Shown here: one piece after another, positions 1-64,000 of the stretch | Layout: every line of letters starts with the position of its first letter | Numbering within the stretch: the first letter of the stretch is position 1 | Assembly (NCBI RefSeq): GCF_036634195.1 | Contig: NZ_JAZIFY010000001.1 | Coordinates: 6,706,501 to 6,770,500 of the forward strand | Reading direction: 5' to 3' | DNA from: Streptomyces sp. P9-A4 | GTDB taxonomy: Bacteria > Actinomycetota > Actinomycetes > Streptomycetales > Streptomycetaceae | DNA: 64,000 nt | Notes under the pieces: generated by a model | What the model saw: the letters and a program-made list of their open reading frames with translations, nothing else | What the model was told of the DNA's origin: nothing | Database searches by the model: none | Program-made: the position numbers and the translations under genes

Positions 1-1
1 T

Positions 2-1159
2 CTGAGCCTCGTCCTGCGGACCGTCCACGACGCGGGCGAGACCACGCGCGCGGCCGTCGCCGCCCGTGTCGGCCTCACCCGGCCCGCCGTCTCCTCCCTC
101 GTCGAGCAACTGCTCGACCTCGGACTCCTCGTCGAGTCGGGCAAGACGTTCAGCGGGCAGGCCGGACGGCCGGGCACCGTCCTCAAGCCCGCCGACACCG
201 GCCCCGCCGGCCTGGGCGTCGAGATCAACGTCGACTACGTCACCGTGTGCGTCGTCGACCTGACCGGAACCGACCGGGTCCGCCGCACCGAACGCCTCGA
301 CAACCGCGCGGCCGACGCCTCCGAGGTCCTCGCCCGCGCAGCCCGCATCGCCGCGGAGGCCCTCGACACGGCGGCCGGACGGGGCCTCGTCCCGGCGGGC
401 GCCGGACTCGCCCTGCCCGGCCTCGTCTCCGGCGGAACCGTCCGCGAGGCCCCCAACCTCGGCTGGCACGAGGTCGCCGCCGAGCGCCTCTTCGCCGCGG
501 CCCTCACCGCGCTGCGCCCCGCCGCCGAAGGCCTCCCCCTGACCTCCGACAACGAGGCGAACATGGCGGCCCTCGCCGAGCTGTGGTTCGGCACGCTCGG
601 CGACCTCCGCACCTTCCTGCACCTCACGGGCGAGATCGGCGTCGGCGGCGCGATCGTCGTCCACGGCGAACTCCTGCGCGGCGCTCACGGCTTCGCCGGC
701 GAGATCGGGCACCTCGTCGTCGACGCCGAGGGCCCCCGCTGCCGCTGCGGCTCGCGCGGCTGCCTGGAGCAGTACGCCGGACAGGCGGCCCTGCTCCGGG
801 CGGCCGGGGTCACCGGTGTACCCGTCCTCGCGGAGCGCGCCGAGGCGGGGGACCCGCGCGCGCTCGCCGCCCTCGCCGAGGCGGGCCGGATGCTCGGCCG
901 CGCCCTGTCCGGCGCCGTGAACCTCCTCGACCCCGAGGCGGTGGTCCTCGGCGGCATCTACCCGCAGCTGATGCCGTGGCTGGCCCCGGCGCTGACGGAG
1001 GAGCTGTCCGCCCGAGTCGTCTCCGGCCTCTGGAGCCCGGCCACGGACCGCCTGCGCCCCGCCTCCACCGCCACCGATGCCTCCCGGGGCGCGGCGGCGC
1101 TCGTCCTCCATGACGTGCTGGCCGACCCGCTGGCGTACGCGAAGGGCACGGGGGCCTGA
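2..1159 (+). CDS. ROK-family transcriptional regulator, 5' end outside window
   Basis: The reading frame is open from base 2, so the start lies upstream of the window and about 385 residues are visible. The first 60 or so residues form a winged helix-turn-helix (AAVAARVGLTRPAVSSLVEQ), followed by the ROK sugar-kinase fold. GEIGH near residue 233 and the zinc motif CRCGSRGCLEQY shortly after are the ROK signature. HTH plus ROK proteins of this kind (NagC/XylR type) normally repress sugar uptake or catabolism genes and sense a sugar ligand; which sugar cannot be read here. The gene to the right is on the other strand, so it probably ends its unit at 1159. Family assignment is firm; the kinase activity of such fusions is often lost. 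Confidence 0.88.
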   Translation: MSLVLRTVHDAGETTRAAVAARVGLTRPAVSSLVEQLLDLGLLVESGKTFSGQAGRPGTVLKPADTGPAGLGVEINVDYVTVCVVDLTGTDRVRRTERLDNRAADASEVLARAARIAAEALDTAAGRGLVPAGAGLALPGLVSGGTVREAPNLGWHEVAAERLFAAALTALRPAAEGLPLTSDNEANMAALAELWFGTLGDLRTFLHLTGEIGVGGAIVVHGELLRGAHGFAGEIGHLVVDAEGPRCRCGSRGCLEQYAGQAALLRAAGVTGVPVLAERAEAGDPRALAALAEAGRMLGRALSGAVNLLDPEAVVLGGIYPQLMPWLAPALTEELSARVVSGLWSPATDRLRPASTATDASRGAAALVLHDVLADPLAYAKGTGA

Positions 1160-1243
1160 CGCGGCCTCAGAACCCTTTGGTCTCGGGCCCGGCCATCCGG
1201 ACGGCCGGTCGGTATCGTGCCCGACCGGCCGTCCGGCGGTCGC

Positions 1244-2182
1244 TCAGACCGGCACGCCGTGGTTCCGCAGATAGGCCAGCGGGTCGATTTCGGAGCCGAA
1301 GTACGGCGAGGTCCGCACCTCGAAGTGCAGATGCGGGCCCGTCACCCGCCCGGTCGCCCCGGAGCGGGCGATCCGCTGCCCGCCGGAGACGCTCTGGCCG
1401 GGCGACACGTCGATACGGGACAGGTGGGCGTACTGGGTGTAGCGGCCGTCCGGGTGACGGATCACCACCTCGTAGCCGTACGAGCGCCCGTAACCGGCGG
1501 TGACCACCCGGCCGGGACCGACGGCGCGGACCGTCGTCCCCGTCGGCACGGCGAAGTCCTGCCCCGTGTGGTAGCCCTTCGACCAGGAGCCGGGCTGGCG
1601 GTAGTACCCGGTGTATACGTGCGAGGAGACCGGCGAGGTCCAGCCCCGCGAGGAGCCGGACGGCGGGGTCTGCCCGGTCGGCTGCGCGGGCTTCGGCGTG
1701 TGCGCGGGCTTCCCCGCGCCGGCGGGCAGGCCGGTCCGCCGCTCGTACTTCGAGGCGTGCCCCGTCCAGTACCAGTGGCCCCCGGACCTGTACCAGTAGA
1801 CGCGGTCCTGGGCATCCCAGCCCTGCCGCCCCCGGAACACCGGCTCGCCGGTCCGGCCGCTCCGGGCCGGGGCGGCGGCGGAGGCTCCGGTGCGCCGCTC
1901 GTAGGTGCTCGCGTGGCTGGTCCAGCGCCACTCGCCGGCCGCGTTCCGGAACCAGTACTTCGAGCCGTCCCAGCCTGCGTGCGCCGGGGCGGGTTCGGCG
2001 GCGGCCGTTCCCGCGCCCGCGCCGGCCAGGGCGACCGCCCCGACCGTCGCGACCACCGCGCGGCGCACCCCGTGCAGGGCCGTCCCGCCCGGTCCGCCCG
2101 CCGAGGCGGCGCGGGCGGCGTCGGCGCAGCCGGCGCAGCGGCAGTCCAGGGGTATCTCATCGGTGAATGCGGGGGTTTCCAC
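1244..2182 (-). CDS. Secreted M23 family metallopeptidase (cell-wall endopeptidase)
   Basis: About 312 residues. A Cys-rich start (DCRCAGCADAA) is followed by a hydrophobic export segment near residues 30-50 ending in AAAEPAP. Two copies of a roughly 45-residue W/Y-rich repeat (KYWFRNAAGEWRW..ASTYERRTG and VYWYRSGGHWYW..ASKYERRTG) follow, perhaps wall-binding. The last 110 residues are a LytM/M23 domain with the zinc residues HTGQD and HLHFEV, so it should cleave peptidoglycan cross-bridges outside the cell. The chosen GTG lies 3 bases after AAGAGG; a GTG at 2194 overlapping the upstream stop as GTGA is the alternative. Directly downstream of, and probably co-transcribed with, the SPFH gene. 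A second M23 enzyme with a nearly identical catalytic domain lies at 48154-49644. Confidence 0.85.
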   Translation of the reverse strand: METPAFTDEIPLDCRCAGCADAARAASAGGPGGTALHGVRRAVVATVGAVALAGAGAGTAAAEPAPAHAGWDGSKYWFRNAAGEWRWTSHASTYERRTGASAAAPARSGRTGEPVFRGRQGWDAQDRVYWYRSGGHWYWTGHASKYERRTGLPAGAGKPAHTPKPAQPTGQTPPSGSSRGWTSPVSSHVYTGYYRQPGSWSKGYHTGQDFAVPTGTTVRAVGPGRVVTAGYGRSYGYEVVIRHPDGRYTQYAHLSRIDVSPGQSVSGGQRIARSGATGRVTGPHLHFEVRTSPYFGSEIDPLAYLRNHGVPV

Positions 2183-2190
2183 GATCCTCT

Positions 2191-3351
2191 TCACTCCTGA
2201 TTCGGGTCGGCCGGTCCGCCACTCCGGGTGTAGAAGGCCACGGTCAAGTCCTTGACCAGGGCCTGGCGTTCGAAGTCGTCGAGTTCGACGAGACCTCGTG
2301 TGGTCAGCCGCGTGACGGTGTCGTCCACGGCGTCGATGACCCCGGTGAGCACCGAGTCCCGGTGCTTGGCGTCCAGGGCGGCGATCTGCCGCCGTCGCAT
2401 GGCGGCGGCGACCTCGGGGGCGTATTCGATCCGGGTCGGCTGGGCGGAGAAGACGGCGATGCCGACCGGCCTGCACTCGGCCGCGAGCATGCGGGTGAGC
2501 GCGTCACCCACCGCCTCGGCGTCCCGCAGCGTCGGCGCGTCGCCCCGGAAGGCGTCGGCGGGCAGCTGGGAGAGGACGCGCGCGGTCGCCGCCTCCACCT
2601 GTTCGCGCAGATATCCGAGGTGGTCGTCCACCGAGAACAGCGCGCGGGCGGTGTCCCGTACCGACCAGACGACCAGCACCACCACGCGCAGCGCCGAACC
2701 CTCGGCGTCGACGACGGAGATGGGTTCGCTGCGCCAGTGCCGCAGCCGTACGTCCATGCGACGGCGCAGGACGAACGGGCTGATCCAGACGAGACCGGTG
2801 CGCCGCACGCTGCCCCGGTAGCGGCCGAACAGCGAGAGCACCCAGGCGGAGCCGGTACGTCCACGGGTGAGGCCGCCGAAGGAGACGACGGCCACGACGG
2901 CGCAGCAGGCGAGCGCGGCCCACTCCCACGGCAGCAGTTCGACGTGGCGCAGCGGGCGGGCCCGCCAGAGGGCCGCGGCGGCGCCCGCGAGGGCGGTCAG
3001 CCCGGTGAGGACGGCGACCCAGCCGGGGAGCGCGGGACCGGGACGCTCGACGAGGTCGGGGTCGCCGGGCGGCGGACGCCGGGGGCGGGTGTCCGGCGCG
3101 GCGGTGCGGGTGGGGGCGGGGGACGGCTTGGTGGGAGCGTGCGGGCGTGCGGGCGCCGTGGTGACGGTCGTGGACGCGGGTCCCGGCGTGGGTGCGGGCG
3201 CGGATGCGGATATGGCCGCGGTGACGGATGCGGTGAGGGGTTCGGTCGCGGTCGCGGTGACGTTCTCGGACCGGAAGAGGTCGTTCATGGGTATGCCGTC
3301 CGCGGGCCGGCGGATGCGGACGGGCAGGGGCCGCTTCTGTAGCTCGGTCAT
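2191..3351 (-). CDS. SPFH/Band 7 domain membrane protein
   Basis: About 386 residues. The first 90 residues are low-complexity, rich in Ala, Thr and Pro. Two hydrophobic segments follow near residues 100-160, then a Band 7 (stomatin/prohibitin-like) domain with a coiled, Arg/Ala-rich C-terminal helix (YAPEVAAAMRRRQIAALDAKHRD). SPFH proteins assemble into membrane microdomain scaffolds; a specific partner is not evident. The ATG at 3351 has GGAAGG five bases upstream and is preferred over the longer frame opening at 3408. The stop overlaps a possible GTG of the downstream M23 gene, which suggests coupling between the membrane scaffold and the wall hydrolase. Confidence 0.8.
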   Translation of the reverse strand: MTELQKRPLPVRIRRPADGIPMNDLFRSENVTATATEPLTASVTAAISASAPAPTPGPASTTVTTAPARPHAPTKPSPAPTRTAAPDTRPRRPPPGDPDLVERPGPALPGWVAVLTGLTALAGAAAALWRARPLRHVELLPWEWAALACCAVVAVVSFGGLTRGRTGSAWVLSLFGRYRGSVRRTGLVWISPFVLRRRMDVRLRHWRSEPISVVDAEGSALRVVVLVVWSVRDTARALFSVDDHLGYLREQVEAATARVLSQLPADAFRGDAPTLRDAEAVGDALTRMLAAECRPVGIAVFSAQPTRIEYAPEVAAAMRRRQIAALDAKHRDSVLTGVIDAVDDTVTRLTTRGLVELDDFERQALVKDLTVAFYTRSGGPADPNQE

Positions 3352-3527
3352 GAGGCCCTTCCGGCCGAACGGGAGATGACGGCACGTCGGATGATCTTCA
3401 CGCACCATCGTTACAGGGGTGAATGTCCGGATTGCCGCGACAAAGGTCCTGAATGTCCGGGACTTTGGTCCCTTGGCCCAGGGGTTACGGAGGGTCGTTG
3501 TCAGTGGGGGTCCGTACTGTTCTCGGC

Positions 3528-4964
3528 ATGACGACGACGACCTATCTGGAGCTGTCGCAGGACGACGGCGGTGCCCACAAGTTCTACGAAGTGACCGTCG
3601 AGGACCTCGCGGTGTCGGTCCGTTACGGCCGCATCGGCACGGCCGGGCAGACCCAGTGCTCCACGTTCCCCACGGCGGCGAAGGCCCAGGCGGCGGCCGC
3701 GAAGAAGATAGGGGAGAAGGTTCGCAAGGGGTATGCCCCGGCGGTCCGGGGGCAGCGGGCCGCTCGCTCCGTGACGCGCCGTGAGGTGGCCTCCGCGCCC
3801 TCCACCGCGCGCGCCGTCGCCCCCGTCCTGTGGCGGTTCCGGACCGGTTCGTCGGCCTTCGGCATTCATGTCGACGAGGACAACTGCTGGGTGGGCAACC
3901 AGGCGGGGGACGTGTTCACGCTCGACCGCTCCGGCGAGGTGCGGGCCCGGTTCAGTCTCCCGGACGGCGTCAAGTGCCTGGTCGCCGACGACTTCTGGAT
4001 CTACGCCGGCTGCGACGACGGCAAGGTCTACGACCTCTCGTCCAAGCTGCCCTTCGCCGCGTACGACATCGCCACCGACGTCGACATCTTCTGGCTCGAC
4101 ATCCACGAGGGCGTCCTGCACGTGGCCGACCGCTCGGGCCGGCTCACCGTCATCGACCACGAGGACGAGCACCAGTGGGCGCGCGGCGGCCAGGGCGAGC
4201 ACGCCTGGATGGTCCGCGCCGACGGCGACGCCGTGTACTACGGGGACACGCGGGGCGTCGCCGCCCACGCGCCGGACGGCGGCGGCGAGCTGTGGCACAC
4301 GGCCACCGAGGGTGGCGTGCTCTTCGGTTGGCAGGAGGACACCGCCGTCTACGCGGGCACGGCCCGCAAGAAGGTCCAGCGGCTCGCGAAGAAGGACGGG
4401 CGCGTCGAGGCGGTGTACGCCTGCGACAGCCCGGTGTACTCCTGCGCGACCTCGCCCGGCGGCCGGTTCGTCTTCGCGGCCGACGGGGCCTCCTCCGTCT
4501 ACTGCTTCGCGGAGGACGGCACCCGGCTGTGGAAACTCGGTACGGGCGGCGGTTCGGCGCTCTCCATGCAGTACCGCGATGAGCGCCTCTACCTGGTGAC
4601 CACGGACGGCTCGCTGGTCTGCGTGGACGCCGGCGAGGCGGCGATCGAGGCCGCGCAGGAGGGCACCGTCCCGGTCGCCAAGGACATCAAGCTGGCCGCC
4701 GCCCTGCCGGTGTACGAGCCGGCGACGACCGTCACGGCCGTGAGCGCCGTCAGAGACGTGCCCGCCGGGTCGGTCGTCGTGGAGTGTCTGACCGAGTCGG
4801 GCAGGACCCGGGTGCGGGTCCTCTCCGAGGGCTACGACTCCACGTGGAACGTGCAGTTCCCGAGGGCGATCCGGGAGCCCGGCGCGCGGTACGTGGTCGA
4901 TGCCCTGCACGCCGCCGCGGGTGGCTTCTACCGGGTCCGCGGCGACATCCGGCGGCTGCTGTGA
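3528..4964 (+). CDS. WGR domain plus beta-propeller (PQQ-like repeat) protein
   Basis: About 478 residues. Residues 1-85 are a WGR domain (YLELSQDDGGAHKFYEV, VSVRYGRIGTAGQ), a module known from PARPs and from bacterial DNA-linked or defence-like proteins. A linker of about 25 residues leads to repeated blades of the type FTLDRSGEVRARF, VYDLSSK and LVCVDAGE, which read as a seven-bladed PQQ-like propeller to about residue 400. No signal peptide is seen, so the propeller is probably cytoplasmic. The ATG at 3528 is preferred because the frame upstream of it has no WGR content. The stop overlaps the next start as GTGA, so the next gene is translationally coupled. Biochemical role unknown. Confidence 0.75.
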   Translation: MTTTTYLELSQDDGGAHKFYEVTVEDLAVSVRYGRIGTAGQTQCSTFPTAAKAQAAAAKKIGEKVRKGYAPAVRGQRAARSVTRREVASAPSTARAVAPVLWRFRTGSSAFGIHVDEDNCWVGNQAGDVFTLDRSGEVRARFSLPDGVKCLVADDFWIYAGCDDGKVYDLSSKLPFAAYDIATDVDIFWLDIHEGVLHVADRSGRLTVIDHEDEHQWARGGQGEHAWMVRADGDAVYYGDTRGVAAHAPDGGGELWHTATEGGVLFGWQEDTAVYAGTARKKVQRLAKKDGRVEAVYACDSPVYSCATSPGGRFVFAADGASSVYCFAEDGTRLWKLGTGGGSALSMQYRDERLYLVTTDGSLVCVDAGEAAIEAAQEGTVPVAKDIKLAAALPVYEPATTVTAVSAVRDVPAGSVVVECLTESGRTRVRVLSEGYDSTWNVQFPRAIREPGARYVVDALHAAAGGFYRVRGDIRRLL

Positions 4965-5440
4965 CCGGACCCGCCGAGGGCGCGGGCGCCTTCGAGGCCG
5001 CCACCGGCGACGGCCCGCAGGTGCTGCCGGCCGACACCGAACAGCGGTCGCGGGAGCTGCGCACGGCCCTCGAAGGGCTGCTCCAGATCAGACGGCTGAC
5101 CGGGCCCCGGGAAGGCGACCCGAAGGCCGCGCCCGCCGACTGGGAGCGTCGGCAGCCCGTGCGTGCGGTGGCACTCGCCCTGGAGTCCGGCGGGCTCGCG
5201 CCCTCGGCCGTGGACGCCTCGGGGGCGCGGACCGCCACCGGATACCGGGTCAGGGCGGGGGACCGGCCCGGGACGGCCGTGGTGGAGTGGCTGGGGCCGC
5301 CCGGCTCGGGCGCCGCCCAGGAGGAGACGGCGGCGCTGGGCGAGGGAGTACGGGCCCTGGCGCGGCTCGGCTGGGAGGCCCTGCTCTACCGGGGGCCGCG
5401 CGGACGACGCTTCCTGGAGGTGGAGCCGACGGGAGGCTGA
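4961..5440 (+). CDS. Hypothetical protein coupled to the WGR/propeller gene
   Basis: 159 residues starting at the GTG that overlaps the previous stop (GTGA). The protein is soluble, with no membrane segment. The pattern is helical in the first half (TEQRSRELRTALEGLLQIRRL) and strand-rich in the second half (GYRVRAGDRPGTAVVEW, WEALLYRGPRGRRFLEVEP). I recognise no family. The translational overlap argues that it acts with, or is produced in fixed ratio to, the WGR protein. Confidence 0.6.
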   Translation: MTGPAEGAGAFEAATGDGPQVLPADTEQRSRELRTALEGLLQIRRLTGPREGDPKAAPADWERRQPVRAVALALESGGLAPSAVDASGARTATGYRVRAGDRPGTAVVEWLGPPGSGAAQEETAALGEGVRALARLGWEALLYRGPRGRRFLEVEPTGG

Positions 5441-5485
5441 GCGTCCGGGGGGTTGAGTGTTCGGCGGATACCCGCGGACGAGGGT

Positions 5486-5536
5486 CGTGCGTCGGGCGGT
5501 TGCTGGCCAACAAGGTTCGTGCGTCGGGCGGTTGCT
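5486..5536 (+). repeat. 19-bp direct repeat pair
   Basis: CGTGCGTCGGGCGGTTGCT occurs at 5486-5504 and again at 5518-5536, in the 140-base gap between two convergent genes. The spacing is about three helical turns. Function unknown; it may be a short local duplication. Confidence 0.6.
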
Positions 5537-5580
5537 CACCGAAGAGAGGCGAGTGCCCCGGCAGCCCGCCCCCGGCCGTG

Positions 5581-6003
5581 TCAGGCGATCGAGGCGGAGA
5601 CGATCGCCGAGACCGCGATGTTGCAGGAGGCGGTCACCCAGACCGCCGGGTGCGGCTCGGGGTCGACCAGCGTCGCGCCCAGCTTCCCCGGCGTGACCAG
5701 GTCCACGACCAGGAAGGCCACCGCCATCATCACCAGGCCCAGCAGACCGAACGCGGCGGTCGAGACGAGGCCCTTGCCGAAGTTGTCGTACGTCGTCCAG
5801 ATCGAGGTGAAGACGATGCCGCCGATGCCGAGGAGGGCCGAGCTGAGCAGGATCGCGGCGTTGCGGTTGCGGTCCTCCCAGATCTGGCGCCCGAGCTTGC
5901 CGGGGGTCAGCAGGTCCACGAGAACGATGCCGAGGATCAGCAGGACCACGCCGAGGGCGCCGTAGGCGCCGGCCCGGCCGAGGCCGTTGACGATGTCGCT
6001 CAT
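5581..6003 (-). CDS. DUF350-family small membrane protein
   Basis: 140 residues with four hydrophobic segments and the internal duplication typical of DUF350 (UPF0719): LVDLLTPGKLG in the first half and LVDLVTPGKLG in the second. The start is taken at the ATG at 6003 (MSDIVNGLGRAG) because the upstream extension is basic and not membrane-like. The role is unknown; family members often sit beside membrane-stress genes, and here the neighbour is an HdeD-like protein. Confidence 0.75.
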   Translation of the reverse strand: MSDIVNGLGRAGAYGALGVVLLILGIVLVDLLTPGKLGRQIWEDRNRNAAILLSSALLGIGGIVFTSIWTTYDNFGKGLVSTAAFGLLGLVMMAVAFLVVDLVTPGKLGATLVDPEPHPAVWVTASCNIAVSAIVSASIA

Positions 6004-6146
6004 GGGGTGCCGGCTCCGGAAGATCGCGATCACGGGGGATCGGTGGTCAAGGACCGGCAAAATGTAGCGCACGCGTCAACACCGCCCGCCGCCCACCCGG
6101 GATTCGGGCGGGCGGCGGGCGGTGCGGGAAGCGGCGGACCGGTCCG

Positions 6147-6749
6147 TCAGACGCCCGGCGGCAGGGTCTTGGCACGGGAGCGCACCCGGAAGGCGGTGAT
6201 GATCTCGATCACGCCGAGGACCACCAGCCAGATGCCGCCGAGGAGCATCAGCACCGCCGCCGACTCCAGCGGGGACACGATGAGCACGACGCCGGCGAGC
6301 GCGTTGACGATGCCGAGGAAGATCTGCCAGCCGCGCGCCGGCATCCCGGCGTCGGAGACCGCCGCCACGGTCTGGGTGATGCCCCGGAACAGCCAGCCGA
6401 TGCCGATCCAGAGGGCGAGCAGCAGGATCGACTGCATCGCGCCCCGGAAGCACAGCAGGCCGAGCAGGATGGAGAGCGCGCCGCTGATGAACGCCATGAC
6501 GCGCAGGGCCGTGCTGACATGCGTACCGAAGGCGGCGACCAGCTGCATCACACCGCTGAACAGCAGATAGAGACCGAAGAGCACACCGGCCACCATCAGT
6601 GAGGTGCCGGGCCACACCAGGACCAGGACGCCGAGCACGATCGCGGCGAGTCCGGCGACGAGCAGCGCCTGCCAGGCGGCCCCCGCGAGCGCGCCCAGCG
6701 GGCCGAGCGGTATGTCCTGGCGCTGCGGGTGGTCATGAGTCTGTGTCAT
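6147..6749 (-). CDS. HdeD family (DUF308) membrane protein
   Basis: 200 residues with about six hydrophobic helices in three repeated pairs (WQALLVAGLAAIVLGVLVLVWPG, ALRVMAFISGALSILLGLL, WQIFLGIVNALAGVVLIVSP), the pattern of HdeD/DUF308 proteins. Enteric HdeD is tied to acid resistance at high cell density; in Streptomyces the role is open. AAAGGA lies about a dozen bases before the ATG. It follows the dipeptidase gene on the same strand by 51 bases and may share its transcript. Confidence 0.8.
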   Translation of the reverse strand: MTQTHDHPQRQDIPLGPLGALAGAAWQALLVAGLAAIVLGVLVLVWPGTSLMVAGVLFGLYLLFSGVMQLVAAFGTHVSTALRVMAFISGALSILLGLLCFRGAMQSILLLALWIGIGWLFRGITQTVAAVSDAGMPARGWQIFLGIVNALAGVVLIVSPLESAAVLMLLGGIWLVVLGVIEIITAFRVRSRAKTLPPGV

Positions 6750-6800
6750 GGACGGTTCCGGTCCTTTCGTGGAGGGGTGGGAGCGGTGGTGGGGCGGGGC

Positions 6801-8177
6801 TCAGAGCGGGGTCGCGTAGGTGCTGAGGAACAGCGCCTCGGCCAGTGCCATGTGCTCGATCTCCGAGGGGTCCACGCTCTCGTTGGGCGCGTGGATGAGG
6901 CAGCCGGGTTCCTCGACGCCGATCAGGGCGATCTCCGCGTCCGGGAAGTGGGCGCCGAGCACGTTGCACAGGGGGATCGAACCGCCCTGCCCCGACTGGA
7001 CCATGTCCTTGCCGTACGCCTCGCGGAGCGCCGTCGCGAGGGCCCGGTAGGCGGGGCCGTCGGTGCGTGCCCGGAAGGGCTGGCCGGCGCTCTCCGGCTC
7101 CACCTCCACCCGGGCGCCCCACGGGGCGGCCGAGGTCAGATGGTCGGTGAGGGCGCGCAGGGCCGCGTCGGCATCGATGCCGGGCGGGATGCGCAGGCTG
7201 ACCCTGGCCCGGACCTTCGCCTGCACGGCGGCCGACGAACCCACCACCGGAGGGCAGTCGATGCCGAGGACGGTCACGGCCGGCCGCGCCCACAACTCGT
7301 CGGCCACCGAACCCGTACCGACCAGGGAGACGCCGTCGAGCACGCCCGCGTCGGTACGGAACTGCTCGGCCGGGTAGTCCACTCCGTCCCAGACGCCGTC
7401 GCCCCGCAGGCCCTTGACCGCCGTGTTGCCGTGCTCGTCGCGGAGGCTGTCGAGGATGCGGACGAGGGCGGCGAGCGCGTCCGGCGCCGGGCCGCCGAAC
7501 ATCCCCGAGTGCATGGCGCCCTTGAGGGTGGAGACGGTGACGACGACATTGGTGAGCCCGCGCAGGGAGGTGGTCGTCGTGGGCAGACCGCGCGCGAAGT
7601 TGCCGGTGTCGCAGATCAGCAGGGTGTCGGCGGCGAAGAGGTCGGGCTGCAGGGGCACCAGCTGCTCCAGGCCCGCCGTCCCCTGCTCCTCCGAGCCCTC
7701 CGCCACGAACTTGATGTGTACGGGGAAGCCTTGCCCGTCGGGACCGCCGAGCGCGCGCAGGGCCGTCAGATGCATGGCGATGTTGCCCTTGCAGTCGGCT
7801 GCGCCCCGCCCGTACCAGCGGCCGTCGCGTTCGGTGAGCGTGAACGGCGGGGTCTCCCAGGCGTCGTCGTCCAGCGGCGGCTGCACGTCGTAGTGGCAGT
7901 ACAGGAGGACGGTCGGGGCGCCTTCGGGCCCCGGCGCGTGTCCGACGACCGCGTCCGTGCCGTCCGGGGTGGTGACGCGCCGCATGTCGCGCAGCCCCGC
8001 CTCGGTGAAGGCCCGGACGAGGAAGTCGGCCGTCTTCGCGCACTCCTCGGGCGGGAACTGGCGAGGGTCGGCGACCGAACGCATCGCGACGAGTTCGGTC
8101 AGGTCCTCCTTCGCCCGTGGCATCAGCGCCCGGACCTTCTCCCGCAGGGCTGCGGTCTCGGTGGACTCGGCGGTCAT
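6801..8177 (-). CDS. M20/M25/M40 family dipeptidase
   Basis: 458 residues from the ATG at 8177. Metal-site motifs of the M20 fold are visible in order: YCHYDVQP (His/Asp), the GRGAADCKGN bridging-Asp region, EGSEEQGT (catalytic and metal Glu pair), DTGNF, and the late His in LIHAPNESVD. A lid domain lies between roughly residues 190 and 340. The protein has no signal peptide and is expected to hydrolyse dipeptides or related N-acyl amino acids in the cytoplasm with two zinc ions. The 211-base gap to the divergent DoxX gene should carry promoters for both. Confidence 0.88.
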   Translation of the reverse strand: MTAESTETAALREKVRALMPRAKEDLTELVAMRSVADPRQFPPEECAKTADFLVRAFTEAGLRDMRRVTTPDGTDAVVGHAPGPEGAPTVLLYCHYDVQPPLDDDAWETPPFTLTERDGRWYGRGAADCKGNIAMHLTALRALGGPDGQGFPVHIKFVAEGSEEQGTAGLEQLVPLQPDLFAADTLLICDTGNFARGLPTTTTSLRGLTNVVVTVSTLKGAMHSGMFGGPAPDALAALVRILDSLRDEHGNTAVKGLRGDGVWDGVDYPAEQFRTDAGVLDGVSLVGTGSVADELWARPAVTVLGIDCPPVVGSSAAVQAKVRARVSLRIPPGIDADAALRALTDHLTSAAPWGARVEVEPESAGQPFRARTDGPAYRALATALREAYGKDMVQSGQGGSIPLCNVLGAHFPDAEIALIGVEEPGCLIHAPNESVDPSEIEHMALAEALFLSTYATPL

Positions 8178-8388
8178 GCGTACCCACTTCCCTCGGTCCG
8201 CCGGCCCGGTGCGGCTCACGACGCCCCGGGACGGCTACGGCCCTCCCACCCAATCACCGGCGGACAACTGACGCAAAAGGTGACTCCAACGGCGTATCGG
8301 ACCGGTCTCCCGGACGGCGAGGGTCGCGGCGGGCGACGACAGTGGACGGCGTACGCGTCCGCCCCACCTCCCGCACCTGGAGAACCCC

Positions 8389-8940
8389 ATGGCCCAGCAG
8401 GCCCACCCCAACCGACGCGACCTCGGACTCCTCGTCCTGCGCGTCGGCACCGGCGCGGTGCTCGCCGCGCACGGCACACAGAAGCTCTTCGGCTGGTTCG
8501 GCGGGGGCGGCATCGAGGGCACCAGCAAGGGGATGGAGGCCATGGGCTTCCGGCCGGGCAGGGAGAGCGCGATCGCCGCGGGCCTCGGCGAGGCGGGCGG
8601 CGGTGCGCTCCTCGCCTTCGGCCTCGCGACCCCGGCCGCCGGCGCCGCGGCGGCCGGGGCGATGGCGGGAGCCGTCGCCGTCCACGCCCCGGCCGGATTC
8701 TTCGCGCAGGGCGGCGGCTACGAGTACCCCGCGTTCCTCGGGTTCGTGGCCGCCGCGATCGGTGTCACGGGCGCCGGGCGCTACTCCCTCGACCATGCCA
8801 CGGGGCACGTCCTCGACCGCCCCTGGGTCGTCGCCACCGCCTTCATCGGCACCGCGCTCGCCGCGGCGGCCGTGGTCGGCCGTCGCGCCGACGAGCAGGC
8901 GGCCGCGCGGGACTCCGCGCCGGAGCCGGAATCCGCCTGA
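8389..8940 (+). CDS. DoxX family membrane protein
   Basis: 183 residues, four transmembrane helices, and the DoxX N-terminal pattern LLVLRVGTGAVLAAHGTQKLFGWFGG. GGAG six bases upstream supports the ATG. DoxX proteins are small membrane proteins linked to redox or sulfur stress; the substrate is unknown. The last 20 residues are a charged, disordered tail. Confidence 0.82.
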   Translation: MAQQAHPNRRDLGLLVLRVGTGAVLAAHGTQKLFGWFGGGGIEGTSKGMEAMGFRPGRESAIAAGLGEAGGGALLAFGLATPAAGAAAAGAMAGAVAVHAPAGFFAQGGGYEYPAFLGFVAAAIGVTGAGRYSLDHATGHVLDRPWVVATAFIGTALAAAAVVGRRADEQAAARDSAPEPESA

Positions 8941-9051
8941 CGGCGGCGGAAGAGGCGTGAGGGTCCCGTCGCCCCCCGTGGCGGGGGTCCCGCACGCGTC
9001 GGCAGATGGCGAGGGTTAGGCTCGCCGCAGAGGAAGGGACGGCTGCCGCGC

Positions 9052-9963
9052 ATGAAGATCGATCTGACGGACACCGATTCCAGCAAGATCAACAAGGCGA
9101 TTCTGCAAGGCCGCAGGGCCGTCGGCACCCCCGCCGTCGGGGCCGTGCTCACGCTCGTCGTCGTCACGGACGAGGAGAACGCCTACGACGCGGTCAAGGC
9201 CGCCAACGACGCCTCCCGGGAACACCCCTCCCGCACCCTCGTGGTCATCAAGCGGCACGCCCGCACGCCGCGCGAGCGGCACGAGACCCGGCTCGACGCC
9301 GAGGTCCGCCTCGGCACCGACGCCGGATCGGGGGAGACGGTCCTGCTCCGGCTGTACGGCGAACTCGGCGCCCGCGCCGACTCCGTCGTCCTGCCGCTGC
9401 TCCTGCCGGACGCGCCCGTCGTCGTCTGGTGGCCCGTCGACGCCCCCGAGGTGCCGTCCGTCGACCCCCTCGGCTCGCTCGCCCAGCGACGGATCACCGA
9501 CATGTACGCGGTGGAGGACCCGCTCGCCGCACTGGAGAGCCGCGCCGTCTCGTACGCCCCCGGCGACACGGACCTCGCCTGGACCCGGCTCACCCCCTGG
9601 CGCTCGATGCTGGCCGCCGCGCTCGACCAGGCGCCGCTGACCGTGACCTCCGCGGTCGTCGAGAGCGAGGCGGAGAACCCCAGCGCCGAACTCCTCGCCC
9701 GCTGGTTCGAGGTCCGGCTCGGCGTCACCGTCGACCGCGTCGTCACCGACGGCCCCGTCGTCACGGCCGTCCGCATGGGCACCGCGGACGGCGAGATCCG
9801 CATCGACCGGCCCGAGGGGCCGGTGGCCCGGCTCACGATTCCCGGTCAGCCCGGCCGGGTCCTCGCCCTGAAGGTCCGGACCACGGCCGAGCTGATCGCC
9901 GAGGAACTGCGTCGCCTCGACCCCGACGAGGCCTACGAGGCCGCCCTGCGCGGGCGGGCCTGA
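9052..9963 (+). CDS. opcA: Glucose-6-phosphate dehydrogenase assembly protein OpcA
   Basis: 303 residues matching the OpcA family: start MKIDLTDTDSSKINKAIL, core LLRLYGELGARADSVVLPLLLPDAPVVVWWP, and RRITDMYAVEDP. OpcA activates and holds the NADPH-producing glucose-6-phosphate dehydrogenase. In actinomycetes it usually sits directly after zwf in a pentose-phosphate operon; here no zwf, tal or tkt is adjacent, so this is either a second copy or a detached one acting on an enzyme encoded elsewhere. The start follows GGAAGGGAC. Confidence 0.9.
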   Translation: MKIDLTDTDSSKINKAILQGRRAVGTPAVGAVLTLVVVTDEENAYDAVKAANDASREHPSRTLVVIKRHARTPRERHETRLDAEVRLGTDAGSGETVLLRLYGELGARADSVVLPLLLPDAPVVVWWPVDAPEVPSVDPLGSLAQRRITDMYAVEDPLAALESRAVSYAPGDTDLAWTRLTPWRSMLAAALDQAPLTVTSAVVESEAENPSAELLARWFEVRLGVTVDRVVTDGPVVTAVRMGTADGEIRIDRPEGPVARLTIPGQPGRVLALKVRTTAELIAEELRRLDPDEAYEAALRGRA

Positions 9964-10039
9964 CGGGCTCCGCCGGGGCCGCGTCACCCGGCGGCGCCGG
10001 ACGGGTGTCTTGAGGCGCCGGTTCTCACCCGCGCCGGTT

Positions 10040-10086
10040 CTCACCGACCGGTCCTCACTCACCCGCCCTCACCGACCGGTCCTCAC
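10040..10086 (+). repeat. 19-bp direct repeat behind opcA
   Basis: CTCACCGACCGGTCCTCAC is present at 10040-10058 and at 10068-10086, inside a C-rich stretch with further partial copies (GGTTCTCACC). The repeats lie between the convergent ends of opcA and the methyltransferase gene. No clear function. Confidence 0.55.
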
Positions 10087-10172
10087 CCGCCCGTGCCCGA
10101 CGCGCCCGTCACGACCCGTCACACCGGCCGGGCCCGACGTACCCCCTGCGCGGCCCAGGCGCCCGGACCTCC

Positions 10173-10940
10173 TCAGGGCTTGGCGAACACCATGACGTAG
10201 TCCGCCATCTCCCGGACCCGCTCCACGTCCGGGTCCGGGAGCGCGAGAAGGCGCTCCCGCGTCTCTTCCACGAGCCGGCCGGCCTGCGCACCCCTGACCG
10301 CCCACGCACCGGTGAACAGGCCGCCCGACAGGGAGCGCGCCATGTCACGGGGCGACAGCCGGAAGGCCATGGGCCGTTCGGACGCCCTGCCCCGGTAGAC
10401 CAGGCCCCGGGCCTCGGCGATCGGGGCCAGCGTCCACGGGCCGTCCTGGCGGGTCCGGTCCGGGTCCAGCCGCTCCTCCAGGGCCCCGACGACGAGACCG
10501 ATGTCGTCCGTGGGGCGGGTGCCCCCGGCCGGGATCACCAGATAGCGGCCACCGGGCCGCAGCACCCGGGCGACCTCGTCGAAGACCCGCCCGTGGTCGG
10601 GCCCGGCGTGCAGCAGCCAGGTGGACACCGCCTGGCTCACCGACCCGGTCCGCACCGGGAGGCGGCAGGCGTCGGCCACCGCCACCCGCGACCCCAGCCG
10701 CGCCCGCGCCAGGGCGAGCATGCCGGGGGAGAGGTCGAGCCCGTGCACCGAGTGTCCGCGCGCGGTCAGTTCGGCCGCGACGATGCCGGTGCCCACGCCG
10801 ATGTCGAGCACCGGGCGGGCCGGGTCGAGCAGCGGCGCGAGCATCTCGGCGAAACCGGCCGCCCGTGCCGTACCGCCGCGCGAGGCGTCGTAACCCGGGG
10901 CGATCTCGTCGAACTCCGCGACCTCGGAGGTCGGTCCCAT
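10173..10940 (-). CDS. Class I SAM-dependent methyltransferase
   Basis: 255 residues from the ATG at 10940, with AAAGGA upstream. SAM-binding motif I is VLDIGVGTGIVAAEL, the acidic loop is VHGLDLSPGMLALARARL, and the post-motif is VFDEVARVLRPGGRYLVIP, as in ubiE-like or small-molecule methyltransferases (Methyltransf_11). It lies 32 bases downstream of a P450 on the same strand, so methylation probably follows or accompanies that oxidation. Substrate unknown. Whether it serves the divergent pentapeptide/P450 gene pair is an open possibility. Confidence 0.82.
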   Translation of the reverse strand: MGPTSEVAEFDEIAPGYDASRGGTARAAGFAEMLAPLLDPARPVLDIGVGTGIVAAELTARGHSVHGLDLSPGMLALARARLGSRVAVADACRLPVRTGSVSQAVSTWLLHAGPDHGRVFDEVARVLRPGGRYLVIPAGGTRPTDDIGLVVGALEERLDPDRTRQDGPWTLAPIAEARGLVYRGRASERPMAFRLSPRDMARSLSGGLFTGAWAVRGAQAGRLVEETRERLLALPDPDVERVREMADYVMVFAKP

Positions 10941-10972
10941 CCCAGTGTCCTTTCCCTCGTCCGCGCCGCGGC

Positions 10973-12262
10973 TCAGGCCCCGGAGGCGTCGGAAGCGCCG
11001 ACGGTGCCGGGGGTGCCGGGGGTGCCAGGAGTGCCGGGGGTGTGCGGGGTGAAGGCCACGGGCAGCGTCGCCATGCCGCGCAGGATGCCCTCGCGCCGGC
11101 TCAGGTCCGCGTCCGGGTCGGCCAGGCGGAGGTCGGGGAAGCGGCGCAGCAGCGTGCCGATGGCGATCCTGGCCTCGGCCCGCGCGAGCGGAGCGCCCAG
11201 GCAGAAATGCACACCGTGGCCGAAAGCGAGCTGTTGCGGAACCTCGCGGCGTGCCACGTCGAGAATGTCGGCACGGTCGTAGCGGGCGGGATCGCGGTTG
11301 GCCGCTGCGAGCCCGATGATGATCATCTCGCCCGGCGGGACGGTGACCCCGCCGATCTCGTACGCGTCGACGGTGAACCGGGCGACACCGCGGCTCACCG
11401 GGCCCTCGTAGCGCAGGAGTTCCTCGATCGCGCCGGGCAGCAGCGAGGGGTCGTCGCGGAGGGCGGCGAACTGGTCGGGATGGCGGAGGAGGGCGTGGAC
11501 GCCGTTGGCGATGAGGCTCGCCGTCGTCTCGTGGCCGGCGAGCGTGAGCAGGATGGTCATGGCCGTCAGCTCGCGGTCGCTGATCCGCGCCTCGGCCTGT
11601 GCCGCGCACAGCGCGCTCAGCAGGTCGTCCTTGGGGTCGGCCTTGCGCTGCGCGATCAACGGCTCGAAGAACTCGGTGAGTTCGGCGCGGGCCTGAGCGC
11701 CCTTGGCGAGCCGCTCCGGTGTGTTGGGCGGCATGATGAGGCCGACGGCGAGCCGGGCGAAGTCGGGCTGTCCCTCCGCCGGGATGCCGATGAGTTCACT
11801 GAGCACCGCCATCGGTAGCGGCAGGGCGAACTCGGAGACCAGGTCGGCGGTTCCGCGTGCCGCGACCGCGTCGAGCAGGGCGTCGGTGTGGGCCTGGACG
11901 CGGGGCGCGAGCTGCTCGACCCGGCGGGCGGTGAAGGCCTTCGAGGCGAGGGTGCGCAGCCGGGTGTGGTCCTCGCCGTTGGCGACGAGCATGCTGGCCA
12001 TCAGGACGTTGGTGCGCTCCTGATGGGCCATCTCCTCCTCAAGTCCGTTGACCCCGACGGGACTACTGCTGAGCCGGGGGTCGGTGAGGGCCGCCACGGC
12101 CTCGTCGTAGCCGGTGACCATCCAGACTTCAAGGGTGGGATTCAGCCGTACGCGCTGGACGACTCCGTGCTCGCGGATGCGCTCGAAGAGCGGGTAGGGG
12201 TTGGGCTGTTGGGCGACGTTTACCGGGACATCGTGAACGATTGCCTGGTCTTGACCGGTCAT
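10973..12262 (-). CDS. Cytochrome P450 (first of a divergent pair)
   Basis: 429 residues. The I-helix oxygen-binding motif is LAGHETTASL, the K-helix ExxR is EELLRY, and the heme loop is FGHGVHFCLGAPLARAE. This is a bacterial CYP105/107-like class I enzyme needing external ferredoxin; no ferredoxin gene is adjacent. GGGGAG lies nine bases before the ATG. The C-terminus carries an unusual tail of repeated Thr-Pro-Gly units encoded by 9-bp DNA repeats (about 11003-11040). The methyltransferase follows. The upstream region is a 238-base divergent promoter shared with the second P450. Confidence 0.9.
   Translation of the reverse strand: MTGQDQAIVHDVPVNVAQQPNPYPLFERIREHGVVQRVRLNPTLEVWMVTGYDEAVAALTDPRLSSSPVGVNGLEEEMAHQERTNVLMASMLVANGEDHTRLRTLASKAFTARRVEQLAPRVQAHTDALLDAVAARGTADLVSEFALPLPMAVLSELIGIPAEGQPDFARLAVGLIMPPNTPERLAKGAQARAELTEFFEPLIAQRKADPKDDLLSALCAAQAEARISDRELTAMTILLTLAGHETTASLIANGVHALLRHPDQFAALRDDPSLLPGAIEELLRYEGPVSRGVARFTVDAYEIGGVTVPPGEMIIIGLAAANRDPARYDRADILDVARREVPQQLAFGHGVHFCLGAPLARAEARIAIGTLLRRFPDLRLADPDADLSRREGILRGMATLPVAFTPHTPGTPGTPGTPGTVGASDASGA
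11003..11040 (-). repeat. 9-bp tandem repeat in the P450 3' end
   Basis: About four units of a nine-base G-rich repeat (GGTGCCGGG with variants) encode the Thr-Pro-Gly tail of the P450. The number of units is likely to vary between strains. Confidence 0.6.
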
Positions 12263-12342
12263 CTTCCGTAACTCCCCGACGCTTTGTGAAAGATCTCTGG
12301 CAGGTAGTCATACCAGCCACCCCAGTTGCGTGGTAGCGTCAC
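12259..12342 (-). CDS. Possible 27-residue aromatic-rich peptide overlapping the P450 start
   Basis: A GTG-initiated frame of 27 codons ends in a TGA that overlaps the ATG of the minus-strand P450 as ATGA. The encoded sequence is rich in Trp and Tyr (RNWGGWYDYLPEIFHKASG). I find no good ribosome binding site before the GTG, and the same frame stays open further upstream to 12462, so it may simply be promoter DNA that happens to be open. Listed because P450 partners of tiny peptides are often missed and the neighbouring P450 has one. Confidence 0.2.
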   Translation of the reverse strand: MTLPRNWGGWYDYLPEIFHKASGSYGR

Positions 12343-12500
12343 CGGCGCTCGGCTCGGATGATGTACGGCGAAGGACCGGCGAACCGTCGGTGACGTACCG
12401 GAGAGACCCTCCACCCACCGGTGGCACGGCGTCTCGACACCGCTCAACTTGGAAGCAGCCAAGGCCTCAACCAGGCCCTATGCGCAGGGGGAGACGTTTC

Positions 12501-13691
12501 GTGGAGCAAGCGGCAGCCGTGGACCCGATTCTGGATCTGGCCCGTCCGTCGATCCTGCGGAACCCCTACCCGGCGTACGCCCGGATGCGGGAGACCGCCC
12601 CGGTCTTCTGGCACGAATTGCTCGGTTCCTGGGTGCTGACCCGGCACGCCGACTGCCTCGCCGTGCTCACCGACAGCAACCGTTTCGCCTCCGACTGGCG
12701 CCGTGCCGGCGAGGACATCCCGGCCCCGCTGCTGAGCGTCCAGACCCTCGACCCGCCGGAGCACACGGCCATCCGGCACCTCCTGCTCGACGGCTTCCGG
12801 GCCCAGGATCGCCGGGCGCTCCACGAGGATCTCGACCGGTGGATCGCCGAACTCCTCGCCGAGCTGGCCGAGCGTCCCTCGTTCGACTTCGTCGGGGAGC
12901 TGGCCGAGCCCGTCGCCCTCCGTTTCGTGACCGCCTTCCTCGGCGTACCGGCGCCCGACCTCGACTGGTTCGTGCCCATGTCCCGTACCGTCGTGGACGG
13001 CATGGACGCCGGGCTCTGGCCGGAGAAGCACGAGCCGGCCGTCCTCGCGCGGGCCCGGCTCGCGGAGTACGCGGGCGGGTGGCTCGAAGCTCCGCCCAAC
13101 GAGGGCCTCATCGCCCATGTCGCCGAACACGCGGCGGACAGTGGTGTCGCAGAAACGGTTCTTCGCAACAGTCTGCGCGCCGTCCTCCACGCCGGCTACG
13201 AATCGGCCTCCCGGCTCCTCGGCAACGCGGCGGTGGCCCTCCTCACCACCCCCGGCGCGCTCGCCGCGTTCCGGGCGAGCCCGTCGACGGCCGTCGACGA
13301 ACTCATTCGGTACGACGCACCCGTCCAGGCCGATGCCCGGGTCTGCGTCACCGACACCGAACTGGGTGGCGTCACGATGAAGGCGGGTGATCCGGTCACG
13401 CTCTTCCTCGGCGCGGCCAACCATGACCCGCTCCGTTTCGGCCACCCCACAGAGCTGCGACTCGACCGCGCCCCGAACCCGCACCTCGGGTTCGGCCGCG
13501 GGGCCCATGCCTGTCTGGGCGCGTCCATGGCGATCCGGCTCACCGGATCGGTCCTCGGGACCCTGGCCACGGACCACCCCTACGCACGGGCGGTCGCGGA
13601 ACCCGAACACCGGCGCAATCTGACCCTTCGCGGTCTCGACCGCTTCGAGGTCACGCTGCGCCCCCATACGGGGGAGGAGGTCACACCATGA
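12501..13691 (+). CDS. Cytochrome P450, candidate peptide-crosslinking enzyme (biarylitide type)
   Basis: 396 residues from a GTG with AGGGGGAG seven bases upstream; an ATG at 12480 in the same frame lacks such a site. The I-helix is LHAGYESASRLL (the usual Thr after the acid is Ser), ExxR is DELIRY, and the heme-Cys loop is FGRGAHACLGASMA. Its stop codon overlaps the start of a six-codon gene for MKYWH as ATGA, and the last codons of the P450 contain that gene's ribosome binding site. P450s of the biarylitide RiPP family join the aromatic side chains of Tyr and His in an M-x-Y-x-H pentapeptide. The function is inferred from this arrangement rather than from the P450 sequence alone. Confidence 0.85.
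   Translation: MEQAAAVDPILDLARPSILRNPYPAYARMRETAPVFWHELLGSWVLTRHADCLAVLTDSNRFASDWRRAGEDIPAPLLSVQTLDPPEHTAIRHLLLDGFRAQDRRALHEDLDRWIAELLAELAERPSFDFVGELAEPVALRFVTAFLGVPAPDLDWFVPMSRTVVDGMDAGLWPEKHEPAVLARARLAEYAGGWLEAPPNEGLIAHVAEHAADSGVAETVLRNSLRAVLHAGYESASRLLGNAAVALLTTPGALAAFRASPSTAVDELIRYDAPVQADARVCVTDTELGGVTMKAGDPVTLFLGAANHDPLRFGHPTELRLDRAPNPHLGFGRGAHACLGASMAIRLTGSVLGTLATDHPYARAVAEPEHRRNLTLRGLDRFEVTLRPHTGEEVTP
13672..13681 (+). promoter_or_regulatory. Strong ribosome binding site of the pentapeptide gene
   Basis: GGGAGGAGGT lies inside the last P450 codons, six bases before the ATG at 13688. It is the best anti-Shine-Dalgarno match in this neighbourhood and decides that the tiny frame is meant to be translated. 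Confidence 0.8.
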
Positions 13692-13705
13692 AGTACTGGC
13701 ACTGA
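13688..13705 (+). CDS. Pentapeptide RiPP precursor MKYWH (biarylitide-like)
   Basis: ATG AAG TAC TGG CAC TGA encodes only five residues. The start overlaps the P450 stop (ATGA) and sits six bases after GGGAGGAGGT. The peptide fits M-x-Y-x-H, the pattern of biarylitide precursors (for example MRYYH), where a partner P450 forms a bond between the Tyr and His side chains and the mature product is the C-terminal tripeptide ring, here Tyr-Trp-His. Differences from the described type are Lys at position 2 and the location after, rather than before, the P450. No protease or exporter is adjacent. A hairpin terminator follows at 13771-13807. Confidence 0.75.
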   Translation: MKYWH

Positions 13706-13721
13706 AAACACTGAGCGCGCG

Positions 13722-13738
13722 CCCGCCCGTGAGGCGGG
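13722..13738 (+). terminator. Short hairpin after the pentapeptide gene
   Basis: CCCGCC (13722-13727) pairs with GGCGGG (13733-13738) across a five-base loop, 17 bases after the pentapeptide stop. It may protect the 3' end of the tiny message or begin termination. Confidence 0.45.
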
Positions 13739-13770
13739 ACGACGCGCCGGTGCACGGCACACGTGCACCC

Positions 13771-13807
13771 GCCGGAGCCCGAGTCGGCTGCACGACCGGG
13801 CTCCGGC
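13771..13807 (+). terminator. Strong hairpin terminator of the P450/pentapeptide unit
   Basis: GCCGGAGCCCG (13771-13781) pairs perfectly with CGGGCTCCGGC (13797-13807); inside it GTCG pairs with CGAC after one bulged base, leaving a six-base loop. No T tract follows, as is common in Streptomyces. Confidence 0.7.
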
Positions 13808-13974
13808 CCCTTCACAGGGCCCGGTGAACCCCACGACCGAAGGCCCTCCATCCGGACACTTCGCGTCGTCCGCGTCACGAGAGCGTCGCCGGGTCGGTCC
13901 CCGTGACATCCTCGGACGAACCGCCCACACCGTATCCAGCCGTGGGCCTTCGTCGTCCTGCGCGGAGGGACACC

Positions 13975-14256
13975 ATGCTCATCAGCCACACCCTGCGTCA
14001 CCACGTCCTGCACGTGACCCTCCACCGCGACCTGGACGTCACCAACCGGGCCGCCGCCGCACTCCAGATCCAGGCCCTCGTACAGGCCCACCGGCCCACC
14101 CGGGTGGTCCTGGCCGTCCCCAGCGCGGACCCCACCCCCGCCACCCTCAGCGCCCTGGCCCGCGCCCACCGCATGTGCACGAGCCTCGGCATCCCCCTCG
14201 CCCTCGCCGGCGCGAGCACCCGCACCCGCCGCCTCCTGGACGTCACGGGCGAATGA
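13975..14256 (+). CDS. STAS-like small protein
   Basis: 93 residues with the pattern of a STAS (anti-sigma-factor antagonist-like) fold: a first strand LHVTLHRDLDVTNRA, a helix, a strand RVVLAVPSA, and a second strand/helix pair. The phosphorylatable Ser of a true antagonist is not evident at the usual place (VLAVPSADPTP). GGAGGG lies five bases before the ATG. No anti-sigma partner is adjacent. A role in a partner-switching network is only suggested by the fold. Confidence 0.55.
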   Translation: MLISHTLRHHVLHVTLHRDLDVTNRAAAALQIQALVQAHRPTRVVLAVPSADPTPATLSALARAHRMCTSLGIPLALAGASTRTRRLLDVTGE

Positions 14257-14373
14257 ACCCGCGCCGCTGCCGTGCCTCCACCTGCTGACCCCTGGTGAGG
14301 AGGCCGGGACGACGGTGGGGACGCGGGGCCGCGCCGGGCGGAGGGAGACCAGGACGACGGCCGGGCACGCAGG

Positions 14374-14409
14374 GGCCGCGCCGGGCAGGTGAAGCCGCCC
14401 GGCGCGGCC
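14374..14409. terminator. Hairpin between convergent genes
   Basis: GGCCGCGCCGGGC (14374-14386) pairs perfectly with GCCCGGCGCGGCC (14397-14409) around a 10-base loop, downstream of the STAS-like gene. Confidence 0.65.
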
Positions 14410-14448
14410 TGATGGCAGGGGTGTCTGGAGCAGGTGCCGTCATGCCGA

Positions 14449-14474
14449 GCGGGACCCCGGCGCCGGGGTCCCGC
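14449..14474. terminator. 26-bp perfect palindrome at the end of the ABC permease gene
   Basis: GCGGGACCCCGGC (14449-14461) is followed directly by its reverse complement (14462-14474). It sits five bases beyond the permease stop and can fold on either strand, so it probably terminates the minus-strand efflux operon. Confidence 0.65.
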
Positions 14475-14479
14475 GGGCG

Positions 14480-15685
14480 TCAGGCCGAGCGCAGGGCGTC
14501 CGTCGGGGACACTCCGGCCGCGCGCAGGGCCGGGTAGATGCCGGCGACGGCGGCCACCAGGACCGACACCAGGGGTCCGGCGACGACCGTGTACAGCGGG
14601 ACGGCGGCCGGCCAGCCCTGCGCGAAGGCGTAGCCGTAGACGGTGAGGCCGCCCACCAGCAGTCCGCCGACCCCTCCGATGAAGCCCAACAGCACGGCCT
14701 CGATCAGGAACTGGACGGCGATCTGGCCGCTACGGGCGCCGAGCGCGCGGCGGAGTCCGACCTCGCCGCGGCGCTCCATCACGCCCACCACCATGGTGTT
14801 CGCGATGCCGACGCCGCCCACGAGCAGGGCGACCGCGGCGAGGGCGAGGACCAGTCCGGTGAGGGAGTCCTTGGTCTCGGCGCGCGCCGTGTACAGGTCC
14901 GAGGGGCGGCTGACGGCGACCGTGCTCGGGTGGGCGGGGTCCGCGGTGGCTCCGGCCACGGCCTGTACGGCGGGAACGCGTTCGGAGTGGGCCCTGAGGT
15001 AGACCATGGCGGCGGTGCCGTCCGAGCCGAGGTCGGCGGTGGCCTTGGGCCAGCCGACGAGCGCGGCGGTGCCCAGCTCGGGCGCGAGCTCGTTGGGGGC
15101 CAGGATTCCGATGACGGCGAACCACTGGCCGCCCAGCCAGACCCGCTCGCCCGGCGCGGTCACGCCGAGCCGCAGCGCGGCCTGGTCGCCCAGCACGGTG
15201 ACCGGGAGGTGCTCCCCGGCCCGGTCCAGCCAGCGCCCGCTGCTCAGGGTCGCGTGCAGAACGTCGAGCAGGTTGAGCCGGGCCGCCAGGACGGTGAGGC
15301 TGCCGGTCTGCTGGACGGGGACGAGGTCGTTTCGGTAGACCTGCGCCTTGGTGGCGCCGGTGGCCGTGACCTGCTGTACGGGGGCGATGTTGGCGAGCAT
15401 CTTCTCTGCTGTGGGCGGCAGCGGCACCGGCTTCTGGTCGCTGCCGTTGCCGGGGGCGACGGTGAGCAGGTTGGAGCCGAGCTGGTCCAGACGCTCCAGC
15501 AGGTGCGCCTGGTTGGAGGCGGATATCCCGGTCACGGCGATGACGGCGGCGATGCCCAGGGAGACGCCGAGCGCGGACAGGGCGGAGCGCATCCGGCGCG
15601 TGCGCGGCCCGATCATGCCAAGGCGCAGCATGTCCATGGGGCGCAGCCGGGTACGGCGCGCACCGGGGGTCTTGCGAGGGGTCAT
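14480..15685 (-). CDS. MacB/FtsX-type ABC transporter permease
   Basis: 401 residues. A first transmembrane helix near residue 35 (ALSALGVSLGIAAVIAVTGI) is followed by a large extracellular MacB-PCD-like domain and then three helices with the FtsX motif GGVGIANTMVVGVMERRGEVGLRRALGAR. The start overlaps the ATPase stop as ATGA. Together with the ATPase and the fusion protein it forms a tripartite-style efflux or envelope-stress exporter rather than a drug importer. The C-terminal motif YPALRAAGVSPTDALR is typical of the family. Confidence 0.88.
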   Translation of the reverse strand: MTPRKTPGARRTRLRPMDMLRLGMIGPRTRRMRSALSALGVSLGIAAVIAVTGISASNQAHLLERLDQLGSNLLTVAPGNGSDQKPVPLPPTAEKMLANIAPVQQVTATGATKAQVYRNDLVPVQQTGSLTVLAARLNLLDVLHATLSSGRWLDRAGEHLPVTVLGDQAALRLGVTAPGERVWLGGQWFAVIGILAPNELAPELGTAALVGWPKATADLGSDGTAAMVYLRAHSERVPAVQAVAGATADPAHPSTVAVSRPSDLYTARAETKDSLTGLVLALAAVALLVGGVGIANTMVVGVMERRGEVGLRRALGARSGQIAVQFLIEAVLLGFIGGVGGLLVGGLTVYGYAFAQGWPAAVPLYTVVAGPLVSVLVAAVAGIYPALRAAGVSPTDALRSA

Positions 15686-16410
15686 CGGACGGCTCCTGCG
15701 GGCTTCTGGCCCTGCTCGTCGAAGTCGATGCGGCCGTCGTGGATACCGATGCGCCGGGGGAAGGAAGCGGCCAGTTCGCGGTCGTGGGTGATGACGACGA
15801 CCGTGGTGCCGTCGGCGTTCAGGGTCCGCAACAGGTCGACGGCGCCGGCGCCGGAGACGCTGTCCAGGGCGCCGGTGGGTTCGTCCGCGAGCAGCAGCGC
15901 GGGGCGGGCGACGAGCGCGCGGGCGATGGCGACCCGCTGTTTCTCGCCGCCGGAGAGCTGGTCGGGGTGGTGGTCCAGCCGGTGTCCGAGGCCCACCTCG
16001 TGCAGGGCCTCGACGGCGCGGGCTCGGCGCTGCGCGGCGGGGGCACCGCTGTAGAGGAGGCCGGTGGCGACGTTCTCGACCGTGGTGAGACCGGACAGCA
16101 GGAAGAACTGCTGGAAGACGAAGCCGATCCGGTGGGCGCGCAGGGCGGCCAGCTCGGGGTCGGAGACGGCGGCGAGGTCGCGTCCTTCGAAGCGCAGCTG
16201 TCCCGCCGTCGGCCGGTCGAGGGAGCCGAGCAGGGCGAGGAGGGTGGACTTGCCGGAGCCGGAGGGGCCGACCACGGCGAGGAGTTCGCCCGCCTCGACG
16301 GTGAGGTCGATGCCGTGCAGGACGCGCAACGGCGGTGAGCCCGGGTACTCCTTGGTCACGCCGACGAGTTCCAGTACCGGGGCCTTGCCGCCCGGCCGGG
16401 GAAGCGTCAC
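15682..16410 (-). CDS. ABC transporter ATPase (MacB/LolD type)
   Basis: 242 residues with Walker A GPSGSGKST, Q-loop VFQQFFLL, signature LSGGEKQR, Walker B LLLADEPTGALD and switch ITHDREL. It energises the adjacent permease and overlaps both neighbours by four bases, so all three are translationally coupled. Confidence 0.92.
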   Translation of the reverse strand: MTLPRPGGKAPVLELVGVTKEYPGSPPLRVLHGIDLTVEAGELLAVVGPSGSGKSTLLALLGSLDRPTAGQLRFEGRDLAAVSDPELAALRAHRIGFVFQQFFLLSGLTTVENVATGLLYSGAPAAQRRARAVEALHEVGLGHRLDHHPDQLSGGEKQRVAIARALVARPALLLADEPTGALDSVSGAGAVDLLRTLNADGTTVVVITHDRELAASFPRRIGIHDGRIDFDEQGQKPAGAVR

Positions 16411-17621
16411 TTCGGGATCACCACCTGGTCGCCCGCCCGGACATCCCCGGTGATCTGCGCCTTGGCGTCGGCGACCAGTCCCAGCTGGACCCTGACGAGC
16501 CGGATGGCGGAGCCGTCGGCGACCTGGACGCCGTAGCCGCCGCCGTCCAGGGCGAGCAGCGCGGTGACGGGGACGATGAGCGCGTCGCTGACGGTGTTGC
16601 CGACGACGGTGACGGTCACGGAGGACGGCCCGGCCTGCGCGGCCTTCCGCTGGCTGTCGAGAGCGATGGTCACGGTGGTCTTTTCCGCACCGCCCCCGCC
16701 CTCCTGGCCGTTGTCCCCGCCGCCGTCGGAGCCGGCTCGGACCAGCGACCGGATGCGGCCGTCGACGGTGGAGCCGTCGGTCAGCTTCACCGTGACCCGG
16801 CCGTTGGGCTTGAACTGGGAGAGCTGGTTGTCGGCGGGCTGCACGACGGCGACCAGCTTGGCGCCGGTCACGGTCATCAGCGCGGTGCCCCCGAGAGGCG
16901 AGCCGAGCTGCGCGCCCAGATGATGGATCCGTACGGCCGGCCGCGGCAGCACGACGACCCTGCCGAGCGCGACCGTCCCGGTCTGCTTCTCACCGAGGGC
17001 CTTCTGCCAGCGCTTGACGGCGGTGGCCGTGCCGGAGGTGAACTTCTGGTCCACCGCCAGGCCCAGCCCGTCGGCGTGGCCGAGGTCGATCAGGTTCCGC
17101 TTGAGCTGCTCGACGTCCTGGCCGTCGGTGACGCCGGGGCCGAGGTCGCGCCACATCGGCCGGTCACCGGTGAACAGCACGACGGGCCGGCCGTCCACCT
17201 CGTACAGCTCCGCACCGGCCTTGACGACCGCGCCGACGGCGGGCAGCGCGGTGAGGGTCCCACGCCCGGCGGCGACGATGGGGGTGGGACCGTCGTAGGC
17301 GAGGGCACCGCCGACCTGGATGCCGCTGGACAGCGAGCCCTGCTGTACGGGGGCGGTGGCGTGGTCGACCGCCTGCTGCGCGGTGGGGGAGTCGGGGCGC
17401 TCCCAAGGGCGCGTGGCGGCGAGCACGCCCGAGCCGCCGAGCACGACGACAAGGGCGAGCGGTATGACGATCCTGCGGCGCCCGCGCCGCGCGGGTGCGG
17501 GCGAGCCGGCGGCGGGGGTGGTGGTCCCGGCGGCCGTGGTGGTCTCAGCGGCTGCGGTCTCGGCGGCCGTGGTATTGGCGGCTGCGGTCTCGGCGGCCGT
17601 GGTCTCGGCAGGGCGGCTCAT
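16407..17621 (-). CDS. Efflux periplasmic-adaptor-like protein with peptidoglycan-binding domain
   Basis: 404 residues. The N-terminal 45 residues are Ala/Thr repeats (TTAAETAAAETTTAAG) followed by one membrane anchor (RRRIVIPLALVVVLGGSGVLAA). A lipoyl-like strand region (GTLTALPAVGAVVKAGAELYEVDGRPVVLF), a PG-binding-1-like stretch (DVEQLKRNLIDLGHADGL, ATAVKRWQKALG) and an HlyD-like beta domain follow. It links the ABC pump to the wall. The ATG at 17621 has GGTGAG upstream; GTG at 17627 would overlap the lipoprotein stop. Confidence 0.8.
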   Translation of the reverse strand: MSRPAETTAAETAAANTTAAETAAAETTTAAGTTTPAAGSPAPARRGRRRIVIPLALVVVLGGSGVLAATRPWERPDSPTAQQAVDHATAPVQQGSLSSGIQVGGALAYDGPTPIVAAGRGTLTALPAVGAVVKAGAELYEVDGRPVVLFTGDRPMWRDLGPGVTDGQDVEQLKRNLIDLGHADGLGLAVDQKFTSGTATAVKRWQKALGEKQTGTVALGRVVVLPRPAVRIHHLGAQLGSPLGGTALMTVTGAKLVAVVQPADNQLSQFKPNGRVTVKLTDGSTVDGRIRSLVRAGSDGGGDNGQEGGGGAEKTTVTIALDSQRKAAQAGPSSVTVTVVGNTVSDALIVPVTALLALDGGGYGVQVADGSAIRLVRVQLGLVADAKAQITGDVRAGDQVVIPK

Positions 17622-17623
17622 GA

Positions 17624-18151
17624 TCACTCACCGATCGAGTAGCCGGGCATCGGCAGCTTGCCGCAGGCAGGTTGCATGGCTTCCCACCGGGCGGCGTTGA
17701 ACGAGGCCGGGGTGAACTTGAGTATCCCGGTCTTGGGGTCGGGGTCGGGAATGTCCGCGTATCCGTTCTTCCGCGCGCACGCGACGAAGGCACGAGCTTG
17801 CTCGATGAACTTCTCGTTGTTCTTCTGGGTGGCCTGGTGGATGCCGGGAACCTTCGCATCGCAGAGCTTCGTCGCCGCGTCGAGGCCGTCGGCTCCGGCG
17901 GGACCGTCGACGCTTGTGGCGGGGAAGGTGATGTTGCCGTCCTTGTCCTGCTCGACGCTGTTCTGCCCCTGCTGGTGCATGCAGTTCACCCAGGCCTGCC
18001 GCACCGCGTTGTCGTCCTGCGGCTTGTTCCGTCCCGCACCGTCGCCCCCCGCCACATCGGGCGCCGAGGACGGTGAGGAGCAGCCGCTCACCGCCAGTGC
18101 CGCCGCCACGGCGGCCGCCGCCAGTGCTGTCCGTACGATCCTGGTGCGCAT
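17624..18151 (-). CDS. Lipoprotein of the ABC efflux operon
   Basis: 175 residues with a signal peptide ending in the lipobox LAVSGC near residue 24. The mature part has four Cys (VNCMHQQG, KLCDAK, FVACARKNG, QPACGK) that probably form two disulfides. It is the first gene of the operon with the adaptor, ATPase and permease and is divergent from the response regulator gene. It resembles small lipoproteins seen beside such pumps; the function may be ligand sensing or delivery. Confidence 0.78.
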   Translation of the reverse strand: MRTRIVRTALAAAAVAAALAVSGCSSPSSAPDVAGGDGAGRNKPQDDNAVRQAWVNCMHQQGQNSVEQDKDGNITFPATSVDGPAGADGLDAATKLCDAKVPGIHQATQKNNEKFIEQARAFVACARKNGYADIPDPDPKTGILKFTPASFNAARWEAMQPACGKLPMPGYSIGE

Positions 18152-18364
18152 CTTCTGCTTCTCCCTGCTGGAGGCCGGTTTCGACTCCAGCAGTTCTACG
18201 GACTGCCGGGTTAGCCATCCGTGAGAGTGTGTTTAACCGCTGGCTCACACCCGCCGGGGCATCCTTGGCCTGGCCCAGGACGGCAGGACCGTACGCGGGT
18301 CGGGCAGGGTCACAGGGGCCAAGGGCACAGCGGCGCAGGACGCGGTCGAGCGGAGTGGAACGGA

Positions 18365-19021
18365 ATGCGGGTACTCATCGTCGAGGACGAGGCGGAGCTG
18401 GCGACGATGCTCGCCGACGGTCTGCGCGCGGAGGGCATGGCCTGCGACATCGCCCACGACGGTGCCCGCGCACTCGAAATGACGGCCGCCGCCGCGTACG
18501 ACATCCTGCTCCTGGACCGGGACCTGCCGAAACTGAGCGGGGACGCCGTCTGCCGGGCCCTGAACACCGCGGGCTACCCGGCCAGGATCCTGATGCTCAC
18601 CGCCGCCGGCACTCTTGCCGATCTGGTCGACGGACTGGGGCAGGGCGCCGACGACTACATGGCCAAACCCTTCTCGTATCTGGAACTGATCGCCCGGCTG
18701 CGCGCTCTGGGCCGCCGTGCCCCCGCCGGCAGCGGAGCCACCGTGCTCAGCAGGCGCGGCGTCAGTCTCGACACCGTGCGCCGGGCCGCCGAACGCGACG
18801 GCCGGCCACTGAAGCTCACCCCCAGGGAACTCGCGGTCCTGGAACTGCTGCTGGCCGCGGACGGCGCCCCGATCGGCACCGAGCAGCTGCGGGACAGCCT
18901 GTGGGACGCGGCGCTGGACCCGGCCACCACCGCCGTACGGGTGACGGTGCACTCCCTGCGCCGCAAACTCGGCGACCCACCGCTGATCACCCACGACCCG
19001 GGCTACGGGTACCGGCTGTGA
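18365..19021 (+). CDS. OmpR-family response regulator
   Basis: 218 residues. The receiver has the acidic pair VEDEAE, the phosphoacceptor Asp in LLLDRDLP, Thr in MLTAAG and Lys in MAKPFS. The winged-helix DNA-binding domain ends VHSLRRKLGDPPLITHDPGYGYRL. It overlaps the kinase start by GTGA and is divergent from the ABC efflux operon, so the likely target is the 213-base divergent promoter (18152-18364). Confidence 0.9.
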   Translation: MRVLIVEDEAELATMLADGLRAEGMACDIAHDGARALEMTAAAAYDILLLDRDLPKLSGDAVCRALNTAGYPARILMLTAAGTLADLVDGLGQGADDYMAKPFSYLELIARLRALGRRAPAGSGATVLSRRGVSLDTVRRAAERDGRPLKLTPRELAVLELLLAADGAPIGTEQLRDSLWDAALDPATTAVRVTVHSLRRKLGDPPLITHDPGYGYRL

Positions 19022-20187
19022 TCCCCTCCAGGCTGCCCCTGCGCGGCCGGCTGACCCTGGTGACCACATCACTGTTCGCGGTACTCGGCTGCGGGCTGCT
19101 CCTGCTGAACTGGCTGAGCTCCCGTGACCTCATGGAGTCCAACCGCGGTCTCGTCGTATCCGAGAGCGAGCTGACCGTTCCCGCCCAGGCGTCGCCGAGT
19201 CCCACCGGATTCCCGCCGGGCTCCTCCCTGCCCGCCGCGACCGCCACCCCCGCCGAGAGCTTCGCCAACTTCCAGGACGCCGTCCTCAGCGACCTGCTGC
19301 TCCGGTCCCTGCTGCTGCTCGCCGTCTTCACCACACTCGCCGCCCTGCTCGCCTGGTGGGCGAGCCGCCGCTCGCTGCACCGCCTCAGCCAGGTCACCGC
19401 GGCGGCCCGGCGGATCAGCACCGGCAGCACCCTGGACGAACGGCTCGCCCTGACCGGCCCGAACGACGAGGTCCGCGAACTCGCCGACACCTTCGACGCC
19501 ATGGTCGGCCGCCTGGACCGCAGCTTCACCGCCCAGCGCCGCTTCACCGCCCACGCCTCGCACGAACTGCGCACTCCGCTCACCGTTCAGCGCACCGCCC
19601 TGGAGATTCCGCTCGCCCAGGGCCGGGTCCCGGCCGATCTGAGACCCTCCATCGAGCGGGCCCTGGAGGCCAATGCCCGCACCGAACGCCTGATCGCGGC
19701 GCTGCTGACCCTGGCGCGGGGCGAGAACGAAGAGCTGACGCCGCGGCCGGCCGACCTCGCCGACGCCGCCGCGGAAGCCCTGGCGGACGTGGCCGACGAG
19801 GCGCGGGCGTCGGGCACCCGCGTCTCCGCCGACCTGCGGCCGGCCCCGGTCGCGGGCGACCCCTCGCTGCTCCGGCAGATCGCCCTCAACCTGCTGACCA
19901 ACGCGGTGCGCCACAACCACCCCGACGGCACGGCGACGGTGACCACCGGCACCACGAACGGCCGCGCCTTCATCGAGGTCACCAACACCGGCCCGGTCCT
20001 CGACCCGCACGAGGTCCCCGCACTGTTCGAACCGTTCCAACGCGGCCCGGAGTGCCGCGGCGAGGGCTCCGGACTGGGACTGGCCGTCGCCCGCGCGATC
20101 ACCCTGACCCACCAGGGCCAGGTCACCGCCCACCCCCGCCCCGGCGGAGGCCTCACCGTCCGAGTCGAAGTGCCCCGCCGCGGCTGA
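19018..20187 (+). CDS. Sensor histidine kinase
   Basis: 389 residues from the overlapping GTG. The first helix is LTLVTTSLFAVLGCGLLLLNWL, an extracellular loop of about 65 residues follows, then helix LLLLAVFTTLAALLAWW, a HAMP domain, the H-box FTAHASHELRTPLT, N-box NLLTNAVRHN, and G-box GSGLGLAVARA. It is the partner of the upstream regulator and probably senses envelope or compound stress relieved by the neighbouring ABC efflux system. It is the last gene before the panD remnant that marks the island edge. Confidence 0.9.
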   Translation: MIPSRLPLRGRLTLVTTSLFAVLGCGLLLLNWLSSRDLMESNRGLVVSESELTVPAQASPSPTGFPPGSSLPAATATPAESFANFQDAVLSDLLLRSLLLLAVFTTLAALLAWWASRRSLHRLSQVTAAARRISTGSTLDERLALTGPNDEVRELADTFDAMVGRLDRSFTAQRRFTAHASHELRTPLTVQRTALEIPLAQGRVPADLRPSIERALEANARTERLIAALLTLARGENEELTPRPADLADAAAEALADVADEARASGTRVSADLRPAPVAGDPSLLRQIALNLLTNAVRHNHPDGTATVTTGTTNGRAFIEVTNTGPVLDPHEVPALFEPFQRGPECRGEGSGLGLAVARAITLTHQGQVTAHPRPGGGLTVRVEVPRRG

Positions 20188-20334
20188 CGGCGTCCGGGGC
20201 TCCTGTCGCCCGTCCGTCGGGGTGACGCTGATCACGGATTCCCACGGGCGAGTGCTGAGTACGCTTGCGGTGGCAGGAGAACCGCCCTTGACCTGCGAAA
20301 CGCAGGCAGGGGGCCTAGTTCCAGGAGTATTTCG

Positions 20335-20367
20335 ATGCTGCGTACGCTGTTCAAGTCGAAGATTTAG
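20335..20367 (+). pseudogene. panD: panD 5' stub left by island insertion
   Basis: ATG CTG CGT ACG CTG TTC AAG TCG AAG ATT TAG encodes MLRTLFKSKI, the start of aspartate decarboxylase, then stops. The preceding leader (20281-20334) with its CCTGC/GCAGG hairpin and AGGAG site is the counterpart of the leader in front of intact panD at 46161-46223. This is the original chromosomal 5' end, cut off from the rest of the gene by about 25.9 kb. Confidence 0.85.
20350..20364 (+). other. Left attachment core (attL)
   Basis: TTCAAGTCGAAGATT, identical to 46239-46253 and in the same orientation and reading frame of panD. Bases flanking the two copies differ on both sides, which fits recombination within this core. 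Confidence 0.75.
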
Positions 20368-20413
20368 CTATTCGGCGTCGCCGCAGGTCAGGGGCATCAT
20401 GTGCCCCCCTCGG

Positions 20414-20439
20414 GTCAGCAAAAGGTCAGCACGAGTCCC
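20414..20439 (+). repeat. Arm-type repeat, left end of island
   Basis: Two GTCAGCA units (20414 and 20425) followed by CGAGTCC match 22 of 26 positions of the repeat at 46091-46116. Paired copies just inside both ends suggest recombinase or excisionase binding sites. Confidence 0.55.
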
Positions 20440-20483
20440 AGTCGTGTCTCCGCTTACTGACCTTCGACCGCAGTGCGGCGCCG

Positions 20484-21353
20484 GTGCATGGATCTCGGCG
20501 CTGGAACGGATGGTGCGTCACATGGCCCGACAGCTCGATCAACGCGCACATCGTCCCCCGCCTCGGATCACGCAAGCTGAACTCGGTCACACCGATCGTG
20601 GTCGAGCGCTTCCTGGACGAGATGGAGAGCGACGGGGTCGGCCGAGGGAACCAGGTGAACATATTCCGCGCCCTCAAGACCATCCTGCGAGATGCCTATG
20701 CCAAGGGGGCCATGGCGGACGACCCGGTGAAGGGGGTCCAGGAACCGGAGTACGTCCGGGAGAAGGTGGCCATCCCGTCTCTCGCCTATGTGAAAAGGGC
20801 GCTGCTCATCGCCGACGAGGACCTCGCGCTGGAGATTGCCATGATGGCGGGATGCGGCCTGCGAAACGGCGAGGCGCGGGCGGTGAACATCAACAATGTC
20901 GTGGCGCAGGATGTCTACCGAGTGCGTGAGCAGATCCATTCCAACACGCTGAAGTCGGCGAAGCTGAAGCATCGCAAAGTGGCGGAGTTCCGAGAGGTGC
21001 CACTGCCCCGGTCGGTCCGGGAGGCGATCGAGCGCTACGAGGAAAGACGCGGCACCACGAAGGACGGCTACCTGCTGCGTGGCCCGGGCGGCTATTTCAC
21101 GGAAGGCATGGAGCGGCGCCGTGTGAAGAAGCTCTTTGCGAACCTTCCGGCGGAGGAAGGGGTGGGGATGTACGGCTTTCGGCATTACTTCGCCTCGAAC
21201 GCTCTCGGGAAGGCGATCCCCATGACCGACGTGGCGGAATGGATGGGGCACAAGTCCATCGAAGAGACGTACCGGACCTATCGGCATCTGATGCCGGGGA
21301 GTATCACCAAGGCCGCTCGGATCCTCGACGCCGGCCTCTGGGAAGCAGCCTGA
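20484..21353 (+). pseudogene. Tyrosine recombinase (integrase), N-terminus missing
   Basis: 289 residues. Family sequence begins only at about residue 19 (NAHIVPRLGSRKLNSVTP), so most of the SAM-like core-binding domain and any arm-binding domain are missing; usual length is near 390. The catalytic domain is present: first Arg in AGCGLRNGEA, the box MYGFRHYFAS (Tyr where His is usual), His in WMGHKSIEET and nucleophile Tyr in YRTYRHLMPG. The frame remains open upstream into the island end without integrase-like sequence. Probably inactive. A 23-bp core from an aldehyde dehydrogenase 3' end lies 25 bases after the stop. Confidence 0.75.
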
Positions 21354-21378
21354 TTGCGCCGCTTCGGGGAGCAACAGG

Positions 21379-21401
21379 TTCTTCGTCTGCTGGTGGTACA
21401 G
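21379..21401 (+). other. Possible attachment core from an aldehyde dehydrogenase 3' end, copy 1
   Basis: A 23-bp sequence identical to 33830-33852 in direct orientation. On the minus strand it encodes YHQQTKN, part of the conserved C-terminus of actinobacterial aldehyde dehydrogenases. It lies immediately behind an integrase gene, the usual place of an att site; the codons after it diverge here. Confidence 0.55.
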
Positions 21402-21458
21402 CAGCAGAACCCACGCTGACCTGGGAAAGGGCAGTTTGCGTGGCCCGTTGGCGAGGGC

Positions 21459-21491
21459 TGGTCCGGAAATGGTCCGGATCTTGGTCCGGGG
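21459..21491 (+). repeat. Three TGGTCCGG direct repeats
   Basis: TGGTCCGGA, TGGTCCGGA and TGGTCCGGG follow each other at short, slightly irregular spacing some 60 bases beyond the possible att core. A related ACCGGAAATAG doublet follows the second integrase remnant. They may be integrase arm sites. The surrounding stretch 21402-21839 otherwise holds no gene I can support. Confidence 0.4.
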
Positions 21492-21839
21492 GTCGTCGGG
21501 CGGGGCGGGCCGGGGCGAGGCGGGAGGTTCTGGAAGTGATCGGTACTGGACGAGCCATCAGCCGGGGGTCGCCGCAGCTCGGGTTGGTCCGCCGCTGCAC
21601 TGCCAGCTCTCCTACGGTCGGTGGCTATGACAGAGCCATCCGGCCGGGAAGAACCGCGCGGGTGCTCCGGATGGGTCCCCGGTCCCGCACTTCCCGCGGT
21701 ACACGACTGGCGGTGCCGCTGTCGCCGAGGGAGCCTTTCTCGGCTCGGACTGCGGTGAGCGGGGTGCCGGGGTGTGCGGGAGCGATACGGCCTCGTGGTC
21801 TGCCGCGGCGGGATGGCCGGACGCGACACGAGTTCCCGA

Positions 21840-22326
21840 GCGCCGCAGCTTCGACTACGTCCGGCACGGCACCGTCGACCTGTTCGCTGCCCTGAACACC
21901 GCAACCGGCAAGGTGATCACGAAGCTGTCCGCTCAGCATCGGGCCGTGGACTTCCGTGACTTCCTCGACGAGATCGACCGCCAGGCCGACAACCACCTGG
22001 CCGTCCACGTGATCCGCGACAACCTCTCCGCCCACAAGGCTCCCGTGGTGCACAAGTGGCTGCTCGCGCACCCCCGGGTCCGGCTCCACTTCACCCCGAC
22101 CTGCTCGTCGTGGATCAACCAGGTCGAGCGGTGGTTCGCCGAGCTGGAACGACGCTGCTTCGCGCGCGGGGTGCTCTGCTCACTCGACGACCTCAAGACC
22201 GCACTCGAAGAGTGGATCAAGGTCGGGAACGACGATGTCCTGCCCTTCAAGTGGACCGAGACAGCCGACCAGATCCTCGACCGCATCTGCCGCTACTGCG
22301 ACAGGATCTCCGAACCGGATCACTAG
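21840..22326 (+). pseudogene. IS630-family transposase, 3' fragment
   Basis: About 160 residues of an IS630 DDE transposase without its N-terminal half. Visible are the first acidic strand FDYVRHGTVDLFAALN, the second HVIRDNLSAHKAP and the third NQVERWFAELERRC, with the family phrase FTPTCSSWINQVE. The HTH part and 5' end are absent, and no terminal repeats were found. Confidence 0.8.
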
Positions 22327-22682
22327 GCGGTCCGGTGCAGCACAAGAGGCGACACCGGTAGATGCGGCCGAAGGCGCGCCCGCTGCGCGTCCGTGGGATC
22401 GCCGCTGCTCCGGTACTCCACGGCCGGACCAACGACCACATCCACTCCCGGACGCCCGGCGGCGGCAGGCCCGCCACGGCGGCCCATGGATGGTCGACCT
22501 GATGGAGCCGCAGGACATCAGGCTGTGCTCGGTCCTGCCGCGCTGCAGATTTCACGGCACCGGTTCGGCTCCGGGCGAGGCTCCCGGCGCTCTCGCCCGA
22601 CCAGCTGGGGCCCTGGCCGCGCGGGGCCGCGTCGTCACGTTGCCCGTGTGCGGAGCTGCGCCGGGCCGGGCGGAGCAGATAT
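22327..22682. other. Gap without a gene
   Basis: I see no supported gene in these 356 bases; the open frames have no family features. The operator region of the MFS gene follows. Confidence 0.5.
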
Positions 22683-22735
22683 GCGGAGTCCATTCTCCGC
22701 TTCTGTTAGCCTCGCATGCGGAACTTAATCTCCGC
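22683..22735 (+). promoter_or_regulatory. Twin palindromic operators upstream of the MFS gene
   Basis: GCGGAGTCCATTCTCCGC (22683-22700) and GCGGAACTTAATCTCCGC (22718-22735) are both 18-bp inverted repeats with GCGGA arms, 35 bases apart, and frame a possible -10 element (TTAGCC). They are good candidates for binding by the TetR-type protein encoded behind the MFS gene. Confidence 0.6.
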
Positions 22736-22765
22736 TTACGTTGTTTTCCGCTGGAGCCCGCACCC

Positions 22766-24214
22766 ATGCCCAGAACGAACACCCGCCCCCACTACAACCT
22801 GACCTTCGCCGTGCTGCTGCTCGGTGTCGGCGCGTTCTCACTGCAGCAATCGCTGGTGGTCCCGGTCCTGCCGACCCTGATGGCGCACCTGCACACCACC
22901 CAGGACACCGCGACCTGGCTGATGACCGGCTACCTGCTGTCCGCCTCCGTGGCCACCCCGATCCTGGGCCGGATCGGCGACAAGGCGGGCAAGGAGCGGA
23001 TGCTGATCGCCACGCTCGTCGCCGTCGCCGCCGGAACGGCGCTGGCCGGCTCCTCGGACTCCATCGGCCCGATGATCGTCGCGCGCGTGATCCAGGGCAT
23101 GGGCGGCGCCGTTGTGCCGCTGGCCTTCGGCATCATCCGTGACGAATTCCCCGCCGAGAAGGTCCGCGGCGCCGTCGGCGTCACGGCCGCGCTGACCGCC
23201 GTCGGCGCCGGACTCGGGCTGATCCTGGCCGGGCCGATCGTGGACCACCTGGACTACCACTGGCTGTTCTGGGCGCCGCTGATCCTCATCGTCGTCGCGA
23301 CCATCGCGACCTACCTGTTCGTCCCCGAGTCGCCCGTGCGCACTCCGGGGCCGATCAACTGGGGTGCCGCGCTGCTGCTCTCCATCTGGCTGGTGGCCCT
23401 CCTGCTGGGCGTCAGCAAGGGGTCGAGCTGGGGCTGGGGCTCGCTGCGGATCGCAGGGCTGTTCGCGGCCGCGGTGTTCTTCTTCGGCTACTGGTTCCTG
23501 GTCGAGGCGCGCTCGAAGGCTCCGCTGATCGACATGGCCATGATGCGCATCCCGGCCGTGTGGACCGCCAACCTGGTCGCGCTGCTCCTCGGTATCGGTA
23601 TGTACACCTCGATGACCTTCCTGCCTCAGCTGGTCCAGACGCCCGAGCACCTCGCCGGCTACGGCTTCACCGCGAGCGTGACCCAGTCCGGTCTCTACAT
23701 GTTGCCGATGACTGGCGGCATGTTCGTCCTCGGCGTGCTGGCAGGGCCTCTGGCCGCCCGCTTCGGCTCCAAGCGCGTGCTGATCACCGGCAGCCTGATC
23801 ACCATCGCCCCGTTCGCGATGCTGCTCGCCGCCCACGACCACGCCTGGCAGATCTACACCGCTTCCGCCCTGATCGGCGTCGGTCTCGGCCTCGCCTTCT
23901 CCGCCATGTCCGGCATCGTCGTCGAGGCCGTCCCGGTGGCCCAGACCGGCGTGGCCAGCGGCATGAACGCCAACATCCGCACCATCGGCGGCGCCATCGG
24001 CAGCGCGATGGCGGCCAGTATCCTGTCCTCCGGGGTCACGGCCGCCCACCCGTTCCCCCAGGACTCCGGTTACACCGACACCTTCTGGTTCTTGACCGGC
24101 AGTGCCGTGCTCGCCGCCGCCGCGGCCTTCGCCATCCCGGCGGTCAAGCGCGGCCGGAGTGACCGGAGTGACCAGAGCGTGGGATCGCCCCGGCACGTCA
24201 TGGCCAGCCGGTGA
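22766..24214 (+). CDS. MFS multidrug efflux transporter (DHA2 type)
   Basis: 482 residues with about 14 transmembrane helices. The loop motif GRIGDKAGKERML and motif C region (GVTAALTAVGAGLGLILAGPI) place it among drug:proton antiporters. ATG at 22766 follows CTGGAG. The neighbouring TetR gene begins 26 bases after the stop, giving the usual pump/repressor pair; substrate unknown. Confidence 0.88.
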   Translation: MPRTNTRPHYNLTFAVLLLGVGAFSLQQSLVVPVLPTLMAHLHTTQDTATWLMTGYLLSASVATPILGRIGDKAGKERMLIATLVAVAAGTALAGSSDSIGPMIVARVIQGMGGAVVPLAFGIIRDEFPAEKVRGAVGVTAALTAVGAGLGLILAGPIVDHLDYHWLFWAPLILIVVATIATYLFVPESPVRTPGPINWGAALLLSIWLVALLLGVSKGSSWGWGSLRIAGLFAAAVFFFGYWFLVEARSKAPLIDMAMMRIPAVWTANLVALLLGIGMYTSMTFLPQLVQTPEHLAGYGFTASVTQSGLYMLPMTGGMFVLGVLAGPLAARFGSKRVLITGSLITIAPFAMLLAAHDHAWQIYTASALIGVGLGLAFSAMSGIVVEAVPVAQTGVASGMNANIRTIGGAIGSAMAASILSSGVTAAHPFPQDSGYTDTFWFLTGSAVLAAAAAFAIPAVKRGRSDRSDQSVGSPRHVMASR

Positions 24215-24239
24215 CCGAGCGCAAGGACCCGACCCCCGC

Positions 24240-24896
24240 ATGACCACACCCCACCGGCCCGCACCGAAACAGCCCAGGACCATGCGCCGCGACGCGGCAC
24301 AGAACCGGGAGCGGCTGCTGCGGGCCGCGTGGGAGGTCTTCGCCGAACTCGGCCCCGACGCGGGCGTCGAGGTGATCGCGGCCCGCGCCGGCGTCGGCAT
24401 GGGCACGCTCTACCGCCGCTTCCCCACCAAGGACGACCTGCTCGCCGCACTCAGCGACGAGATCCTCGACTCGATCCTCGCCTGCGTCCGCCGCGCCGCC
24501 GCACAGCCGCCCGCCGACCGGGCCCTGGAACGGGCCCTGTGGGACACAGGCAGGGTGCTGGCCGCCCACCACGGCTGGCTCACCCGCCTGTGGGCGGCCA
24601 TCCCGCCCGAGGCCGACGAACGCCGCGCCGAACTCCTCTCCCTCCTCGACACACTCCTCACCCGCGCCAAGGACGCCGGCGAGGTCCGCGAAGAGATCAC
24701 CCTCAGCGACGTGTACGCCAGTCTCCTCGCGCTGCGCGTCCTGATCGACGACACCGAGGGCCGCACCCCCGACGTCTGGCGCCGCCACCTCGCCATCGTC
24801 CTTGCCGGCTTCCGCCCGGCCACCGAACCCCTGGGCCACCCCGCGACCGACGACACCCTGATCCGCGCCAACACGCCCAAGCGCCTCGCGGAGTGA
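24240..24896 (+). CDS. TetR-family repressor of the MFS pump
   Basis: 218 residues. N-terminal helix-turn-helix: RLLRAAWEVFAELGPDAGVEVIAARAGVGMGTLYRRFPTKDDLL. The C-terminal ligand domain is all-helical. Position directly behind the MFS gene and the twin operators upstream suggest it represses the pump operon and itself, released by a transported compound. Confidence 0.85.
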   Translation: MTTPHRPAPKQPRTMRRDAAQNRERLLRAAWEVFAELGPDAGVEVIAARAGVGMGTLYRRFPTKDDLLAALSDEILDSILACVRRAAAQPPADRALERALWDTGRVLAAHHGWLTRLWAAIPPEADERRAELLSLLDTLLTRAKDAGEVREEITLSDVYASLLALRVLIDDTEGRTPDVWRRHLAIVLAGFRPATEPLGHPATDDTLIRANTPKRLAE

Positions 24897-24949
24897 TGCG
24901 GCACCACACCGGGTGACCTCAACGCGTCCCGCATCCCATTCTGAAACGA

Positions 24950-25217
24950 TCAGTTGATCCGACTGCGACCAGGGGTCGCACCGCAGGATCGCGGTGAAGG
25001 CGACGAGCATCAGTACACCGAACATCAGCGCAGAGACCGGTGCGGGTGCCCGGCTTTGGGCGTCGGTGCGCCGGTGTCCGACCAAGAACGCGACCACGAT
25101 CGTGATCGGCTCGACGGCCACCCGCAGCACGCCGAGGTTCACGGTCAGCACCGCGGAACTGTGGTTCGCGGCGGACGGGCGCCCAGTACAGGAATCCGCC
25201 GGCGAAAGCGCCGGCAT
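24950..25217 (-). pseudogene. Possible membrane-protein remnant
   Basis: On the minus strand two hydrophobic stretches are readable (VLRVAVEPITIVVAFLVGHR and SALMFGVLMLVAFTAILRC) in a frame with no good start and no complete family. It may be the relic of a small membrane protein. The rest of the 388-base gap 24897-25284 holds only the terminator listed next. Confidence 0.25.
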
Positions 25218-25230
25218 GGGCTAACCCCTC

Positions 25231-25264
25231 ACCCGACCAGCACTCGTGCTGGTGCTGGTCGGGT
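25231..25264. terminator. Hairpin terminator behind the Tat agmatine deiminase
   Basis: ACCCGACCAGCA (25231-25242) pairs perfectly with TGCTGGTCGGGT (25253-25264). It lies 20 bases past the deiminase stop on the minus strand. Confidence 0.75.
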
Positions 25265-25284
25265 GGGCGGGAGTCGAGTTTCTG

Positions 25285-26409
25285 TCAGCCGATTCGCGGG
25301 ATCTGCTGGGTGACGCAGTGCAGCTGGCCGCCGTTCCAGGCGAGGGTGCGGGCCGATACGCCCACCACCTCGCGGCCCGGGTACAGACTTCCGATGACGC
25401 TCAGGGCCGTGCTGTCCTCGGGCACCCCGGCGAGCGGGACGATCACTCCGCCGTTGACGGGGTAGTGGTTGGTGTAGCTGAAGACGACGACGTTCCGGCC
25501 CGAGTCGAACCATCGGGGCTGGGCGTGGATCTCGGTGAGTTCGAATCTGCGGCCGCGGGCGTCCGTGCTTGTCTGGAGCACCGCCTTGTTGGCCGCCATG
25601 CGTTGCTCGTTCGGGCTGCCGGTGCCGGGCTGCGTGAGGATCAGCAGCTTGGCCGGTCCGACGTACGAGGCGCACAGGTCGACGTGTCCGTCGGTGTCGT
25701 AGTCCCCGTCGAGGCCGTAGGGGAGCCAGATCACCTTCTGTGCTCCGTACGCGTCGAGCAGGGTGCTCTCGATCCGGGCCTTGCTCATGGTGGGGTTGCG
25801 GTTGGGGTTGAGCAGGCATTCCTCGGTGACGATGAGGGTGCCTTGCCCGTCCTGGATGACCGAGCCGCCTTCCAGCACCATGTCGATCGGCTTACGGGGG
25901 ACGCCCAGGTAGTCGCAGGCGCCGGTGGGCAGGTTGTCGTCGTTGCCGTATGAGTACTTGTTGCCCCACCCGTTGAAGACGAAGTCGAGCCCGATCATGG
26001 CGGTGCGTGAGGTGTTGACGGTGAAGACCGGGCCGTTGTCCCGGGTCCAGCAGTCCCAGACGTCGTATTCGGTGACCTCGACGGTCGGGCCGCACTGTGT
26101 TCGGGCGTCGCTGGCCGTACCTGGGTGGGCGACCATGATGACGCGTTCGAATCTGGCGATCGCCCTGGCGAGTCCGGCTATTTCGGCCTGGGCCTCGAGC
26201 ATGTGTCCGCTCCAGCCGGCGCCGCCGGTCTCGTGCGGCCAGGCCATGATGGTGCCGGCGTGCGGTTCGAACTCGCCCGGCACTGCGTAGCGTTGCGTGA
26301 CGGACGCCGTGTCGGTCGCGGCGGCCGCCCGGCCGCCGAGTGCGGCAGTCGATGCAGCCATCAGGGCGGCGGCGCCGAAGCTGCGCCTGGACATCGCTGG
26401 TGTTGGCAT
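25285..26409 (-). CDS. Tat-exported agmatine/peptidyl-arginine deiminase family protein
   Basis: 374 residues. The N-terminus MSRRSFGAAALMAASTAALGGRAAAA (residues 6-31) is a twin-arginine signal peptide. The mature part is an agmatine deiminase-like guanidine-modifying enzyme: WPHETGGAGW, WTRDNGPVF, VLEGGSV, DTDGHVDLCA and catalytic Cys in GGQLHCVTQQ. It should deiminate agmatine or a related guanidine compound outside the membrane, which is unusual because family members are normally cytoplasmic. AGAGGA is eight bases before the ATG. It follows the NCS1 permease on the same strand. Confidence 0.82.
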   Translation of the reverse strand: MPTPAMSRRSFGAAALMAASTAALGGRAAAATDTASVTQRYAVPGEFEPHAGTIMAWPHETGGAGWSGHMLEAQAEIAGLARAIARFERVIMVAHPGTASDARTQCGPTVEVTEYDVWDCWTRDNGPVFTVNTSRTAMIGLDFVFNGWGNKYSYGNDDNLPTGACDYLGVPRKPIDMVLEGGSVIQDGQGTLIVTEECLLNPNRNPTMSKARIESTLLDAYGAQKVIWLPYGLDGDYDTDGHVDLCASYVGPAKLLILTQPGTGSPNEQRMAANKAVLQTSTDARGRRFELTEIHAQPRWFDSGRNVVVFSYTNHYPVNGGVIVPLAGVPEDSTALSVIGSLYPGREVVGVSARTLAWNGGQLHCVTQQIPRIG

Positions 26410-26590
26410 CTGATCAATCCTCTTTCGAAGTGTGGACATGATGCGCGTGCTCTGCGGCCCATCCCGGACTCGCTCCTGCCGGGGGAGTGCCGGGTCAGGT
26501 GTGTTTCGTACGTGTGCTTCGTGCCTGTTCGTCCGGCCCGCCGGGACGACGTGGACCGGGACCGGTCGCCGGCTCGGTCCCCGCGCGGGG

Positions 26591-28063
26591 TCACGCGTCG
26601 GCTCGGGCCGTGGCGAGTTGGGCCGGGTACAGCCGCTTGAACAGCACCGCGTACAGTCCTGCGCCGATGACTGGGCCGACCAGTGCGGACAGGTCCGCTC
26701 CTCCGAGTGCATCGGCGAGGGGTCCCTGGAAGTTCGTGGAGTTGATGCACAGCAGCGCGGCGGCGGTGCCGAGGATCTGCGCGGTGATGCCGGCCATGTT
26801 GACGCCCCCGTGGTACCAGTAGGCGCTGGTGGGGGTTTCGTCGTGCAGTCCGGGACCGCGGTAGCGGTTGCGGCGCAGGATGAGGTCCGTGACGCTGATG
26901 GCCAGGCCGGGGCCGAGGACGGCGACGGTGATTTCGAGGATCTGGCTGAGGGCGTCGATGAAGTCGGTGACGAACAGGGCGTACGCGGTGATGGCGACGC
27001 CGGCGACGCCGTCGAGCAGGACGGCGGCCCACTGCTTGATCGGCAGACCGACAGCCTGCAGGGCGAGGCCGGAGCTGTACATGGTGAGGATGTTGCCGGC
27101 GACCGAGCCGATGACGATCGCGAGCAGGAACAGCGGGTAGAACCAGCCCGGCACGATCTCTTCCAGGGAGACCTGGGGGTCGGTCATGTCGACGGCGGTG
27201 CCGGCGAGCACGCCGACTGCGCCCAGCAGGACCGAGGGGACGAACCCGCCCAGAGCGGTCCATCCGGCCACCGCGCGCGGTGAGGAGTCGGCGGGCAGGT
27301 AGCGGGCGTAGTCGGCGCCGGTGCCCCAGGACAGCGGGTTGGAAGCGATGATGGCGAAGCCGAGCAGCGCCATCGCGAGCAGGCCGCCGCCGTGCGGGGC
27401 GCCCTCGGGCTGCCGTCCGGGCTCGGCGTGGGCGACGACGAAGCCGGCGAGCACGGTCAGGGTGATGGTCAGCATCCAGGTGAACGCCGGGCTCAGGCGC
27501 AGGATGAGGGAGTGGCCGTAGACGCTGACCACGATGGTGAGGATCGCCAGGACCAGGACGACGGCCCACCGGGTCGCGGTGTTGACCGCGAAGCCGAGTT
27601 GGTCGAGGAGCGCGAAGCTGGCGAGTGCGCCCATGGCGAGGTTGATGGCCTCGTACGCCACGCACACCGACCAGTTCGTGATCACCGTTGATACGCGGTT
27701 GCCGCGGATGCCGAAGATGGCGCGGGTCTGGACGCTGGAGGGGGTGCCGGCGACCGGTCCGCTGATGGCGAGGATGCCGTTGAACGCCCAGAACAGGTTG
27801 CCCAGGACGACCACGAGCAGAGCCTGCCAGGTGTTGAGCCCGAGGAGGACCAGGGTGCCGCCCAGGACGACGGACAGGTAGTTCACGTTGGCTGCGGCCC
27901 AGACGAAGAGCAGGTCGCGGGGGCGGCCGTGGCGCTCGTGGTCGGGGATGTAGTCGATGCCGCGGGTCTCGATGTGCGCCGCGTCGGGAGAAGCGGGCGG
28001 CGGCGCGTGGTCGGTCGCGGTTCTGGTGGGTTCAGTGGGGGTCACGGGGGTCCTCCGGTTCAT
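26591..28063 (-). CDS. NCS1-family nucleobase:cation symporter
   Basis: 490 residues, about 12 helices, with family segments DLLFVWAAANVNYLSVVLGG, GPVAGTPSSVQTRAIFGIRGN, SNPLSWGTGADYARYLP and LAISVTDLILRRNRYRGPGLHDE. NCS1 carriers import cytosine, allantoin, hydantoins and similar compounds. Placed between two deiminases, a regulator and a urease-like pair, it may feed guanidine-, hydantoin- or ureide-nitrogen into this cluster. Start is the ATG at 28063. Confidence 0.85.
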   Translation of the reverse strand: MNRRTPVTPTEPTRTATDHAPPPASPDAAHIETRGIDYIPDHERHGRPRDLLFVWAAANVNYLSVVLGGTLVLLGLNTWQALLVVVLGNLFWAFNGILAISGPVAGTPSSVQTRAIFGIRGNRVSTVITNWSVCVAYEAINLAMGALASFALLDQLGFAVNTATRWAVVLVLAILTIVVSVYGHSLILRLSPAFTWMLTITLTVLAGFVVAHAEPGRQPEGAPHGGGLLAMALLGFAIIASNPLSWGTGADYARYLPADSSPRAVAGWTALGGFVPSVLLGAVGVLAGTAVDMTDPQVSLEEIVPGWFYPLFLLAIVIGSVAGNILTMYSSGLALQAVGLPIKQWAAVLLDGVAGVAITAYALFVTDFIDALSQILEITVAVLGPGLAISVTDLILRRNRYRGPGLHDETPTSAYWYHGGVNMAGITAQILGTAAALLCINSTNFQGPLADALGGADLSALVGPVIGAGLYAVLFKRLYPAQLATARADA

Positions 28064-28287
28064 GCGGGGCGAACGGCTAAGGGGGGCAGCGTGGATGCGG
28101 TCGCCCGGGAACGCGGTGTGGTCGCCGCTCAGCGTGATCGAGACGGTGCGGGACGCCGCGATCGGTGCGACGGGTCCTCGATGTCGCCCGCGAACATCTC
28201 GACGTCACCCGCGTCCTGTACACGCCGCCGGGCTGAGCGTCGCGCCACGGCGTTTCACGAGTGTTGCCCTCCCCGCGTTCCCTGATG

Positions 28288-28317
28288 TTAAAGTCAGTGG
28301 CAGGTGGCTGACTTTAA
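28288..28317. promoter_or_regulatory. 30-bp palindromic operator between NCS1 gene and tetR
   Basis: TTAAAGTCAG (28288-28297) is inverted perfectly as CTGACTTTAA (28308-28317), with a further GGTCAGCT half site after it. A/T content is high for this DNA. It lies in the 299-base divergent gap and is a likely site of the TetR protein encoded at 28363. Confidence 0.7.
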
Positions 28318-28362
28318 GGTCAGCTAGAGACCGGGGACAAGAGTTATGACAGGATCGATGCC

Positions 28363-29109
28363 GTGACCGAGCAGGAAACCAGGACCGACGGCGTGGCAGC
28401 GGACACCGTCGGCGGCGCGCGGGAGAGCATCCTGCAGGCCGCCGTCGAGCTGATCGCCCGGGACGGCTTCGACGGCGTTCGCATCGCCGACATCGCCGCC
28501 CGCGCCGGTGTTTCCAGCGCGCTGGTGCATTACCACTTCGCCGGCCGCGACCGGCTCCTGACCGGCGCGCTCGCTCACTCGCTCACCCGAGCTGAAGCCC
28601 GTCTTCCGGGCCGCACCCGACACGCCGACCGCGACACCCCGCCCCAACGGCTGGCCGACCTGATCGACTTCGGACTCCCGCTCACCCACGACGACGTCCT
28701 CGAATGCCGCCTGTGGGCCGAACTGGAGATCCGCTCCTCCGGATCGCCCGAACTCGCCGCCACGCTCACCGAGTTCCGCGCACGCATGCTGCGCCCGCTC
28801 GTCTCGGTGGTCGAAGAGGGGCTGCGCTCGGGAGACTTCCGCGACTGCGACCCCGCCGACGTGGCCACCGTCGCCCTCGCACTGCTCGACGGCCTCACCA
28901 CCCGGCTGATCACCGAGACCTCCACGTCCGCGCTCGGCCTGGCCGACGCCCGCCGCCTCGCCGCCGGCCAGATCACCCTCGCCGTCCACTACGACGACGA
29001 CCTGCCCTTCCTTCCCCTGCCCGACCCCGGCACCCCATCCGTCGACCTGACGCCCCAACGCGCCACCCCCCGCCGCCGCCGCGCCCCGCGCGCCCCGGCC
29101 CGCCCCTGA
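28363..29109 (+). CDS. TetR-family regulator of the deiminase/urease cluster
   Basis: 248 residues starting at GTG, with AGGA eight bases before it. HTH: SILQAAVELIARDGFDGVRIADIAARAGVSSALVHYHFAGRDRLL. The C-terminal domain is similar to BetI/RutR-like ligand domains, and the last 35 residues are Arg/Pro-rich. It is divergent from the NCS1/deiminase operon and upstream of the urease genes, so it probably controls both. Confidence 0.83.
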   Translation: MTEQETRTDGVAADTVGGARESILQAAVELIARDGFDGVRIADIAARAGVSSALVHYHFAGRDRLLTGALAHSLTRAEARLPGRTRHADRDTPPQRLADLIDFGLPLTHDDVLECRLWAELEIRSSGSPELAATLTEFRARMLRPLVSVVEEGLRSGDFRDCDPADVATVALALLDGLTTRLITETSTSALGLADARRLAAGQITLAVHYDDDLPFLPLPDPGTPSVDLTPQRATPRRRRAPRAPARP

Positions 29110-29374
29110 ACGACGCCGGACCCAGCGGAGCACTCGCCCGGCCCGCGCGCCGACGGCATCGGTTTGATCTACGACGGGACCGGTCACACCGGGACGGCCG
29201 AACAGGCATACCCGCTATCCCACTTGCCCTGAGTCGGGGGCGCCGACGAGGCATGCGTCGGATTCCCACCGTCGCCCTGGTTGCCGTCGGTGGCCTCGAT
29301 CGCGGTGAGGAGGCGGGACGCGCGGTATCGCCGCCGAGGTACCCCATGGGAATGCGGCGTACTTCCCTCTACGT

Positions 29375-29391
29375 AAACGGTGTTGACGTTT
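29375..29391. promoter_or_regulatory. Inverted repeat upstream of ureAB
   Basis: AAACG (29375-29379) and CGTTT (29387-29391) flank GTGTTGA. It lies 55 bases before the ureAB start in a 336-base gap that otherwise shows no gene. Possible operator or promoter element; weak evidence. Confidence 0.3.
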
Positions 29392-29445
29392 CTTCGGAAC
29401 GCCGTTCGCTCTCTTGCCTTGACCGGCCCACCAACCGGAGGTTCC

Positions 29446-30288
29446 ATGCGACTCACCCCGACCGAGCGCGACCGGCTGCTGATCTTCACGGCGGCCGAGC
29501 TCGCGCGTGCCCGCCGCGCCCGCGGCCTGCGGCTCAACGTCCCCGAAGCGCACGCACTGATCGCCGACACCGTCTGCGAGGCGGCCCGCGACGGCAGGCG
29601 CCTCGCCGAGGCCATCGACCTCGCACGCAGCGTGCTCGGCCCCGACGACGTGCTGCCCGGGGTCGTCGACATCGTCGGCGACATCCAGGTCGAGGCGGTC
29701 TTCGACGACGCCACCCGGCTCGCCGTGGTCACCGACCCGTTCCGGTCCGCCGAAGAGGCGGGTGCGCCGCCCACCCCGATCGACCGGGCCTGCCACACCG
29801 GCGGTTCGCGTACCGGTGGCTTCGCCACACCGCAGCCCGACGAGGCCGGCCCCGGCTCGCTGGGTGACGAGGCGCCCGGTGCGGTGCTGTTCGGGGACGC
29901 CCCGAACGATCCTTTCGCAGACGCCGACGTGGTGACCGTCGACGTGCGCAACACCGCGGAGGTGCCGATCAGCATCACCTCGCACTTCCACTTCTTCGAA
30001 GCCAACCCCCGGCTGCTGTTCGACCGTTCGGCCGCCTACGGGCGTCGAGCCGCGATCCCCGCCGGCGCCACGGTGCGCTTCGACGTGGGCGCGACGGTCT
30101 CGGTCGGCCTGGTCCCGATCGGCGGCGCGCGCATCGCGATCGGCTTCGCCGGACTCGTCGACGGGCCGCTGGACGCGCCCGGCGCGAAGGGCGAGGCACT
30201 GTGCCGCGCGCACGCCTGCGGCTACCTCGACACCGGCACCGACGTGACGGCAGAGCCCCGGATCTACAAGGAAGGTGAGGTCTCATGA
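29446..30288 (+). CDS. ureAB: Urease gamma/beta fusion subunit
   Basis: 280 residues. Residues 1-100 match the gamma subunit (MRLTPTERDRLLIFTAAELARARRARGLRLNVPEAHALIADTVCEAARDG is the region, with the typical PTERD start); residues about 150-265 match beta (VRNTAEVPISITSHFHFFEANPRLLFDR and YGRRAAIPAGATVRFD). The link contains an extra Pro/Gly-rich stretch. GGAG precedes the ATG. The stop overlaps ureC by ATGA. The fusion is known in actinomycetes and some other bacteria. Confidence 0.88.
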   Translation: MRLTPTERDRLLIFTAAELARARRARGLRLNVPEAHALIADTVCEAARDGRRLAEAIDLARSVLGPDDVLPGVVDIVGDIQVEAVFDDATRLAVVTDPFRSAEEAGAPPTPIDRACHTGGSRTGGFATPQPDEAGPGSLGDEAPGAVLFGDAPNDPFADADVVTVDVRNTAEVPISITSHFHFFEANPRLLFDRSAAYGRRAAIPAGATVRFDVGATVSVGLVPIGGARIAIGFAGLVDGPLDAPGAKGEALCRAHACGYLDTGTDVTAEPRIYKEGEVS

Positions 30289-31997
30289 CGGCCGCGACCG
30301 GGGGATTCCTCGATCCCCGCGACTACGCCTCGACGTACGGCCCGCGCGCCGGCGACCGCATCCGGCTCGGCGACTCCGGGCTGATCATCGAGATCGAGTC
30401 GGACGCGCAACAGCACGGCGAGGAGTTCCTGGCCGGGTTCGGCAAGACCGCACGCGACGGGCTGCACCTGAAGGCGGAGACGGTCCGCGAGACCTGCGAC
30501 GTCGTGATCAGCAACGTCGTCGTCATCGACGCCGCGCAAGGCATCCGCAAGGTGTCCATCGGCATCCGCGAAGGCCGCATCGCCTCGATCGGCAGGGCCG
30601 GAAACCCCGACACCCTCGACGGCGTGGACGTGGTCGTCGGCACCGGCACGACGATCGTCTCCGGCGAGGGCCTGATCGCCACGGCGGGCGCCATCGACAC
30701 GCATGTCCACCTGATGAGCCCGCGGATCATGGAGGCTTCGCTCGCCGCGGGCGTGACGACGATCGTCGGGCAGGAGTTCGGGCCCGTGTGGGGCGTCGGC
30801 GTCAACTCGCCGTGGGCGCTGCGGCACGCCTTCTCGGCGTTCGACGCCTGGCCGGTCAACATCGCCTTCCTGGCTCGCGGTTCGTCCTCCGGCCGCAGCC
30901 CGCTCGACGAGGCGCTCGTCGAGGGCGGCGCGTCCGGCTTCAAGGTCCACGAGGACATGGGCGCACACGCGAGGGCACTGGACACCGCCCTGCGCGTCGC
31001 CGAGGACCACGACGTACAAGTGGCACTGCACACCGACGGGTTGAACGAGTGCCTGTCGGTCGAGGACACCCTCGCGGTGCTCGAGGGCCGCACCATCCAC
31101 GCGTACCACATCGAGGGCTGCGGCGGCGGGCACGTACCCAACGTCATGCGCATGGCCGGGGTCGCGAACGTCATCGGCTCGTCGACGAACCCGACGCTGC
31201 CGTTCGGACGCGACGCGGTCGCCGAGCATTTCGGCATGATCGTGTCCGCGCACGACCTCAAGCCCGACCTGCCCGGCGACGCCGCGATGGCGCGTGACCG
31301 CATCCGGGCCGGGACTATGGGTGCCGAGGACGTGCTGCACGACCTGGGCGTCATCCCCATCACATCGTCCGACGCCCAGGGCATGGGCCGCGCGGGCGAG
31401 ACCGTCCGCCGTACGTTCGCCATGGCGGACAAGATGAAGGCCGAACTCGGGCCCCTGGCAGGCGACCCCGCCGACGGACGGCACGACAACGCCCGGGTAC
31501 TGCGCTACATCGCCAAGCTCACCATCAACCCGGCGATCGCGCACGGACTTTCGCACGAGGTCGGGTCGATCGAGCCCGGCAAGATGGCCGACCTCGTGCT
31601 GTGGCGGCCGGACCACTTCGGAGCCAAGCCGGAGCTCGTACTCAAGGCCGGGTTCCCCGCGTACGGGGTCGTCGGCGACCCCAACGCTTCCACCGATACA
31701 TGTGAGCCCTTGGTGCTTGGACCGCAGTTCGGCGCCCACGGCGCAGCCCCGGCGGAGCTGTCGGTCGCGTTCACCAGCCAGGCGGCCGCCGAGACCGGCG
31801 GCGACCTGATGCCCACCAAGCGGCGCCGCGTCGGCGTGCGCGGCACGCGCGGGATCGGGCCCGCGGCGATGCGATTCAACAACCGCACCGCCGAGGTCCG
31901 GGTCGCCACCGATACCGGGATGGTCACCCTCGACGGCGACCCGGTCATGTCGGAGCCGGCCGACTCGGTCGCCCTCAACCGCCTGTACTTCCTCTGA
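30285..31997 (+). CDS. ureC: Urease alpha-like subunit, divergent active-site flap
   Basis: 570 residues, full length. Nickel-site residues are present: HVH in DTHVHLMSP, the carbamylated Lys in GFKVHEDMG, His in LHTDGLNE, His in AYHIEGCGGGH and Asp in TSSDAQGMGR. The mobile flap, normally VCHHL with the catalytic His and its Cys neighbour, reads IVSAHDL, so both are replaced in my alignment. No ureD, ureE, ureF or ureG lies in the window. The enzyme may act on another amide or urea-like substrate, or use a metal inserted without chaperones. It is followed by agmatine deiminase after 47 bases. Confidence 0.85.
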   Translation: MTAATGGFLDPRDYASTYGPRAGDRIRLGDSGLIIEIESDAQQHGEEFLAGFGKTARDGLHLKAETVRETCDVVISNVVVIDAAQGIRKVSIGIREGRIASIGRAGNPDTLDGVDVVVGTGTTIVSGEGLIATAGAIDTHVHLMSPRIMEASLAAGVTTIVGQEFGPVWGVGVNSPWALRHAFSAFDAWPVNIAFLARGSSSGRSPLDEALVEGGASGFKVHEDMGAHARALDTALRVAEDHDVQVALHTDGLNECLSVEDTLAVLEGRTIHAYHIEGCGGGHVPNVMRMAGVANVIGSSTNPTLPFGRDAVAEHFGMIVSAHDLKPDLPGDAAMARDRIRAGTMGAEDVLHDLGVIPITSSDAQGMGRAGETVRRTFAMADKMKAELGPLAGDPADGRHDNARVLRYIAKLTINPAIAHGLSHEVGSIEPGKMADLVLWRPDHFGAKPELVLKAGFPAYGVVGDPNASTDTCEPLVLGPQFGAHGAAPAELSVAFTSQAAAETGGDLMPTKRRRVGVRGTRGIGPAAMRFNNRTAEVRVATDTGMVTLDGDPVMSEPADSVALNRLYFL

Positions 31998-32044
31998 CCC
32001 ACGACCCTCCGCCCTCACCGAGCAACGGACAAGGAAACCCCGAT

Positions 32045-33088
32045 ATGACGAACACCCCGGCCGCAGACGGCTTCTCGATGCCCGCCGAGTGGGTCGAGCA
32101 CGAGCGGACCTGGATGGCGTGGCCCACGTCCAACGCGACGTTCGACGGCGGCGACCACGACCTGCACCACGCCCGCGTCGCCTGGGGGAAGGTCGCCGAG
32201 ACCATAGCCCGCTACGAACCGGTCACCATGGTCGTCAACGTCGGCGAGGCCGACACCATCGCGTCGTACGTCGACACACCGCTCACCGTCGTCGAACGCC
32301 CGCTCGACGACGCCTGGATCCGCGACAGCGGCCCGACCTTCCTCACCGACGGCGCGGGCAACCTGGCCGCCGCTGACTGGATCTTCAACGGCTGGGGCGC
32401 GCAGGACTGGGCCACCTGGGAACGCGACCAGCACACCGCCGAGCAGGTCATCGAACTCTCCGGCGCCAAGCGCTACGCGTCGCGCATGGTCAACGAGGGC
32501 GGCGGCATCCACGTCGACGGCGAGGGCACCGTCATGATCACCGAGACCGTGCAGCTCGACAAGGGGCGCAACCCCGGCTGGACCAAGGACGACGTAGAGG
32601 CCGAACTGCGCGCGTACCTCGGAATCGGGAAGGTCATCTGGCTGCCGCGCGGCCTCACCCGCGACTACGACGTCAACGGGACCCGCGGCCACGTCGACAT
32701 CATCGCCTCCTTCGCCCGCCCCGGCGTGGTCCTGTGCCACACCCAGCCCGACCCGGCGCACCCGGACCACGAGGTCGGGAAGGAGAACCTCAAGCTGCTG
32801 CGCTCCGCCACCGACGCGCGTGGGCGTGCCCTCGAGGTCGTCGAGATCCCCGCGCCGACCGTGCTGGAGGACGACGGCGACGGCTGGGTCGACTACAGCT
32901 ACATCAACCACTACGTCGCCAACGGCGTGGTCGTGCTGTGCGGCTTCGACGACCCGCGCGACGAGGAGAACGCGGCGACCTTCGCGAAGCTCTTCCCCGG
33001 GCGCGAAATCGAACTCGTCGACGCCCGCGAGATCTTCGCCAACGGCGGCGGGATCCACTGCATCACGCAGCAGCAGCCACGCGTCTGA
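32045..33088 (+). CDS. aguA: Agmatine deiminase, cytoplasmic
   Basis: 347 residues without signal peptide. Motifs: WMAWPTS, DDAWIRDSGPTF, NEGGGIHVDGEGT, GTRGHVDIIASF and catalytic Cys in GGGIHCITQQQPR. It converts agmatine to N-carbamoylputrescine and ammonia. Being co-directional with ureABC suggests joint use of a guanidine/urea-type nitrogen source; no N-carbamoylputrescine amidase is seen nearby. Confidence 0.88.
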   Translation: MTNTPAADGFSMPAEWVEHERTWMAWPTSNATFDGGDHDLHHARVAWGKVAETIARYEPVTMVVNVGEADTIASYVDTPLTVVERPLDDAWIRDSGPTFLTDGAGNLAAADWIFNGWGAQDWATWERDQHTAEQVIELSGAKRYASRMVNEGGGIHVDGEGTVMITETVQLDKGRNPGWTKDDVEAELRAYLGIGKVIWLPRGLTRDYDVNGTRGHVDIIASFARPGVVLCHTQPDPAHPDHEVGKENLKLLRSATDARGRALEVVEIPAPTVLEDDGDGWVDYSYINHYVANGVVVLCGFDDPRDEENAATFAKLFPGREIELVDAREIFANGGGIHCITQQQPRV

Positions 33089-33274
33089 CGACACGAGCGC
33101 GAGTGTTGAACTTCCTTCCATCTCCCGCGGGAGCTTCCTCTCGTGCGAAGGCCTGATCGCGGGGAGCGCCCGCGATCCACCGCTCGGCAAAGAAGGGTTC
33201 GCGGTGGGTATCCGACCGGGCAGAGCGGATCCTCCTGCCGCCCACCCGCCGCATACGCCTTGAACGGACTCGCG

Positions 33275-33647
33275 AGGCAGTACGGACGGCACGGCGTATG
33301 AGGTGCACTCGCTCAAGCGCCGCGCAGATATCGCGACCCGGCCTGCGCCCATCCCGCCGCAGTTCGACTCGACGTGGGACAGGACGGCCGGCCCCTAAGG
33401 CCGGGCCAAGAGGCCCTACGATCTTCGGCATGCCGGCATCTCCTTCTGGTTGCGCTTCGGCGTCGACCCGGCCGAGTGCGCCCGCCGGGCCGGCCAGAGC
33501 ATCGAAGTCCTCTTCCGCTTCTACGCCAAGCTCCTGGGCGGGGTCCGGGAGCAGGCCGATCTCCTCATCGGGCAGTCGATGGGGGAATGGGGCGGTATCA
33601 ACCGAGGCGGGAGTCCCGCCGGTGGGCCGAGCTTGGACCGGAAATAG
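33275..33647 (+). pseudogene. Second tyrosine integrase, broken
   Basis: Pieces in more than one frame are readable: a region ending VHSLKRRADIATRPAPIPP, then from 33399 an open frame with PYDLRHAGISFWLRFGVDPAECARRAGQSIEVLFRFYAKLL, the C-terminal catalytic part of a Streptomyces-type integrase with the Arg, a Gln in place of the second His (AGQS) and the Tyr. In-frame stop at 33396 and missing N-terminal two thirds show it is dead. Doublet ACCGGAAATAG repeats follow its end. Confidence 0.7.
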
Positions 33648-33736
33648 ACCGGAAATAGCTGGTCAGGAGCGGGTTACGGGTGGGATAGACCGGGAGTTCC
33701 GACGCAAGTCGGCTGCTGTGATGGATGAGGCTGTCG

Positions 33737-33778
33737 AGAGGCGCCTGACGGGTAAAAGCCCAGGTCAGGCGCCTCTCT
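33737..33778 (-). terminator. Hairpin terminator behind the aldehyde dehydrogenase tail
   Basis: A stem of at least 11 bp (AGGCGCCTGAC and its complement GTCAGGCGCCT) with a loop of about 14 bases. It lies downstream of the dehydrogenase stop in minus-strand direction and is probably that gene's original terminator. Confidence 0.7.
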
Positions 33779-33789
33779 TTGTGTCCCTA

Positions 33790-33852
33790 GAAGAAGCCGA
33801 GCTTCTTCGGCGAGTAGGACACCAGCAGATTCTTCGTCTGCTGGTGGTACAG
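33790..33852 (-). pseudogene. C-terminal tail of an aldehyde dehydrogenase with att-like core
   Basis: Twenty codons on the minus strand read YHQQTKNLLVSYSPKKLGFF-stop, the characteristic C-terminus of actinobacterial aldehyde dehydrogenases. Upstream codons are absent. The 23 bp at 33830-33852 are identical to 21379-21401, and both copies lie just behind an integrase gene or remnant, so this gene's 3' end was probably an integration target. Confidence 0.65.
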
Positions 33853-33929
33853 GCTTCGTGTGGCCGCCGACCAGCGGAAACGGCAGAGAATCGGTTGATC
33901 AGCAGGTGGCTGGGCCGCGCATGGTCAAG

Positions 33930-34300
33930 ATCTTGGTTTGAGCCTGCACAAACAGGTCGTCGATGCGGGAACAGCCTGCGGTGAGCTGGGGCTGGGGCTG
34001 GGGCTGGGGCACGGGCAGCACGTAGCCGAAGCCCGACTGCAGCAGCCGGCGGAAGCGGCTCTCCTGCCCGTAGGCGCGTCCGCGCTGACCCAGGTGATGG
34101 GCATCGGCGAGGTGACGGCGCGCAGCACCATGCGCCGGGACGGTTCGTCTTTCGTGGCGAGCTCCCGGTCGTCGGGGACTTTGGCGGCGCGGCATCGTTC
34201 GCGGTCCTCGGTCCAGGACTTGGGCAGGTAGAGCCAGCGGTCGACCAGGGTCCGGCCGCAGGTGGTGGCATAGGCGGGGAAGACGCCGAGCTGTTCGGTG
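33930..34300 (-). pseudogene. IS701-type transposase remnant
   Basis: On the minus strand: VDRWLYLPKSWTEDRERC, then VPDDRELATKDEPSRRMVLRAV and, after a frameshift near 34075, YGQESRFRRLLQSGFGYVLPVP, all as in IS701/IS4-like transposases. A run of CTGGGG units near 33987-34012 gives a Pro-Gln repeat (QPQPQPQ). Both ends of the transposase are missing. The following 34301-34614 holds no gene I can support. Confidence 0.7.
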
Positions 34301-34614
34301 CGTCCGGGGTCCCGGAGTGCTGGTGCTGGAGCCTGGCAGGGCGGGGATGAGGTCGCCGATGGCGCCTCTGCGGACCGTTGGCTGCCTGGAGCGCTGGATC
34401 CCGATGCTCGCCGGAGCCGTCGCCGCGTACGTCGCAGGCGGCACGGCCGCCCCGGACTGGGGGGCGTCCTGTGGAGCGGCCTCTCCCCGACAGCCGCCTT
34501 CAGTCACCTCATGGCATGCGACGATCCGGCGGGAGTCGCGCAGGCACACCAGGTGGCTCGACAGCCCCGTCGCCGCGCATCGTCCGTCCCCGCCGGACAC
34601 GAGGGCGAGAGTTC

Positions 34615-35448
34615 CTACTCCCGGGAAGGGAGTTGCTCCGGGACGTCGCCGGGCACCACGTGCTTCTCCGGTGCGTCCTCCTTGCCGAACTGGCGGGCGG
34701 CGCGGTCGAAGTAGCGGAGAAGTTCCACCGGGAAGGGCATGACGAGCGTGGAGTTCTTCTCCGCGGCGACCTCGACGACTGTCTGCAGCAGGCGCAGTTG
34801 CATGGCTTCCGGGGTGTCGGCCATGATCCGCGACGCGTTCGCCAGCTGCTGAGCGGCCTGGAACTCGCCGTCCGCGGTGATCACTCGGGCCCGCCGCTCT
34901 CGCTCCGCCTCGGCCTGCCGGGACATCGATCGCTTGAGCGACTCCGGCAGCTGTACGTCCTTGATCTCGACCCGGTCGATGTGGACGCCCCAGCCGGCCG
35001 CCGGGCTGTCGATCATCAACGCGAGGCCCTCGTGGAGTCGTTCGCGGTCGGAGAGGAGATCGTCCAGGTCGCTCTTGCCGATGATCGAGCGGAGGGAGGA
35101 CTGCGCGACCTGGCCGACGGCGAAGACGTAGTCCTGTACCTCGATCGTGGCTTGTGCCGGATCGACGACCCGGAAGTAGACGACCGCGTCAACCTTGACC
35201 GAGACGTTGTCCCGGGTGATGCCCTCCTGTGTAGGGATCGGCAGGGTCACGACCTGGACGTTCACCTTCCGCATCCGGTCGGCGAAGGGGACCAGGAAGG
35301 TGATGCCGGGCTGTCGGTGGCCAGGCAGCGCCTTGCCGAGGCGGAACACGACGCCTCGCTCGACCTGATTGACCACGCGCAACCCGCTGCGCAACAACAG
35401 CAGGATGAAGACGACGGTGATCACGGCTCCGACGACTGCGCCATCCAT
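34615..35448 (-). CDS. Slipin-type SPFH membrane protein
   Basis: 277 residues. An N-terminal membrane helix (AVVGAVITVVFILLLLRSG) is followed by a Band 7 domain with stomatin motifs RVVNQVERGVVFRLGKALP, GITFLVPFADRMRKVNVQ and QVAQSSLRSIIGKSDLDDLL, then a C-terminal helix. Slipins form oligomeric membrane scaffolds and often partner with an NfeD protease; no nfeD is adjacent. Distinct from the larger SPFH protein at 2191. Confidence 0.85.
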   Translation of the reverse strand: MDGAVVGAVITVVFILLLLRSGLRVVNQVERGVVFRLGKALPGHRQPGITFLVPFADRMRKVNVQVVTLPIPTQEGITRDNVSVKVDAVVYFRVVDPAQATIEVQDYVFAVGQVAQSSLRSIIGKSDLDDLLSDRERLHEGLALMIDSPAAGWGVHIDRVEIKDVQLPESLKRSMSRQAEAERERRARVITADGEFQAAQQLANASRIMADTPEAMQLRLLQTVVEVAAEKNSTLVMPFPVELLRYFDRAARQFGKEDAPEKHVVPGDVPEQLPSRE

Positions 35449-35714
35449 GACGGCTCACTCCCTCTTGAATTTCGTTCTCGGCATTCGGCAGGACGTCCGT
35501 GGGGGAGTGCCGGATGCAGGGCGAGACGTCAGGAACGCGTCAAAGTCTGCGTGGGCGTCGGCCCGTTCCTCGCATGTCCAGAAGGAGACGCAGCCGGTTC
35601 CGCCTTCGTGGCCCGGCTCGTACAGTCTGTGCGAGCCGGGCGGCCACGCTGTGCGGTTCCGGCATCGCAGAGCGCGGCGGAGGTCGGCGCGCATGATGGA
35701 AGGAGAGTGCGTGG

Positions 35715-36905
35715 GTGCGACAGACCGGCAGGAGCCCGCCGTCCCTGGCGATCTTCGTGGGGGTGGCGATCTCAGTGGCCTCGGTCGTGGACCTGGCCGC
35801 GCGCCGGACGCACCAGGCCGCCCGCCTGCGGGCCGAGTCGGAGACCCTGTCCTTCCTCGCCGGGAGCGTACTGCGGGGCGAGACGACGCTGGAAGCGCTC
35901 CTCGAACGGGTCCGGGAGACCTTCTCCATGGAGTCGGTCGCCCTCCTGGAACGCCTCGACGAGACGGAGCCGTGGACCTGCGTCGCCGTCGTCGGCCACC
36001 GGCCGTGCGACCGTCCGGAGGACGCGGACGTCGACATGCCCGTCGGCGACCACCTCGCGCTCGCGCTCACCGGCCGGATGCTGCCCGCCGAGGACCGGCG
36101 GGTACTCGGCGCCTTCGCCGCCCAGGCAGCCGTAGTCCTCGACCGACAGCGGCTCGTCGGCGAGGCGGAGGAGGCCCGGAAGCAGGCCGAGGGAAACAAG
36201 ATCCGTACGTCACTCCTCGCAGCCATCAGCCACGACCTGCGGACCCCGCTCGCCGGCATCAAGGCCTCGGTCACCTCCCTGCGCTCCGACGACGTCGAGT
36301 GGTCGGAGGACGACCGGGCCGAACTCCTCGAAGGCATCGAGGACGGCGCCGACCGCCTCGACCACCCCGTCGGCAACCTGCTCGACATGTCCCGCCTGGA
36401 GACAGGCACCGTCACCGCCGTCATCCGGGAGACCGACCTCGACGAGGTGGTGCCGATGGCACTGCTGGGAGTCCCCAAGGACAGCGTCGAGCTCGACATC
36501 CCCGAGACGCTCCCGATGGTGGCCGTCGACCGCGGCCTCCTGGAACGGGCCGTCGCCAACATCGTCGAGAACGCGGTCAAGTACAGCCCACCCGGGCAGC
36601 CCGTCCTCGTCTCGGCGAGCGCCCTCGCCGACCGCGTGGAACTGCGTGTCGTCGACCGCGGCCCCGGCGTCCCCGACGAAGCCAAGGAGCGTGTCTTCGG
36701 CGCCTTCCAACGCTACGGCGACGCCCCGCGCGGCGAGGGAGTCGGCCTCGGCCTGGCGGTGGCGCGGGGGTTCGTGGAGGCGATGGGCGGAAGTCTGACC
36801 GCGGAGGACACCCCTGGCGGCGGCCTGACGATGACGGTCACCCTGCGGATGGCCGCCGGCGCCGTGCCGTCCGTCCCGGACCTGGCGGCCGAGGCGACCA
36901 CCTGA
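35715..36905 (+). CDS. KdpD-like sensor histidine kinase lacking the N-terminal half
   Basis: 396 residues from GTG 35715 with AAGGAGAG seven bases upstream. The sequence begins inside what is normally the last membrane helix of KdpD (SLAIFVGVAISVASVVDLAARRTHQAARLRAE), then a GAF-like region (ETLSFLAGSVLRGETTLEALLERV), H-box AAISHDLRTPLAG, N-box IVENAVKYSPP and G-box GVGLGLAVARG. Full KdpD is about 840 residues with a KdpD nucleotide domain, a USP domain and four helices; these are absent and no kdpE or kdpFABC is near. Either a shortened functional kinase or a 5'-deleted relic. Confidence 0.75.
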   Translation: MRQTGRSPPSLAIFVGVAISVASVVDLAARRTHQAARLRAESETLSFLAGSVLRGETTLEALLERVRETFSMESVALLERLDETEPWTCVAVVGHRPCDRPEDADVDMPVGDHLALALTGRMLPAEDRRVLGAFAAQAAVVLDRQRLVGEAEEARKQAEGNKIRTSLLAAISHDLRTPLAGIKASVTSLRSDDVEWSEDDRAELLEGIEDGADRLDHPVGNLLDMSRLETGTVTAVIRETDLDEVVPMALLGVPKDSVELDIPETLPMVAVDRGLLERAVANIVENAVKYSPPGQPVLVSASALADRVELRVVDRGPGVPDEAKERVFGAFQRYGDAPRGEGVGLGLAVARGFVEAMGGSLTAEDTPGGGLTMTVTLRMAAGAVPSVPDLAAEATT

Positions 36906-36921
36906 CACGGGCGAGCCGGGG

Positions 36922-37209
36922 TCAGTCCCGGTACTCGTCCGCCGATGCCTTCAACAGCTGCTCCAGCTGGCTCCCGGCCTCGTCGTACCCGGCGTCGGAG
37001 ATCCGTTGCAGCTCGCGCAGGTCGCCGGCCGCGGTTGCGCGTCGGGTGAGGAGGAGCCCGGCGCGCAGGGATCCCTCGTCCAGCAGTTCGCTCAGTTCGT
37101 CGAGGTCGCCGACTGCGTCGGCGAGGTCGGCCAGCCGGTCCAACGCGGTCTCGTTGCCCTCGTCGGCCAGCTCGCGCAGGGTCTCCCGATCGATGTTCGT
37201 GTTCTCCAT
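36922..37209 (-). CDS. Small helical-repeat hypothetical protein
   Basis: 95 residues, acidic and all-helical, with Sel1-like repeated units (LRELADEGNETALDRLADLAD, ELSELLDEGSLRAGLLL, ELQRISDAGYDEAGSQLEQLL). Start at the ATG 37209, 54 bases from the divergent MerR gene. No membrane segment. Function unknown; it may be controlled by the neighbouring MerR protein. Confidence 0.6.
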   Translation of the reverse strand: MENTNIDRETLRELADEGNETALDRLADLADAVGDLDELSELLDEGSLRAGLLLTRRATAAGDLRELQRISDAGYDEAGSQLEQLLKASADEYRD

Positions 37210-37263
37210 GACGCCATGGTGCGGCCCTGCCCCAGGGGAAAGGTCAAGTGCGACGATGGCCGG

Positions 37264-37995
37264 GTGATCACCATCGGGCAGCTGGCCGCGTATGTCGGAG
37301 TATCGATCAAGACCATCCGCGTCTATCACGACAAGGGACTGCTCCCCGAGCCCGACCGCGATGCGTCCGGCTACCGGCGATACGACGCCGACGACGCCAT
37401 CGACCTGATCAAGATCCGGACGCTCGCCGAAGCCGGCGTCCCCCTGGCCCGCATCCGAGAGCTGAGATCGGCGACCGACGGGGAGTTCCGGGAGGCGCTG
37501 AGCGAGATCGACGAGGAGCTCACCGCGCGCATCCGGGACCTGCGGGCGACACAGGTGCGCCTTCGCCGACTCGTCGACGGGCAGCTGGCACCGGTACGTG
37601 CCGAGGTCGCTGCCCACCTGGAGCATCTGGCCCGCTGGGGATTCACCCCGCAGTGGGTCGACCTGCAACGCGACCTGTGGATCCTCGTCTTCGCCACCCA
37701 CCCGGACCACGCGATCACCCTGTTCCACGACCAGGCCGAGTCCTTGGCCGACCCAGTTCTACGGCAGCTCTTCCTCGACTACGACCACGCGCATGACCTC
37801 GACGCCCAGGATCCCCGCATCGACGACCTCGCCCGCCGCATCGTCGAGGCGACCAAGACTCGCTACGGCTCCGAGGAGCCACCCCACCTGGATGAGGACT
37901 CCGACATCCCTTCACTGATCCAAGGCACGGTCAACGCCTCGTCTCCTGCGTGGCAGCGAATCGACACGCTTGTTCGGCAACAGCTCAACGCGTGA
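37264..37995 (+). CDS. MerR-family regulator
   Basis: 243 residues from GTG. The DNA-binding domain is ITIGQLAAYVGVSIKTIRVYHDKGLLPEPDRDASGYRRYDADD, followed by a long coiled coil and a TipAS-like or all-helical effector region of about 130 residues without the Cys of metal sensors. It probably binds an organic ligand or responds to stress. Divergent from the small helical protein. Confidence 0.82.
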   Translation: MITIGQLAAYVGVSIKTIRVYHDKGLLPEPDRDASGYRRYDADDAIDLIKIRTLAEAGVPLARIRELRSATDGEFREALSEIDEELTARIRDLRATQVRLRRLVDGQLAPVRAEVAAHLEHLARWGFTPQWVDLQRDLWILVFATHPDHAITLFHDQAESLADPVLRQLFLDYDHAHDLDAQDPRIDDLARRIVEATKTRYGSEEPPHLDEDSDIPSLIQGTVNASSPAWQRIDTLVRQQLNA

Positions 37996-38122
37996 AGCGA
38001 GATTGCCGGATGCGCTGACACCGTCCAGAGGGTCGGACGTGAAAGTCCTGCGCTTCGCGGATCGCAGAGTCCGGTCCGCGTTCCCCGAACCCTGGCAGCC
38101 TCCACTACTCGGTGATACTTTG

Positions 38123-38153
38123 TAGTGGTACTCGGTACTACGGAGTACCGCTA
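38123..38153. promoter_or_regulatory. Palindromic operator upstream of padR
   Basis: TAGTGGTACTC (38123-38133) and GAGTACCGCTA (38143-38153) form an 11-bp imperfect inverted repeat (one mismatch) 20 bases before the padR start. PadR proteins usually repress their own promoter through such ATAC/GTAC-rich palindromes. Confidence 0.65.
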
Positions 38154-38172
38154 GGGCCGAGGAGGACTCGCG

Positions 38173-38499
38173 ATGGATGACCTGACGGAGATGCTGAAGG
38201 GCACGCTCGAAGGGTGCGTGCTCGAAATCATCGGCAGCGAGGAAACCTATGGGTACGCCATCACCCGTCGGCTGAACGAGCTCGGCTTCGCCGACGTCGT
38301 CGAGGGGACGGTGTACACGATCTTGGTGCGACTGGAGAGGAACGGACTCGTCCAGGTGACGAAGCGGCCGTCCGGCGTCGGTCCGCCGCGCAAGTTCTAC
38401 GCACTCAACGACGCCGGGCGCGAGGAACTCACGAAGTTCTGGGCGAAATGGCAGTACGTCTCATCACGCATCGACAGGCTCAAGGAGGGCGGGAGATGA
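38173..38499 (+). CDS. PadR-family repressor
   Basis: 108 residues: LKGTLEGCVLEIIGSEETYGYAITRRLNELG, VVEGTVYTILVRLERNGLV and GPPRKFYALNDAGREEL are the winged-helix core of PadR. Stop overlaps the next gene by ATGA. First gene of a five-gene unit that ends in DrrAB-like efflux genes; expected to repress it. Confidence 0.88.
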   Translation: MDDLTEMLKGTLEGCVLEIIGSEETYGYAITRRLNELGFADVVEGTVYTILVRLERNGLVQVTKRPSGVGPPRKFYALNDAGREELTKFWAKWQYVSSRIDRLKEGGR

Positions 38500-38852
38500 A
38501 CTTCTGGGAGACCGTCACAGGCAGTGATCTCACCAGGGAATGGAAGGCGTTCGAAGCCCGGGCCGAGGCCCTGCCCGGCGACTACCGGGGGGCCTGGGAG
38601 CAGATCAAGGGTCACCTCTTTCCGCATGGGGACTTCACCGGCCGCAACCTGATGCCGATCCTCGACGCTGCCCTGGGGCTGCTCGAAGAGGCAGCGGCGG
38701 ACGGACAGGGCGTCCACGAGGTCCTCGGCGACGACATCGGGGGCTTTTGCACGGCGCTGGCCGGTGGAGAAGGGGCCCGAACCTATCGCGACGGGTGGCG
38801 CGAGCAGTTGAACAGGAACGTCGCAAGGAAACTGAGCCGGCTGGGAGGCTGA
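38496..38852 (+). CDS. DUF1048 family protein (first)
   Basis: 118 residues, helical: NFWETVTGSDLTREWKAFEARAEALPGDYRGAWEQIKGHLFP is the DUF1048 N-terminal region. Small soluble proteins of this family are commonly encoded between PadR and an ABC efflux pair and may modulate the regulator or pump. Coupled to padR by a four-base overlap. Confidence 0.8.
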   Translation: MNFWETVTGSDLTREWKAFEARAEALPGDYRGAWEQIKGHLFPHGDFTGRNLMPILDAALGLLEEAAADGQGVHEVLGDDIGGFCTALAGGEGARTYRDGWREQLNRNVARKLSRLGG

Positions 38853-38853
38853 C

Positions 38854-39180
38854 ATGGGCATCCAGGACATCATCGAGGGCAAGAAGCAGTGGCGGGCGCA
38901 CAAGGCTCGGGTCAAGGCGCTCCCGCCGGACTACCAGATCGTCTACAAGGAGATGGAGAAGTACTTCTTCAAGGTCGGACCGGTCGACCTGCCGGACGGG
39001 CCCCTGCTCCCTGGGATCGTCGACTTCTTCGAGGAGGGTGTCGCCTCGGGCAAGAGGGTCCTGGAGCTCATCGGTAAGGACGTCGCCGCGTTCTGCGACG
39101 ACCTGATCAAGGACTCTCCCACCTACGCGGACGTCTATCAGGAGTCCATCACCGGGGAACCCGGCACGGCCCAGAAGTAG
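38854..39180 (+). CDS. DUF1048 family protein (second)
   Basis: 108 residues, paralogous to the previous gene: KKQWRAHKARVKALPPDYQIVYKEMEKYFF aligns with its KAFEARAEALPGDY segment. It starts one base after the preceding stop. Confidence 0.8.
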   Translation: MGIQDIIEGKKQWRAHKARVKALPPDYQIVYKEMEKYFFKVGPVDLPDGPLLPGIVDFFEEGVASGKRVLELIGKDVAAFCDDLIKDSPTYADVYQESITGEPGTAQK

Positions 39181-39329
39181 CCCCCATCGCCTCATGCCGG
39201 TGGGCGTAGCCCGCACGCGCGGTTCGTCCGCCTCGGCGCAACGCGAACAGGCGTGGGCCGACCAGCCACCAGAAGCCGCCGCAGAACTTGTCCATCGAGG
39301 TGGTCGAGCAGGCTGGCGAGACCTGGCTC

Positions 39330-39360
39330 AGTCCTGCCCGCGGCCCCGGCGGGCAGGACT
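39330..39360 (+). terminator. Hairpin between DUF1048 and drrA genes
   Basis: AGTCCTGCCC (39330-39339) pairs with GGGCAGGACT (39351-39360), loop 11 bases. It lies in the 306-base gap before the ABC genes, which otherwise shows nothing, so the pump may have partly separate transcription. Confidence 0.55.
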
Positions 39361-39486
39361 CCGGTGGCGGGCCGCTCGACCCCCTTCCTCAAGACGACGC
39401 GACTGACGTGCAGTTACGGACAGTCGCTCAATCCGAGTTGCGAAACGGCTCCCCCCTGCGTCTTCAGAGTCCGAAAGGACGCCTCC

Positions 39487-40488
39487 ATGCCTTCATCTGT
39501 CATGCCCGCGACCATAAAGGTTGGCGGTCACCCGTCGCCGACCGCAATCTCCGCCGTCGGGCTGAGCAAGTCATACGGCGAAAAGCTCGTCCTCGACGAC
39601 ATAGATCTGCGCATCCCCGCCGGGTCTGTGTTCGCGCTGCTCGGCCCGAACGGCGCCGGCAAGACCACCGCCGTCAAGATCCTCTCCACCCTCATCACCG
39701 CCGACGCCGGTGACCTGCGCGTCGGCGGGCACGACCTGGCCGCCGACCCGCAGGCGGTCCGCGCCGCGATCGGCGTCACCGGGCAGTTCTCCGCCGTCGA
39801 TGGCCTGATCACGGGCGAGGAGAACATGCTCCTCATGGCCGACCTACACCACCTGTCCAAGCGTGAGGGGCGGCGGGTCGCCGCCGAACTCCTGGAGCGT
39901 TTCGACCTGGTGGACGCCGCGAAGAAGCCGGCCTCCACGTACTCCGGCGGGATGAAGCGCCGCCTCGACCTTGCGATGACGCTGGTCGGCAGCCCGCGGA
40001 TCATCTTCCTCGACGAGCCGACGACAGGGCTCGACCCCCGCTCCCGCCACAACATGTGGGGCATCATCCGCGGCCTCGTCTCCGACGGCGTCACCGTCTT
40101 TCTCACCACCCAGCACCTGGAGGAGGCCGACGAACTCGCCGACCGCATCGCTGTGTTGAACGACGGCAAGATCGCCGCCGAGGGCACCGCCGAAGAGCTC
40201 AAGCGGCTGATCCCGGGCGGGCACATCCGACTCCGCTTCACCGACCCGGGCGCCTACCAGTCCGCCGCTGACACCCTGCGCGAGGTCACCCGGGACGACG
40301 AGGCGCTGTCGCTGTCCATTCCCAGCGACGGCAGTCAGCGCGAACTGCGCTCCATTCTCGACTGGCTCGACTCCGTCGGCGTCGAGGCGGACGAACTGAC
40401 CGTACACACCCCCGACCTCGACGACGTGTTCTTCGCCCTGACCGGCGAAGGCAACGTCCCTGACCAGCTCAGGAAGGACGCCCGATGA
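39487..40488 (+). CDS. DrrA-type ABC efflux ATPase
   Basis: 333 residues from the ATG at 39487. Walker A LLGPNGAGKTT, signature YSGGMKRRLDLA, Walker B IIFLDEPTTGLDPRSR, switch TTQHLEE, and the C-terminal extension ending DLDDVFFALTG of the daunorubicin-resistance subfamily. Exports a lipophilic drug or lipid together with the next gene product. Confidence 0.9.
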   Translation: MPSSVMPATIKVGGHPSPTAISAVGLSKSYGEKLVLDDIDLRIPAGSVFALLGPNGAGKTTAVKILSTLITADAGDLRVGGHDLAADPQAVRAAIGVTGQFSAVDGLITGEENMLLMADLHHLSKREGRRVAAELLERFDLVDAAKKPASTYSGGMKRRLDLAMTLVGSPRIIFLDEPTTGLDPRSRHNMWGIIRGLVSDGVTVFLTTQHLEEADELADRIAVLNDGKIAAEGTAEELKRLIPGGHIRLRFTDPGAYQSAADTLREVTRDDEALSLSIPSDGSQRELRSILDWLDSVGVEADELTVHTPDLDDVFFALTGEGNVPDQLRKDAR

Positions 40489-41276
40489 GTGCTCTCTCCC
40501 TCGCTGTCCGCGACTCGCACACGATGCTGCGCCGCAATCTGCTGCACGCGTGGCGCTACCCGTCGGGGACCCTGAACCTGCTGCTCACGCCGATCATGAT
40601 GCTGCTGCTCTTCGTCTACATCTTCGGCGACGTGATGAGCGCGGGCATCGCCGGCGGCGGCGCCGACCGCTCCGACTACATCGCCTACATCGTCCCGGGC
40701 ATTCTGCTGATGACCGTCGGCAGCACCGTGATCGGGGCCGCGGTGTACGTCTCCATGGACATGACCGAGGGCCTCATCGCCCGCTTCCGCACGATGGCGG
40801 TCTACCGCGGCTCGGTGATCGTCGGGCACGTCGCCGGCAGCGTGCTCCAGTCGGTCGCCAGCGTGGTCCTCGTCGGCGCCGTCGGCGTGGCCATCGGCTT
40901 CCGGTCCACGGACGCCACGGCCTTGGAGTGGCTGGCGGCGTTCGGTCTGATCGCGCTGTTCGCCCTGGCCCTCACCTGGATCGCGGTCGGCATGGGCATG
41001 GCCAGCCCGAACCCGGAGGCGGCAAGCAACATGGCCATGCCGCTGATCCTCCTGCCGCTCATCTCCAGCGCCTTCATCCCGGCCGAGACGATGCCGGGCT
41101 GGTTCCGGCCGATCGCCGAGTACCAGCCCTTCACCCCGGCCATCGAGACCCTCCGTGGCCTCCTCCTCGGCACCGAGATCGGCCACAACGGGTGGCTCGC
41201 CCTCGCCTGGTGCGTCGGCCTGATCGCCCTCGGCTACCGCTGGTCGACGGCACAGTTCAACCGCGACCCGAAGTAG
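40485..41276 (+). CDS. DrrB-type ABC-2 permease
   Basis: 263 residues, six helices, ABC-2 pattern (LLHAWRYPSGTLNLLLTPIMMLLLFVYIFG, FIPAETMPGWFRPIAEYQPFTPAIETLRGLLLG). Overlaps the ATPase gene by ATGA. Forms the membrane part of the efflux pump. Confidence 0.9.
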   Translation: MSALSLAVRDSHTMLRRNLLHAWRYPSGTLNLLLTPIMMLLLFVYIFGDVMSAGIAGGGADRSDYIAYIVPGILLMTVGSTVIGAAVYVSMDMTEGLIARFRTMAVYRGSVIVGHVAGSVLQSVASVVLVGAVGVAIGFRSTDATALEWLAAFGLIALFALALTWIAVGMGMASPNPEAASNMAMPLILLPLISSAFIPAETMPGWFRPIAEYQPFTPAIETLRGLLLGTEIGHNGWLALAWCVGLIALGYRWSTAQFNRDPK

Positions 41277-41394
41277 GCACGACCGCGCCGGCCGCCTCTC
41301 GCAGCGAATAGTGCACGGTTGGAACGCTGGCTCTTTCCCAGTCATTCACCGTCGACGGATCGGGTGTGGGGAGCGCGAACCGGCAACTAGAAGT

Positions 41395-41601
41395 TCATGA
41401 GCAGCAGATGCAGCCCGGCTTGCAGCCGCACGCGTCCGCCTCGGCCCCGGCGGGCGCCGGGGTGTGGGTGGTGGGTGCGCAGCAGCCCTTGCCCTGCCAG
41501 GCGTCGCGGCCTTCCTTGACCGCGATGGCGGCGATGACCAGGGCGGCGATGGGGTCGGCCCAGGACCAGCCGAGTGTGGCGTTGAGGGCTAGGCCGTTCC
41601 T
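41395..41601 (-). pseudogene. Cation transporter (CDF family) C-terminal fragment
   Basis: About 68 residues: LALNATLGWSWADPIAALVIAAIAVKEGRDAWQGKGCC is the last membrane helix and end of actinobacterial heavy-metal cation transporters, followed by a Cys-rich tail (ACGCKPGCICCS) suited to metal binding. The first five helices are missing. Confidence 0.6.
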
Positions 41602-41674
41602 GTGGATCACGAAGGGAAGCGGGGACCTCTGTAGTGCATCTGGAGGGGATGATCGGTGCAGCTAGCCTGGCGGC

Positions 41675-42181
41675 ATGTCCATCTCCTGGCGGTCCAGCGC
41701 CGCAGCGTTCGAGCAGATACTGGGTCGACATGGCGTCGCCGCTGGCGCCTGCACCATGGAGGCGGCTTGGGCTGCCTTTGGGGAGTTCGTACAGGTACCG
41801 GTCGAGGGCATTGAGGGGCCCGAGGACGGCGGAGACGTCTTCATCGTGGGATGGGGCGTCTGGGACTGGACCGGGAACCGGCCCGCACTGTCCCTCGGAC
41901 GACTGCTGACGGTCAACGAGTACGGCGACCGGCAGGATCCGTACTGGCAGCCGCTGTACTGGAAGGTGGAGTTCCAGGCGTGCTTCGCCGAGGATCCCGC
42001 CTGGGCGGACCTGCACATCAGTGGTGGTGGGGACACGGGTTTCGTTGACGCTGCCATCGGCAAGCCCAGAGCGGATGCGCTCGCGGCCACACGCCGTTTC
42101 ATCGACGAGGACCCGCTCCTGAGCGCGTTGTGGCGGTCCGCTCCGATCGAGATCGACGTCACGCTCGAACGGGCAGGGTAG
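41675..42181 (+). CDS. Hypothetical protein
   Basis: 168 residues, acidic, rich in Trp (VFIVGWGVWDWTGNRPALSLGRLL), no membrane segment or signal. It resembles small Streptomyces immunity-like or SMI1-type proteins in composition only; I cannot name a family. Start ATG at 41675. Confidence 0.5.
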   Translation: MSISWRSSAAAFEQILGRHGVAAGACTMEAAWAAFGEFVQVPVEGIEGPEDGGDVFIVGWGVWDWTGNRPALSLGRLLTVNEYGDRQDPYWQPLYWKVEFQACFAEDPAWADLHISGGGDTGFVDAAIGKPRADALAATRRFIDEDPLLSALWRSAPIEIDVTLERAG

Positions 42182-42204
42182 CCGCACCGCCGGGTCATCC
42201 GCCC

Positions 42205-42395
42205 GACCGGATGAGGATGGCACCCGCAGACGAGCCATGACCTGAGGGAACGCGGGTGCGTCGCCTGCCCGGCTGGGCGTGAGGACGAAGGCGAGCGGGC
42301 GACAGCGGCCGTCGGCGGCAAGGTGGATCTTCGTGGTCAGTCGGCCGCGGGACTGTCCGAGGGCACGATGCGCCGGCTCGCCGGCCGGGGCCCTG
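42205..42395 (-). pseudogene. IS5-family transposase fragment
   Basis: The sequence parallels the middle of the intact IS5 element next to it (the parts coding for LLTPGQAGDAPAF-like and the GGLTTKIHLAAD-like segments) but with many differences and no ends. It is a remnant of a related but distinct IS. Confidence 0.6.
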
Positions 42396-42466
42396 GCCGG
42401 CCTCCCGCGTCACGACGTACGCGGCCTGGGCACCCTCACCCTCCCAGGCCGACGTATGCGGCCTAG

Positions 42467-43363
42467 GTCGTTTCTTTCGGCTCATCTCGCTGACCAGATG
42501 AAGATGGCGGCGATGTGGAGTCCTGCGAGGTAGATGGTGGCGGTCTTGTCGTAACGGGTGGCCAGACCGCGCCACTGCTTGATCTTGTTGATGCACCGCT
42601 CGACGGTGTTGCGCTGTTTGTAGGCCTCGCGGTCGAAGGCCGGCGGACGGCCGCCGAACTGGCCACGCCGTTTGCGGTTCGCGGCCTGGTCGGAAGGTTG
42701 CGGGATCACCGCCCGGATCCCACGTCGGCGGAGATGGGCGCGGATCGCACGAGAGGAATAGGCCTTGTCGGCCAGGACCACCTCCGGGGTGGTCCTGGGT
42801 CGGCCGATCGGCCGCGGCACCCGCAGTCGGGCCATGACCTCGGGAAACGCCGGTGCGTCACCGGCCTGCCCCGGCGTAAGGAGAAACGCCAGGGGCCGGC
42901 ATCGGCTGTCCGCGGCGAGATGGATCTTCGTGGTCAGCCCGCCGCGGGAGCGTCCGAGGGCATGGCCGTCCGGCTCGCCGGCCGGGGCCCCTTTTGACGG
43001 GCTCCGGCGGCGTGCTGATGAGCCCGGACGATGGTGGAGTCGACCGAGACGACCCAGTCGAGGTCGCCTTCGGCGTCGGCCTGGGCGAGCAGGGCGGTGA
43101 AGACCTTCTCCCAAGTTCCGTCGGCCGCCCACTTCCGCAGCCGGTTGTGGGCCCCCTTCCACGAGCCGAAGCGCTCGGGCAGGTCCATCCACGGAGTGCC
43201 GGTGCGGTACTTGAACGCGATCGCGTCGATCACCTGCCGGTGATCCCGCCACCGCCCACCCCGCTTCGGAGTCCGATCCGGCAGCAACGGCTCGATCCTC
43301 GCCCACTGGGCGTCAGTCAACGACACACATCAACCAACGATCAGATGATCCGAAGGAAACGCC
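42467..43363 (-). mobile_element. Complete IS5-family insertion sequence
   Basis: 897 bp flanked by CTAG on both sides (42463-42466 and 43364-43367), the YTAR-type target duplication of the IS427 group. Terminal repeats agree in 18 of about 21 positions (left starts GGTCGTTTCTTTCGG, right, inverted, GGGCGTTTCCTTCGG). It carries one transposase in two overlapping frames and has inserted into an IS630 remnant. Confidence 0.8.
42482..43326 (-). CDS. IS5-family transposase, made by -1 frameshift
   Basis: OrfA (42934-43326) starts MSLTDAQWARIEPLLPD and holds the first catalytic Asp (VVSVDSTIVRAHQH). OrfB continues to 42482 with GGLTTKIHLAADS, the second Asp in VLADKAYSSRAIR and the Glu in NTVERCINKIKQWRGLATRYDK. 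The join at about 43000 is an AAAAGGGG run, where slipping back one base on the Lys codon fuses the frames into about 281 residues. All DDE residues are present, so it may be active. Confidence 0.8.
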
Positions 43364-43367
43364 CTAG

Positions 43368-43525
43368 TTGGCGGGTGATATTCCTTTCGGTGCAGGTCGC
43401 CAGCATGCCAGCAGCATCATCGCCCGCCGGAACCGCACCGAGCTGGTACTGCCCCGCCGCACGACCTGCTGCAGTTTCTGCCTCTCCTGCTCGGTCAGCC
43501 CACGAACCCGGACCGGTTGCGCCAT
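43368..43525 (-). pseudogene. IS630-type transposase 5' fragment cut by IS5
   Basis: From the ATG at 43525, with GGAGGAGGG before it: MAQPVRVRGLTEQERQKLQQ and VRFRRAMMLLA, the N-terminal HTH region of an IS630 transposase. A frameshift follows and the sequence ends at the CTAG where the IS5 element inserted. No continuation was found on the other side of the IS. Confidence 0.65.
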
Positions 43526-43602
43526 CCCTCCTCCCCACTGGTCCGGGAAGGCATTTCCAACCAGCACCACGAGCAACCCGGCGAACCTTCCCGGTCAGAG
43601 CA

Positions 43603-44607
43603 CTAGGTATTGCGCACGGACGCTGAGGGTTCCTGGCCGTTCTGAGCCTGCTGCGCTCGCTCCGCCATCATGGTGGCGAGGCCCTTGAGCCAAGTGCCGT
43701 TGAACGGCCGTCCGTCAGTGTCCTCACCTTGAACGAGGATGAGGACGGTGCCCACGCGGAAAGACATGGCGGAACCGGCCGCCTCTCCGTTCGTGCTGGG
43801 AAACGACCCGGCGAAGCTTTCGTCTCCGACACGGGGCAGCGATCCTGCGGGCCCACCACCGCCTTCACTCTCGGCTTCCTCGGTTTTGCGGTGGAAGGCG
43901 TGGGCCTTCTGCGCACTGGTGAACGCTGCGACGCGTATGTGAAGGTCGGCGTCGGGATCGCCCATGAGGAAATCGACGGAGGCGAAGTAGGAAAGCCCCG
44001 CGCTTTCCGGCACCTGCGCTCCCCCGATGTCGGGCGCCTTGGGCTGGGTCCAACCCGCCGGCAGGCTGGCCAGGTCCGGAAGCACGTGCAGGGCGACGGC
44101 ATCACTCAGCGGGGTCACGGACTTCCGCTGCCCGGCGTCGTCACCCGCGATGAGCCGAGCTCCGCCGTAGAGGCCCAAGGCCAGCAGGGCGACCAGCACC
44201 AGTGCTGCGGCGAGCAGGGAGTAGCGGTTGTTGCGGGTGATATTGACGGTAACGGGCCCCAAAGAGATGGTGTTGCGGCCCCTGACCGTTGAGCCGTCGA
44301 TGGTGATGCTGCCGGACGTCACCTTCGGGAGCTCGGCCGGCGGGGGCCCGGCGGCCAGCGCCGCGGCGATCCGCCGCGTGAATTCCGGGTCGGCGTCCAT
44401 CTCCGCCTGGAGGGAGGCCCTGAGCCTTGCCGCGGCCCCCGGGTCCGTCGGCCGGGCTTCGACGGCCTGAATCGCCGAGCGGCCACCCTCACTACCACCA
44501 AGCCGCTCACGCACCAGATCCGACACCGCTTGCCCCACCCCGGTCCCCACCACGGTCAGCGCCCCCCCAGCGACCTGAGTGACTATCTGAACCACCGTCT
44601 CAATCAC
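43603..44607 (-). CDS. Hypothetical single-pass membrane protein
   Basis: 334 residues from a GTG with AGGGAGA upstream; the frame extends further into an IS5 remnant, which I exclude. Residues 1-110 are a helical region (VVQIVTQVAGGALTVVGTGVGQAVSDLVRERL), then SGSITIDGSTVRGRNTISLGPV, a membrane helix near 170 (SLLAAALVLVALLALGLYGG) and an extracellular domain of about 140 residues (SYFASVDFLMGDPDADLHIRVAAF). No named family; a surface or sensor role is possible. Confidence 0.6.
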   Translation of the reverse strand: MIETVVQIVTQVAGGALTVVGTGVGQAVSDLVRERLGGSEGGRSAIQAVEARPTDPGAAARLRASLQAEMDADPEFTRRIAAALAAGPPPAELPKVTSGSITIDGSTVRGRNTISLGPVTVNITRNNRYSLLAAALVLVALLALGLYGGARLIAGDDAGQRKSVTPLSDAVALHVLPDLASLPAGWTQPKAPDIGGAQVPESAGLSYFASVDFLMGDPDADLHIRVAAFTSAQKAHAFHRKTEEAESEGGGGPAGSLPRVGDESFAGSFPSTNGEAAGSAMSFRVGTVLILVQGEDTDGRPFNGTWLKGLATMMAERAQQAQNGQEPSASVRNT

Positions 44608-44642
44608 GCGCCATCTCCCTAACTGCCAGCGGAAGAAACCCT

Positions 44643-44936
44643 GTTGAGATACTCGCACTCCGCGCAGCATGCGGTTGGCCTGCTTGTCGGCCCGTTCCGG
44701 GATCACCGTGCGGATGCTGCGTCCGCGCAGGTGGTCGCGGATCGCGCGGGAGGAATACGCCTTGTCGGCCAGGACCAGGTCCGGCCTGGTGCGGGGCCGT
44801 CCAAAAGGGCGGGGAACGCGCAGCCGGACCATGACGTCCGTGAAGGCGGGTGCGTCGCCGGCCTGACGGGGGGTGAGGACGAACGCCAGTGGCCGGCACC
44901 GGCCGTCGGCCGCGAGGTGGATCTTCGTGGTCAGTC
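44643..44936 (-). pseudogene. IS5-family transposase fragment
   Basis: On the minus strand MVRLRVPRPFGRPRTRPDLVLADKAYSS and RTVIPERADKQANR correspond to the OrfB centre of the intact IS5, with different codons. It ends abruptly at the CRISPR-associated remnant at 44937. Confidence 0.65.
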
Positions 44937-44995
44937 ACGACGGCTGTGGCCTGCTCACCCTGGCCCCTCTGCCCGAGGAGCGGCCCCATGGCTGA
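44937..44995 (+). pseudogene. cas6e: cas6e 3' remnant
   Basis: The last codons read DGCGLLTLAPLPEERPHG-stop; GCGLLTLAP is the typical C-terminus of the type I-E crRNA endonuclease Cas6e. The stop overlaps the cas1 start, as in intact type I-E operons. Everything upstream has been replaced by an IS5 remnant. Confidence 0.6.
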
Positions 44996-45459
44996 CCCCT
45001 GGTGGAGAGCCGGCCCCCAGGACCCGCACCGGATGGACGATCGAGTCTCCAGCCTCTACGCCGAACGCTGCTACATCGACCGGGACGACAACGCCGTCAT
45101 CCTGGTCAACAAGGAACGCACCGTCCGCGTCCCCGCAGCTTTTCTCGCAGTCCTGCTGATCGGCCCTGGCACCCGCGTTACCCACGCCGCCGTCGCCCTG
45201 CTCGCCGGCTCAGGCACCGCCGTGTGCTGGGTCGGTCAGCATGGCGTACGCATGGATGCGGCCGGCATCGGCCCCAGCCGCGGATCCCAACTCGTACTCC
45301 GCCAGGCATGGCTGGTCACCCGACCCAAAGAACGCCTCCAGGTCGCCCGCAGAATGTACGCCAAACGGTTCCCGGGCGAGGACGTCTCCCAACTGACCAT
45401 GCAGCAACTGCGCGGACGGGAAGGTGTCCGCATCCGCCGCCTGTACGCCGAACACTCGT
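44988..45459 (+). pseudogene. cas1: cas1 (type I-E), 3' truncated
   Basis: Start ATG with GAGGAG eight bases upstream. About 157 residues match type I-E Cas1: SSLYAERCYIDRDDNAVILV, LLIGPGTRVTHAAVALLAGSGTAVCWVGQHGVRM, YAKRFPGEDVSQLTMQQLRGREGVRIRRLYAEHS. The metal-binding Glu region is reached (REGVRIRRLY), but the C-terminal half with the other ligands is gone. The frame runs on without Cas1 similarity to 45500. It breaks exactly at a CRISPR-repeat-like unit. Confidence 0.8.
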
Positions 45460-45711
45460 CGTCCCCGCCCGCGCGGGGGTCTTCCGCGCGCCGCCGTTGA
45501 CGCGCAGCTCAGCCCTCTTGTACAGGACCTTGGCATTCTTGCCTCGGCCGAGCTTGTATCCCTTCAAGCCCAGCTTCGACGCCTCCCTGTAAACCCAGCT
45601 CGTGGACATATTGAGCATCGTGGCGACGTCGGAAGTGTCCATAAGGGCGGGCTCGGTGGGCTGGAGCCTGCGCGGTCGGCTGTTTTCGGAGGGGTGCGGC
45701 TGCGGTTCCAT
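45316..45711 (-). CDS. Excisionase-like HTH protein with replaced C-terminus
   Basis: Residues 1-74 from the ATG at 45711 are an HTH_17/Xis-type domain: DTSDVATMLNMSTSWVYREASKLGLKGYKLGRGKNAKVLYKRAEL. Excisionases of actinobacterial integrative elements look like this and are normally under 100 residues. From about residue 75 the frame runs through the CRISPR-repeat-like unit and antisense to cas1 down to 45316, so the native C-terminus has been lost. It lies about 500 bp from the right core, where a xis gene would be expected. Confidence 0.6.
   Translation of the reverse strand: MEPQPHPSENSRPRRLQPTEPALMDTSDVATMLNMSTSWVYREASKLGLKGYKLGRGKNAKVLYKRAELRVNGGARKTPARAGTTSVRRTGGGCGHLPVRAVAAWSVGRRPRPGTVWRTFCGRPGGVLWVG
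45459..45486 (+). CRISPR. Single type I-E CRISPR-repeat-like unit
   Basis: 28 bases starting GTCGTCCCCGCCCGCGCGGG and ending GTCTTCC. Inside, CCCCGC pairs with GCGGGG around a four-base loop, as in type I-E repeats, which are 28-29 bases. It abuts the broken cas1 gene. No second repeat or spacer follows. Confidence 0.5.
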
Positions 45712-46160
45712 GGTTGAGAGGGCTCCTTGAGGCTGGCCTGTGGCTGATCGCAGTGGCGGGTCGTGCTGTGCTCTGGCCGGATTCCGAAAGTTCTTGGCGG
45801 CCGCCCTGTGTCACTACAAGAGTCACGGGGCGGGCTATGGCCATGGTCATGAGGATCGTCGGCTTTGCTGGCCCGGGATTCGCTGCTAGGTTGCCGCGCC
45901 GTTTGGAGGGTCCTGCGGTGGCGGGAGGTTCCCTCGCGGATGCAGGGGGCGGGGCGTCGTCGGTCCGTCGGGGTGACGGCGATCACGGGGGCCCGTGGAC
46001 GACTGCTGCGTAGGCTTGTGGGGTCGCCGTGGTCGGGTCCGGAGGGGTGGGGGTAGCCCCCTCGCTCCTGCCTGATGACGTGTCAGGAAAGTCAGCAAGT
46101 GGTCAGCATGAGTCCTGAAAGACCTGGGGAACGCTGCCCGAACATGCGACTCGTTGTAGG
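45712..46160 (+). promoter_or_regulatory. Right end of island with duplicate panD promoter region
   Basis: No gene is seen. Bases 45960-46026 resemble the DNA upstream of the panD stub (20211-20273, about three of four bases equal, including GTCCGTCGGGGTGACG). Then come about 134 bases absent from the left copy, with the arm-type repeat, and a possible -10 box TAGGGT just before the panD leader. Confidence 0.5.
46091..46116 (+). repeat. Arm-type repeat, right end of island
   Basis: Two GTCAGCA units followed by TGAGTCC; 22 of 26 positions match 20414-20439. Confidence 0.55.
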
Positions 46161-46175
46161 GTGATGAAACAGCCC

Positions 46176-46196
46176 TTGACCTGCAAAAACGCAGGC
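46176..46196 (+). promoter_or_regulatory. Conserved leader hairpin of panD
   Basis: CCTGC and GCAGG flank a six-base loop about 30 bases before the start. The same hairpin with a different loop lies before the panD stub on the left edge (around 20290-20306). Conservation of the stem between diverged copies suggests a role in message control. Confidence 0.45.
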
Positions 46197-46223
46197 AGGG
46201 AGCCTATGTCCAGGAGTACCTCG

Positions 46224-46688
46224 ATGATGCGAACGATATTCAAGTCGAAGATTCACCGTGCGACCGTGACCCAAGCGGATCTGCACTACGTCGGATCGGT
46301 CACCGTCGACGCCGAGCTGATGGAGGCGGCCGACCTGCTACCCGGTGAGCTGGTGCACATCGTCGACATCGACAACGGGGCCCGGCTGGAGACCTACGTC
46401 ATCGAGGGTGAGCGCGGTTCCGGTGTCATCGGGATCAACGGCGCCGCCGCGCACCTCGTACACCCCGGCGACCTCGTGATCCTCATCAGTTACGCGCAGG
46501 TCGAGGACGCGGAGGCCCGGACGTTCGTCCCGCGCGTCGTGCACGTCGACGGCGACAACCGCATCGTGGAACTCGGGACCGACGCGTCCGCGCCCGTCCC
46601 CGGGAGCGACACCGTGCGCGGTCCGCACGCCGTGCCCGCCCCCGCCGCGGAATCCGGCGCCTCGGAGTCCGTACCCGTACGGGTCTGA
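46224..46688 (+). CDS. panD: Aspartate 1-decarboxylase
   Basis: 154 residues. The proenzyme cleaves itself at the Gly-Ser bond in HYVGSVTVD to form the pyruvoyl group that decarboxylates aspartate to beta-alanine for pantothenate synthesis. [20 protein letters not shown] and [22 protein letters not shown] are family signatures. Two start codons are possible (46224 and 46227), AGGAG precedes. The first ten codons come from the island side of the core at 46239, so the hybrid starts [10 protein letters not shown] rather than MLRTLFKSKI. The last 30 residues are a Pro/Ala/Ser tail. Confidence 0.92.
46239..46253 (+). other. Right attachment core (attR)
   Basis: TTCAAGTCGAAGATT within codons 6-10 of panD, identical to 20350-20364. 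Downstream of it the gene is intact chromosomal panD. Confidence 0.75.
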
Positions 46689-46740
46689 GCGCGGGTTCGC
46701 GTACGGGTCCCGTCCGACCGAGTCCAGGGAGCACCGCCAC

Positions 46741-47085
46741 ATGGCCGAGCCGAACATCCGCGACGACCGCCCGAACGGACGTCTTGAGGCCTTCGACGGG
46801 GACACCTTCGTCGGTGTCGTCGTCTACTTCGTCCTCGACGTCGAACCCCACGCCCTCGTGGCCGTGCACACGATCGTCGAGGAGGCGCACGAGGGGAAGG
46901 GGATCGCCGGGGCGCTCGTACGCGAGTTCTACGCCATCGCCGCCGCCGAGGGCGTCCCCGTCGTACCACTCTGCCCGTACGCCGCCGTATGGGCGGAGCG
47001 CCACCCGGACGAGGCCCCGGTGCCCCCGTCCGACGTCGTCCGCGAGGCGAAGCGCCAGCTGAAAGCCACCCCGGACCTGTGGTGA
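46741..47085 (+). CDS. Small GNAT-family N-acetyltransferase (YjdJ-like)
   Basis: 114 residues. Core HTIVEEAHEGKGIAGALVREFYAIAAAEGVPVVPLCPYAAVWAERHPD has the acetyl-CoA loop (EGKGIAGAL) and the CPY motif of the short GCN5-related subfamily. Substrate unknown. The stop overlaps the next gene as GTGA. Confidence 0.85.
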   Translation: MAEPNIRDDRPNGRLEAFDGDTFVGVVVYFVLDVEPHALVAVHTIVEEAHEGKGIAGALVREFYAIAAAEGVPVVPLCPYAAVWAERHPDEAPVPPSDVVREAKRQLKATPDLW

Positions 47086-47756
47086 CTCCGGCCGGCACCC
47101 TGGCGCTGCTCCACACCTCGCCGGTCCACGTCCCCGTCTTCGACGGGCTGCGCGACCGGTACCACCCCGGGCTCGTCCTGCGTCATCTCGTCGACGAGGA
47201 GCTGCTGCGTCGGGCCCGGTCCTCCGGGTCCGACGCGGTCGCCGGGCCGGTGGCCGCCGCGCTCGCCGCGGCCGTCGCGGACGGCGCCGACGCCGTGCTC
47301 TGCACCTGCTCCACGATCGGCGGGACCGCCGAGCGCCAAGCGGGCGCGCTCGGCGTACCCGTGCTGCGCGTGGACCGCCCGATGGCCGCCGAGGCCGCCC
47401 GGTACCGCCGCGTCGTCGTGGTGGCCGCCCTGCGTTCCACCCTGGAGCCCACCGTCTCCCTCATCGCGGAGGAGTCCGGACCGGAGCCCTCGTTCGTGAG
47501 CACCGTCGTGGTCGAGGGGGCGTGGGAGCTGTTCGAGGCGGGGGACCGGGACGGCTACCTCGACGCCGTGGCGGCCTCCGTGGACCGCGCGCCCCTGTCG
47601 GAGGACAGCGTCGTCGTCCTCGCCCAGGCGTCGATGGCCGACGCCGTGGAGCGGATGTCCACCCGGCGGCCCGTTCTGGCGAGTCCACGCCTCGGGCTCG
47701 CGGCGGCGGCCGAGGCGGTCGCCGCCTCGGCCGCGGTTCGCGCGGGGCGGGACTGA
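47082..47756 (+). CDS. Aspartate/glutamate racemase family protein lacking one catalytic Cys
   Basis: 224 residues from an overlapping GTG. The first half-site is intact (AVLCTCSTIGG) but the second, normally a Cys near GCT, reads VVLAQASMADAV. True racemases use both Cys, so this one probably catalyses another reaction of the superfamily (for example decarboxylation or hydrolysis) or is regulatory. Coupled to the acetyltransferase gene. Confidence 0.75.
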   Translation: MTPAGTLALLHTSPVHVPVFDGLRDRYHPGLVLRHLVDEELLRRARSSGSDAVAGPVAAALAAAVADGADAVLCTCSTIGGTAERQAGALGVPVLRVDRPMAAEAARYRRVVVVAALRSTLEPTVSLIAEESGPEPSFVSTVVVEGAWELFEAGDRDGYLDAVAASVDRAPLSEDSVVVLAQASMADAVERMSTRRPVLASPRLGLAAAAEAVAASAAVRAGRD

Positions 47757-47853
47757 CCCCGTTCCGACCCGAAGGGCGGGCCCCGGCGGGCGCCGTCCGG
47801 CCCGGCGGGCCACCCTGGAGAAGGACGGAACCCGTCGACCGAGAGGTCCCGCC

Positions 47854-48051
47854 ATGACTCACCCGTTCCCCGATCCGCTGCCGCCCTCGCCCATCCCCCC
47901 GCCGGCCCCCTCGCCGCCTCCGGTGCCGCCGCCGAGCCCGGTCCCGGTCCCTCCGGACCCCGATCCCTCCCCGGCTCCTCAGCCCGGCGGGCCCGTACCG
48001 GAACCCGAGCCTCAGCCCCAGCCGGGCCCCGCCGGCCGGCGTCCCGCGTGA
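47854..48051 (+). CDS. Proline-rich small protein
   Basis: 65 residues, of which almost half are Pro (PPSPIPPPAPSPPPVPPPSP). GAGAGG precedes the ATG by seven bases. It is disordered and without signal peptide; could be a non-coding GC-rich stretch, but the start context is good. Confidence 0.4.
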   Translation: MTHPFPDPLPPSPIPPPAPSPPPVPPPSPVPVPPDPDPSPAPQPGGPVPEPEPQPQPGPAGRRPA

Positions 48052-48153
48052 ATGCCGAGCTGAGTCAAGGCCCTTGAGGTTTCGCGTATCGCTTGTCACG
48101 GAGCGTGTTTCACCCCTAACTTGGACGGCTGTCGCTGTGTTCAAGGGGGGCCC

Positions 48154-49644
48154 ATGGCCGTACGCGGACGTCACCGCCGCCACCAGCCGAGCCGGATCAA
48201 CCGTGCCTCGCTCACCGTCACCGCGGGAGGCGCCGGCATGGCGCTGCCGCTGATCGGCGCGGGCACCGTGCACGCCGCCTCGCTCGACGTCTGGGAGAAG
48301 GTCGCGTCCTGCGAGTCGACCTCCCAGTGGCAGATCAACACGGGCAACGGCTACTTCGGCGGCCTCCAGTTCAGCCAGTCCACCTGGGAGCGGTACGGCG
48401 GCACCCACTACGCCCCGCGCGCCGACCTGGCCTCCAAGGACCAGCAGATCGCGATCGCCGAACGCGTCCTCAAGGGCCAGGGGCCCGGCGCCTGGCCCGC
48501 GTGCGGCCCCCGTGCGGGGCTCGCCCGGGGCGGGGAGGCACCCGACGTCACCCCTGACGGCAGGACGGCGGCGAAGCCGTCCGGCGGCGGGAACACGATG
48601 AAGACCGCCTCCATGCCGGGGCAGCGGGCCTTATCCGCCGAGGCCTCGCACCAGGCCAGGAACGTCGGCCCGACCGCCGTACCCACCGTCCGTGAGATGT
48701 ACACGGTGACGCCCGGCGACTCGCTGTCGAAGATCGCCCTCGAAGAGCGGGTCCAGGGCGGCTGGAAGGGGCTGTACGACAGCAACCGGCCCGTCGTCGG
48801 CGACGACCCCGACCTCATCCTCCCCGGCCAGCGCCTGACCCTGCGCATCGCCGCACCGAAGAAGCCCGCCCGGGCCGAGAAGCCGGGGCAGGGGGAGAAG
48901 TCCGCACAGGCGGCGAAGCCGGGGCAGGCCAAGAAGCCCGCGCAGGCCAAGAAGCCCGCGCAGGCCGGGAAGACGCCGGAAGTGAAGTCCGCCGTCGCCG
49001 CGAGGACGGTTCTCCCCAAGGTTCCCTCCGCCACGGCTCCGCCCGTACGGCCCTCCGCGCGGCCCACCGTGCCCCGGACCCGCCCCGCCGCCGTGCACCC
49101 GGCGACGAAGCCCGTCGAGAGGCCCGTGACCAAGCCCGCCACGAAGCCGGTGACCCGGCCCACGAGGCCGGCCGCCAAACCGGTGGCCAAGCCGGCCGCC
49201 AAGCCCAAGCCCAGACCCAGGCCCGCCACCACCGACGAGGACCGCTACTCCGCCCCCGTCTCCGCGGGCATCGGCACCCGCTACGGCAAACCCGGCTCCT
49301 CCTGGGCCAGCGGCTACCACACCGGCGTCGACTTCCCCGTGCCCACCGGCACCTCCGTCAAGGCGGTGTCCGGCGGCCGGATCGTCTCCGCCGGCTGGGG
49401 CGGCGCGTACGGCTACCAGATCGTCCTGCGCCACGACGACGGCCGCTACAGCCAGTACGCGCACCTCTCCGCGCTCGCCGTCCGCGAAGGCCAGCGGGTG
49501 CACGCCGGCCAGCGCATCGGCCGCTCAGGGTCGACCGGCAACAGCTCGGGACCGCACCTCCACTTCGAGGTGCGGACGGGTCCCGGGTACGGGTCCGACA
49601 TCGACCCCCTGGCCTACCTCAGGGCCCGTGGAGTCACCTTCTGA
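48154..49644 (+). CDS. Rpf-like transglycosylase/LysM/M23 cell-wall hydrolase
   Basis: 496 residues. A signal peptide ends near residue 42 (LIGAGTVHAA). The resuscitation-promoting-factor domain is WEKVASCESTSQWQINTGNGYFGGLQFSQSTW with its catalytic Glu. A LysM domain (YTVTPGDSLSKIALEERV..LILPGQRL) lies near 190-235, then a 130-residue Lys-Pro-Ala linker with repeats of KKPAQA and KP. The C-terminal M23 domain has HTGVD and HLHFEV. It cuts both glycan and peptide bonds, as needed for spore germination or growth. AAGGGGGG lies three bases before the ATG. Codon 160 is TTA, so translation should depend on bldA tRNA. Confidence 0.9.
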   Translation: MAVRGRHRRHQPSRINRASLTVTAGGAGMALPLIGAGTVHAASLDVWEKVASCESTSQWQINTGNGYFGGLQFSQSTWERYGGTHYAPRADLASKDQQIAIAERVLKGQGPGAWPACGPRAGLARGGEAPDVTPDGRTAAKPSGGGNTMKTASMPGQRALSAEASHQARNVGPTAVPTVREMYTVTPGDSLSKIALEERVQGGWKGLYDSNRPVVGDDPDLILPGQRLTLRIAAPKKPARAEKPGQGEKSAQAAKPGQAKKPAQAKKPAQAGKTPEVKSAVAARTVLPKVPSATAPPVRPSARPTVPRTRPAAVHPATKPVERPVTKPATKPVTRPTRPAAKPVAKPAAKPKPRPRPATTDEDRYSAPVSAGIGTRYGKPGSSWASGYHTGVDFPVPTGTSVKAVSGGRIVSAGWGGAYGYQIVLRHDDGRYSQYAHLSALAVREGQRVHAGQRIGRSGSTGNSSGPHLHFEVRTGPGYGSDIDPLAYLRARGVTF

Positions 49645-50577
49645 CGCCCTGGGAGTGGTGTCGTCGATCCGGCCCGGTCCGGTGCCGGATCCCGCGCCCG
49701 GTCCCGTCCCCGGGCTCCGCGCCGGATCCGACGCCGCGAGCGACTCGGCCGGGTCCGTCATCCGGTCGAGCGTCAGCTGCACCAGGCCGCCCGCGGCCAC
49801 CGCGCCGCAGATCAGCGCCGCGACCGTGCCGGCGGCGCCGTAGCGGAAGCTCTCGCCGAACAGGGTCAGACCCACGGCCGCGGCGACGACCGGATTGACC
49901 ACCGTGACGGTGGCCAGCGGGGCGGCGAGACCGGCGCCCCGGTACGAGGCCTGGGAGAGGAACAGACCGGTGACGGCCAGGGCCGAGAGCACCAGCAGCC
50001 CGGTCCACTCGGCGAACGGCGCCTCGGGCGTCCACTCCTCGGCCACCGCCTTCGTGAAGACCGACGCGATGCCGAAGGAGACGCCCGCCGCCGCCGCGAG
50101 GACGATGCTCCGGAGCGCCGACCGGCCCACCAGGTGCGCCGCCGTGAACAGGCCGGCCACCACGCCGAAGGTGCAGGCCGTGAGCAGCCACCGGTCCCCG
50201 TCGGCCAGGGTCCGTCCCTCGGCGCCGCTCGTGAGGCTCAGGAGTCCGGCGAGGCCCGCCGTGGCCATGACGGCGCCGCGCCAGGCTGGCCGGCCGGCCC
50301 TGCGGCCGACGAAAAGGGCCGCCATGGGCAGCGCGAACACGATCGTGAGGGCGCCCATCGGCTGGACCAGGCTCAGGGGGCCGTACGCGAGGGCCGCGAC
50401 GTGCAGGGTCGCGCCGACGCCGTTGAGCAGGACCGACCCCCACCAGGCCGGATTGCGCAGCGGCGCGTAGCGCGGGCCGCCGACGGAGGCGGCGACCCGC
50501 TCCTGCACGATCGCCGCGCCCGCGTAGGCGACCGCCGAGACCAGGGCCAGGAGGACGGACAGCACGAGGGGACTCAT
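49525..50577 (-). CDS. EamA/DMT-superfamily transporter
   Basis: 350 residues, ten helices in the first 285 (LSVLLALVSAVAYAGAAIVQERVAAS, LVQPMGALTIVFALPMAALFVG), then a disordered tail rich in Gly, Pro and Arg. The tail is encoded antisense to the last 120 bases of the M23 gene. Probably an exporter of small metabolites. A GTG at 50586 is an alternative start. Confidence 0.8.
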   Translation of the reverse strand: MSPLVLSVLLALVSAVAYAGAAIVQERVAASVGGPRYAPLRNPAWWGSVLLNGVGATLHVAALAYGPLSLVQPMGALTIVFALPMAALFVGRRAGRPAWRGAVMATAGLAGLLSLTSGAEGRTLADGDRWLLTACTFGVVAGLFTAAHLVGRSALRSIVLAAAAGVSFGIASVFTKAVAEEWTPEAPFAEWTGLLVLSALAVTGLFLSQASYRGAGLAAPLATVTVVNPVVAAAVGLTLFGESFRYGAAGTVAALICGAVAAGGLVQLTLDRMTDPAESLAASDPARSPGTGPGAGSGTGPGRIDDTTPRASEGDSTGPEVGQGVDVGPVPGTRPHLEVEVRSRAVAGRP

Positions 50578-50756
50578 ACCTTCCACGATCTCTCTTCCCG
50601 GCCGATCGCGTCGTCGTCCCAGGGGACGTCTTCGCGGATACCACCGACGTAGTACGCGGGCCCCGCGTACGCCCGGAGATGTACACCCGCGCAGGTCGGA
50701 ACGGGTGCAAAGCGTCTTTTTCGAGCCGTATCGGGGGCCGGGGAGGGCGGGCTACG

Positions 50757-51536
50757 GTGGCGGAGAATCCGGCACAGCCAGAGACAGACGCACAGACGCG
50801 CAGACAGGCAGGGGGACCGCTGGTGGATCTCGTCGAGAGCGGATCGGTGGGCGGTTTCTTCGCCCTGCGGACCACCCCGCCGGAGACCGGCGGCGCGCAC
50901 CGCCCCCTCGCCCTCCTGTACGCGGGGGAGGACGGCCCCCTCCACGCGCGCGTGGACCGGGTCGCCGCCCGCCTCGGCGCCCCCGAGCGGCGCGTCGGCG
51001 CCTCGGTGGCCCACCTCGGGCTCGCGGCCCGCCTCTGGTCGACGGCGCTCGGCCCGGCCGCCCTGCACGGCCGCTTCCCCGACCTCGACCCCGCCGGGCT
51101 GCACTGGGACGGGGCGCTGTCCTCACCCGACGACCTGTGGTGGTCCGGTTCCGGGACCCGCCCCGCGACCGTGGACGCACTCCGCGCGGCCGTCCAGGAG
51201 GCCCATCTCGTACCGCTGCACGCGGCCCTCGGCCGCGACGGACGGATCTCCCGCCGCCTGCTCTGGGGGAACGCGGGCTCCGCCCTCGCCGGGGCGCTGC
51301 GCGAACTGACCCGGTGGGCCCGCGCCCACGGCCGCCCGGACGTGGCCGAGCGGGCCGCCGCCCTGGTCTCCGGACTGCTGGACCACCCCGACCTCGCCGG
51401 CACCGTACGGGGTCCCCGGCTGCGCCGCGTCAGCTGCTGCCTCTACTACCGCTGTCCCGGGGCCGGACTCTGCGGAGACTGTGTCTTCGACCACGCCCCC
51501 CGAACGGGTTTGGAGGCGCGGCCCCCCGCTCCGTAA
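50757..51536 (+). CDS. FhuF-like (2Fe-2S) ferric-reductase family protein
   Basis: 259 residues from GTG with GGGGAGG upstream. The C-terminal motif SCCLYYRCPGAGLCGDC is the unusual Cys-Cys-x10-Cys-x2-Cys cluster site of FhuF. Such proteins reduce iron in siderophore complexes in the cytoplasm. No siderophore transporter is adjacent. Confidence 0.82.
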   Translation: MAENPAQPETDAQTRRQAGGPLVDLVESGSVGGFFALRTTPPETGGAHRPLALLYAGEDGPLHARVDRVAARLGAPERRVGASVAHLGLAARLWSTALGPAALHGRFPDLDPAGLHWDGALSSPDDLWWSGSGTRPATVDALRAAVQEAHLVPLHAALGRDGRISRRLLWGNAGSALAGALRELTRWARAHGRPDVAERAAALVSGLLDHPDLAGTVRGPRLRRVSCCLYYRCPGAGLCGDCVFDHAPRTGLEARPPAP

Positions 51537-51611
51537 AGTTGCAGTTTCGAAAGCCCGCGAACGGCGACCCGCCCACGAACGGCGTACGAGCGAACGAGGA
51601 ACCCGAAGGCC

Positions 51612-53096
51612 ATGACGGTGACCGAAGAAACCCAGGACTACGGGCCGGGCGTCGACCCCGAACGCCTGGCCGTCTGTCTCGGCGTCCTCGACGAGCTCGA
51701 CAAGCTGGACGTCGACCACCCGGACGCGATCCGCGTCCGGCGCGCCACCGCCGGCATCTACCGGACGGTGAAGCAGCGCCGCCGCCAGGAGCGCCGGGCC
51801 GCGAAGACCGCCAACGACAAGGCGGTCACGGAGGCCACGGCCACCGGTTCCGCGCAGCGCATCGACGACGAGACCGAGGGCATCCTGCCCTCCTCCGTCA
51901 CCGAGGAGGGCCGGATCGCCGGGATACTCCAGCGCCCCCGGTCCTGCTACGTCTGCAAGACGCGGTTCGTCGAGGTCGACTACTTCTACCACCAGCTCTG
52001 CCAGAACTGCGCGGCCTTGAACCGGTCCAAGCGCGAGGCCCGCACCGACCTCACCGGCAAGCGCGCCCTGCTCACCGGCGGCCGGGCCAAGATCGGCATG
52101 TACATCGCGCTGCGGCTGCTGCGCGACGGCGCCCACACCACCATCACCACGCGCTTCCCCAAGGACGCCATCCGCCGCTTCAAGGCGATGGAGGACTCCG
52201 GGGACTGGATGCACCGCCTGGAAGTCGTCGGCATCGACCTGCGCGACCCCGCCCAGGCGGTGGCGCTCGCGGACCAGATGACCGAGGCCGGTCCGCTCGA
52301 CATCCTGATCAACAACGCGACGCAGACCGTGCGCCGGCTGCCCTCCGCCTACGCCGCCCTCGTCGACGGCGAGAGCGCGCCGCTGCCCGCCGGCGAGCTG
52401 CCCGCCCACCATGTCATCGGCGCGTTCAACTCGGGCGCGGTCGGCGAGCTCGTCGGCTCGTCCGAGCTGCCCGCGGGCGTGCGCGACCTGGAGGCGCAGC
52501 AGGTCGCGGACCTGGCCCTGGTCGCGGGCAACGCCAGCATCGCCCGGCACCTCGACGGCACCGCCATCGACGCGGGCGGCCTCGTGCCGGACGTCGTCGA
52601 TTCCAACACCTGGGTGCAGAGCATCGAGCAGATCTCCCCGGTGGAGCTGCTGGAGACCCAGCTGTGCAACTACACGGCGCCGTTCATCCTGATCAGCAAG
52701 CTGCGCCCGGCCATGGCCGACGCGGCGCGCAAGGCGTCCAGCGGGCGTTCCTACGTCGTGAACGTCTCCGCGATGGAGGGCGTGTTCAGCCGCGGCTACA
52801 AGGGCGCGGGGCACCCGAACACCAACGCCGCCAAGGCCGCCATGAACATGGTGACGCGGACCAGCGGTGAGGAGATGTTCACCACCGACGGCATCCTCAT
52901 GACCTCGGTCGACACCGGCTGGATCACCGACGAGCGTCCGCACTTCGACAAGCTGCGGCTGGCCGAGGCCGGTTTCCACGCCCCGCTCGACCTGGTCGAC
53001 GGCGCGGCCCGCGTCTACGACCCGATCGTGCGCGGCGAGGACGGCGATGACCTGTACGGCTGCTTCCTCAAGGACTACGCCCCCGCCAACTGGTAG
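51612..53096 (+). CDS. SDR-type oxidoreductase with N-terminal zinc-ribbon-like extension
   Basis: 494 residues. The first 115 residues are helical and basic (YRTVKQRRRQERRAAKTANDKA) and end in CYVCKTRF...QLCQNC, a four-Cys site likely to hold zinc. A Rossmann domain follows with GKRALLTGGRAKIGMYIALRLL, NNATQT, and the catalytic region VVNVSAMEGVFSRGYKGAGHPNTNAAKAAM, where the usual Tyr-x3-Lys reads His/Asn-shifted (HPNTNAAK). Loop 350-370 inserts extra helices. Product unknown. A strong terminator follows. Confidence 0.78.
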   Translation: MTVTEETQDYGPGVDPERLAVCLGVLDELDKLDVDHPDAIRVRRATAGIYRTVKQRRRQERRAAKTANDKAVTEATATGSAQRIDDETEGILPSSVTEEGRIAGILQRPRSCYVCKTRFVEVDYFYHQLCQNCAALNRSKREARTDLTGKRALLTGGRAKIGMYIALRLLRDGAHTTITTRFPKDAIRRFKAMEDSGDWMHRLEVVGIDLRDPAQAVALADQMTEAGPLDILINNATQTVRRLPSAYAALVDGESAPLPAGELPAHHVIGAFNSGAVGELVGSSELPAGVRDLEAQQVADLALVAGNASIARHLDGTAIDAGGLVPDVVDSNTWVQSIEQISPVELLETQLCNYTAPFILISKLRPAMADAARKASSGRSYVVNVSAMEGVFSRGYKGAGHPNTNAAKAAMNMVTRTSGEEMFTTDGILMTSVDTGWITDERPHFDKLRLAEAGFHAPLDLVDGAARVYDPIVRGEDGDDLYGCFLKDYAPANW

Positions 53097-53121
53097 TCCC
53101 CGCCGGCCCGCGTCCAGGCCA

Positions 53122-53162
53122 CCGCAAGAGCGCCCCACCGGTTCGGTGGGGCGCTCTTGCGG
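53122..53162 (+). terminator. Strong hairpin terminator behind the SDR gene
   Basis: A 19-bp perfect stem (CCGCAAGAGCGCCCCACCG and its complement) with a three-base loop, 26 bases past the stop, followed only by CTCGG. Confidence 0.85.
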
Positions 53163-53380
53163 CTCGGTTCACCCGATCGCGTCACACTTTGGAGCCCGGT
53201 AGAGCGCGGGCGCGCTCATTTGGTTACTCTGATGTCCACGGTCGGCCACCGAGGAGACACACCGTCCTCACGGCCTTCCAGGGACAGGCCTTCCACCAAG
53301 GCCGCGGTCCCGCCCGACGACCGGCGCCACCGCGACCGACCGGCAATGTCCTACAGGTACGCGACACAAAGGAGTGCGCG

Positions 53381-53551
53381 GTGACACCCGAACTGACGAA
53401 GCAGGAACCGAGACCGGTCGAACACAAGGACCGGCCGCGACGGAACGGCGAGCTGGGGAGCCTTGAGGTCTGGGCCCACGCGGCCCCGATCCGGCTCGCG
53501 GGCTACGAGGACGACCTCGCCGAGCCCCACATCCTGCCCGGCATCGACTGA
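53381..53551 (+). CDS. 56-residue peptide of unknown function
   Basis: From GTG, with GGAG seven bases upstream: a charged leader-like first half (MTPELTKQEPRPVEHKDRPR) and a compact second half (EVWAHAAPIRLAGYEDDL followed by AEPHILPGID). The layout, leader plus acid-rich C-terminal core, resembles RiPP precursors, but no modifying enzyme is adjacent and I cannot assign a family. It stands alone between two terminators. Confidence 0.5.
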   Translation: MTPELTKQEPRPVEHKDRPRRNGELGSLEVWAHAAPIRLAGYEDDLAEPHILPGID

Positions 53552-53567
53552 GCCCCCTCAGGTCACC

Positions 53568-53605
53568 CCGGTGCCCCCCCGCCGCTCGCGGCGCGGGGGC
53601 ACCGG
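53568..53605. terminator. Bidirectional hairpin between convergent genes
   Basis: CCGGTGCCCCC (53568-53578) pairs with GGGGGCACCGG (53595-53605). It separates the small peptide gene from the lipase maturation factor gene on the other strand. Confidence 0.7.
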
Positions 53606-53610
53606 CGCGT

Positions 53611-55038
53611 TCAGCGGGGCCCGCGCGCGGGCTCCCGCAGCCGGGTCGGCGGCAGGTACTCCCGTACCGGCGTCCGGTGCCACCAGGCCCCGGTCGCGCG
53701 GAGCTCGCGCCAGGTCGTGTAGCGGTACCGGTACAGCCGGGCCCGGACGAAGACCGGCGGCGCGTCCGGGAAGGGGTTGTGGGCCAGGAGCCGCAGGGTG
53801 TCCCGGTCGCCGTCGAGCAGCCGCTCGACGAACGGCCCGAACCACGCGCGCGCGTACCCGGGGCTGAGCGCCGCGAACCACATCAGCCAGTCGAGCCGCA
53901 GGTGGTACGGGGCGAACTGCCGGGGCATCCGGCGCGGATCACCGGGCTTCCCCTTGAAGCCGTACTCCCGCCACACCGTGCCCGCGTGCGGCACCGGGTC
54001 GTCGGTCCCCTCGATCACGATCTCGTCCCTGATCCGGCCGACCGTGCCGAACGCCCCATAGGTGTTGACCAGGTGGTAGGGGTCGTACGAGCGGTTCATC
54101 GCCTGGTCCCGGGAGAGCAGATTGCGCACCGGGCGGTAGCTCCGTACCAGCACGAACACGGTCAGCGCGACGACCACGACCACGTACCAGAGCGGCGGGT
54201 CCGGCCGCGGGTGCGCGCCCGTGAGGGACGAGGCGTCCACGACGGAGAGCGCCAGCACGATGGTGATCCAGTTCAGCCAGGCGAAGTTGCCCGAGAGCAC
54301 CAGCCACAGCTGCGTCGCCACCATCAGCCCGGCCGCGAAAGTGGCGACCGGCTGCGGGGTGAACAGCAGGAACGGCACGAACAGCTGTACGACGTGGTTG
54401 GCCGCCGCCTCCACCCGGTGCAGCGGGCGCGGGAGGCGGTGGAAGAACCAGCTCAGCGGGCCGGGCATCGGCTGGGTCTCGTGGTGGTGGTAGAGGCAGG
54501 TCAGGTTCCGCCAGCACCGGTCGCCGCGGATCTTGATGAGCCCGGCACCGAACTCGACCCGGAAGAGCAGCCAGCGCAGCAGGAAGAGGACCAGAACCGG
54601 CGGTCCCGTGTCGTCGTTGCCGAGGAAGACCGCCAGGAACCCGGCCTCCAGGAGCAGCGACTCCCAGCCGAAGGAGTACCAGGTCTGGCCCACGTTCACG
54701 ATCGACAGGTACAGCCCCCACAGCACCAGCCACAGAAGCATCGAGACCGGCAGCGGCACCGCGTCCCCGGCGCCCGCCACCAGCGCGAGGGCCCCCGCCG
54801 CGCCGGACCAGGAGACCGTGGCGAACATCCGGTCGGAGTAGCGCCAGTGGAACAGCGAGGGCGTGTGCCGCGCCCGGGTCGCCCGGAGGTACTCCGGTAC
54901 GGGGAGCATGCCGCGCTCCCCGATCAGCGCCCGGAACTGGAGGGCGGCCGACAGGAACGCCACGCAGTACAGCGCGGCGAGACCTCGCTGGAAGACGATC
55001 CGGCCCAGCCACAGGTCGGGCGCCGTGAACCACTCCAT
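53611..55038 (-). CDS. Lipase maturation factor family membrane protein
   Basis: 475 residues with about nine helices and the LMF core: YSFGWESLLLEAGFLAVFLG, LIKIRGDRCWRNLTCLYHHHETQPMPGPLSWF, NRSYDPYHLVNTYGAFGTVGRIRDEIVIEGT, APYHLRLDWLMWFAALS. Eukaryotic LMF1 folds lipases in the ER; bacterial relatives have unknown clients. Start ATG at 55038. Confidence 0.88.
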   Translation of the reverse strand: MEWFTAPDLWLGRIVFQRGLAALYCVAFLSAALQFRALIGERGMLPVPEYLRATRARHTPSLFHWRYSDRMFATVSWSGAAGALALVAGAGDAVPLPVSMLLWLVLWGLYLSIVNVGQTWYSFGWESLLLEAGFLAVFLGNDDTGPPVLVLFLLRWLLFRVEFGAGLIKIRGDRCWRNLTCLYHHHETQPMPGPLSWFFHRLPRPLHRVEAAANHVVQLFVPFLLFTPQPVATFAAGLMVATQLWLVLSGNFAWLNWITIVLALSVVDASSLTGAHPRPDPPLWYVVVVVALTVFVLVRSYRPVRNLLSRDQAMNRSYDPYHLVNTYGAFGTVGRIRDEIVIEGTDDPVPHAGTVWREYGFKGKPGDPRRMPRQFAPYHLRLDWLMWFAALSPGYARAWFGPFVERLLDGDRDTLRLLAHNPFPDAPPVFVRARLYRYRYTTWRELRATGAWWHRTPVREYLPPTRLREPARGPR

Positions 55039-55060
55039 CGCTTCCAGTATCGGCCCGGGA

Positions 55061-55612
55061 TCAGCCCCTGACGAGACGCCGGAGGGTACGGCCGAGACGG
55101 CGGGCGTAGGCGCGCTGGAGCACCGGGACCACGGGCCCGGCCAGCCGGGTGTACCAGGTGGCGGGGCGGCTGAACGCGGTGACCGTGAACCGGACGGTGC
55201 CGTCGGGTTCGAGGCCGACGACGAAGGACTCCTCGCCGCACTCCGGGTGGCCCGTGAGGGTGCCGTAGGCGAAGCCGGTGCGCCGCTCCTCGTACGCCGT
55301 CCAGATCACCGAGCAGGGGACGCCGAGCCTGAGCCCGCCGAGGCCCACCGACACCTCCAGGGTCACGCCGGGGGCCGCGCGGTCGGCCCCGGCGCGGACG
55401 GCGGCCCCCGAGGCGCGGTGCATCCGCCAGGTGGTGACGGCCTCGCCGGCGGCCTCGAAGGCGGCCCGGCCGTGGCCGACGACCGCGCTGTGCCGGAGGT
55501 GGTGATAGCCCTCGGGGAGGTGGTCGGGGGTCCCGGTGGCCCCGACCTCGCGGTAGCTGAGGGACGGACGGGGGCGCGCGGGCCGGGAGAGGCTGCTGAG
55601 GAAGCGGGTCAT
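55061..55612 (-). CDS. DUF1990 family protein
   Basis: 183 residues: PEGYHHLRHSAVVGHGRAAFEAAGEAVTTWRMHRASG and GLEPDGTVRFTVTAFSRPATWYTRLAGPV are DUF1990 features. Start ATG at 55612 overlaps the YndJ stop by four bases. The fold is probably lipid- or ligand-binding; function unknown. Confidence 0.82.
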   Translation of the reverse strand: MTRFLSSLSRPARPRPSLSYREVGATGTPDHLPEGYHHLRHSAVVGHGRAAFEAAGEAVTTWRMHRASGAAVRAGADRAAPGVTLEVSVGLGGLRLGVPCSVIWTAYEERRTGFAYGTLTGHPECGEESFVVGLEPDGTVRFTVTAFSRPATWYTRLAGPVVPVLQRAYARRLGRTLRRLVRG

Positions 55613-56508
55613 GCCGGAAGCTCCGTTCGCGGGTGGGTCGTGGGGGAGGGGCTCGGGGAGGCGTCGGTGGGGGCTTCGCGCTCCGCGGCGAGGCGGCGGT
55701 GGGCGAGGAGGGCGCAGACGGTGAAGCCGAGGGCGTTGCCCAGGCCGTGGGTCGCCGCCGTCCAGGTCAGGCTGAGGTGCGGCAGGCCGGTCGCCTCGCC
55801 GAGCGCCCAGCTCAGCGCCAGGAGCATCGTGACGAAGAGGACCGCGGCCGAGACGGCGAGCAGTCCGCGGGTGATCCGGTCGGTGCCCACGGCCCGGCGT
55901 TCGCGCAGGGTCAGGACGGCGACCGTGGTCATTCCGGCGGTGAGGACGACCGCCCCGGCGAGCTCGGCCCAGTCGTCGACGAAGTAGCCGAGCAGGACGA
56001 GCAGTGTCCCGGCGGGGACGCTGAGCGCGGCGAAGCGGGCTGCGGGACCGTCGTCGAGGCGGCAGAGCAGCCCGGCGACCAGGGCGGCGGCGAACCCCGC
56101 GAAGTGGAAGTGCGGGACGGTCAGCGTGAGGAGGTCCAGGTCGAAGCCGAACAGCGGGTACGAGGCCCGCTCGGCGACGAGCGCGAGACCGGCGACGGAG
56201 GGCGCGACGAGGGCCGTGAGCACGGCCGTCTCCGCCGGGCGCAGCGAGCGGGTGAGGAAGAGCCTCGCCGGGGCCTGGAGCGCGAGCGCGAGGGTGGCGA
56301 GGGCGTAGACGGCGGCGAGCGCGGTCGAGAGCCCGGAGCGGGGCAGCCACAGGGCCGCGGCGCCGGGGACGGCGAACAGCGGCCAGGCCCGCCGCAGCAG
56401 GTCCCCGCCCGGTGGCCGGGGGCCGTCCAGGAGCGCGAGCCCCGTCGGGACCACCCAGAACATGCCGATCGTGACCACCGAGGCGACGAGGACCGACAGT
56501 GCGGTCAT
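55609..56508 (-). CDS. YndJ-like membrane protein
   Basis: 299 residues with eight helices, as in YndJ proteins (VPHFHFAGFAAALVAGLLCR, TWTAATHGLGNALGFTVCALLAHR). GGGGAGG lies five bases before the ATG at 56508. Pairing YndJ with DUF1990 in one operon is common in actinobacteria; the substrate or role is unknown. Two palindromes upstream are likely operators. Confidence 0.82.
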   Translation of the reverse strand: MTALSVLVASVVTIGMFWVVPTGLALLDGPRPPGGDLLRRAWPLFAVPGAAALWLPRSGLSTALAAVYALATLALALQAPARLFLTRSLRPAETAVLTALVAPSVAGLALVAERASYPLFGFDLDLLTLTVPHFHFAGFAAALVAGLLCRLDDGPAARFAALSVPAGTLLVLLGYFVDDWAELAGAVVLTAGMTTVAVLTLRERRAVGTDRITRGLLAVSAAVLFVTMLLALSWALGEATGLPHLSLTWTAATHGLGNALGFTVCALLAHRRLAAEREAPTDASPSPSPTTHPRTELPA

Positions 56509-56524
56509 GTGCCCCTCCCCCCGC

Positions 56525-56581
56525 TTGAACGCGTTCAACTTGGCGATTTCGAGCGTAGAGGCTTTCTTGAACGTGTTCAAG
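56525..56581. promoter_or_regulatory. Twin TTGAACGYGTTCAA operators before yndJ
   Basis: TTGAACGCGTTCAA (56525-56538) and CTTGAACGTGTTCAAG (56566-56581) are perfect or near-perfect palindromes, 41-42 bases apart (four helical turns). They lie just upstream of the YndJ start. A cooperative dimeric repressor is likely, but no regulator gene is next to them. Confidence 0.7.
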
Positions 56582-56734
56582 TCCCTTGTCTCCGGTCGCC
56601 TACCCGGTCGGCCGCCCTCCGCTTGCGGTGCCCCGCGTGCTGCGACAGACATGAGGGACCGGCTGGAGGGACTGGCCGGAGGGCCGGCCGGAACCCGGGC
56701 GCCGGACCCCGGACGAGAAAGCGGGAGACACCAG

Positions 56735-58096
56735 GTGCGCTCAGCCCTCCGCCGGACGCGGCGAAACCCCACCGCCGCCGCGGCACAGACGCGCGCCGAA
56801 GGACAGACGCGCGGGGAGGCGCCGACGCGCGCTCCCGCCGCCACGCCCGCCGCCGTGTCCACCCGTACCGCCGCGCGCTCCGCCGCCGCCCTCGCCGCCG
56901 CCCTGCTGCTCGCCGGTTGCTCCTCCGTCTGGGAGGGCTCGCGCGGCGGGGCTGCGCCCGCCGCGGCGGGCGGCGGTGAGGACGTGTTCCTCCAGCCGCT
57001 CGCGGCCCAGGGCCCCGACCCCTTCACCGCTTCCACCGTCCGCAACGCCGTACGGCCGCCGTCCCCCGGGCGGGACCCCAGCGCCCCGGCCGAGCAGGTC
57101 CGCGAGGTCATCGGCTCCACCCCGGGCCTCTACGGGGGCACCCGGTCGGTCGGCAGCTGCGACGTCGAACGGCAGGTCGCCTTCCTCGGTACCGACCCGG
57201 GCAAGACCCGTGCCTTCGCGGAGGCCGCCGGCATCCCCGAGAGCAAGGTCGCCGGCTGGCTGCGCGGGCTGACCCCGGTGGTCCTGCGCGCGGACGTCAG
57301 GGTCACCAACCACGGCTACCGCGAGGGCCGCGCCACGGCCTTCCAGTCCGTCCTGCAGTCCGGTACGGCCGTCCTCGTCGACCAGTACGGGTCGCCGCGC
57401 GTCCGCTGCGCCTGCGGCAACCCCCTGCGCACCCCGGAGGCGACCCCGTCCGGCGTCCACCGGGGCGAGCCCTGGGACGAGTTCGACCCCGACCGTGTGA
57501 TCGTCGTCCGGCCCACGACCACCGTCGTCACCAGCCTGGTCATCGTGAACGCCACCGACCGCAGCTGGATCGAACGGCGGACCGGCAGCGACGGCCGCGA
57601 GGACCGCGCACCCGCCGTGGCTCCGGCCTGCGACCCCGACGCCTGCGCCCTCACCGGGACCGGCACTCCCGCCCCGGCCACGCCCGACACCGGAGCTCCC
57701 GACACCGGCGCCCCGGATCGTCGTACCTCCCCGGCCCCCGCCTCCCCGGTCCCGCCCGCGCCCGTGCCGTCCGACCCCTCGGCCCCCCTCCCGGTCGGCC
57801 CCGACGCCTCCGGAACCGGTGGCACCGGCACCGAGCCCGCCCCCACGAACCCGGACCCGAACCCCCACCCCGTCCCCGACACCCCGCCGATCCCGGACGG
57901 GAACCCCGACCGGAACCCCGACGGGAGCCACGACCCCTACGCGGACCCCTATGCCGACCCGTACGCCGACCCCCGTACGGAACCCTTCCCCGACCCCTTC
58001 TCCGTGCCGCCCACCGTGCCCGAAGGCGAGCTGCCGCCCGAGCAGCTCTTCCCGGCGGGCCCGGTCCCGGACCGGCCCGAGACCTTCGAGGGGTGA
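56735..58096 (+). CDS. DUF6777 lipoprotein with Pro/Asp-rich tail
   Basis: 453 residues from a GTG behind GGGAG. An Arg/Ala-rich start leads to the lipobox LLLAGC near residue 60. The conserved domain spans about 80-290: DVFLQPLAAQGPDPFTAST, GLYGGTRSVGSCDVERQVAFL, VRCACGNPL. The last 160 residues are disordered, with PYADPYADPYADP repeats. It is surface-anchored. Function unknown. It stands beside a SpoIIE-type phosphatase gene. Confidence 0.75.
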   Translation: MRSALRRTRRNPTAAAAQTRAEGQTRGEAPTRAPAATPAAVSTRTAARSAAALAAALLLAGCSSVWEGSRGGAAPAAAGGGEDVFLQPLAAQGPDPFTASTVRNAVRPPSPGRDPSAPAEQVREVIGSTPGLYGGTRSVGSCDVERQVAFLGTDPGKTRAFAEAAGIPESKVAGWLRGLTPVVLRADVRVTNHGYREGRATAFQSVLQSGTAVLVDQYGSPRVRCACGNPLRTPEATPSGVHRGEPWDEFDPDRVIVVRPTTTVVTSLVIVNATDRSWIERRTGSDGREDRAPAVAPACDPDACALTGTGTPAPATPDTGAPDTGAPDRRTSPAPASPVPPAPVPSDPSAPLPVGPDASGTGGTGTEPAPTNPDPNPHPVPDTPPIPDGNPDRNPDGSHDPYADPYADPYADPRTEPFPDPFSVPPTVPEGELPPEQLFPAGPVPDRPETFEG

Positions 58097-58145
58097 AACG
58101 GATCTTCATGGTGCGCGCGGGCGGGGCTCCGCCTAGCGTGGCCCC

Positions 58146-60236
58146 ATGAACGTGGGCAGCGGGGGCGGCGAGTCGACCGGGCGGCCGGCGCGGGTGCGGC
58201 TGGGGCCGGTGCCCGGCGCGGCCGGAATCCTGTCCGCGTACGGCTCCGCCTTCCGTATGGGCGGCTTCGACTGGGACCTGGTCGCCGGCACGATGGTCAT
58301 GGACGACGCCTCGCTCGACGTCTTCGACATGGACCGCGCGGACTACGACGGCCGGCCCGAGACTCTCGGCTCACGGGTGCTGCCCGACGAGGGCCGCCGT
58401 CTCGACACCCTGGTCGCCCAGGCGCTCAAGGACGGCAGCGAGCAGTACGGCGCGTACTTCCGCATCCGGCGCAGAGACGGCGGACACCAGTGGACCCACA
58501 CCCAGGGGATCGTCCACCGCGACGACACCGGCCGCCCGGTGCGCATCATCGGCGTCGTCCGCGACGCCACGCACGAACTCACCGAGTCCGCCGCCCGGCT
58601 CGGCCTCGACGAGGGGCGCCGCAGGCGCGCCGGGGTCGTCGAGGGCACCACGGCCGCCCTCGCGTACGCGCGGACCGTGCAGGACGTCATCGACCTGCTC
58701 AACGACTCGCACGCCCTCGAACACTTCGGCGCCGCGAGCCTCGTCGTGGGTCTCCTCGACGCCGGCCGGATCCATCTGGTCGCCGAGGGTCCCGAGGGCG
58801 CCTTCGTGCCGGGCACCCGATTCACCCGGGTGGACGAGCCGTACCCGATGAGTGAGGTGATCCGTACCCTGCGCCCCCGGTTCATCGACTCGCCGCGGGA
58901 CTTCGCCGACTCCTTCCCCGTGCTCTGGCCGCACATCAGCGGACTCGGCATCACCGCCGCCGCCTATCTGCCGCTGGTCGCCCAGGCCCGGCCCATCGGG
59001 GCGCTCGGGCTGCTCTACAGCGACAGGACGGGGTTCAGCGAGGACGAGCGGACCCTGCTCGTCGCCCTCGGCAGCAGCATCGCCCAGAGCCTCCAGCGCG
59101 CCATGCTGTACGAGCAGGAGCACGACCTCGCCGAGGGGCTCCAGCAGGCGATGCTGCCGCGCCGCATCCCCGAGGTGCCCGGCGCGCGGACCGCCGTCCG
59201 CTACCGCTCGGCCCGCCTCGGCCGTGACATCGGCGGCGACTGGTACGACATCATCCCGCTGCCCGGCGGGCGGGTCGGCGCCGTCATCGGGGACGTACAG
59301 GGGCACGACACCCACGCCGCGGCCGTCATGGGACAGCTGCGGATCGTGCTGCGGGCCTACGCCGCCGAGGGGCACACCCCCGCCACCGTGATGGCGCGCG
59401 CCTCCGTCTTCCTCCACGAACTCGACACCGAACGCTTCGCCACCTGCACCTACGCGGAGGCCGACCTCGGCACCGGAGTCGTCCAGGTGGTCCGCGCCGG
59501 CCATGTCGACCCCCTGATCAGGGAGGCGGACGGCAGCTGCCGGCGCGTCCCGGTGGAGGGCGGGCTGCCGCTCGGGCTCTCCGCCGAGTTCGGCCGGCTC
59601 GACTACCCCGTGACGACCCTGGAACTGGACCCCGGCCAGACCCTGATGCTCTACACCGACGGTCTGGTGGAGAAGCCGGGCTCCGACCTCGACGAGGGCC
59701 TCCAGTGGCTCTCCGCCCTCGTCCGGCGCGGCCCCGCCGACCTCCAGGAACTCGCCGACCTCCTCTGCGACGTGGTCGCCGACCGGGGCGGGGAGGACGA
59801 TGTCGCGATCCTCCTCCTGCGTCGCCAGGGCGCGCCCGGGGGCCAGGGCGCGGGCCGGTTCCAGCAGCACGTGGCGCAGAGCGACCCCGAGGCGCTCAGC
59901 TCGGCCCGGCACATGATCCGGGCGGCCGTACGGTCCTGGGGCGCCGGGGAGCGCGCCGACGAGATCGAACTGGTCGCCGACGAGCTGATGACCAACGCCC
60001 TGATGCACACCGACGGCGGGGCGATCGTGACCCTGCGGGCCCTGGGCGGGCCCGGACGGCGGCTCCGGGTGGAGGTGGAGGACCGCTCCAGCGCCCTGCC
60101 CCGGCGCCGGGAGGCGGGGGAGGCCGGGGTGTCCGGCCGGGGCCTGCTGCTCGTCGACCAGCTCTCCGACGAGTGGGGCGTGGAGTCGAGGGGTGGCGGC
60201 AAGTGTGTGTGGTGCGAGTTCACCGTGGAGCACTGA
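58146..60236 (+). CDS. PAS-GAF-PP2C (SpoIIE) phosphatase with anti-sigma-like ATPase domain
   Basis: 696 residues. PAS region near 30-150 (FDWDLVAGTMVMDDASLDVFDMD), GAF 155-325, PP2C/SpoIIE 340-550 (LGRDIGGDWYDIIPLPGGRVGAVIGDVQGHD with the metal Asp residues; GGEDDVAILLL), and a HATPase_c domain 570-690 (ELVADELMTNALMHTDGGAI) like RsbW. It can dephosphorylate a STAS antagonist and also phosphorylate or bind sigma factors, controlling stress or development. No membrane helix. Confidence 0.9.
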   Translation: MNVGSGGGESTGRPARVRLGPVPGAAGILSAYGSAFRMGGFDWDLVAGTMVMDDASLDVFDMDRADYDGRPETLGSRVLPDEGRRLDTLVAQALKDGSEQYGAYFRIRRRDGGHQWTHTQGIVHRDDTGRPVRIIGVVRDATHELTESAARLGLDEGRRRRAGVVEGTTAALAYARTVQDVIDLLNDSHALEHFGAASLVVGLLDAGRIHLVAEGPEGAFVPGTRFTRVDEPYPMSEVIRTLRPRFIDSPRDFADSFPVLWPHISGLGITAAAYLPLVAQARPIGALGLLYSDRTGFSEDERTLLVALGSSIAQSLQRAMLYEQEHDLAEGLQQAMLPRRIPEVPGARTAVRYRSARLGRDIGGDWYDIIPLPGGRVGAVIGDVQGHDTHAAAVMGQLRIVLRAYAAEGHTPATVMARASVFLHELDTERFATCTYAEADLGTGVVQVVRAGHVDPLIREADGSCRRVPVEGGLPLGLSAEFGRLDYPVTTLELDPGQTLMLYTDGLVEKPGSDLDEGLQWLSALVRRGPADLQELADLLCDVVADRGGEDDVAILLLRRQGAPGGQGAGRFQQHVAQSDPEALSSARHMIRAAVRSWGAGERADEIELVADELMTNALMHTDGGAIVTLRALGGPGRRLRVEVEDRSSALPRRREAGEAGVSGRGLLLVDQLSDEWGVESRGGGKCVWCEFTVEH

Positions 60237-60345
60237 AGCTGTTAACCGAGTGTGAACTGATCGTACTTGACCGTAACTGACGGTACGCGATTGACTTCGC
60301 TCACCCGGCTCTCCGCGCAGGACAAGCTCAGGACAAGAGGACACC

Positions 60346-61698
60346 GTGAGCAGTGAGCTACTGGCACCCCTGGACCTGGCCTTCTGGCACCTGGAATCCC
60401 CATCCCACCCCCTCCACCTCGGGGCCCTCGCCCACTTCGGACCCCTGCCCGTGACCACCGGGCACGAGCCGGCCGACGTCCTGAGCCTGCTCGCCCGGCG
60501 CGCCGCCGCCGTCCCCCGGCTCCGCATGCGCGTCCGCGACGTCCTGCTCCCGGTCGGCGGCTCCGCCTGGACCGCAGACCCGGACTTCGACGTACGCCAC
60601 CACGTCCACGAGATCGCCGTCCCCGGCGCCGACTTCCCGGCCGAGACCGCCCGGCTCGCCGCCGAACTCATGGAACGCCCCGTCGCCCGAGGTCTGCCGC
60701 CCTGGGAGATGTACCTGCTGAGCGGCGCCCCCGACGGCTCCTTCGCCGTCCTCGTCAAGCTCCACCACGCCCTCGCCGACGGCATGCGGGCCGTCGCCAT
60801 CGGCGCCGGGATCTTCGACGAGATCGCCGTGGGCCGCCGCCCCGCGAACCGTCAGCGGCCGGTCCCGCCGCGCTCCTGGCTCCCCGGCCCCGGACGGCTC
60901 CTCGGCATGGCCCGCGACCGGATCGGCGACCTCGGCCGGGCCGTCGAGGTCGGTGCCTCGGTCGTCGGCGCCTCCGTCGTCCGCGCCGGACGGCTCGACG
61001 GGCGCCCCGCCCTCGCCGCCGAGTCCAGCGGAACCCGCCGGATCGCCACCGTCACACTGCCCCTCGACCGCGTCCACCGCGTCCGCCGCACCACCGGCGG
61101 AACCGCCAACGACGTCCTCCTCGCCGTCGTCGCCGGAGCCCTACGCCGCTGGTTCGACGGGCGCGGACTGCCTTTCCCCGGCGCCGACCCGCGCGCCCTC
61201 GTCCCCGTCTCGCGGCGCCGCCCCGGCACCCCGCCCGGCCCCGGAAACAGCCTCTCCGGCTACCTCGTCGACCTGCCCGTCACCGAACCCGACCCGACCG
61301 CCCGGCTCGCCGCCGTCCGTACGGCCATGGACCGCAACAAGGCCGCTGGCCCCTTCCGGGGCGCCGGAGCCGTCGCCCTCCTGGCCGACCGACTGCCCCC
61401 GCTGGCCCACCGCTTCGGCGCGCCGCTCGCCTCCGGCGCCGCCTGGCTCCTCTTCGACCTCCTCGTCACCCAGGTCCCGCTGCCCCGCTCCGCGCTCTCC
61501 CTCGGCGGCGCCCCGCTCCGCGCGCTGTTCCCCATGGCCCCGCTGGCCCGGGGCCAGTCGCTGGCCGTCGCGATGTCCCCGTACGACGGCCGGGTCCACA
61601 TCGGCCTCGTCGCCGACGGCGAGGCCGTCCCCGACCTCGACGCGCTGGCCGAGGCCCTCACGGCCGAACTCGACCTGCTCGACCCACCGGCGAACTAG
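60346..61698 (+). CDS. Wax ester synthase/diacylglycerol acyltransferase (WS/DGAT)
   Basis: 450 residues. The active-site HHALADG motif is in VLVKLHHALADGMRAV; the second conserved block is GNSLSGYLVDLPV (NSLSxY-like). It esterifies fatty acyl-CoA to long alcohols or diacylglycerol for storage lipid. AAGAGG lies five bases before the GTG. Single gene with its own promoter region. Confidence 0.88.
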   Translation: MSSELLAPLDLAFWHLESPSHPLHLGALAHFGPLPVTTGHEPADVLSLLARRAAAVPRLRMRVRDVLLPVGGSAWTADPDFDVRHHVHEIAVPGADFPAETARLAAELMERPVARGLPPWEMYLLSGAPDGSFAVLVKLHHALADGMRAVAIGAGIFDEIAVGRRPANRQRPVPPRSWLPGPGRLLGMARDRIGDLGRAVEVGASVVGASVVRAGRLDGRPALAAESSGTRRIATVTLPLDRVHRVRRTTGGTANDVLLAVVAGALRRWFDGRGLPFPGADPRALVPVSRRRPGTPPGPGNSLSGYLVDLPVTEPDPTARLAAVRTAMDRNKAAGPFRGAGAVALLADRLPPLAHRFGAPLASGAAWLLFDLLVTQVPLPRSALSLGGAPLRALFPMAPLARGQSLAVAMSPYDGRVHIGLVADGEAVPDLDALAEALTAELDLLDPPAN

Positions 61699-61865
61699 GG
61701 CCCGTCGTCGAACCGCTCGCCCGAACCGCCGACGCGACCCGCAGGCCACCCGACCCGAACCGGCGACGCGGTCGGCCACGCGACCCGCCGACGCGCGAGT
61801 GACCCCACCCGACCCGCCGACGTGCCTGCCGCGCGGCCCCGCCGCCCGTGCGGCAGGGTGGAGGC

Positions 61866-62738
61866 ATGCCCGAACTCCCCGAGGTGGAAGCGCTGCGCGC
61901 GTTCCTCGACACCCACCTGGTGGGCAAGGAGATCGCCCGTGTGCTGCCCGTCGCGATCAGCGTCCTCAAGACCTACGACCCGCCCCTGAGCGCCGTCGAG
62001 GGCGCCGAGGTCACCGGCGTCGGGCGGCACGGGAAGTTCCTCGACCTCGTCACCACCGGACCCGCGGGCGAGCTTCACATCCTCGTCCACCTCGCCCGCG
62101 CGGGCTGGCTCCGCTGGCAGGACCCGCTGCCCTCCGGACCGCCCAAGCCGGGCAAGGGCCCGCTCGCCCTGCGCACCGCGCTCACCGGTGGCGACGGCTT
62201 CGACCTCACCGAGGCGGGCACCACGAAGCGCCTCGCCGTGTACGTGGTGCGCGATCCGCAGGAGGTGCCGGGCGTGGCCCGTCTCGGCCCCGACCCGCTC
62301 GCCGAGGACTTCGGGCCCGAGGAGTTCGCCGCCCTGCTCGACGGGGAACGCCGCCAGATCAAGGGCGCCCTGCGCGACCAGAGCCTCATCGCCGGTATCG
62401 GCAACGCGTACAGCGACGAGATCCTGCACGCCGCGAAGACCTCCCCCTTCAAACCGACCGCGCACCTCACCCCGGCGGAGACGGCCGCCCTCTACACCGC
62501 GATGAGGACCACCCTCCATGACGCCGTCGAACGCTCCCACGGCCTCGCCGCGGGCAGGCTCAAGGCCGAGAAGAAGAGCGGCCTGCGCGTCCACGGCCGC
62601 ACCGGCGAACCCTGCCCGGTCTGCGGGGACACCATCCGCGAGGTCTCCTTCAGTGACTCCTCCCTCCAGTACTGCCCCACCTGCCAGACCGGCGGGAAGA
62701 TCCTCGCCGACAGAAGGCTTTCCCGCCTTCTCAAGTAG
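61866..62738 (+). CDS. Fpg/Nei-family DNA glycosylase
   Basis: 290 residues starting MPELPEVE, so the Pro nucleophile and Glu of the Fpg/Nei fold are at positions 2 and 3. The H2TH domain (LRDQSLIAGIGNAYSDEIL) and the zinc finger CPVCGD..YCPTCQT complete it. It excises oxidised bases and nicks the DNA. Nei-type features (actinobacterial Nei2/Fpg2 branch) are more likely than MutM; I cannot settle the branch by eye. Confidence 0.9.
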   Translation: MPELPEVEALRAFLDTHLVGKEIARVLPVAISVLKTYDPPLSAVEGAEVTGVGRHGKFLDLVTTGPAGELHILVHLARAGWLRWQDPLPSGPPKPGKGPLALRTALTGGDGFDLTEAGTTKRLAVYVVRDPQEVPGVARLGPDPLAEDFGPEEFAALLDGERRQIKGALRDQSLIAGIGNAYSDEILHAAKTSPFKPTAHLTPAETAALYTAMRTTLHDAVERSHGLAAGRLKAEKKSGLRVHGRTGEPCPVCGDTIREVSFSDSSLQYCPTCQTGGKILADRRLSRLLK

Positions 62739-62745
62739 CCGGGGC

Positions 62746-63228
62746 CTACACCTCGTGCGCCGCGGCGAGTTCGGTGTTGAGCGTGCGCAGGAAGGAGGCG
62801 ATCGTCGCGAGCTCCGCGGGCGTGAACCGGCCGCGTGCGGTCTCGGTGGCTCGCGCCAGTGGGCTGAAGTACTCGCGGGCCAGTTCGCGGGCCTCGGAGT
62901 TGTAGACGAGGTGAACGACTCTGCGGTCCGCGCTGTCGCGTACGCGGCTGATGTGCCCTGAGCGTTCCAGCCGGTCGAGGCATGCCGTGACGGCCCCGGA
63001 TGTCAGACGCAGCTCTTCCTTCAGGCGCGTGGGGGTGGCGGGCTCGTCCGAGTCGGCGGCGGAATCCATGATCACGGACAGTGCGTGGATGTCCGTCGCG
63101 TGGAGACCGCTCCTGTGGGCGAAGTCCAGCGTGCTCCGGTTCAGCTCACGGTTGAGCGTGCGGAGCAGGACGGCGTACGCGAACAGGTCGCTGGGCCCGC
63201 CGGCGGCGTCCGGTGAAGGTGACTGCAT
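62746..63228 (-). CDS. MarR-family regulator
   Basis: 160 residues with winged helix TPTRLKEELRLTSGAVTACLDRLERSGHISRVRDSADRRVVHLV. Divergent from the MMPL transporter gene, whose repressor it probably is. Confidence 0.87.
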   Translation of the reverse strand: MQSPSPDAAGGPSDLFAYAVLLRTLNRELNRSTLDFAHRSGLHATDIHALSVIMDSAADSDEPATPTRLKEELRLTSGAVTACLDRLERSGHISRVRDSADRRVVHLVYNSEARELAREYFSPLARATETARGRFTPAELATIASFLRTLNTELAAAHEV

Positions 63229-63231
63229 ACG

Positions 63232-63279
63232 TCAAGCATAATATTGCTTGATCATTGAGATACTCTCTCCTTGAGATAC
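63232..63279. promoter_or_regulatory. MarR operator region between marR and mmpL
   Basis: TCAAGCATAATATTGCTTGA (63232-63251) has perfect seven-base arms around a TA-rich centre. TTGAGATAC is then repeated at 63255 and 63271. The DNA is unusually A/T-rich for this genome. Likely operator and promoter for the divergent pair. Confidence 0.7.
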
Positions 63280-63308
63280 CTCTGCCGGCCCGCCCCGTTA
63301 GGGAGTCG

Positions 63309-64000
63309 ATGAATAGCGCGCGCCGACCGGTCCGATGGCTGGTCCCCCTCGTACTCTTGGTTGTCTGGCTCGGCCTGGGAGGCGCCTTCGGCTCCTACGC
63401 GGGCAAGCTCGGCGAGGTCTCCACGAACGACCAGGCGGCCTTCCTGCCCCAGAACGCCGAGTCCACCCGCGTCATCGCCCAGCAGAAGGCCTTCAACCAG
63501 CAGGAAACCCTCCCCGCCGTCGTCGTCTGGACAGCGGACGGGGGCGCCGACGTCTCGGAAGCCCAGCAGAAGGCGGCCACTGCCGCGCTGCGTTCGCTGG
63601 CGCGGGCCGAAGGTGTCGAAGGGGCGCCCTCTCCGGCCTTCCGCTCCGAGGACGGAAAGGCTCTGCAGGGCGTCGTGCCCCTCTCGCCCGACCTCGGGGA
63701 ACGGCTCGGTGAGGTTCTGGACGAGGTCGAGCGCGCGGCGGCCGGGGTGCCGGAGACGCGTGCCCAGCTCGCCGGGCCGGCGGCGACCCAGGGGGATCTG
63801 AAAGAAGCGTTCGCGGGAATCGACGGACTTCTGCTCGGGGTGGCGCTCGCCGCCGTCCTGCTCATCCTGCTGCTCGTCTACCGCAGTGTCCTGCTCCCCT
63901 TCCTGATCATCATCAGCGCCGTCTTCGCACTCGGGGTCGCCAGTGCGATCGTGTACGTCCTCGCCGACCACGGCATCGTCCGGGTCGACGGCCAGGTCCA
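63309..64000 (+). CDS. MMPL-family RND transporter, 3' end outside window
   Basis: 231 residues are visible. First helix WLVPLVLLVVWLGLGGAFGSY, then the extracellular loop with FLPQNAESTRV (MMPL hallmark), then helices from LLLGVALAAVLLILLLVYRSVLLPFLIIISAVFALG. MMPL proteins export lipids or drugs using the proton gradient. ATG at 63309 follows GGGAG. The MarR gene is its likely repressor. Confidence 0.87.
   Translation, partial: MNSARRPVRWLVPLVLLVVWLGLGGAFGSYAGKLGEVSTNDQAAFLPQNAESTRVIAQQKAFNQQETLPAVVVWTADGGADVSEAQQKAATAALRSLARAEGVEGAPSPAFRSEDGKALQGVVPLSPDLGERLGEVLDEVERAAAGVPETRAQLAGPAATQGDLKEAFAGIDGLLLGVALAAVLLILLLVYRSVLLPFLIIISAVFALGVASAIVYVLADHGIVRVDGQV

Follow-up and report, generated by a model that had tools for sequence, protein, structure and literature searches.

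A second cytochrome P450 accompanies the five-codon MKYWH biarylitide gene in Streptomyces and other Tyr-Trp-His loci

The window (the whole 64-kb stretch of DNA that we analysed) holds an 18-bp gene for the pentapeptide MKYWH at the end of a biarylitide-type cytochrome P450 gene, here called P450a, with a second P450 gene, P450b, running in the opposite direction on the other side. We consider it fairly probable, taken as a whole, that P450a likely joins Tyr3 to His5 of MKYWH and that P450b then carries out a further oxidation of the crosslinked Tyr-Trp-His, with Trp4 as the likeliest site. Biarylitides of the MKYWH kind, of which this is a Streptomyces member, were known already; what is added here is the two-P450 architecture specific to Tyr-Trp-His cores.

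The precursor gene is on the plus strand (13688..13705) and reads ATG AAG TAC TGG CAC TGA, with a leader MK and a core Tyr-Trp-His. Its ATG occupies 13688-13690 and its TGA 13703-13705, and P450a ends in CCA TGA with the stop at 13689-13691. Direct reading of the letters confirmed the ATGA overlap that the earlier note had described between the P450a stop and the MKYWH start, and also the ribosome-binding site GGGGGAGGAGGT (13670..13681, plus strand), which lies within the last P450a codons and six bases 5' of the precursor ATG. A biarylitide locus is expected to have a five-residue precursor of the form MxYx[Y/H] with its own ribosome-binding site, and the window has one. The "strong terminator" claimed behind the gene stood up in part. 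There are stable hairpins 3' of the precursor (13715..13820, plus strand; a 181-nt fold that includes the gene end has a z of -4.9) and these may mark the end of the transcript, but they have no T-run and we found no T-tailed terminator on the precursor strand. About 0.8 kb behind the precursor, and facing it, are MacB/FtsX-type ABC exporter genes (14480-17627 of the window, minus strand).

Five codons are short, and the frame could in principle be there by chance beside an ordinary small-molecule hydroxylase. The frame is alone in the 64-kb window: on neither strand is there a second M-x-[YWHF]-x-[YHWF]-stop frame starting with ATG, GTG or TTG, and an ATG-started M-x-Y-x-H-stop was absent from one strand of 20 Mb of first-order Markov sequence with the composition of the window. 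It is the conservation of the 18-mer that refutes chance; this rarity, the active-site residues and the place of P450a in the tree also speak against it, and we give the explanation practically no weight.

An identical 18-mer was present in 26 of 26 distinct Streptomyces loci, the window counted, in a pattern scan that was not anchored on the 18-mer and a recount that followed it. These loci carry 26 distinct P450a proteins including the window's own, and the relatives are 80-97% identical to the window P450a. Each of the 26 has the 18-mer at the P450a stop or just behind it, and the ATGA overlap is found in all but four (4 nt past the stop in L051-L053, 25 nt in L057). The locus of Streptomyces diastatochromogenes ATCC 21481 (L021/L055) has a P450a frame that is broken mid-gene, and its overlap is with the last part of the frame. 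It keeps MKYWH and P450b despite the broken P450a, which may reflect decay or a sequencing error. The nucleotide alignment had 18 rows (the window and 17 relatives) and was anchored on the 18-mer; in it, only 6 of 1182 P450a windows of 18 nt were as invariant as the precursor, and invariant columns made up 59% of P450a against 10% of the 120 nt behind the precursor. The precursor is conserved with its P450 across relatives (the homologue search matched 41 genomes, from which 30 loci were taken in), and the M-x-Y-x-H frame that the earlier note expected behind close homologues of P450a is indeed there. Two copies of a pentapeptide gene stand beside one P450 in L023, L036, L064 and L065.

P450a (396 aa, 12501..13691, plus strand, with a GTG start at 12501) is a biarylitide-type crosslinking P450 of the BytO type. 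Its top PDB matches are RufO (8spp/9eby/9m47), 22yx (an entry without identification) and P450Blt (8u2m), at 314-353 bits, followed by 9jvj/9jv0 at 269-274 bits; all the rest score 160 bits or less. The tree, built with homologue proteins from 120 listed of 281 matches, has 83 rows and takes in 11 of the 26 distinct Streptomyces MKYWH P450s. We omitted L036, P0046, P0052 and OUT_L002, which had been in the first tree. We also dropped L126-L128 and L130, for which no pentapeptide was found at a distance of up to 1.5 kb, and L056, at 31% identity. P450a falls inside the biarylitide clade and apart from the ordinary outgroup P450, as the earlier note had supposed. The same tree holds P450Blt, RufO and the Actinomadura hibisca enzyme, and the precursor stands close to a P450 of this BytO type. 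The window P450a is in a Streptomyces MKYWH clade with support 100/100. That clade nests in a group of 29 rows (93/70) which also holds the A. hibisca, MRYWH and MRYWY enzymes; we would call the support for this group moderate. Trp4 (MKYWH, MRYWH or MRYWY) is found in 25 of the 25 rows of the group that have DNA, versus 0 of 49 precursor-bearing rows outside it.

A pentapeptide of the biarylitide type was found beside 74 of the 76 tree loci, the misses being L028 and L062. In a 50-row half of the tree (99/94), 46 of 46 rows with DNA have a precursor that follows the P450 or begins inside its last codons (L091). Of the 30 loci outside that half, 27 have it ahead of the P450 and one, L125, has it behind; none was found in L028 and L062. 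The place of the precursor is therefore a trait of this half-clade. It had been claimed as new that the precursor lies behind the P450, and this has to be withdrawn in view of these 46 loci, A. hibisca among them. Only the ATGA overlap is, judging by the loci compared, particular to the Streptomyces group. Lys at position 2, likewise put forward as new, is not: MKYWH has been published (PMC13417212), and a basic residue is the stated preference at position 2 (PMC9113118). Searches for further P450 loci gave no new one in 35 genomes of one order or in 396 genomes of the phylum, while one family-level search did yield new loci. Behind the biarylitide-type P450s of L022, L023, L024, L026, L027 and L092, the pentapeptide has His at both core positions (MRHAH, MRHVH), and the five Streptomyces enzymes among these loci have Gln in place of the I-helix His235 and Glu239.

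We next come to the chemistry of P450a. A July 2026 paper (PMC13417212) counts MKYWH among the most widespread motifs of the biarylitides, whose function it states to be unknown. In the same paper, AchB acted on an MKYWH peptide with Nle for Met to link Tyr3 C6 to His N-tau, with Trp preferred at position 4; the enzyme crosslinked alone in vitro, and in vivo work was unsuccessful. We took the A. hibisca protein P0106 (identical to L075, cluster L156) as AchB from its species, motif and place. We rejected a single clade of all MKYWH P450s together with AchB (AU p 0.007, 18 MKYWH rows). Outside the Streptomyces group, the P450s with the highest identity are partners of MRYRH/MRYWH (58-59%), with the MKYWH partners at 49-54%. 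AchB chemistry is thus being carried over about 54% identity.

The active site supports doing so. PMC12186263 names positions said to separate crosslinking from nitration, and PMC10929621 assigns to His234 of P450Blt the role of directing the C-N bond. At seven of seven compared active-site positions, the window P450a has the residues of P450Blt (row L131). Among them are V169, H235, E239 and S240 (RufO numbering), the four that we used to recognise an enzyme making the C-N (Tyr-His N-tau) crosslink. The Ala that chain 8ukz has at the Glu position we took to be the E238A variant named in PMC10929621. L131/L176 differs from this P450Blt chain in one residue, and the MRYLH precursor before L131 served as an unplanned control. 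P450Blt-like residues together with the AchB result on MKYWH lead us to predict a Tyr C - His N-tau bond for P450a, and by analogy with these enzymes MKYWH very probably receives a biarylitide-type crosslink.

The best PDB bit scores of P450a are to RufO, so that P450a might instead nitrate Tyr3 of the pentapeptide using nitric oxide. The genome does have a nitric oxide synthase, outside the window and 48 kb from P450a (contig 6669918-6670967), and so do 11 of 14 related MKYWH genomes, one of which (G224) has it in pieces, versus 2 of 14 other Streptomyces. However, P450a has V169 and S240 like P450Blt, and not the V240 and D169 (in three relatives H169) of RufO and the enzymes related to it; where the RufO type calls for Asp169, Asn165 and Val240 with an adjacent synthase, the window has V, S and S. 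In RufO-like loci (L025, L085-L087, L177), the synthase gene stands between the precursor and the P450. The MKYWH relatives have it 72-624 kb away or on a different contig, with 3 of 14 lacking it, and the flanks taken in for the seven M[KR]YWH loci from other families showed none. Within 20 kb around the synthase of this genome, no P450 matched P450a or P450b. Because the synthase is distant, absent in three MKYWH genomes and without a matching P450 nearby, we read its presence as shared ancestry. We rejected nitration on the residues, the synthase distance and the absence in 3 of 14 MKYWH genomes, and consider it very improbable.

The earlier note left P450b out and called the locus "minimal"; here we disagree because P450b is a constant partner by co-occurrence. 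P450b (429 aa, 10973..12262, minus strand) is a canonical monooxygenase-type P450 with the I-helix AGHETT. Between the two P450 genes is a shared divergent intergenic region (12263..12500), possibly a common promoter or operator, in which 13 columns in a run, GCGTGGTAGCGTC (12328-12340), are invariant across the 18 aligned rows. The head-to-head arrangement of P450b and P450a recurs in 18 of 18 Streptomyces contigs, where P450b is 82-97% identical and mostly more conserved than P450a, and P450b adjoins P450a in 14 of 14 MKYWH genomes at 88-96% identity. The 18 contigs and 14 genomes amount to 25 distinct Streptomyces relatives, with P450b beside the pair in 25 of 25 (in L054 it is partial, near the contig start). 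Among 41 control Streptomyces genomes, 15 of which carry another P450a-like gene, six match P450b at E 1e-100 or better with 48-51% identity and 35 have no such match.

Seven M[KR]YWH loci from two other families, that of A. hibisca among them, were compared as well, and 7 of 7 have a P450b orthologue, 49-54% identical, at 0.1-2.0 kb behind the precursor. The order of the pair varies (divergent in Streptomyces, tandem elsewhere) and the pair is still kept. No P450b (0 of 21) turned up in biarylitide loci with a different core, which were picked after P450b had been noticed and had flanks of about 5-8 kb; the matches there were unrelated P450s of at most 39% identity and the loci's own biarylitide-type P450s. 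It is absent from MRYWY loci (4 of 4 with wide flanks). In a tree that draws on 120 listed of 2421 matching proteins, the P450b of YWH loci form one clade (99/95) together with several database proteins. Two of these are from Micromonospora sp. NPDC003197 and Spirillospora sp. NPDC127200, organisms that also have P450a homologues. In the P450a tree and the P450b tree alike, the MKYWH locus L113/L162 falls with the Actinomadura-type loci (f17) rather than beside the MRYWH locus from f37, the family to which L113/L162 itself belongs and which we took to be Micromonosporaceae. From this shared placement, it appears that P450a and P450b moved together. A single gain and a single loss in the tree may be all that underlies the link between P450b and YWH, as the MRYWY loci that lack P450b nest among YWH loci.

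From these patterns of occurrence we believe that P450b is probably part of the MKYWH pathway. One can still argue for a plain biarylitide with one P450, where P450a crosslinks, housekeeping enzymes trim and P450b serves some other pathway. In S. coelicolor, bytAO was enough to make Planomonospora biarylitide-YYH (PMC9113118); AchB needs no partner in vitro (PMC13417212); and P450b resembles small-molecule hydroxylases. Against this, P450b accompanies the YWH core in all of the Streptomyces relatives and all seven other loci, with differing gene orders, and it was not found in the 21 other biarylitide loci and has no match listed above 51% among the control genomes. We consider the one-P450 explanation improbable.

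As for what P450b does, AchB crosslinks in vitro without it, so it is not needed for the crosslink step. It occurs with Trp4-His5 and is missing with Trp4-Tyr5 and with His5 without Trp4, which makes crosslinked Tyr-Trp-His its likely substrate and Trp4 the likeliest site, an assignment that we make only tentatively. The closest solved relatives are small-molecule P450s such as 5cje and PikC, named as hydroxylases or monooxygenases. With these relatives and an AGHETT I-helix, oxygen insertion is likelier than ring closure. The other option is a second ring closed by P450b, for example from Trp4 to Tyr3 or the backbone, which would give a bicyclic tripeptide and not a hydroxylated one. The restriction of P450b to Trp4-His5 cores would suit this as well. 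In tryptorubin A, Trp reportedly takes part in the crosslinks. P450s known from tryptorubin A connect aromatic side chains with one another as well as with the backbone (PMC13417212). However, the P450b I-helix is the ordinary AGHETT, unlike HAGYES of the window P450a, and its nearest solved relatives are the named hydroxylases and monooxygenases, so a second ring seems to us rather unlikely.

The other neighbouring genes are less constant. A class I SAM methyltransferase gene behind P450b (10173..10940, minus strand) is a possible tailoring gene with a weaker link to the locus. We rejected it as an equally constant partner, since it is in 13 of 18 Streptomyces contigs and is 29% identical to the one in Actinomadura-type loci. 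Six of the seven non-Streptomyces M[KR]YWH loci have a methyltransferase and an Asp/Asn-hydroxylase-like gene (PF05118) between the precursor and P450b; in L158, the remaining one, P450b comes immediately after the precursor. As both genes occur around MRYxH and MRYWY loci too, neither is specific to the core. The nearest solved protein to the methyltransferase of the other families is 3g2m, PCZA361.24, which we take to be a glycopeptide N-methyltransferase. The order P450a, precursor, methyltransferase, Asp/Asn-hydroxylase-like gene, P450b is constant in L156, L157, L159, L160, L161 and L162, and a LysR regulator is next after P450b in L157, L159 and L160 and partly in L158. No protease could be singled out for the locus; the genome has 14 stretches matching PF00326.

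Returning to the two-P450 pathway, we picture it as follows. Ribosomes that end P450a would restart on the peptide gene; the ATGA overlap, the strong ribosome-binding site and the shared strand are observed. P450a would then bind MKYWH and form the Tyr C - His N-tau bond, as AchB and the residues His235, Glu239, Ser240 and Val169 (RufO numbering) suggest, and a housekeeping protease would trim Met-Lys. P450b, of the AGHETT monooxygenase type, would act on the YWH ring; co-occurrence and joint inheritance argue for the partnership, and the reaction and site are our proposal. The methyltransferase, present in most Streptomyces loci, might conceivably cap the product.

In the literature searched, supplements aside, we found no biarylitide tied to a second cytochrome P450 (the review PMC11843346 has "biarylitide" and "two P450" in unrelated places). 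MKYWH was found in one paper, PMC13417212, and MRYWH in none; the passages of that paper that we drew on do not mention P450b, and its Table S1 and figures may list such a gene. It is possible, and we put this forward with some reserve, that Tyr-Trp-His biarylitides are a two-P450 subclass in which P450a ties Tyr3 to His5 and a P450b co-inherited in three actinobacterial families rebuilds Trp4, possibly with a second ring. The published monocycle would then be an intermediate, and the true product of a motif that is among the commonest in biarylitides would be unseen. If P450b goes with the YWH core alone, the known pathway misses a step, and the picture of an 18-bp precursor with a single enzyme would be corrected for this subclass. 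The loci also give the exact gene pairs for testing, and the calculated [M+H]+ values of candidate products are 503.2037 for crosslinked YWH, 519.1986 with one added O, 501.1881 with a second ring, 533.2143 with N-methyl and O, and 762.3392 for the entire crosslinked MKYWH.

Among known systems, AchB of Actinomadura hibisca (PMC13417212) shares the identical MKYWH behind the P450, the Trp4 tree group and, in its cluster (L156), a P450b orthologue at 53%. It differs in that its P450a is about 54% identical and in a separate clade (AU p 0.007), with the I-helix HAGYTS in place of HAGYES; its precursor is 52 nt behind the P450 with another stop codon, where the window has the ATGA overlap; and its P450b is tandem instead of divergent, with methyltransferase and Asp/Asn-hydroxylase-like genes between. 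P450Blt of Micromonospora sp. MW-13 (8u2m; L131/L176) has the same seven active-site residues and the same expected Tyr C - His N bond, but it is 47% identical to P450a, its MRYLH precursor is before the P450, it is reported to be intolerant of Trp4, and no P450b was found in the flanks taken in. RufO (8spp, 9eby) also binds an M-x-Y-x-H pentapeptide and has the highest PDB bit score with P450a, but it nitrates Tyr, has D169 and V240, and its relatives among these loci have a NO synthase gene beside them. The AciB/MRYWY biarylitides share the Trp4 group and a precursor behind the P450, and differ in Tyr5, the C-C link and the lack of P450b in 4 of 4 loci; their precursors are 0.8-1.6 kb behind the P450 (L107, L108, L132, L133, L134, L076, L078), which agrees with the separation described in PMC13417212. 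Finally, myxarylin (BytA-BytO-BytZ) has an M-x-Y-x-H precursor, a C-N link and a cluster methyltransferase like the window, whereas its operon is given as precursor-first and the account of it that we drew on mentions no second P450.
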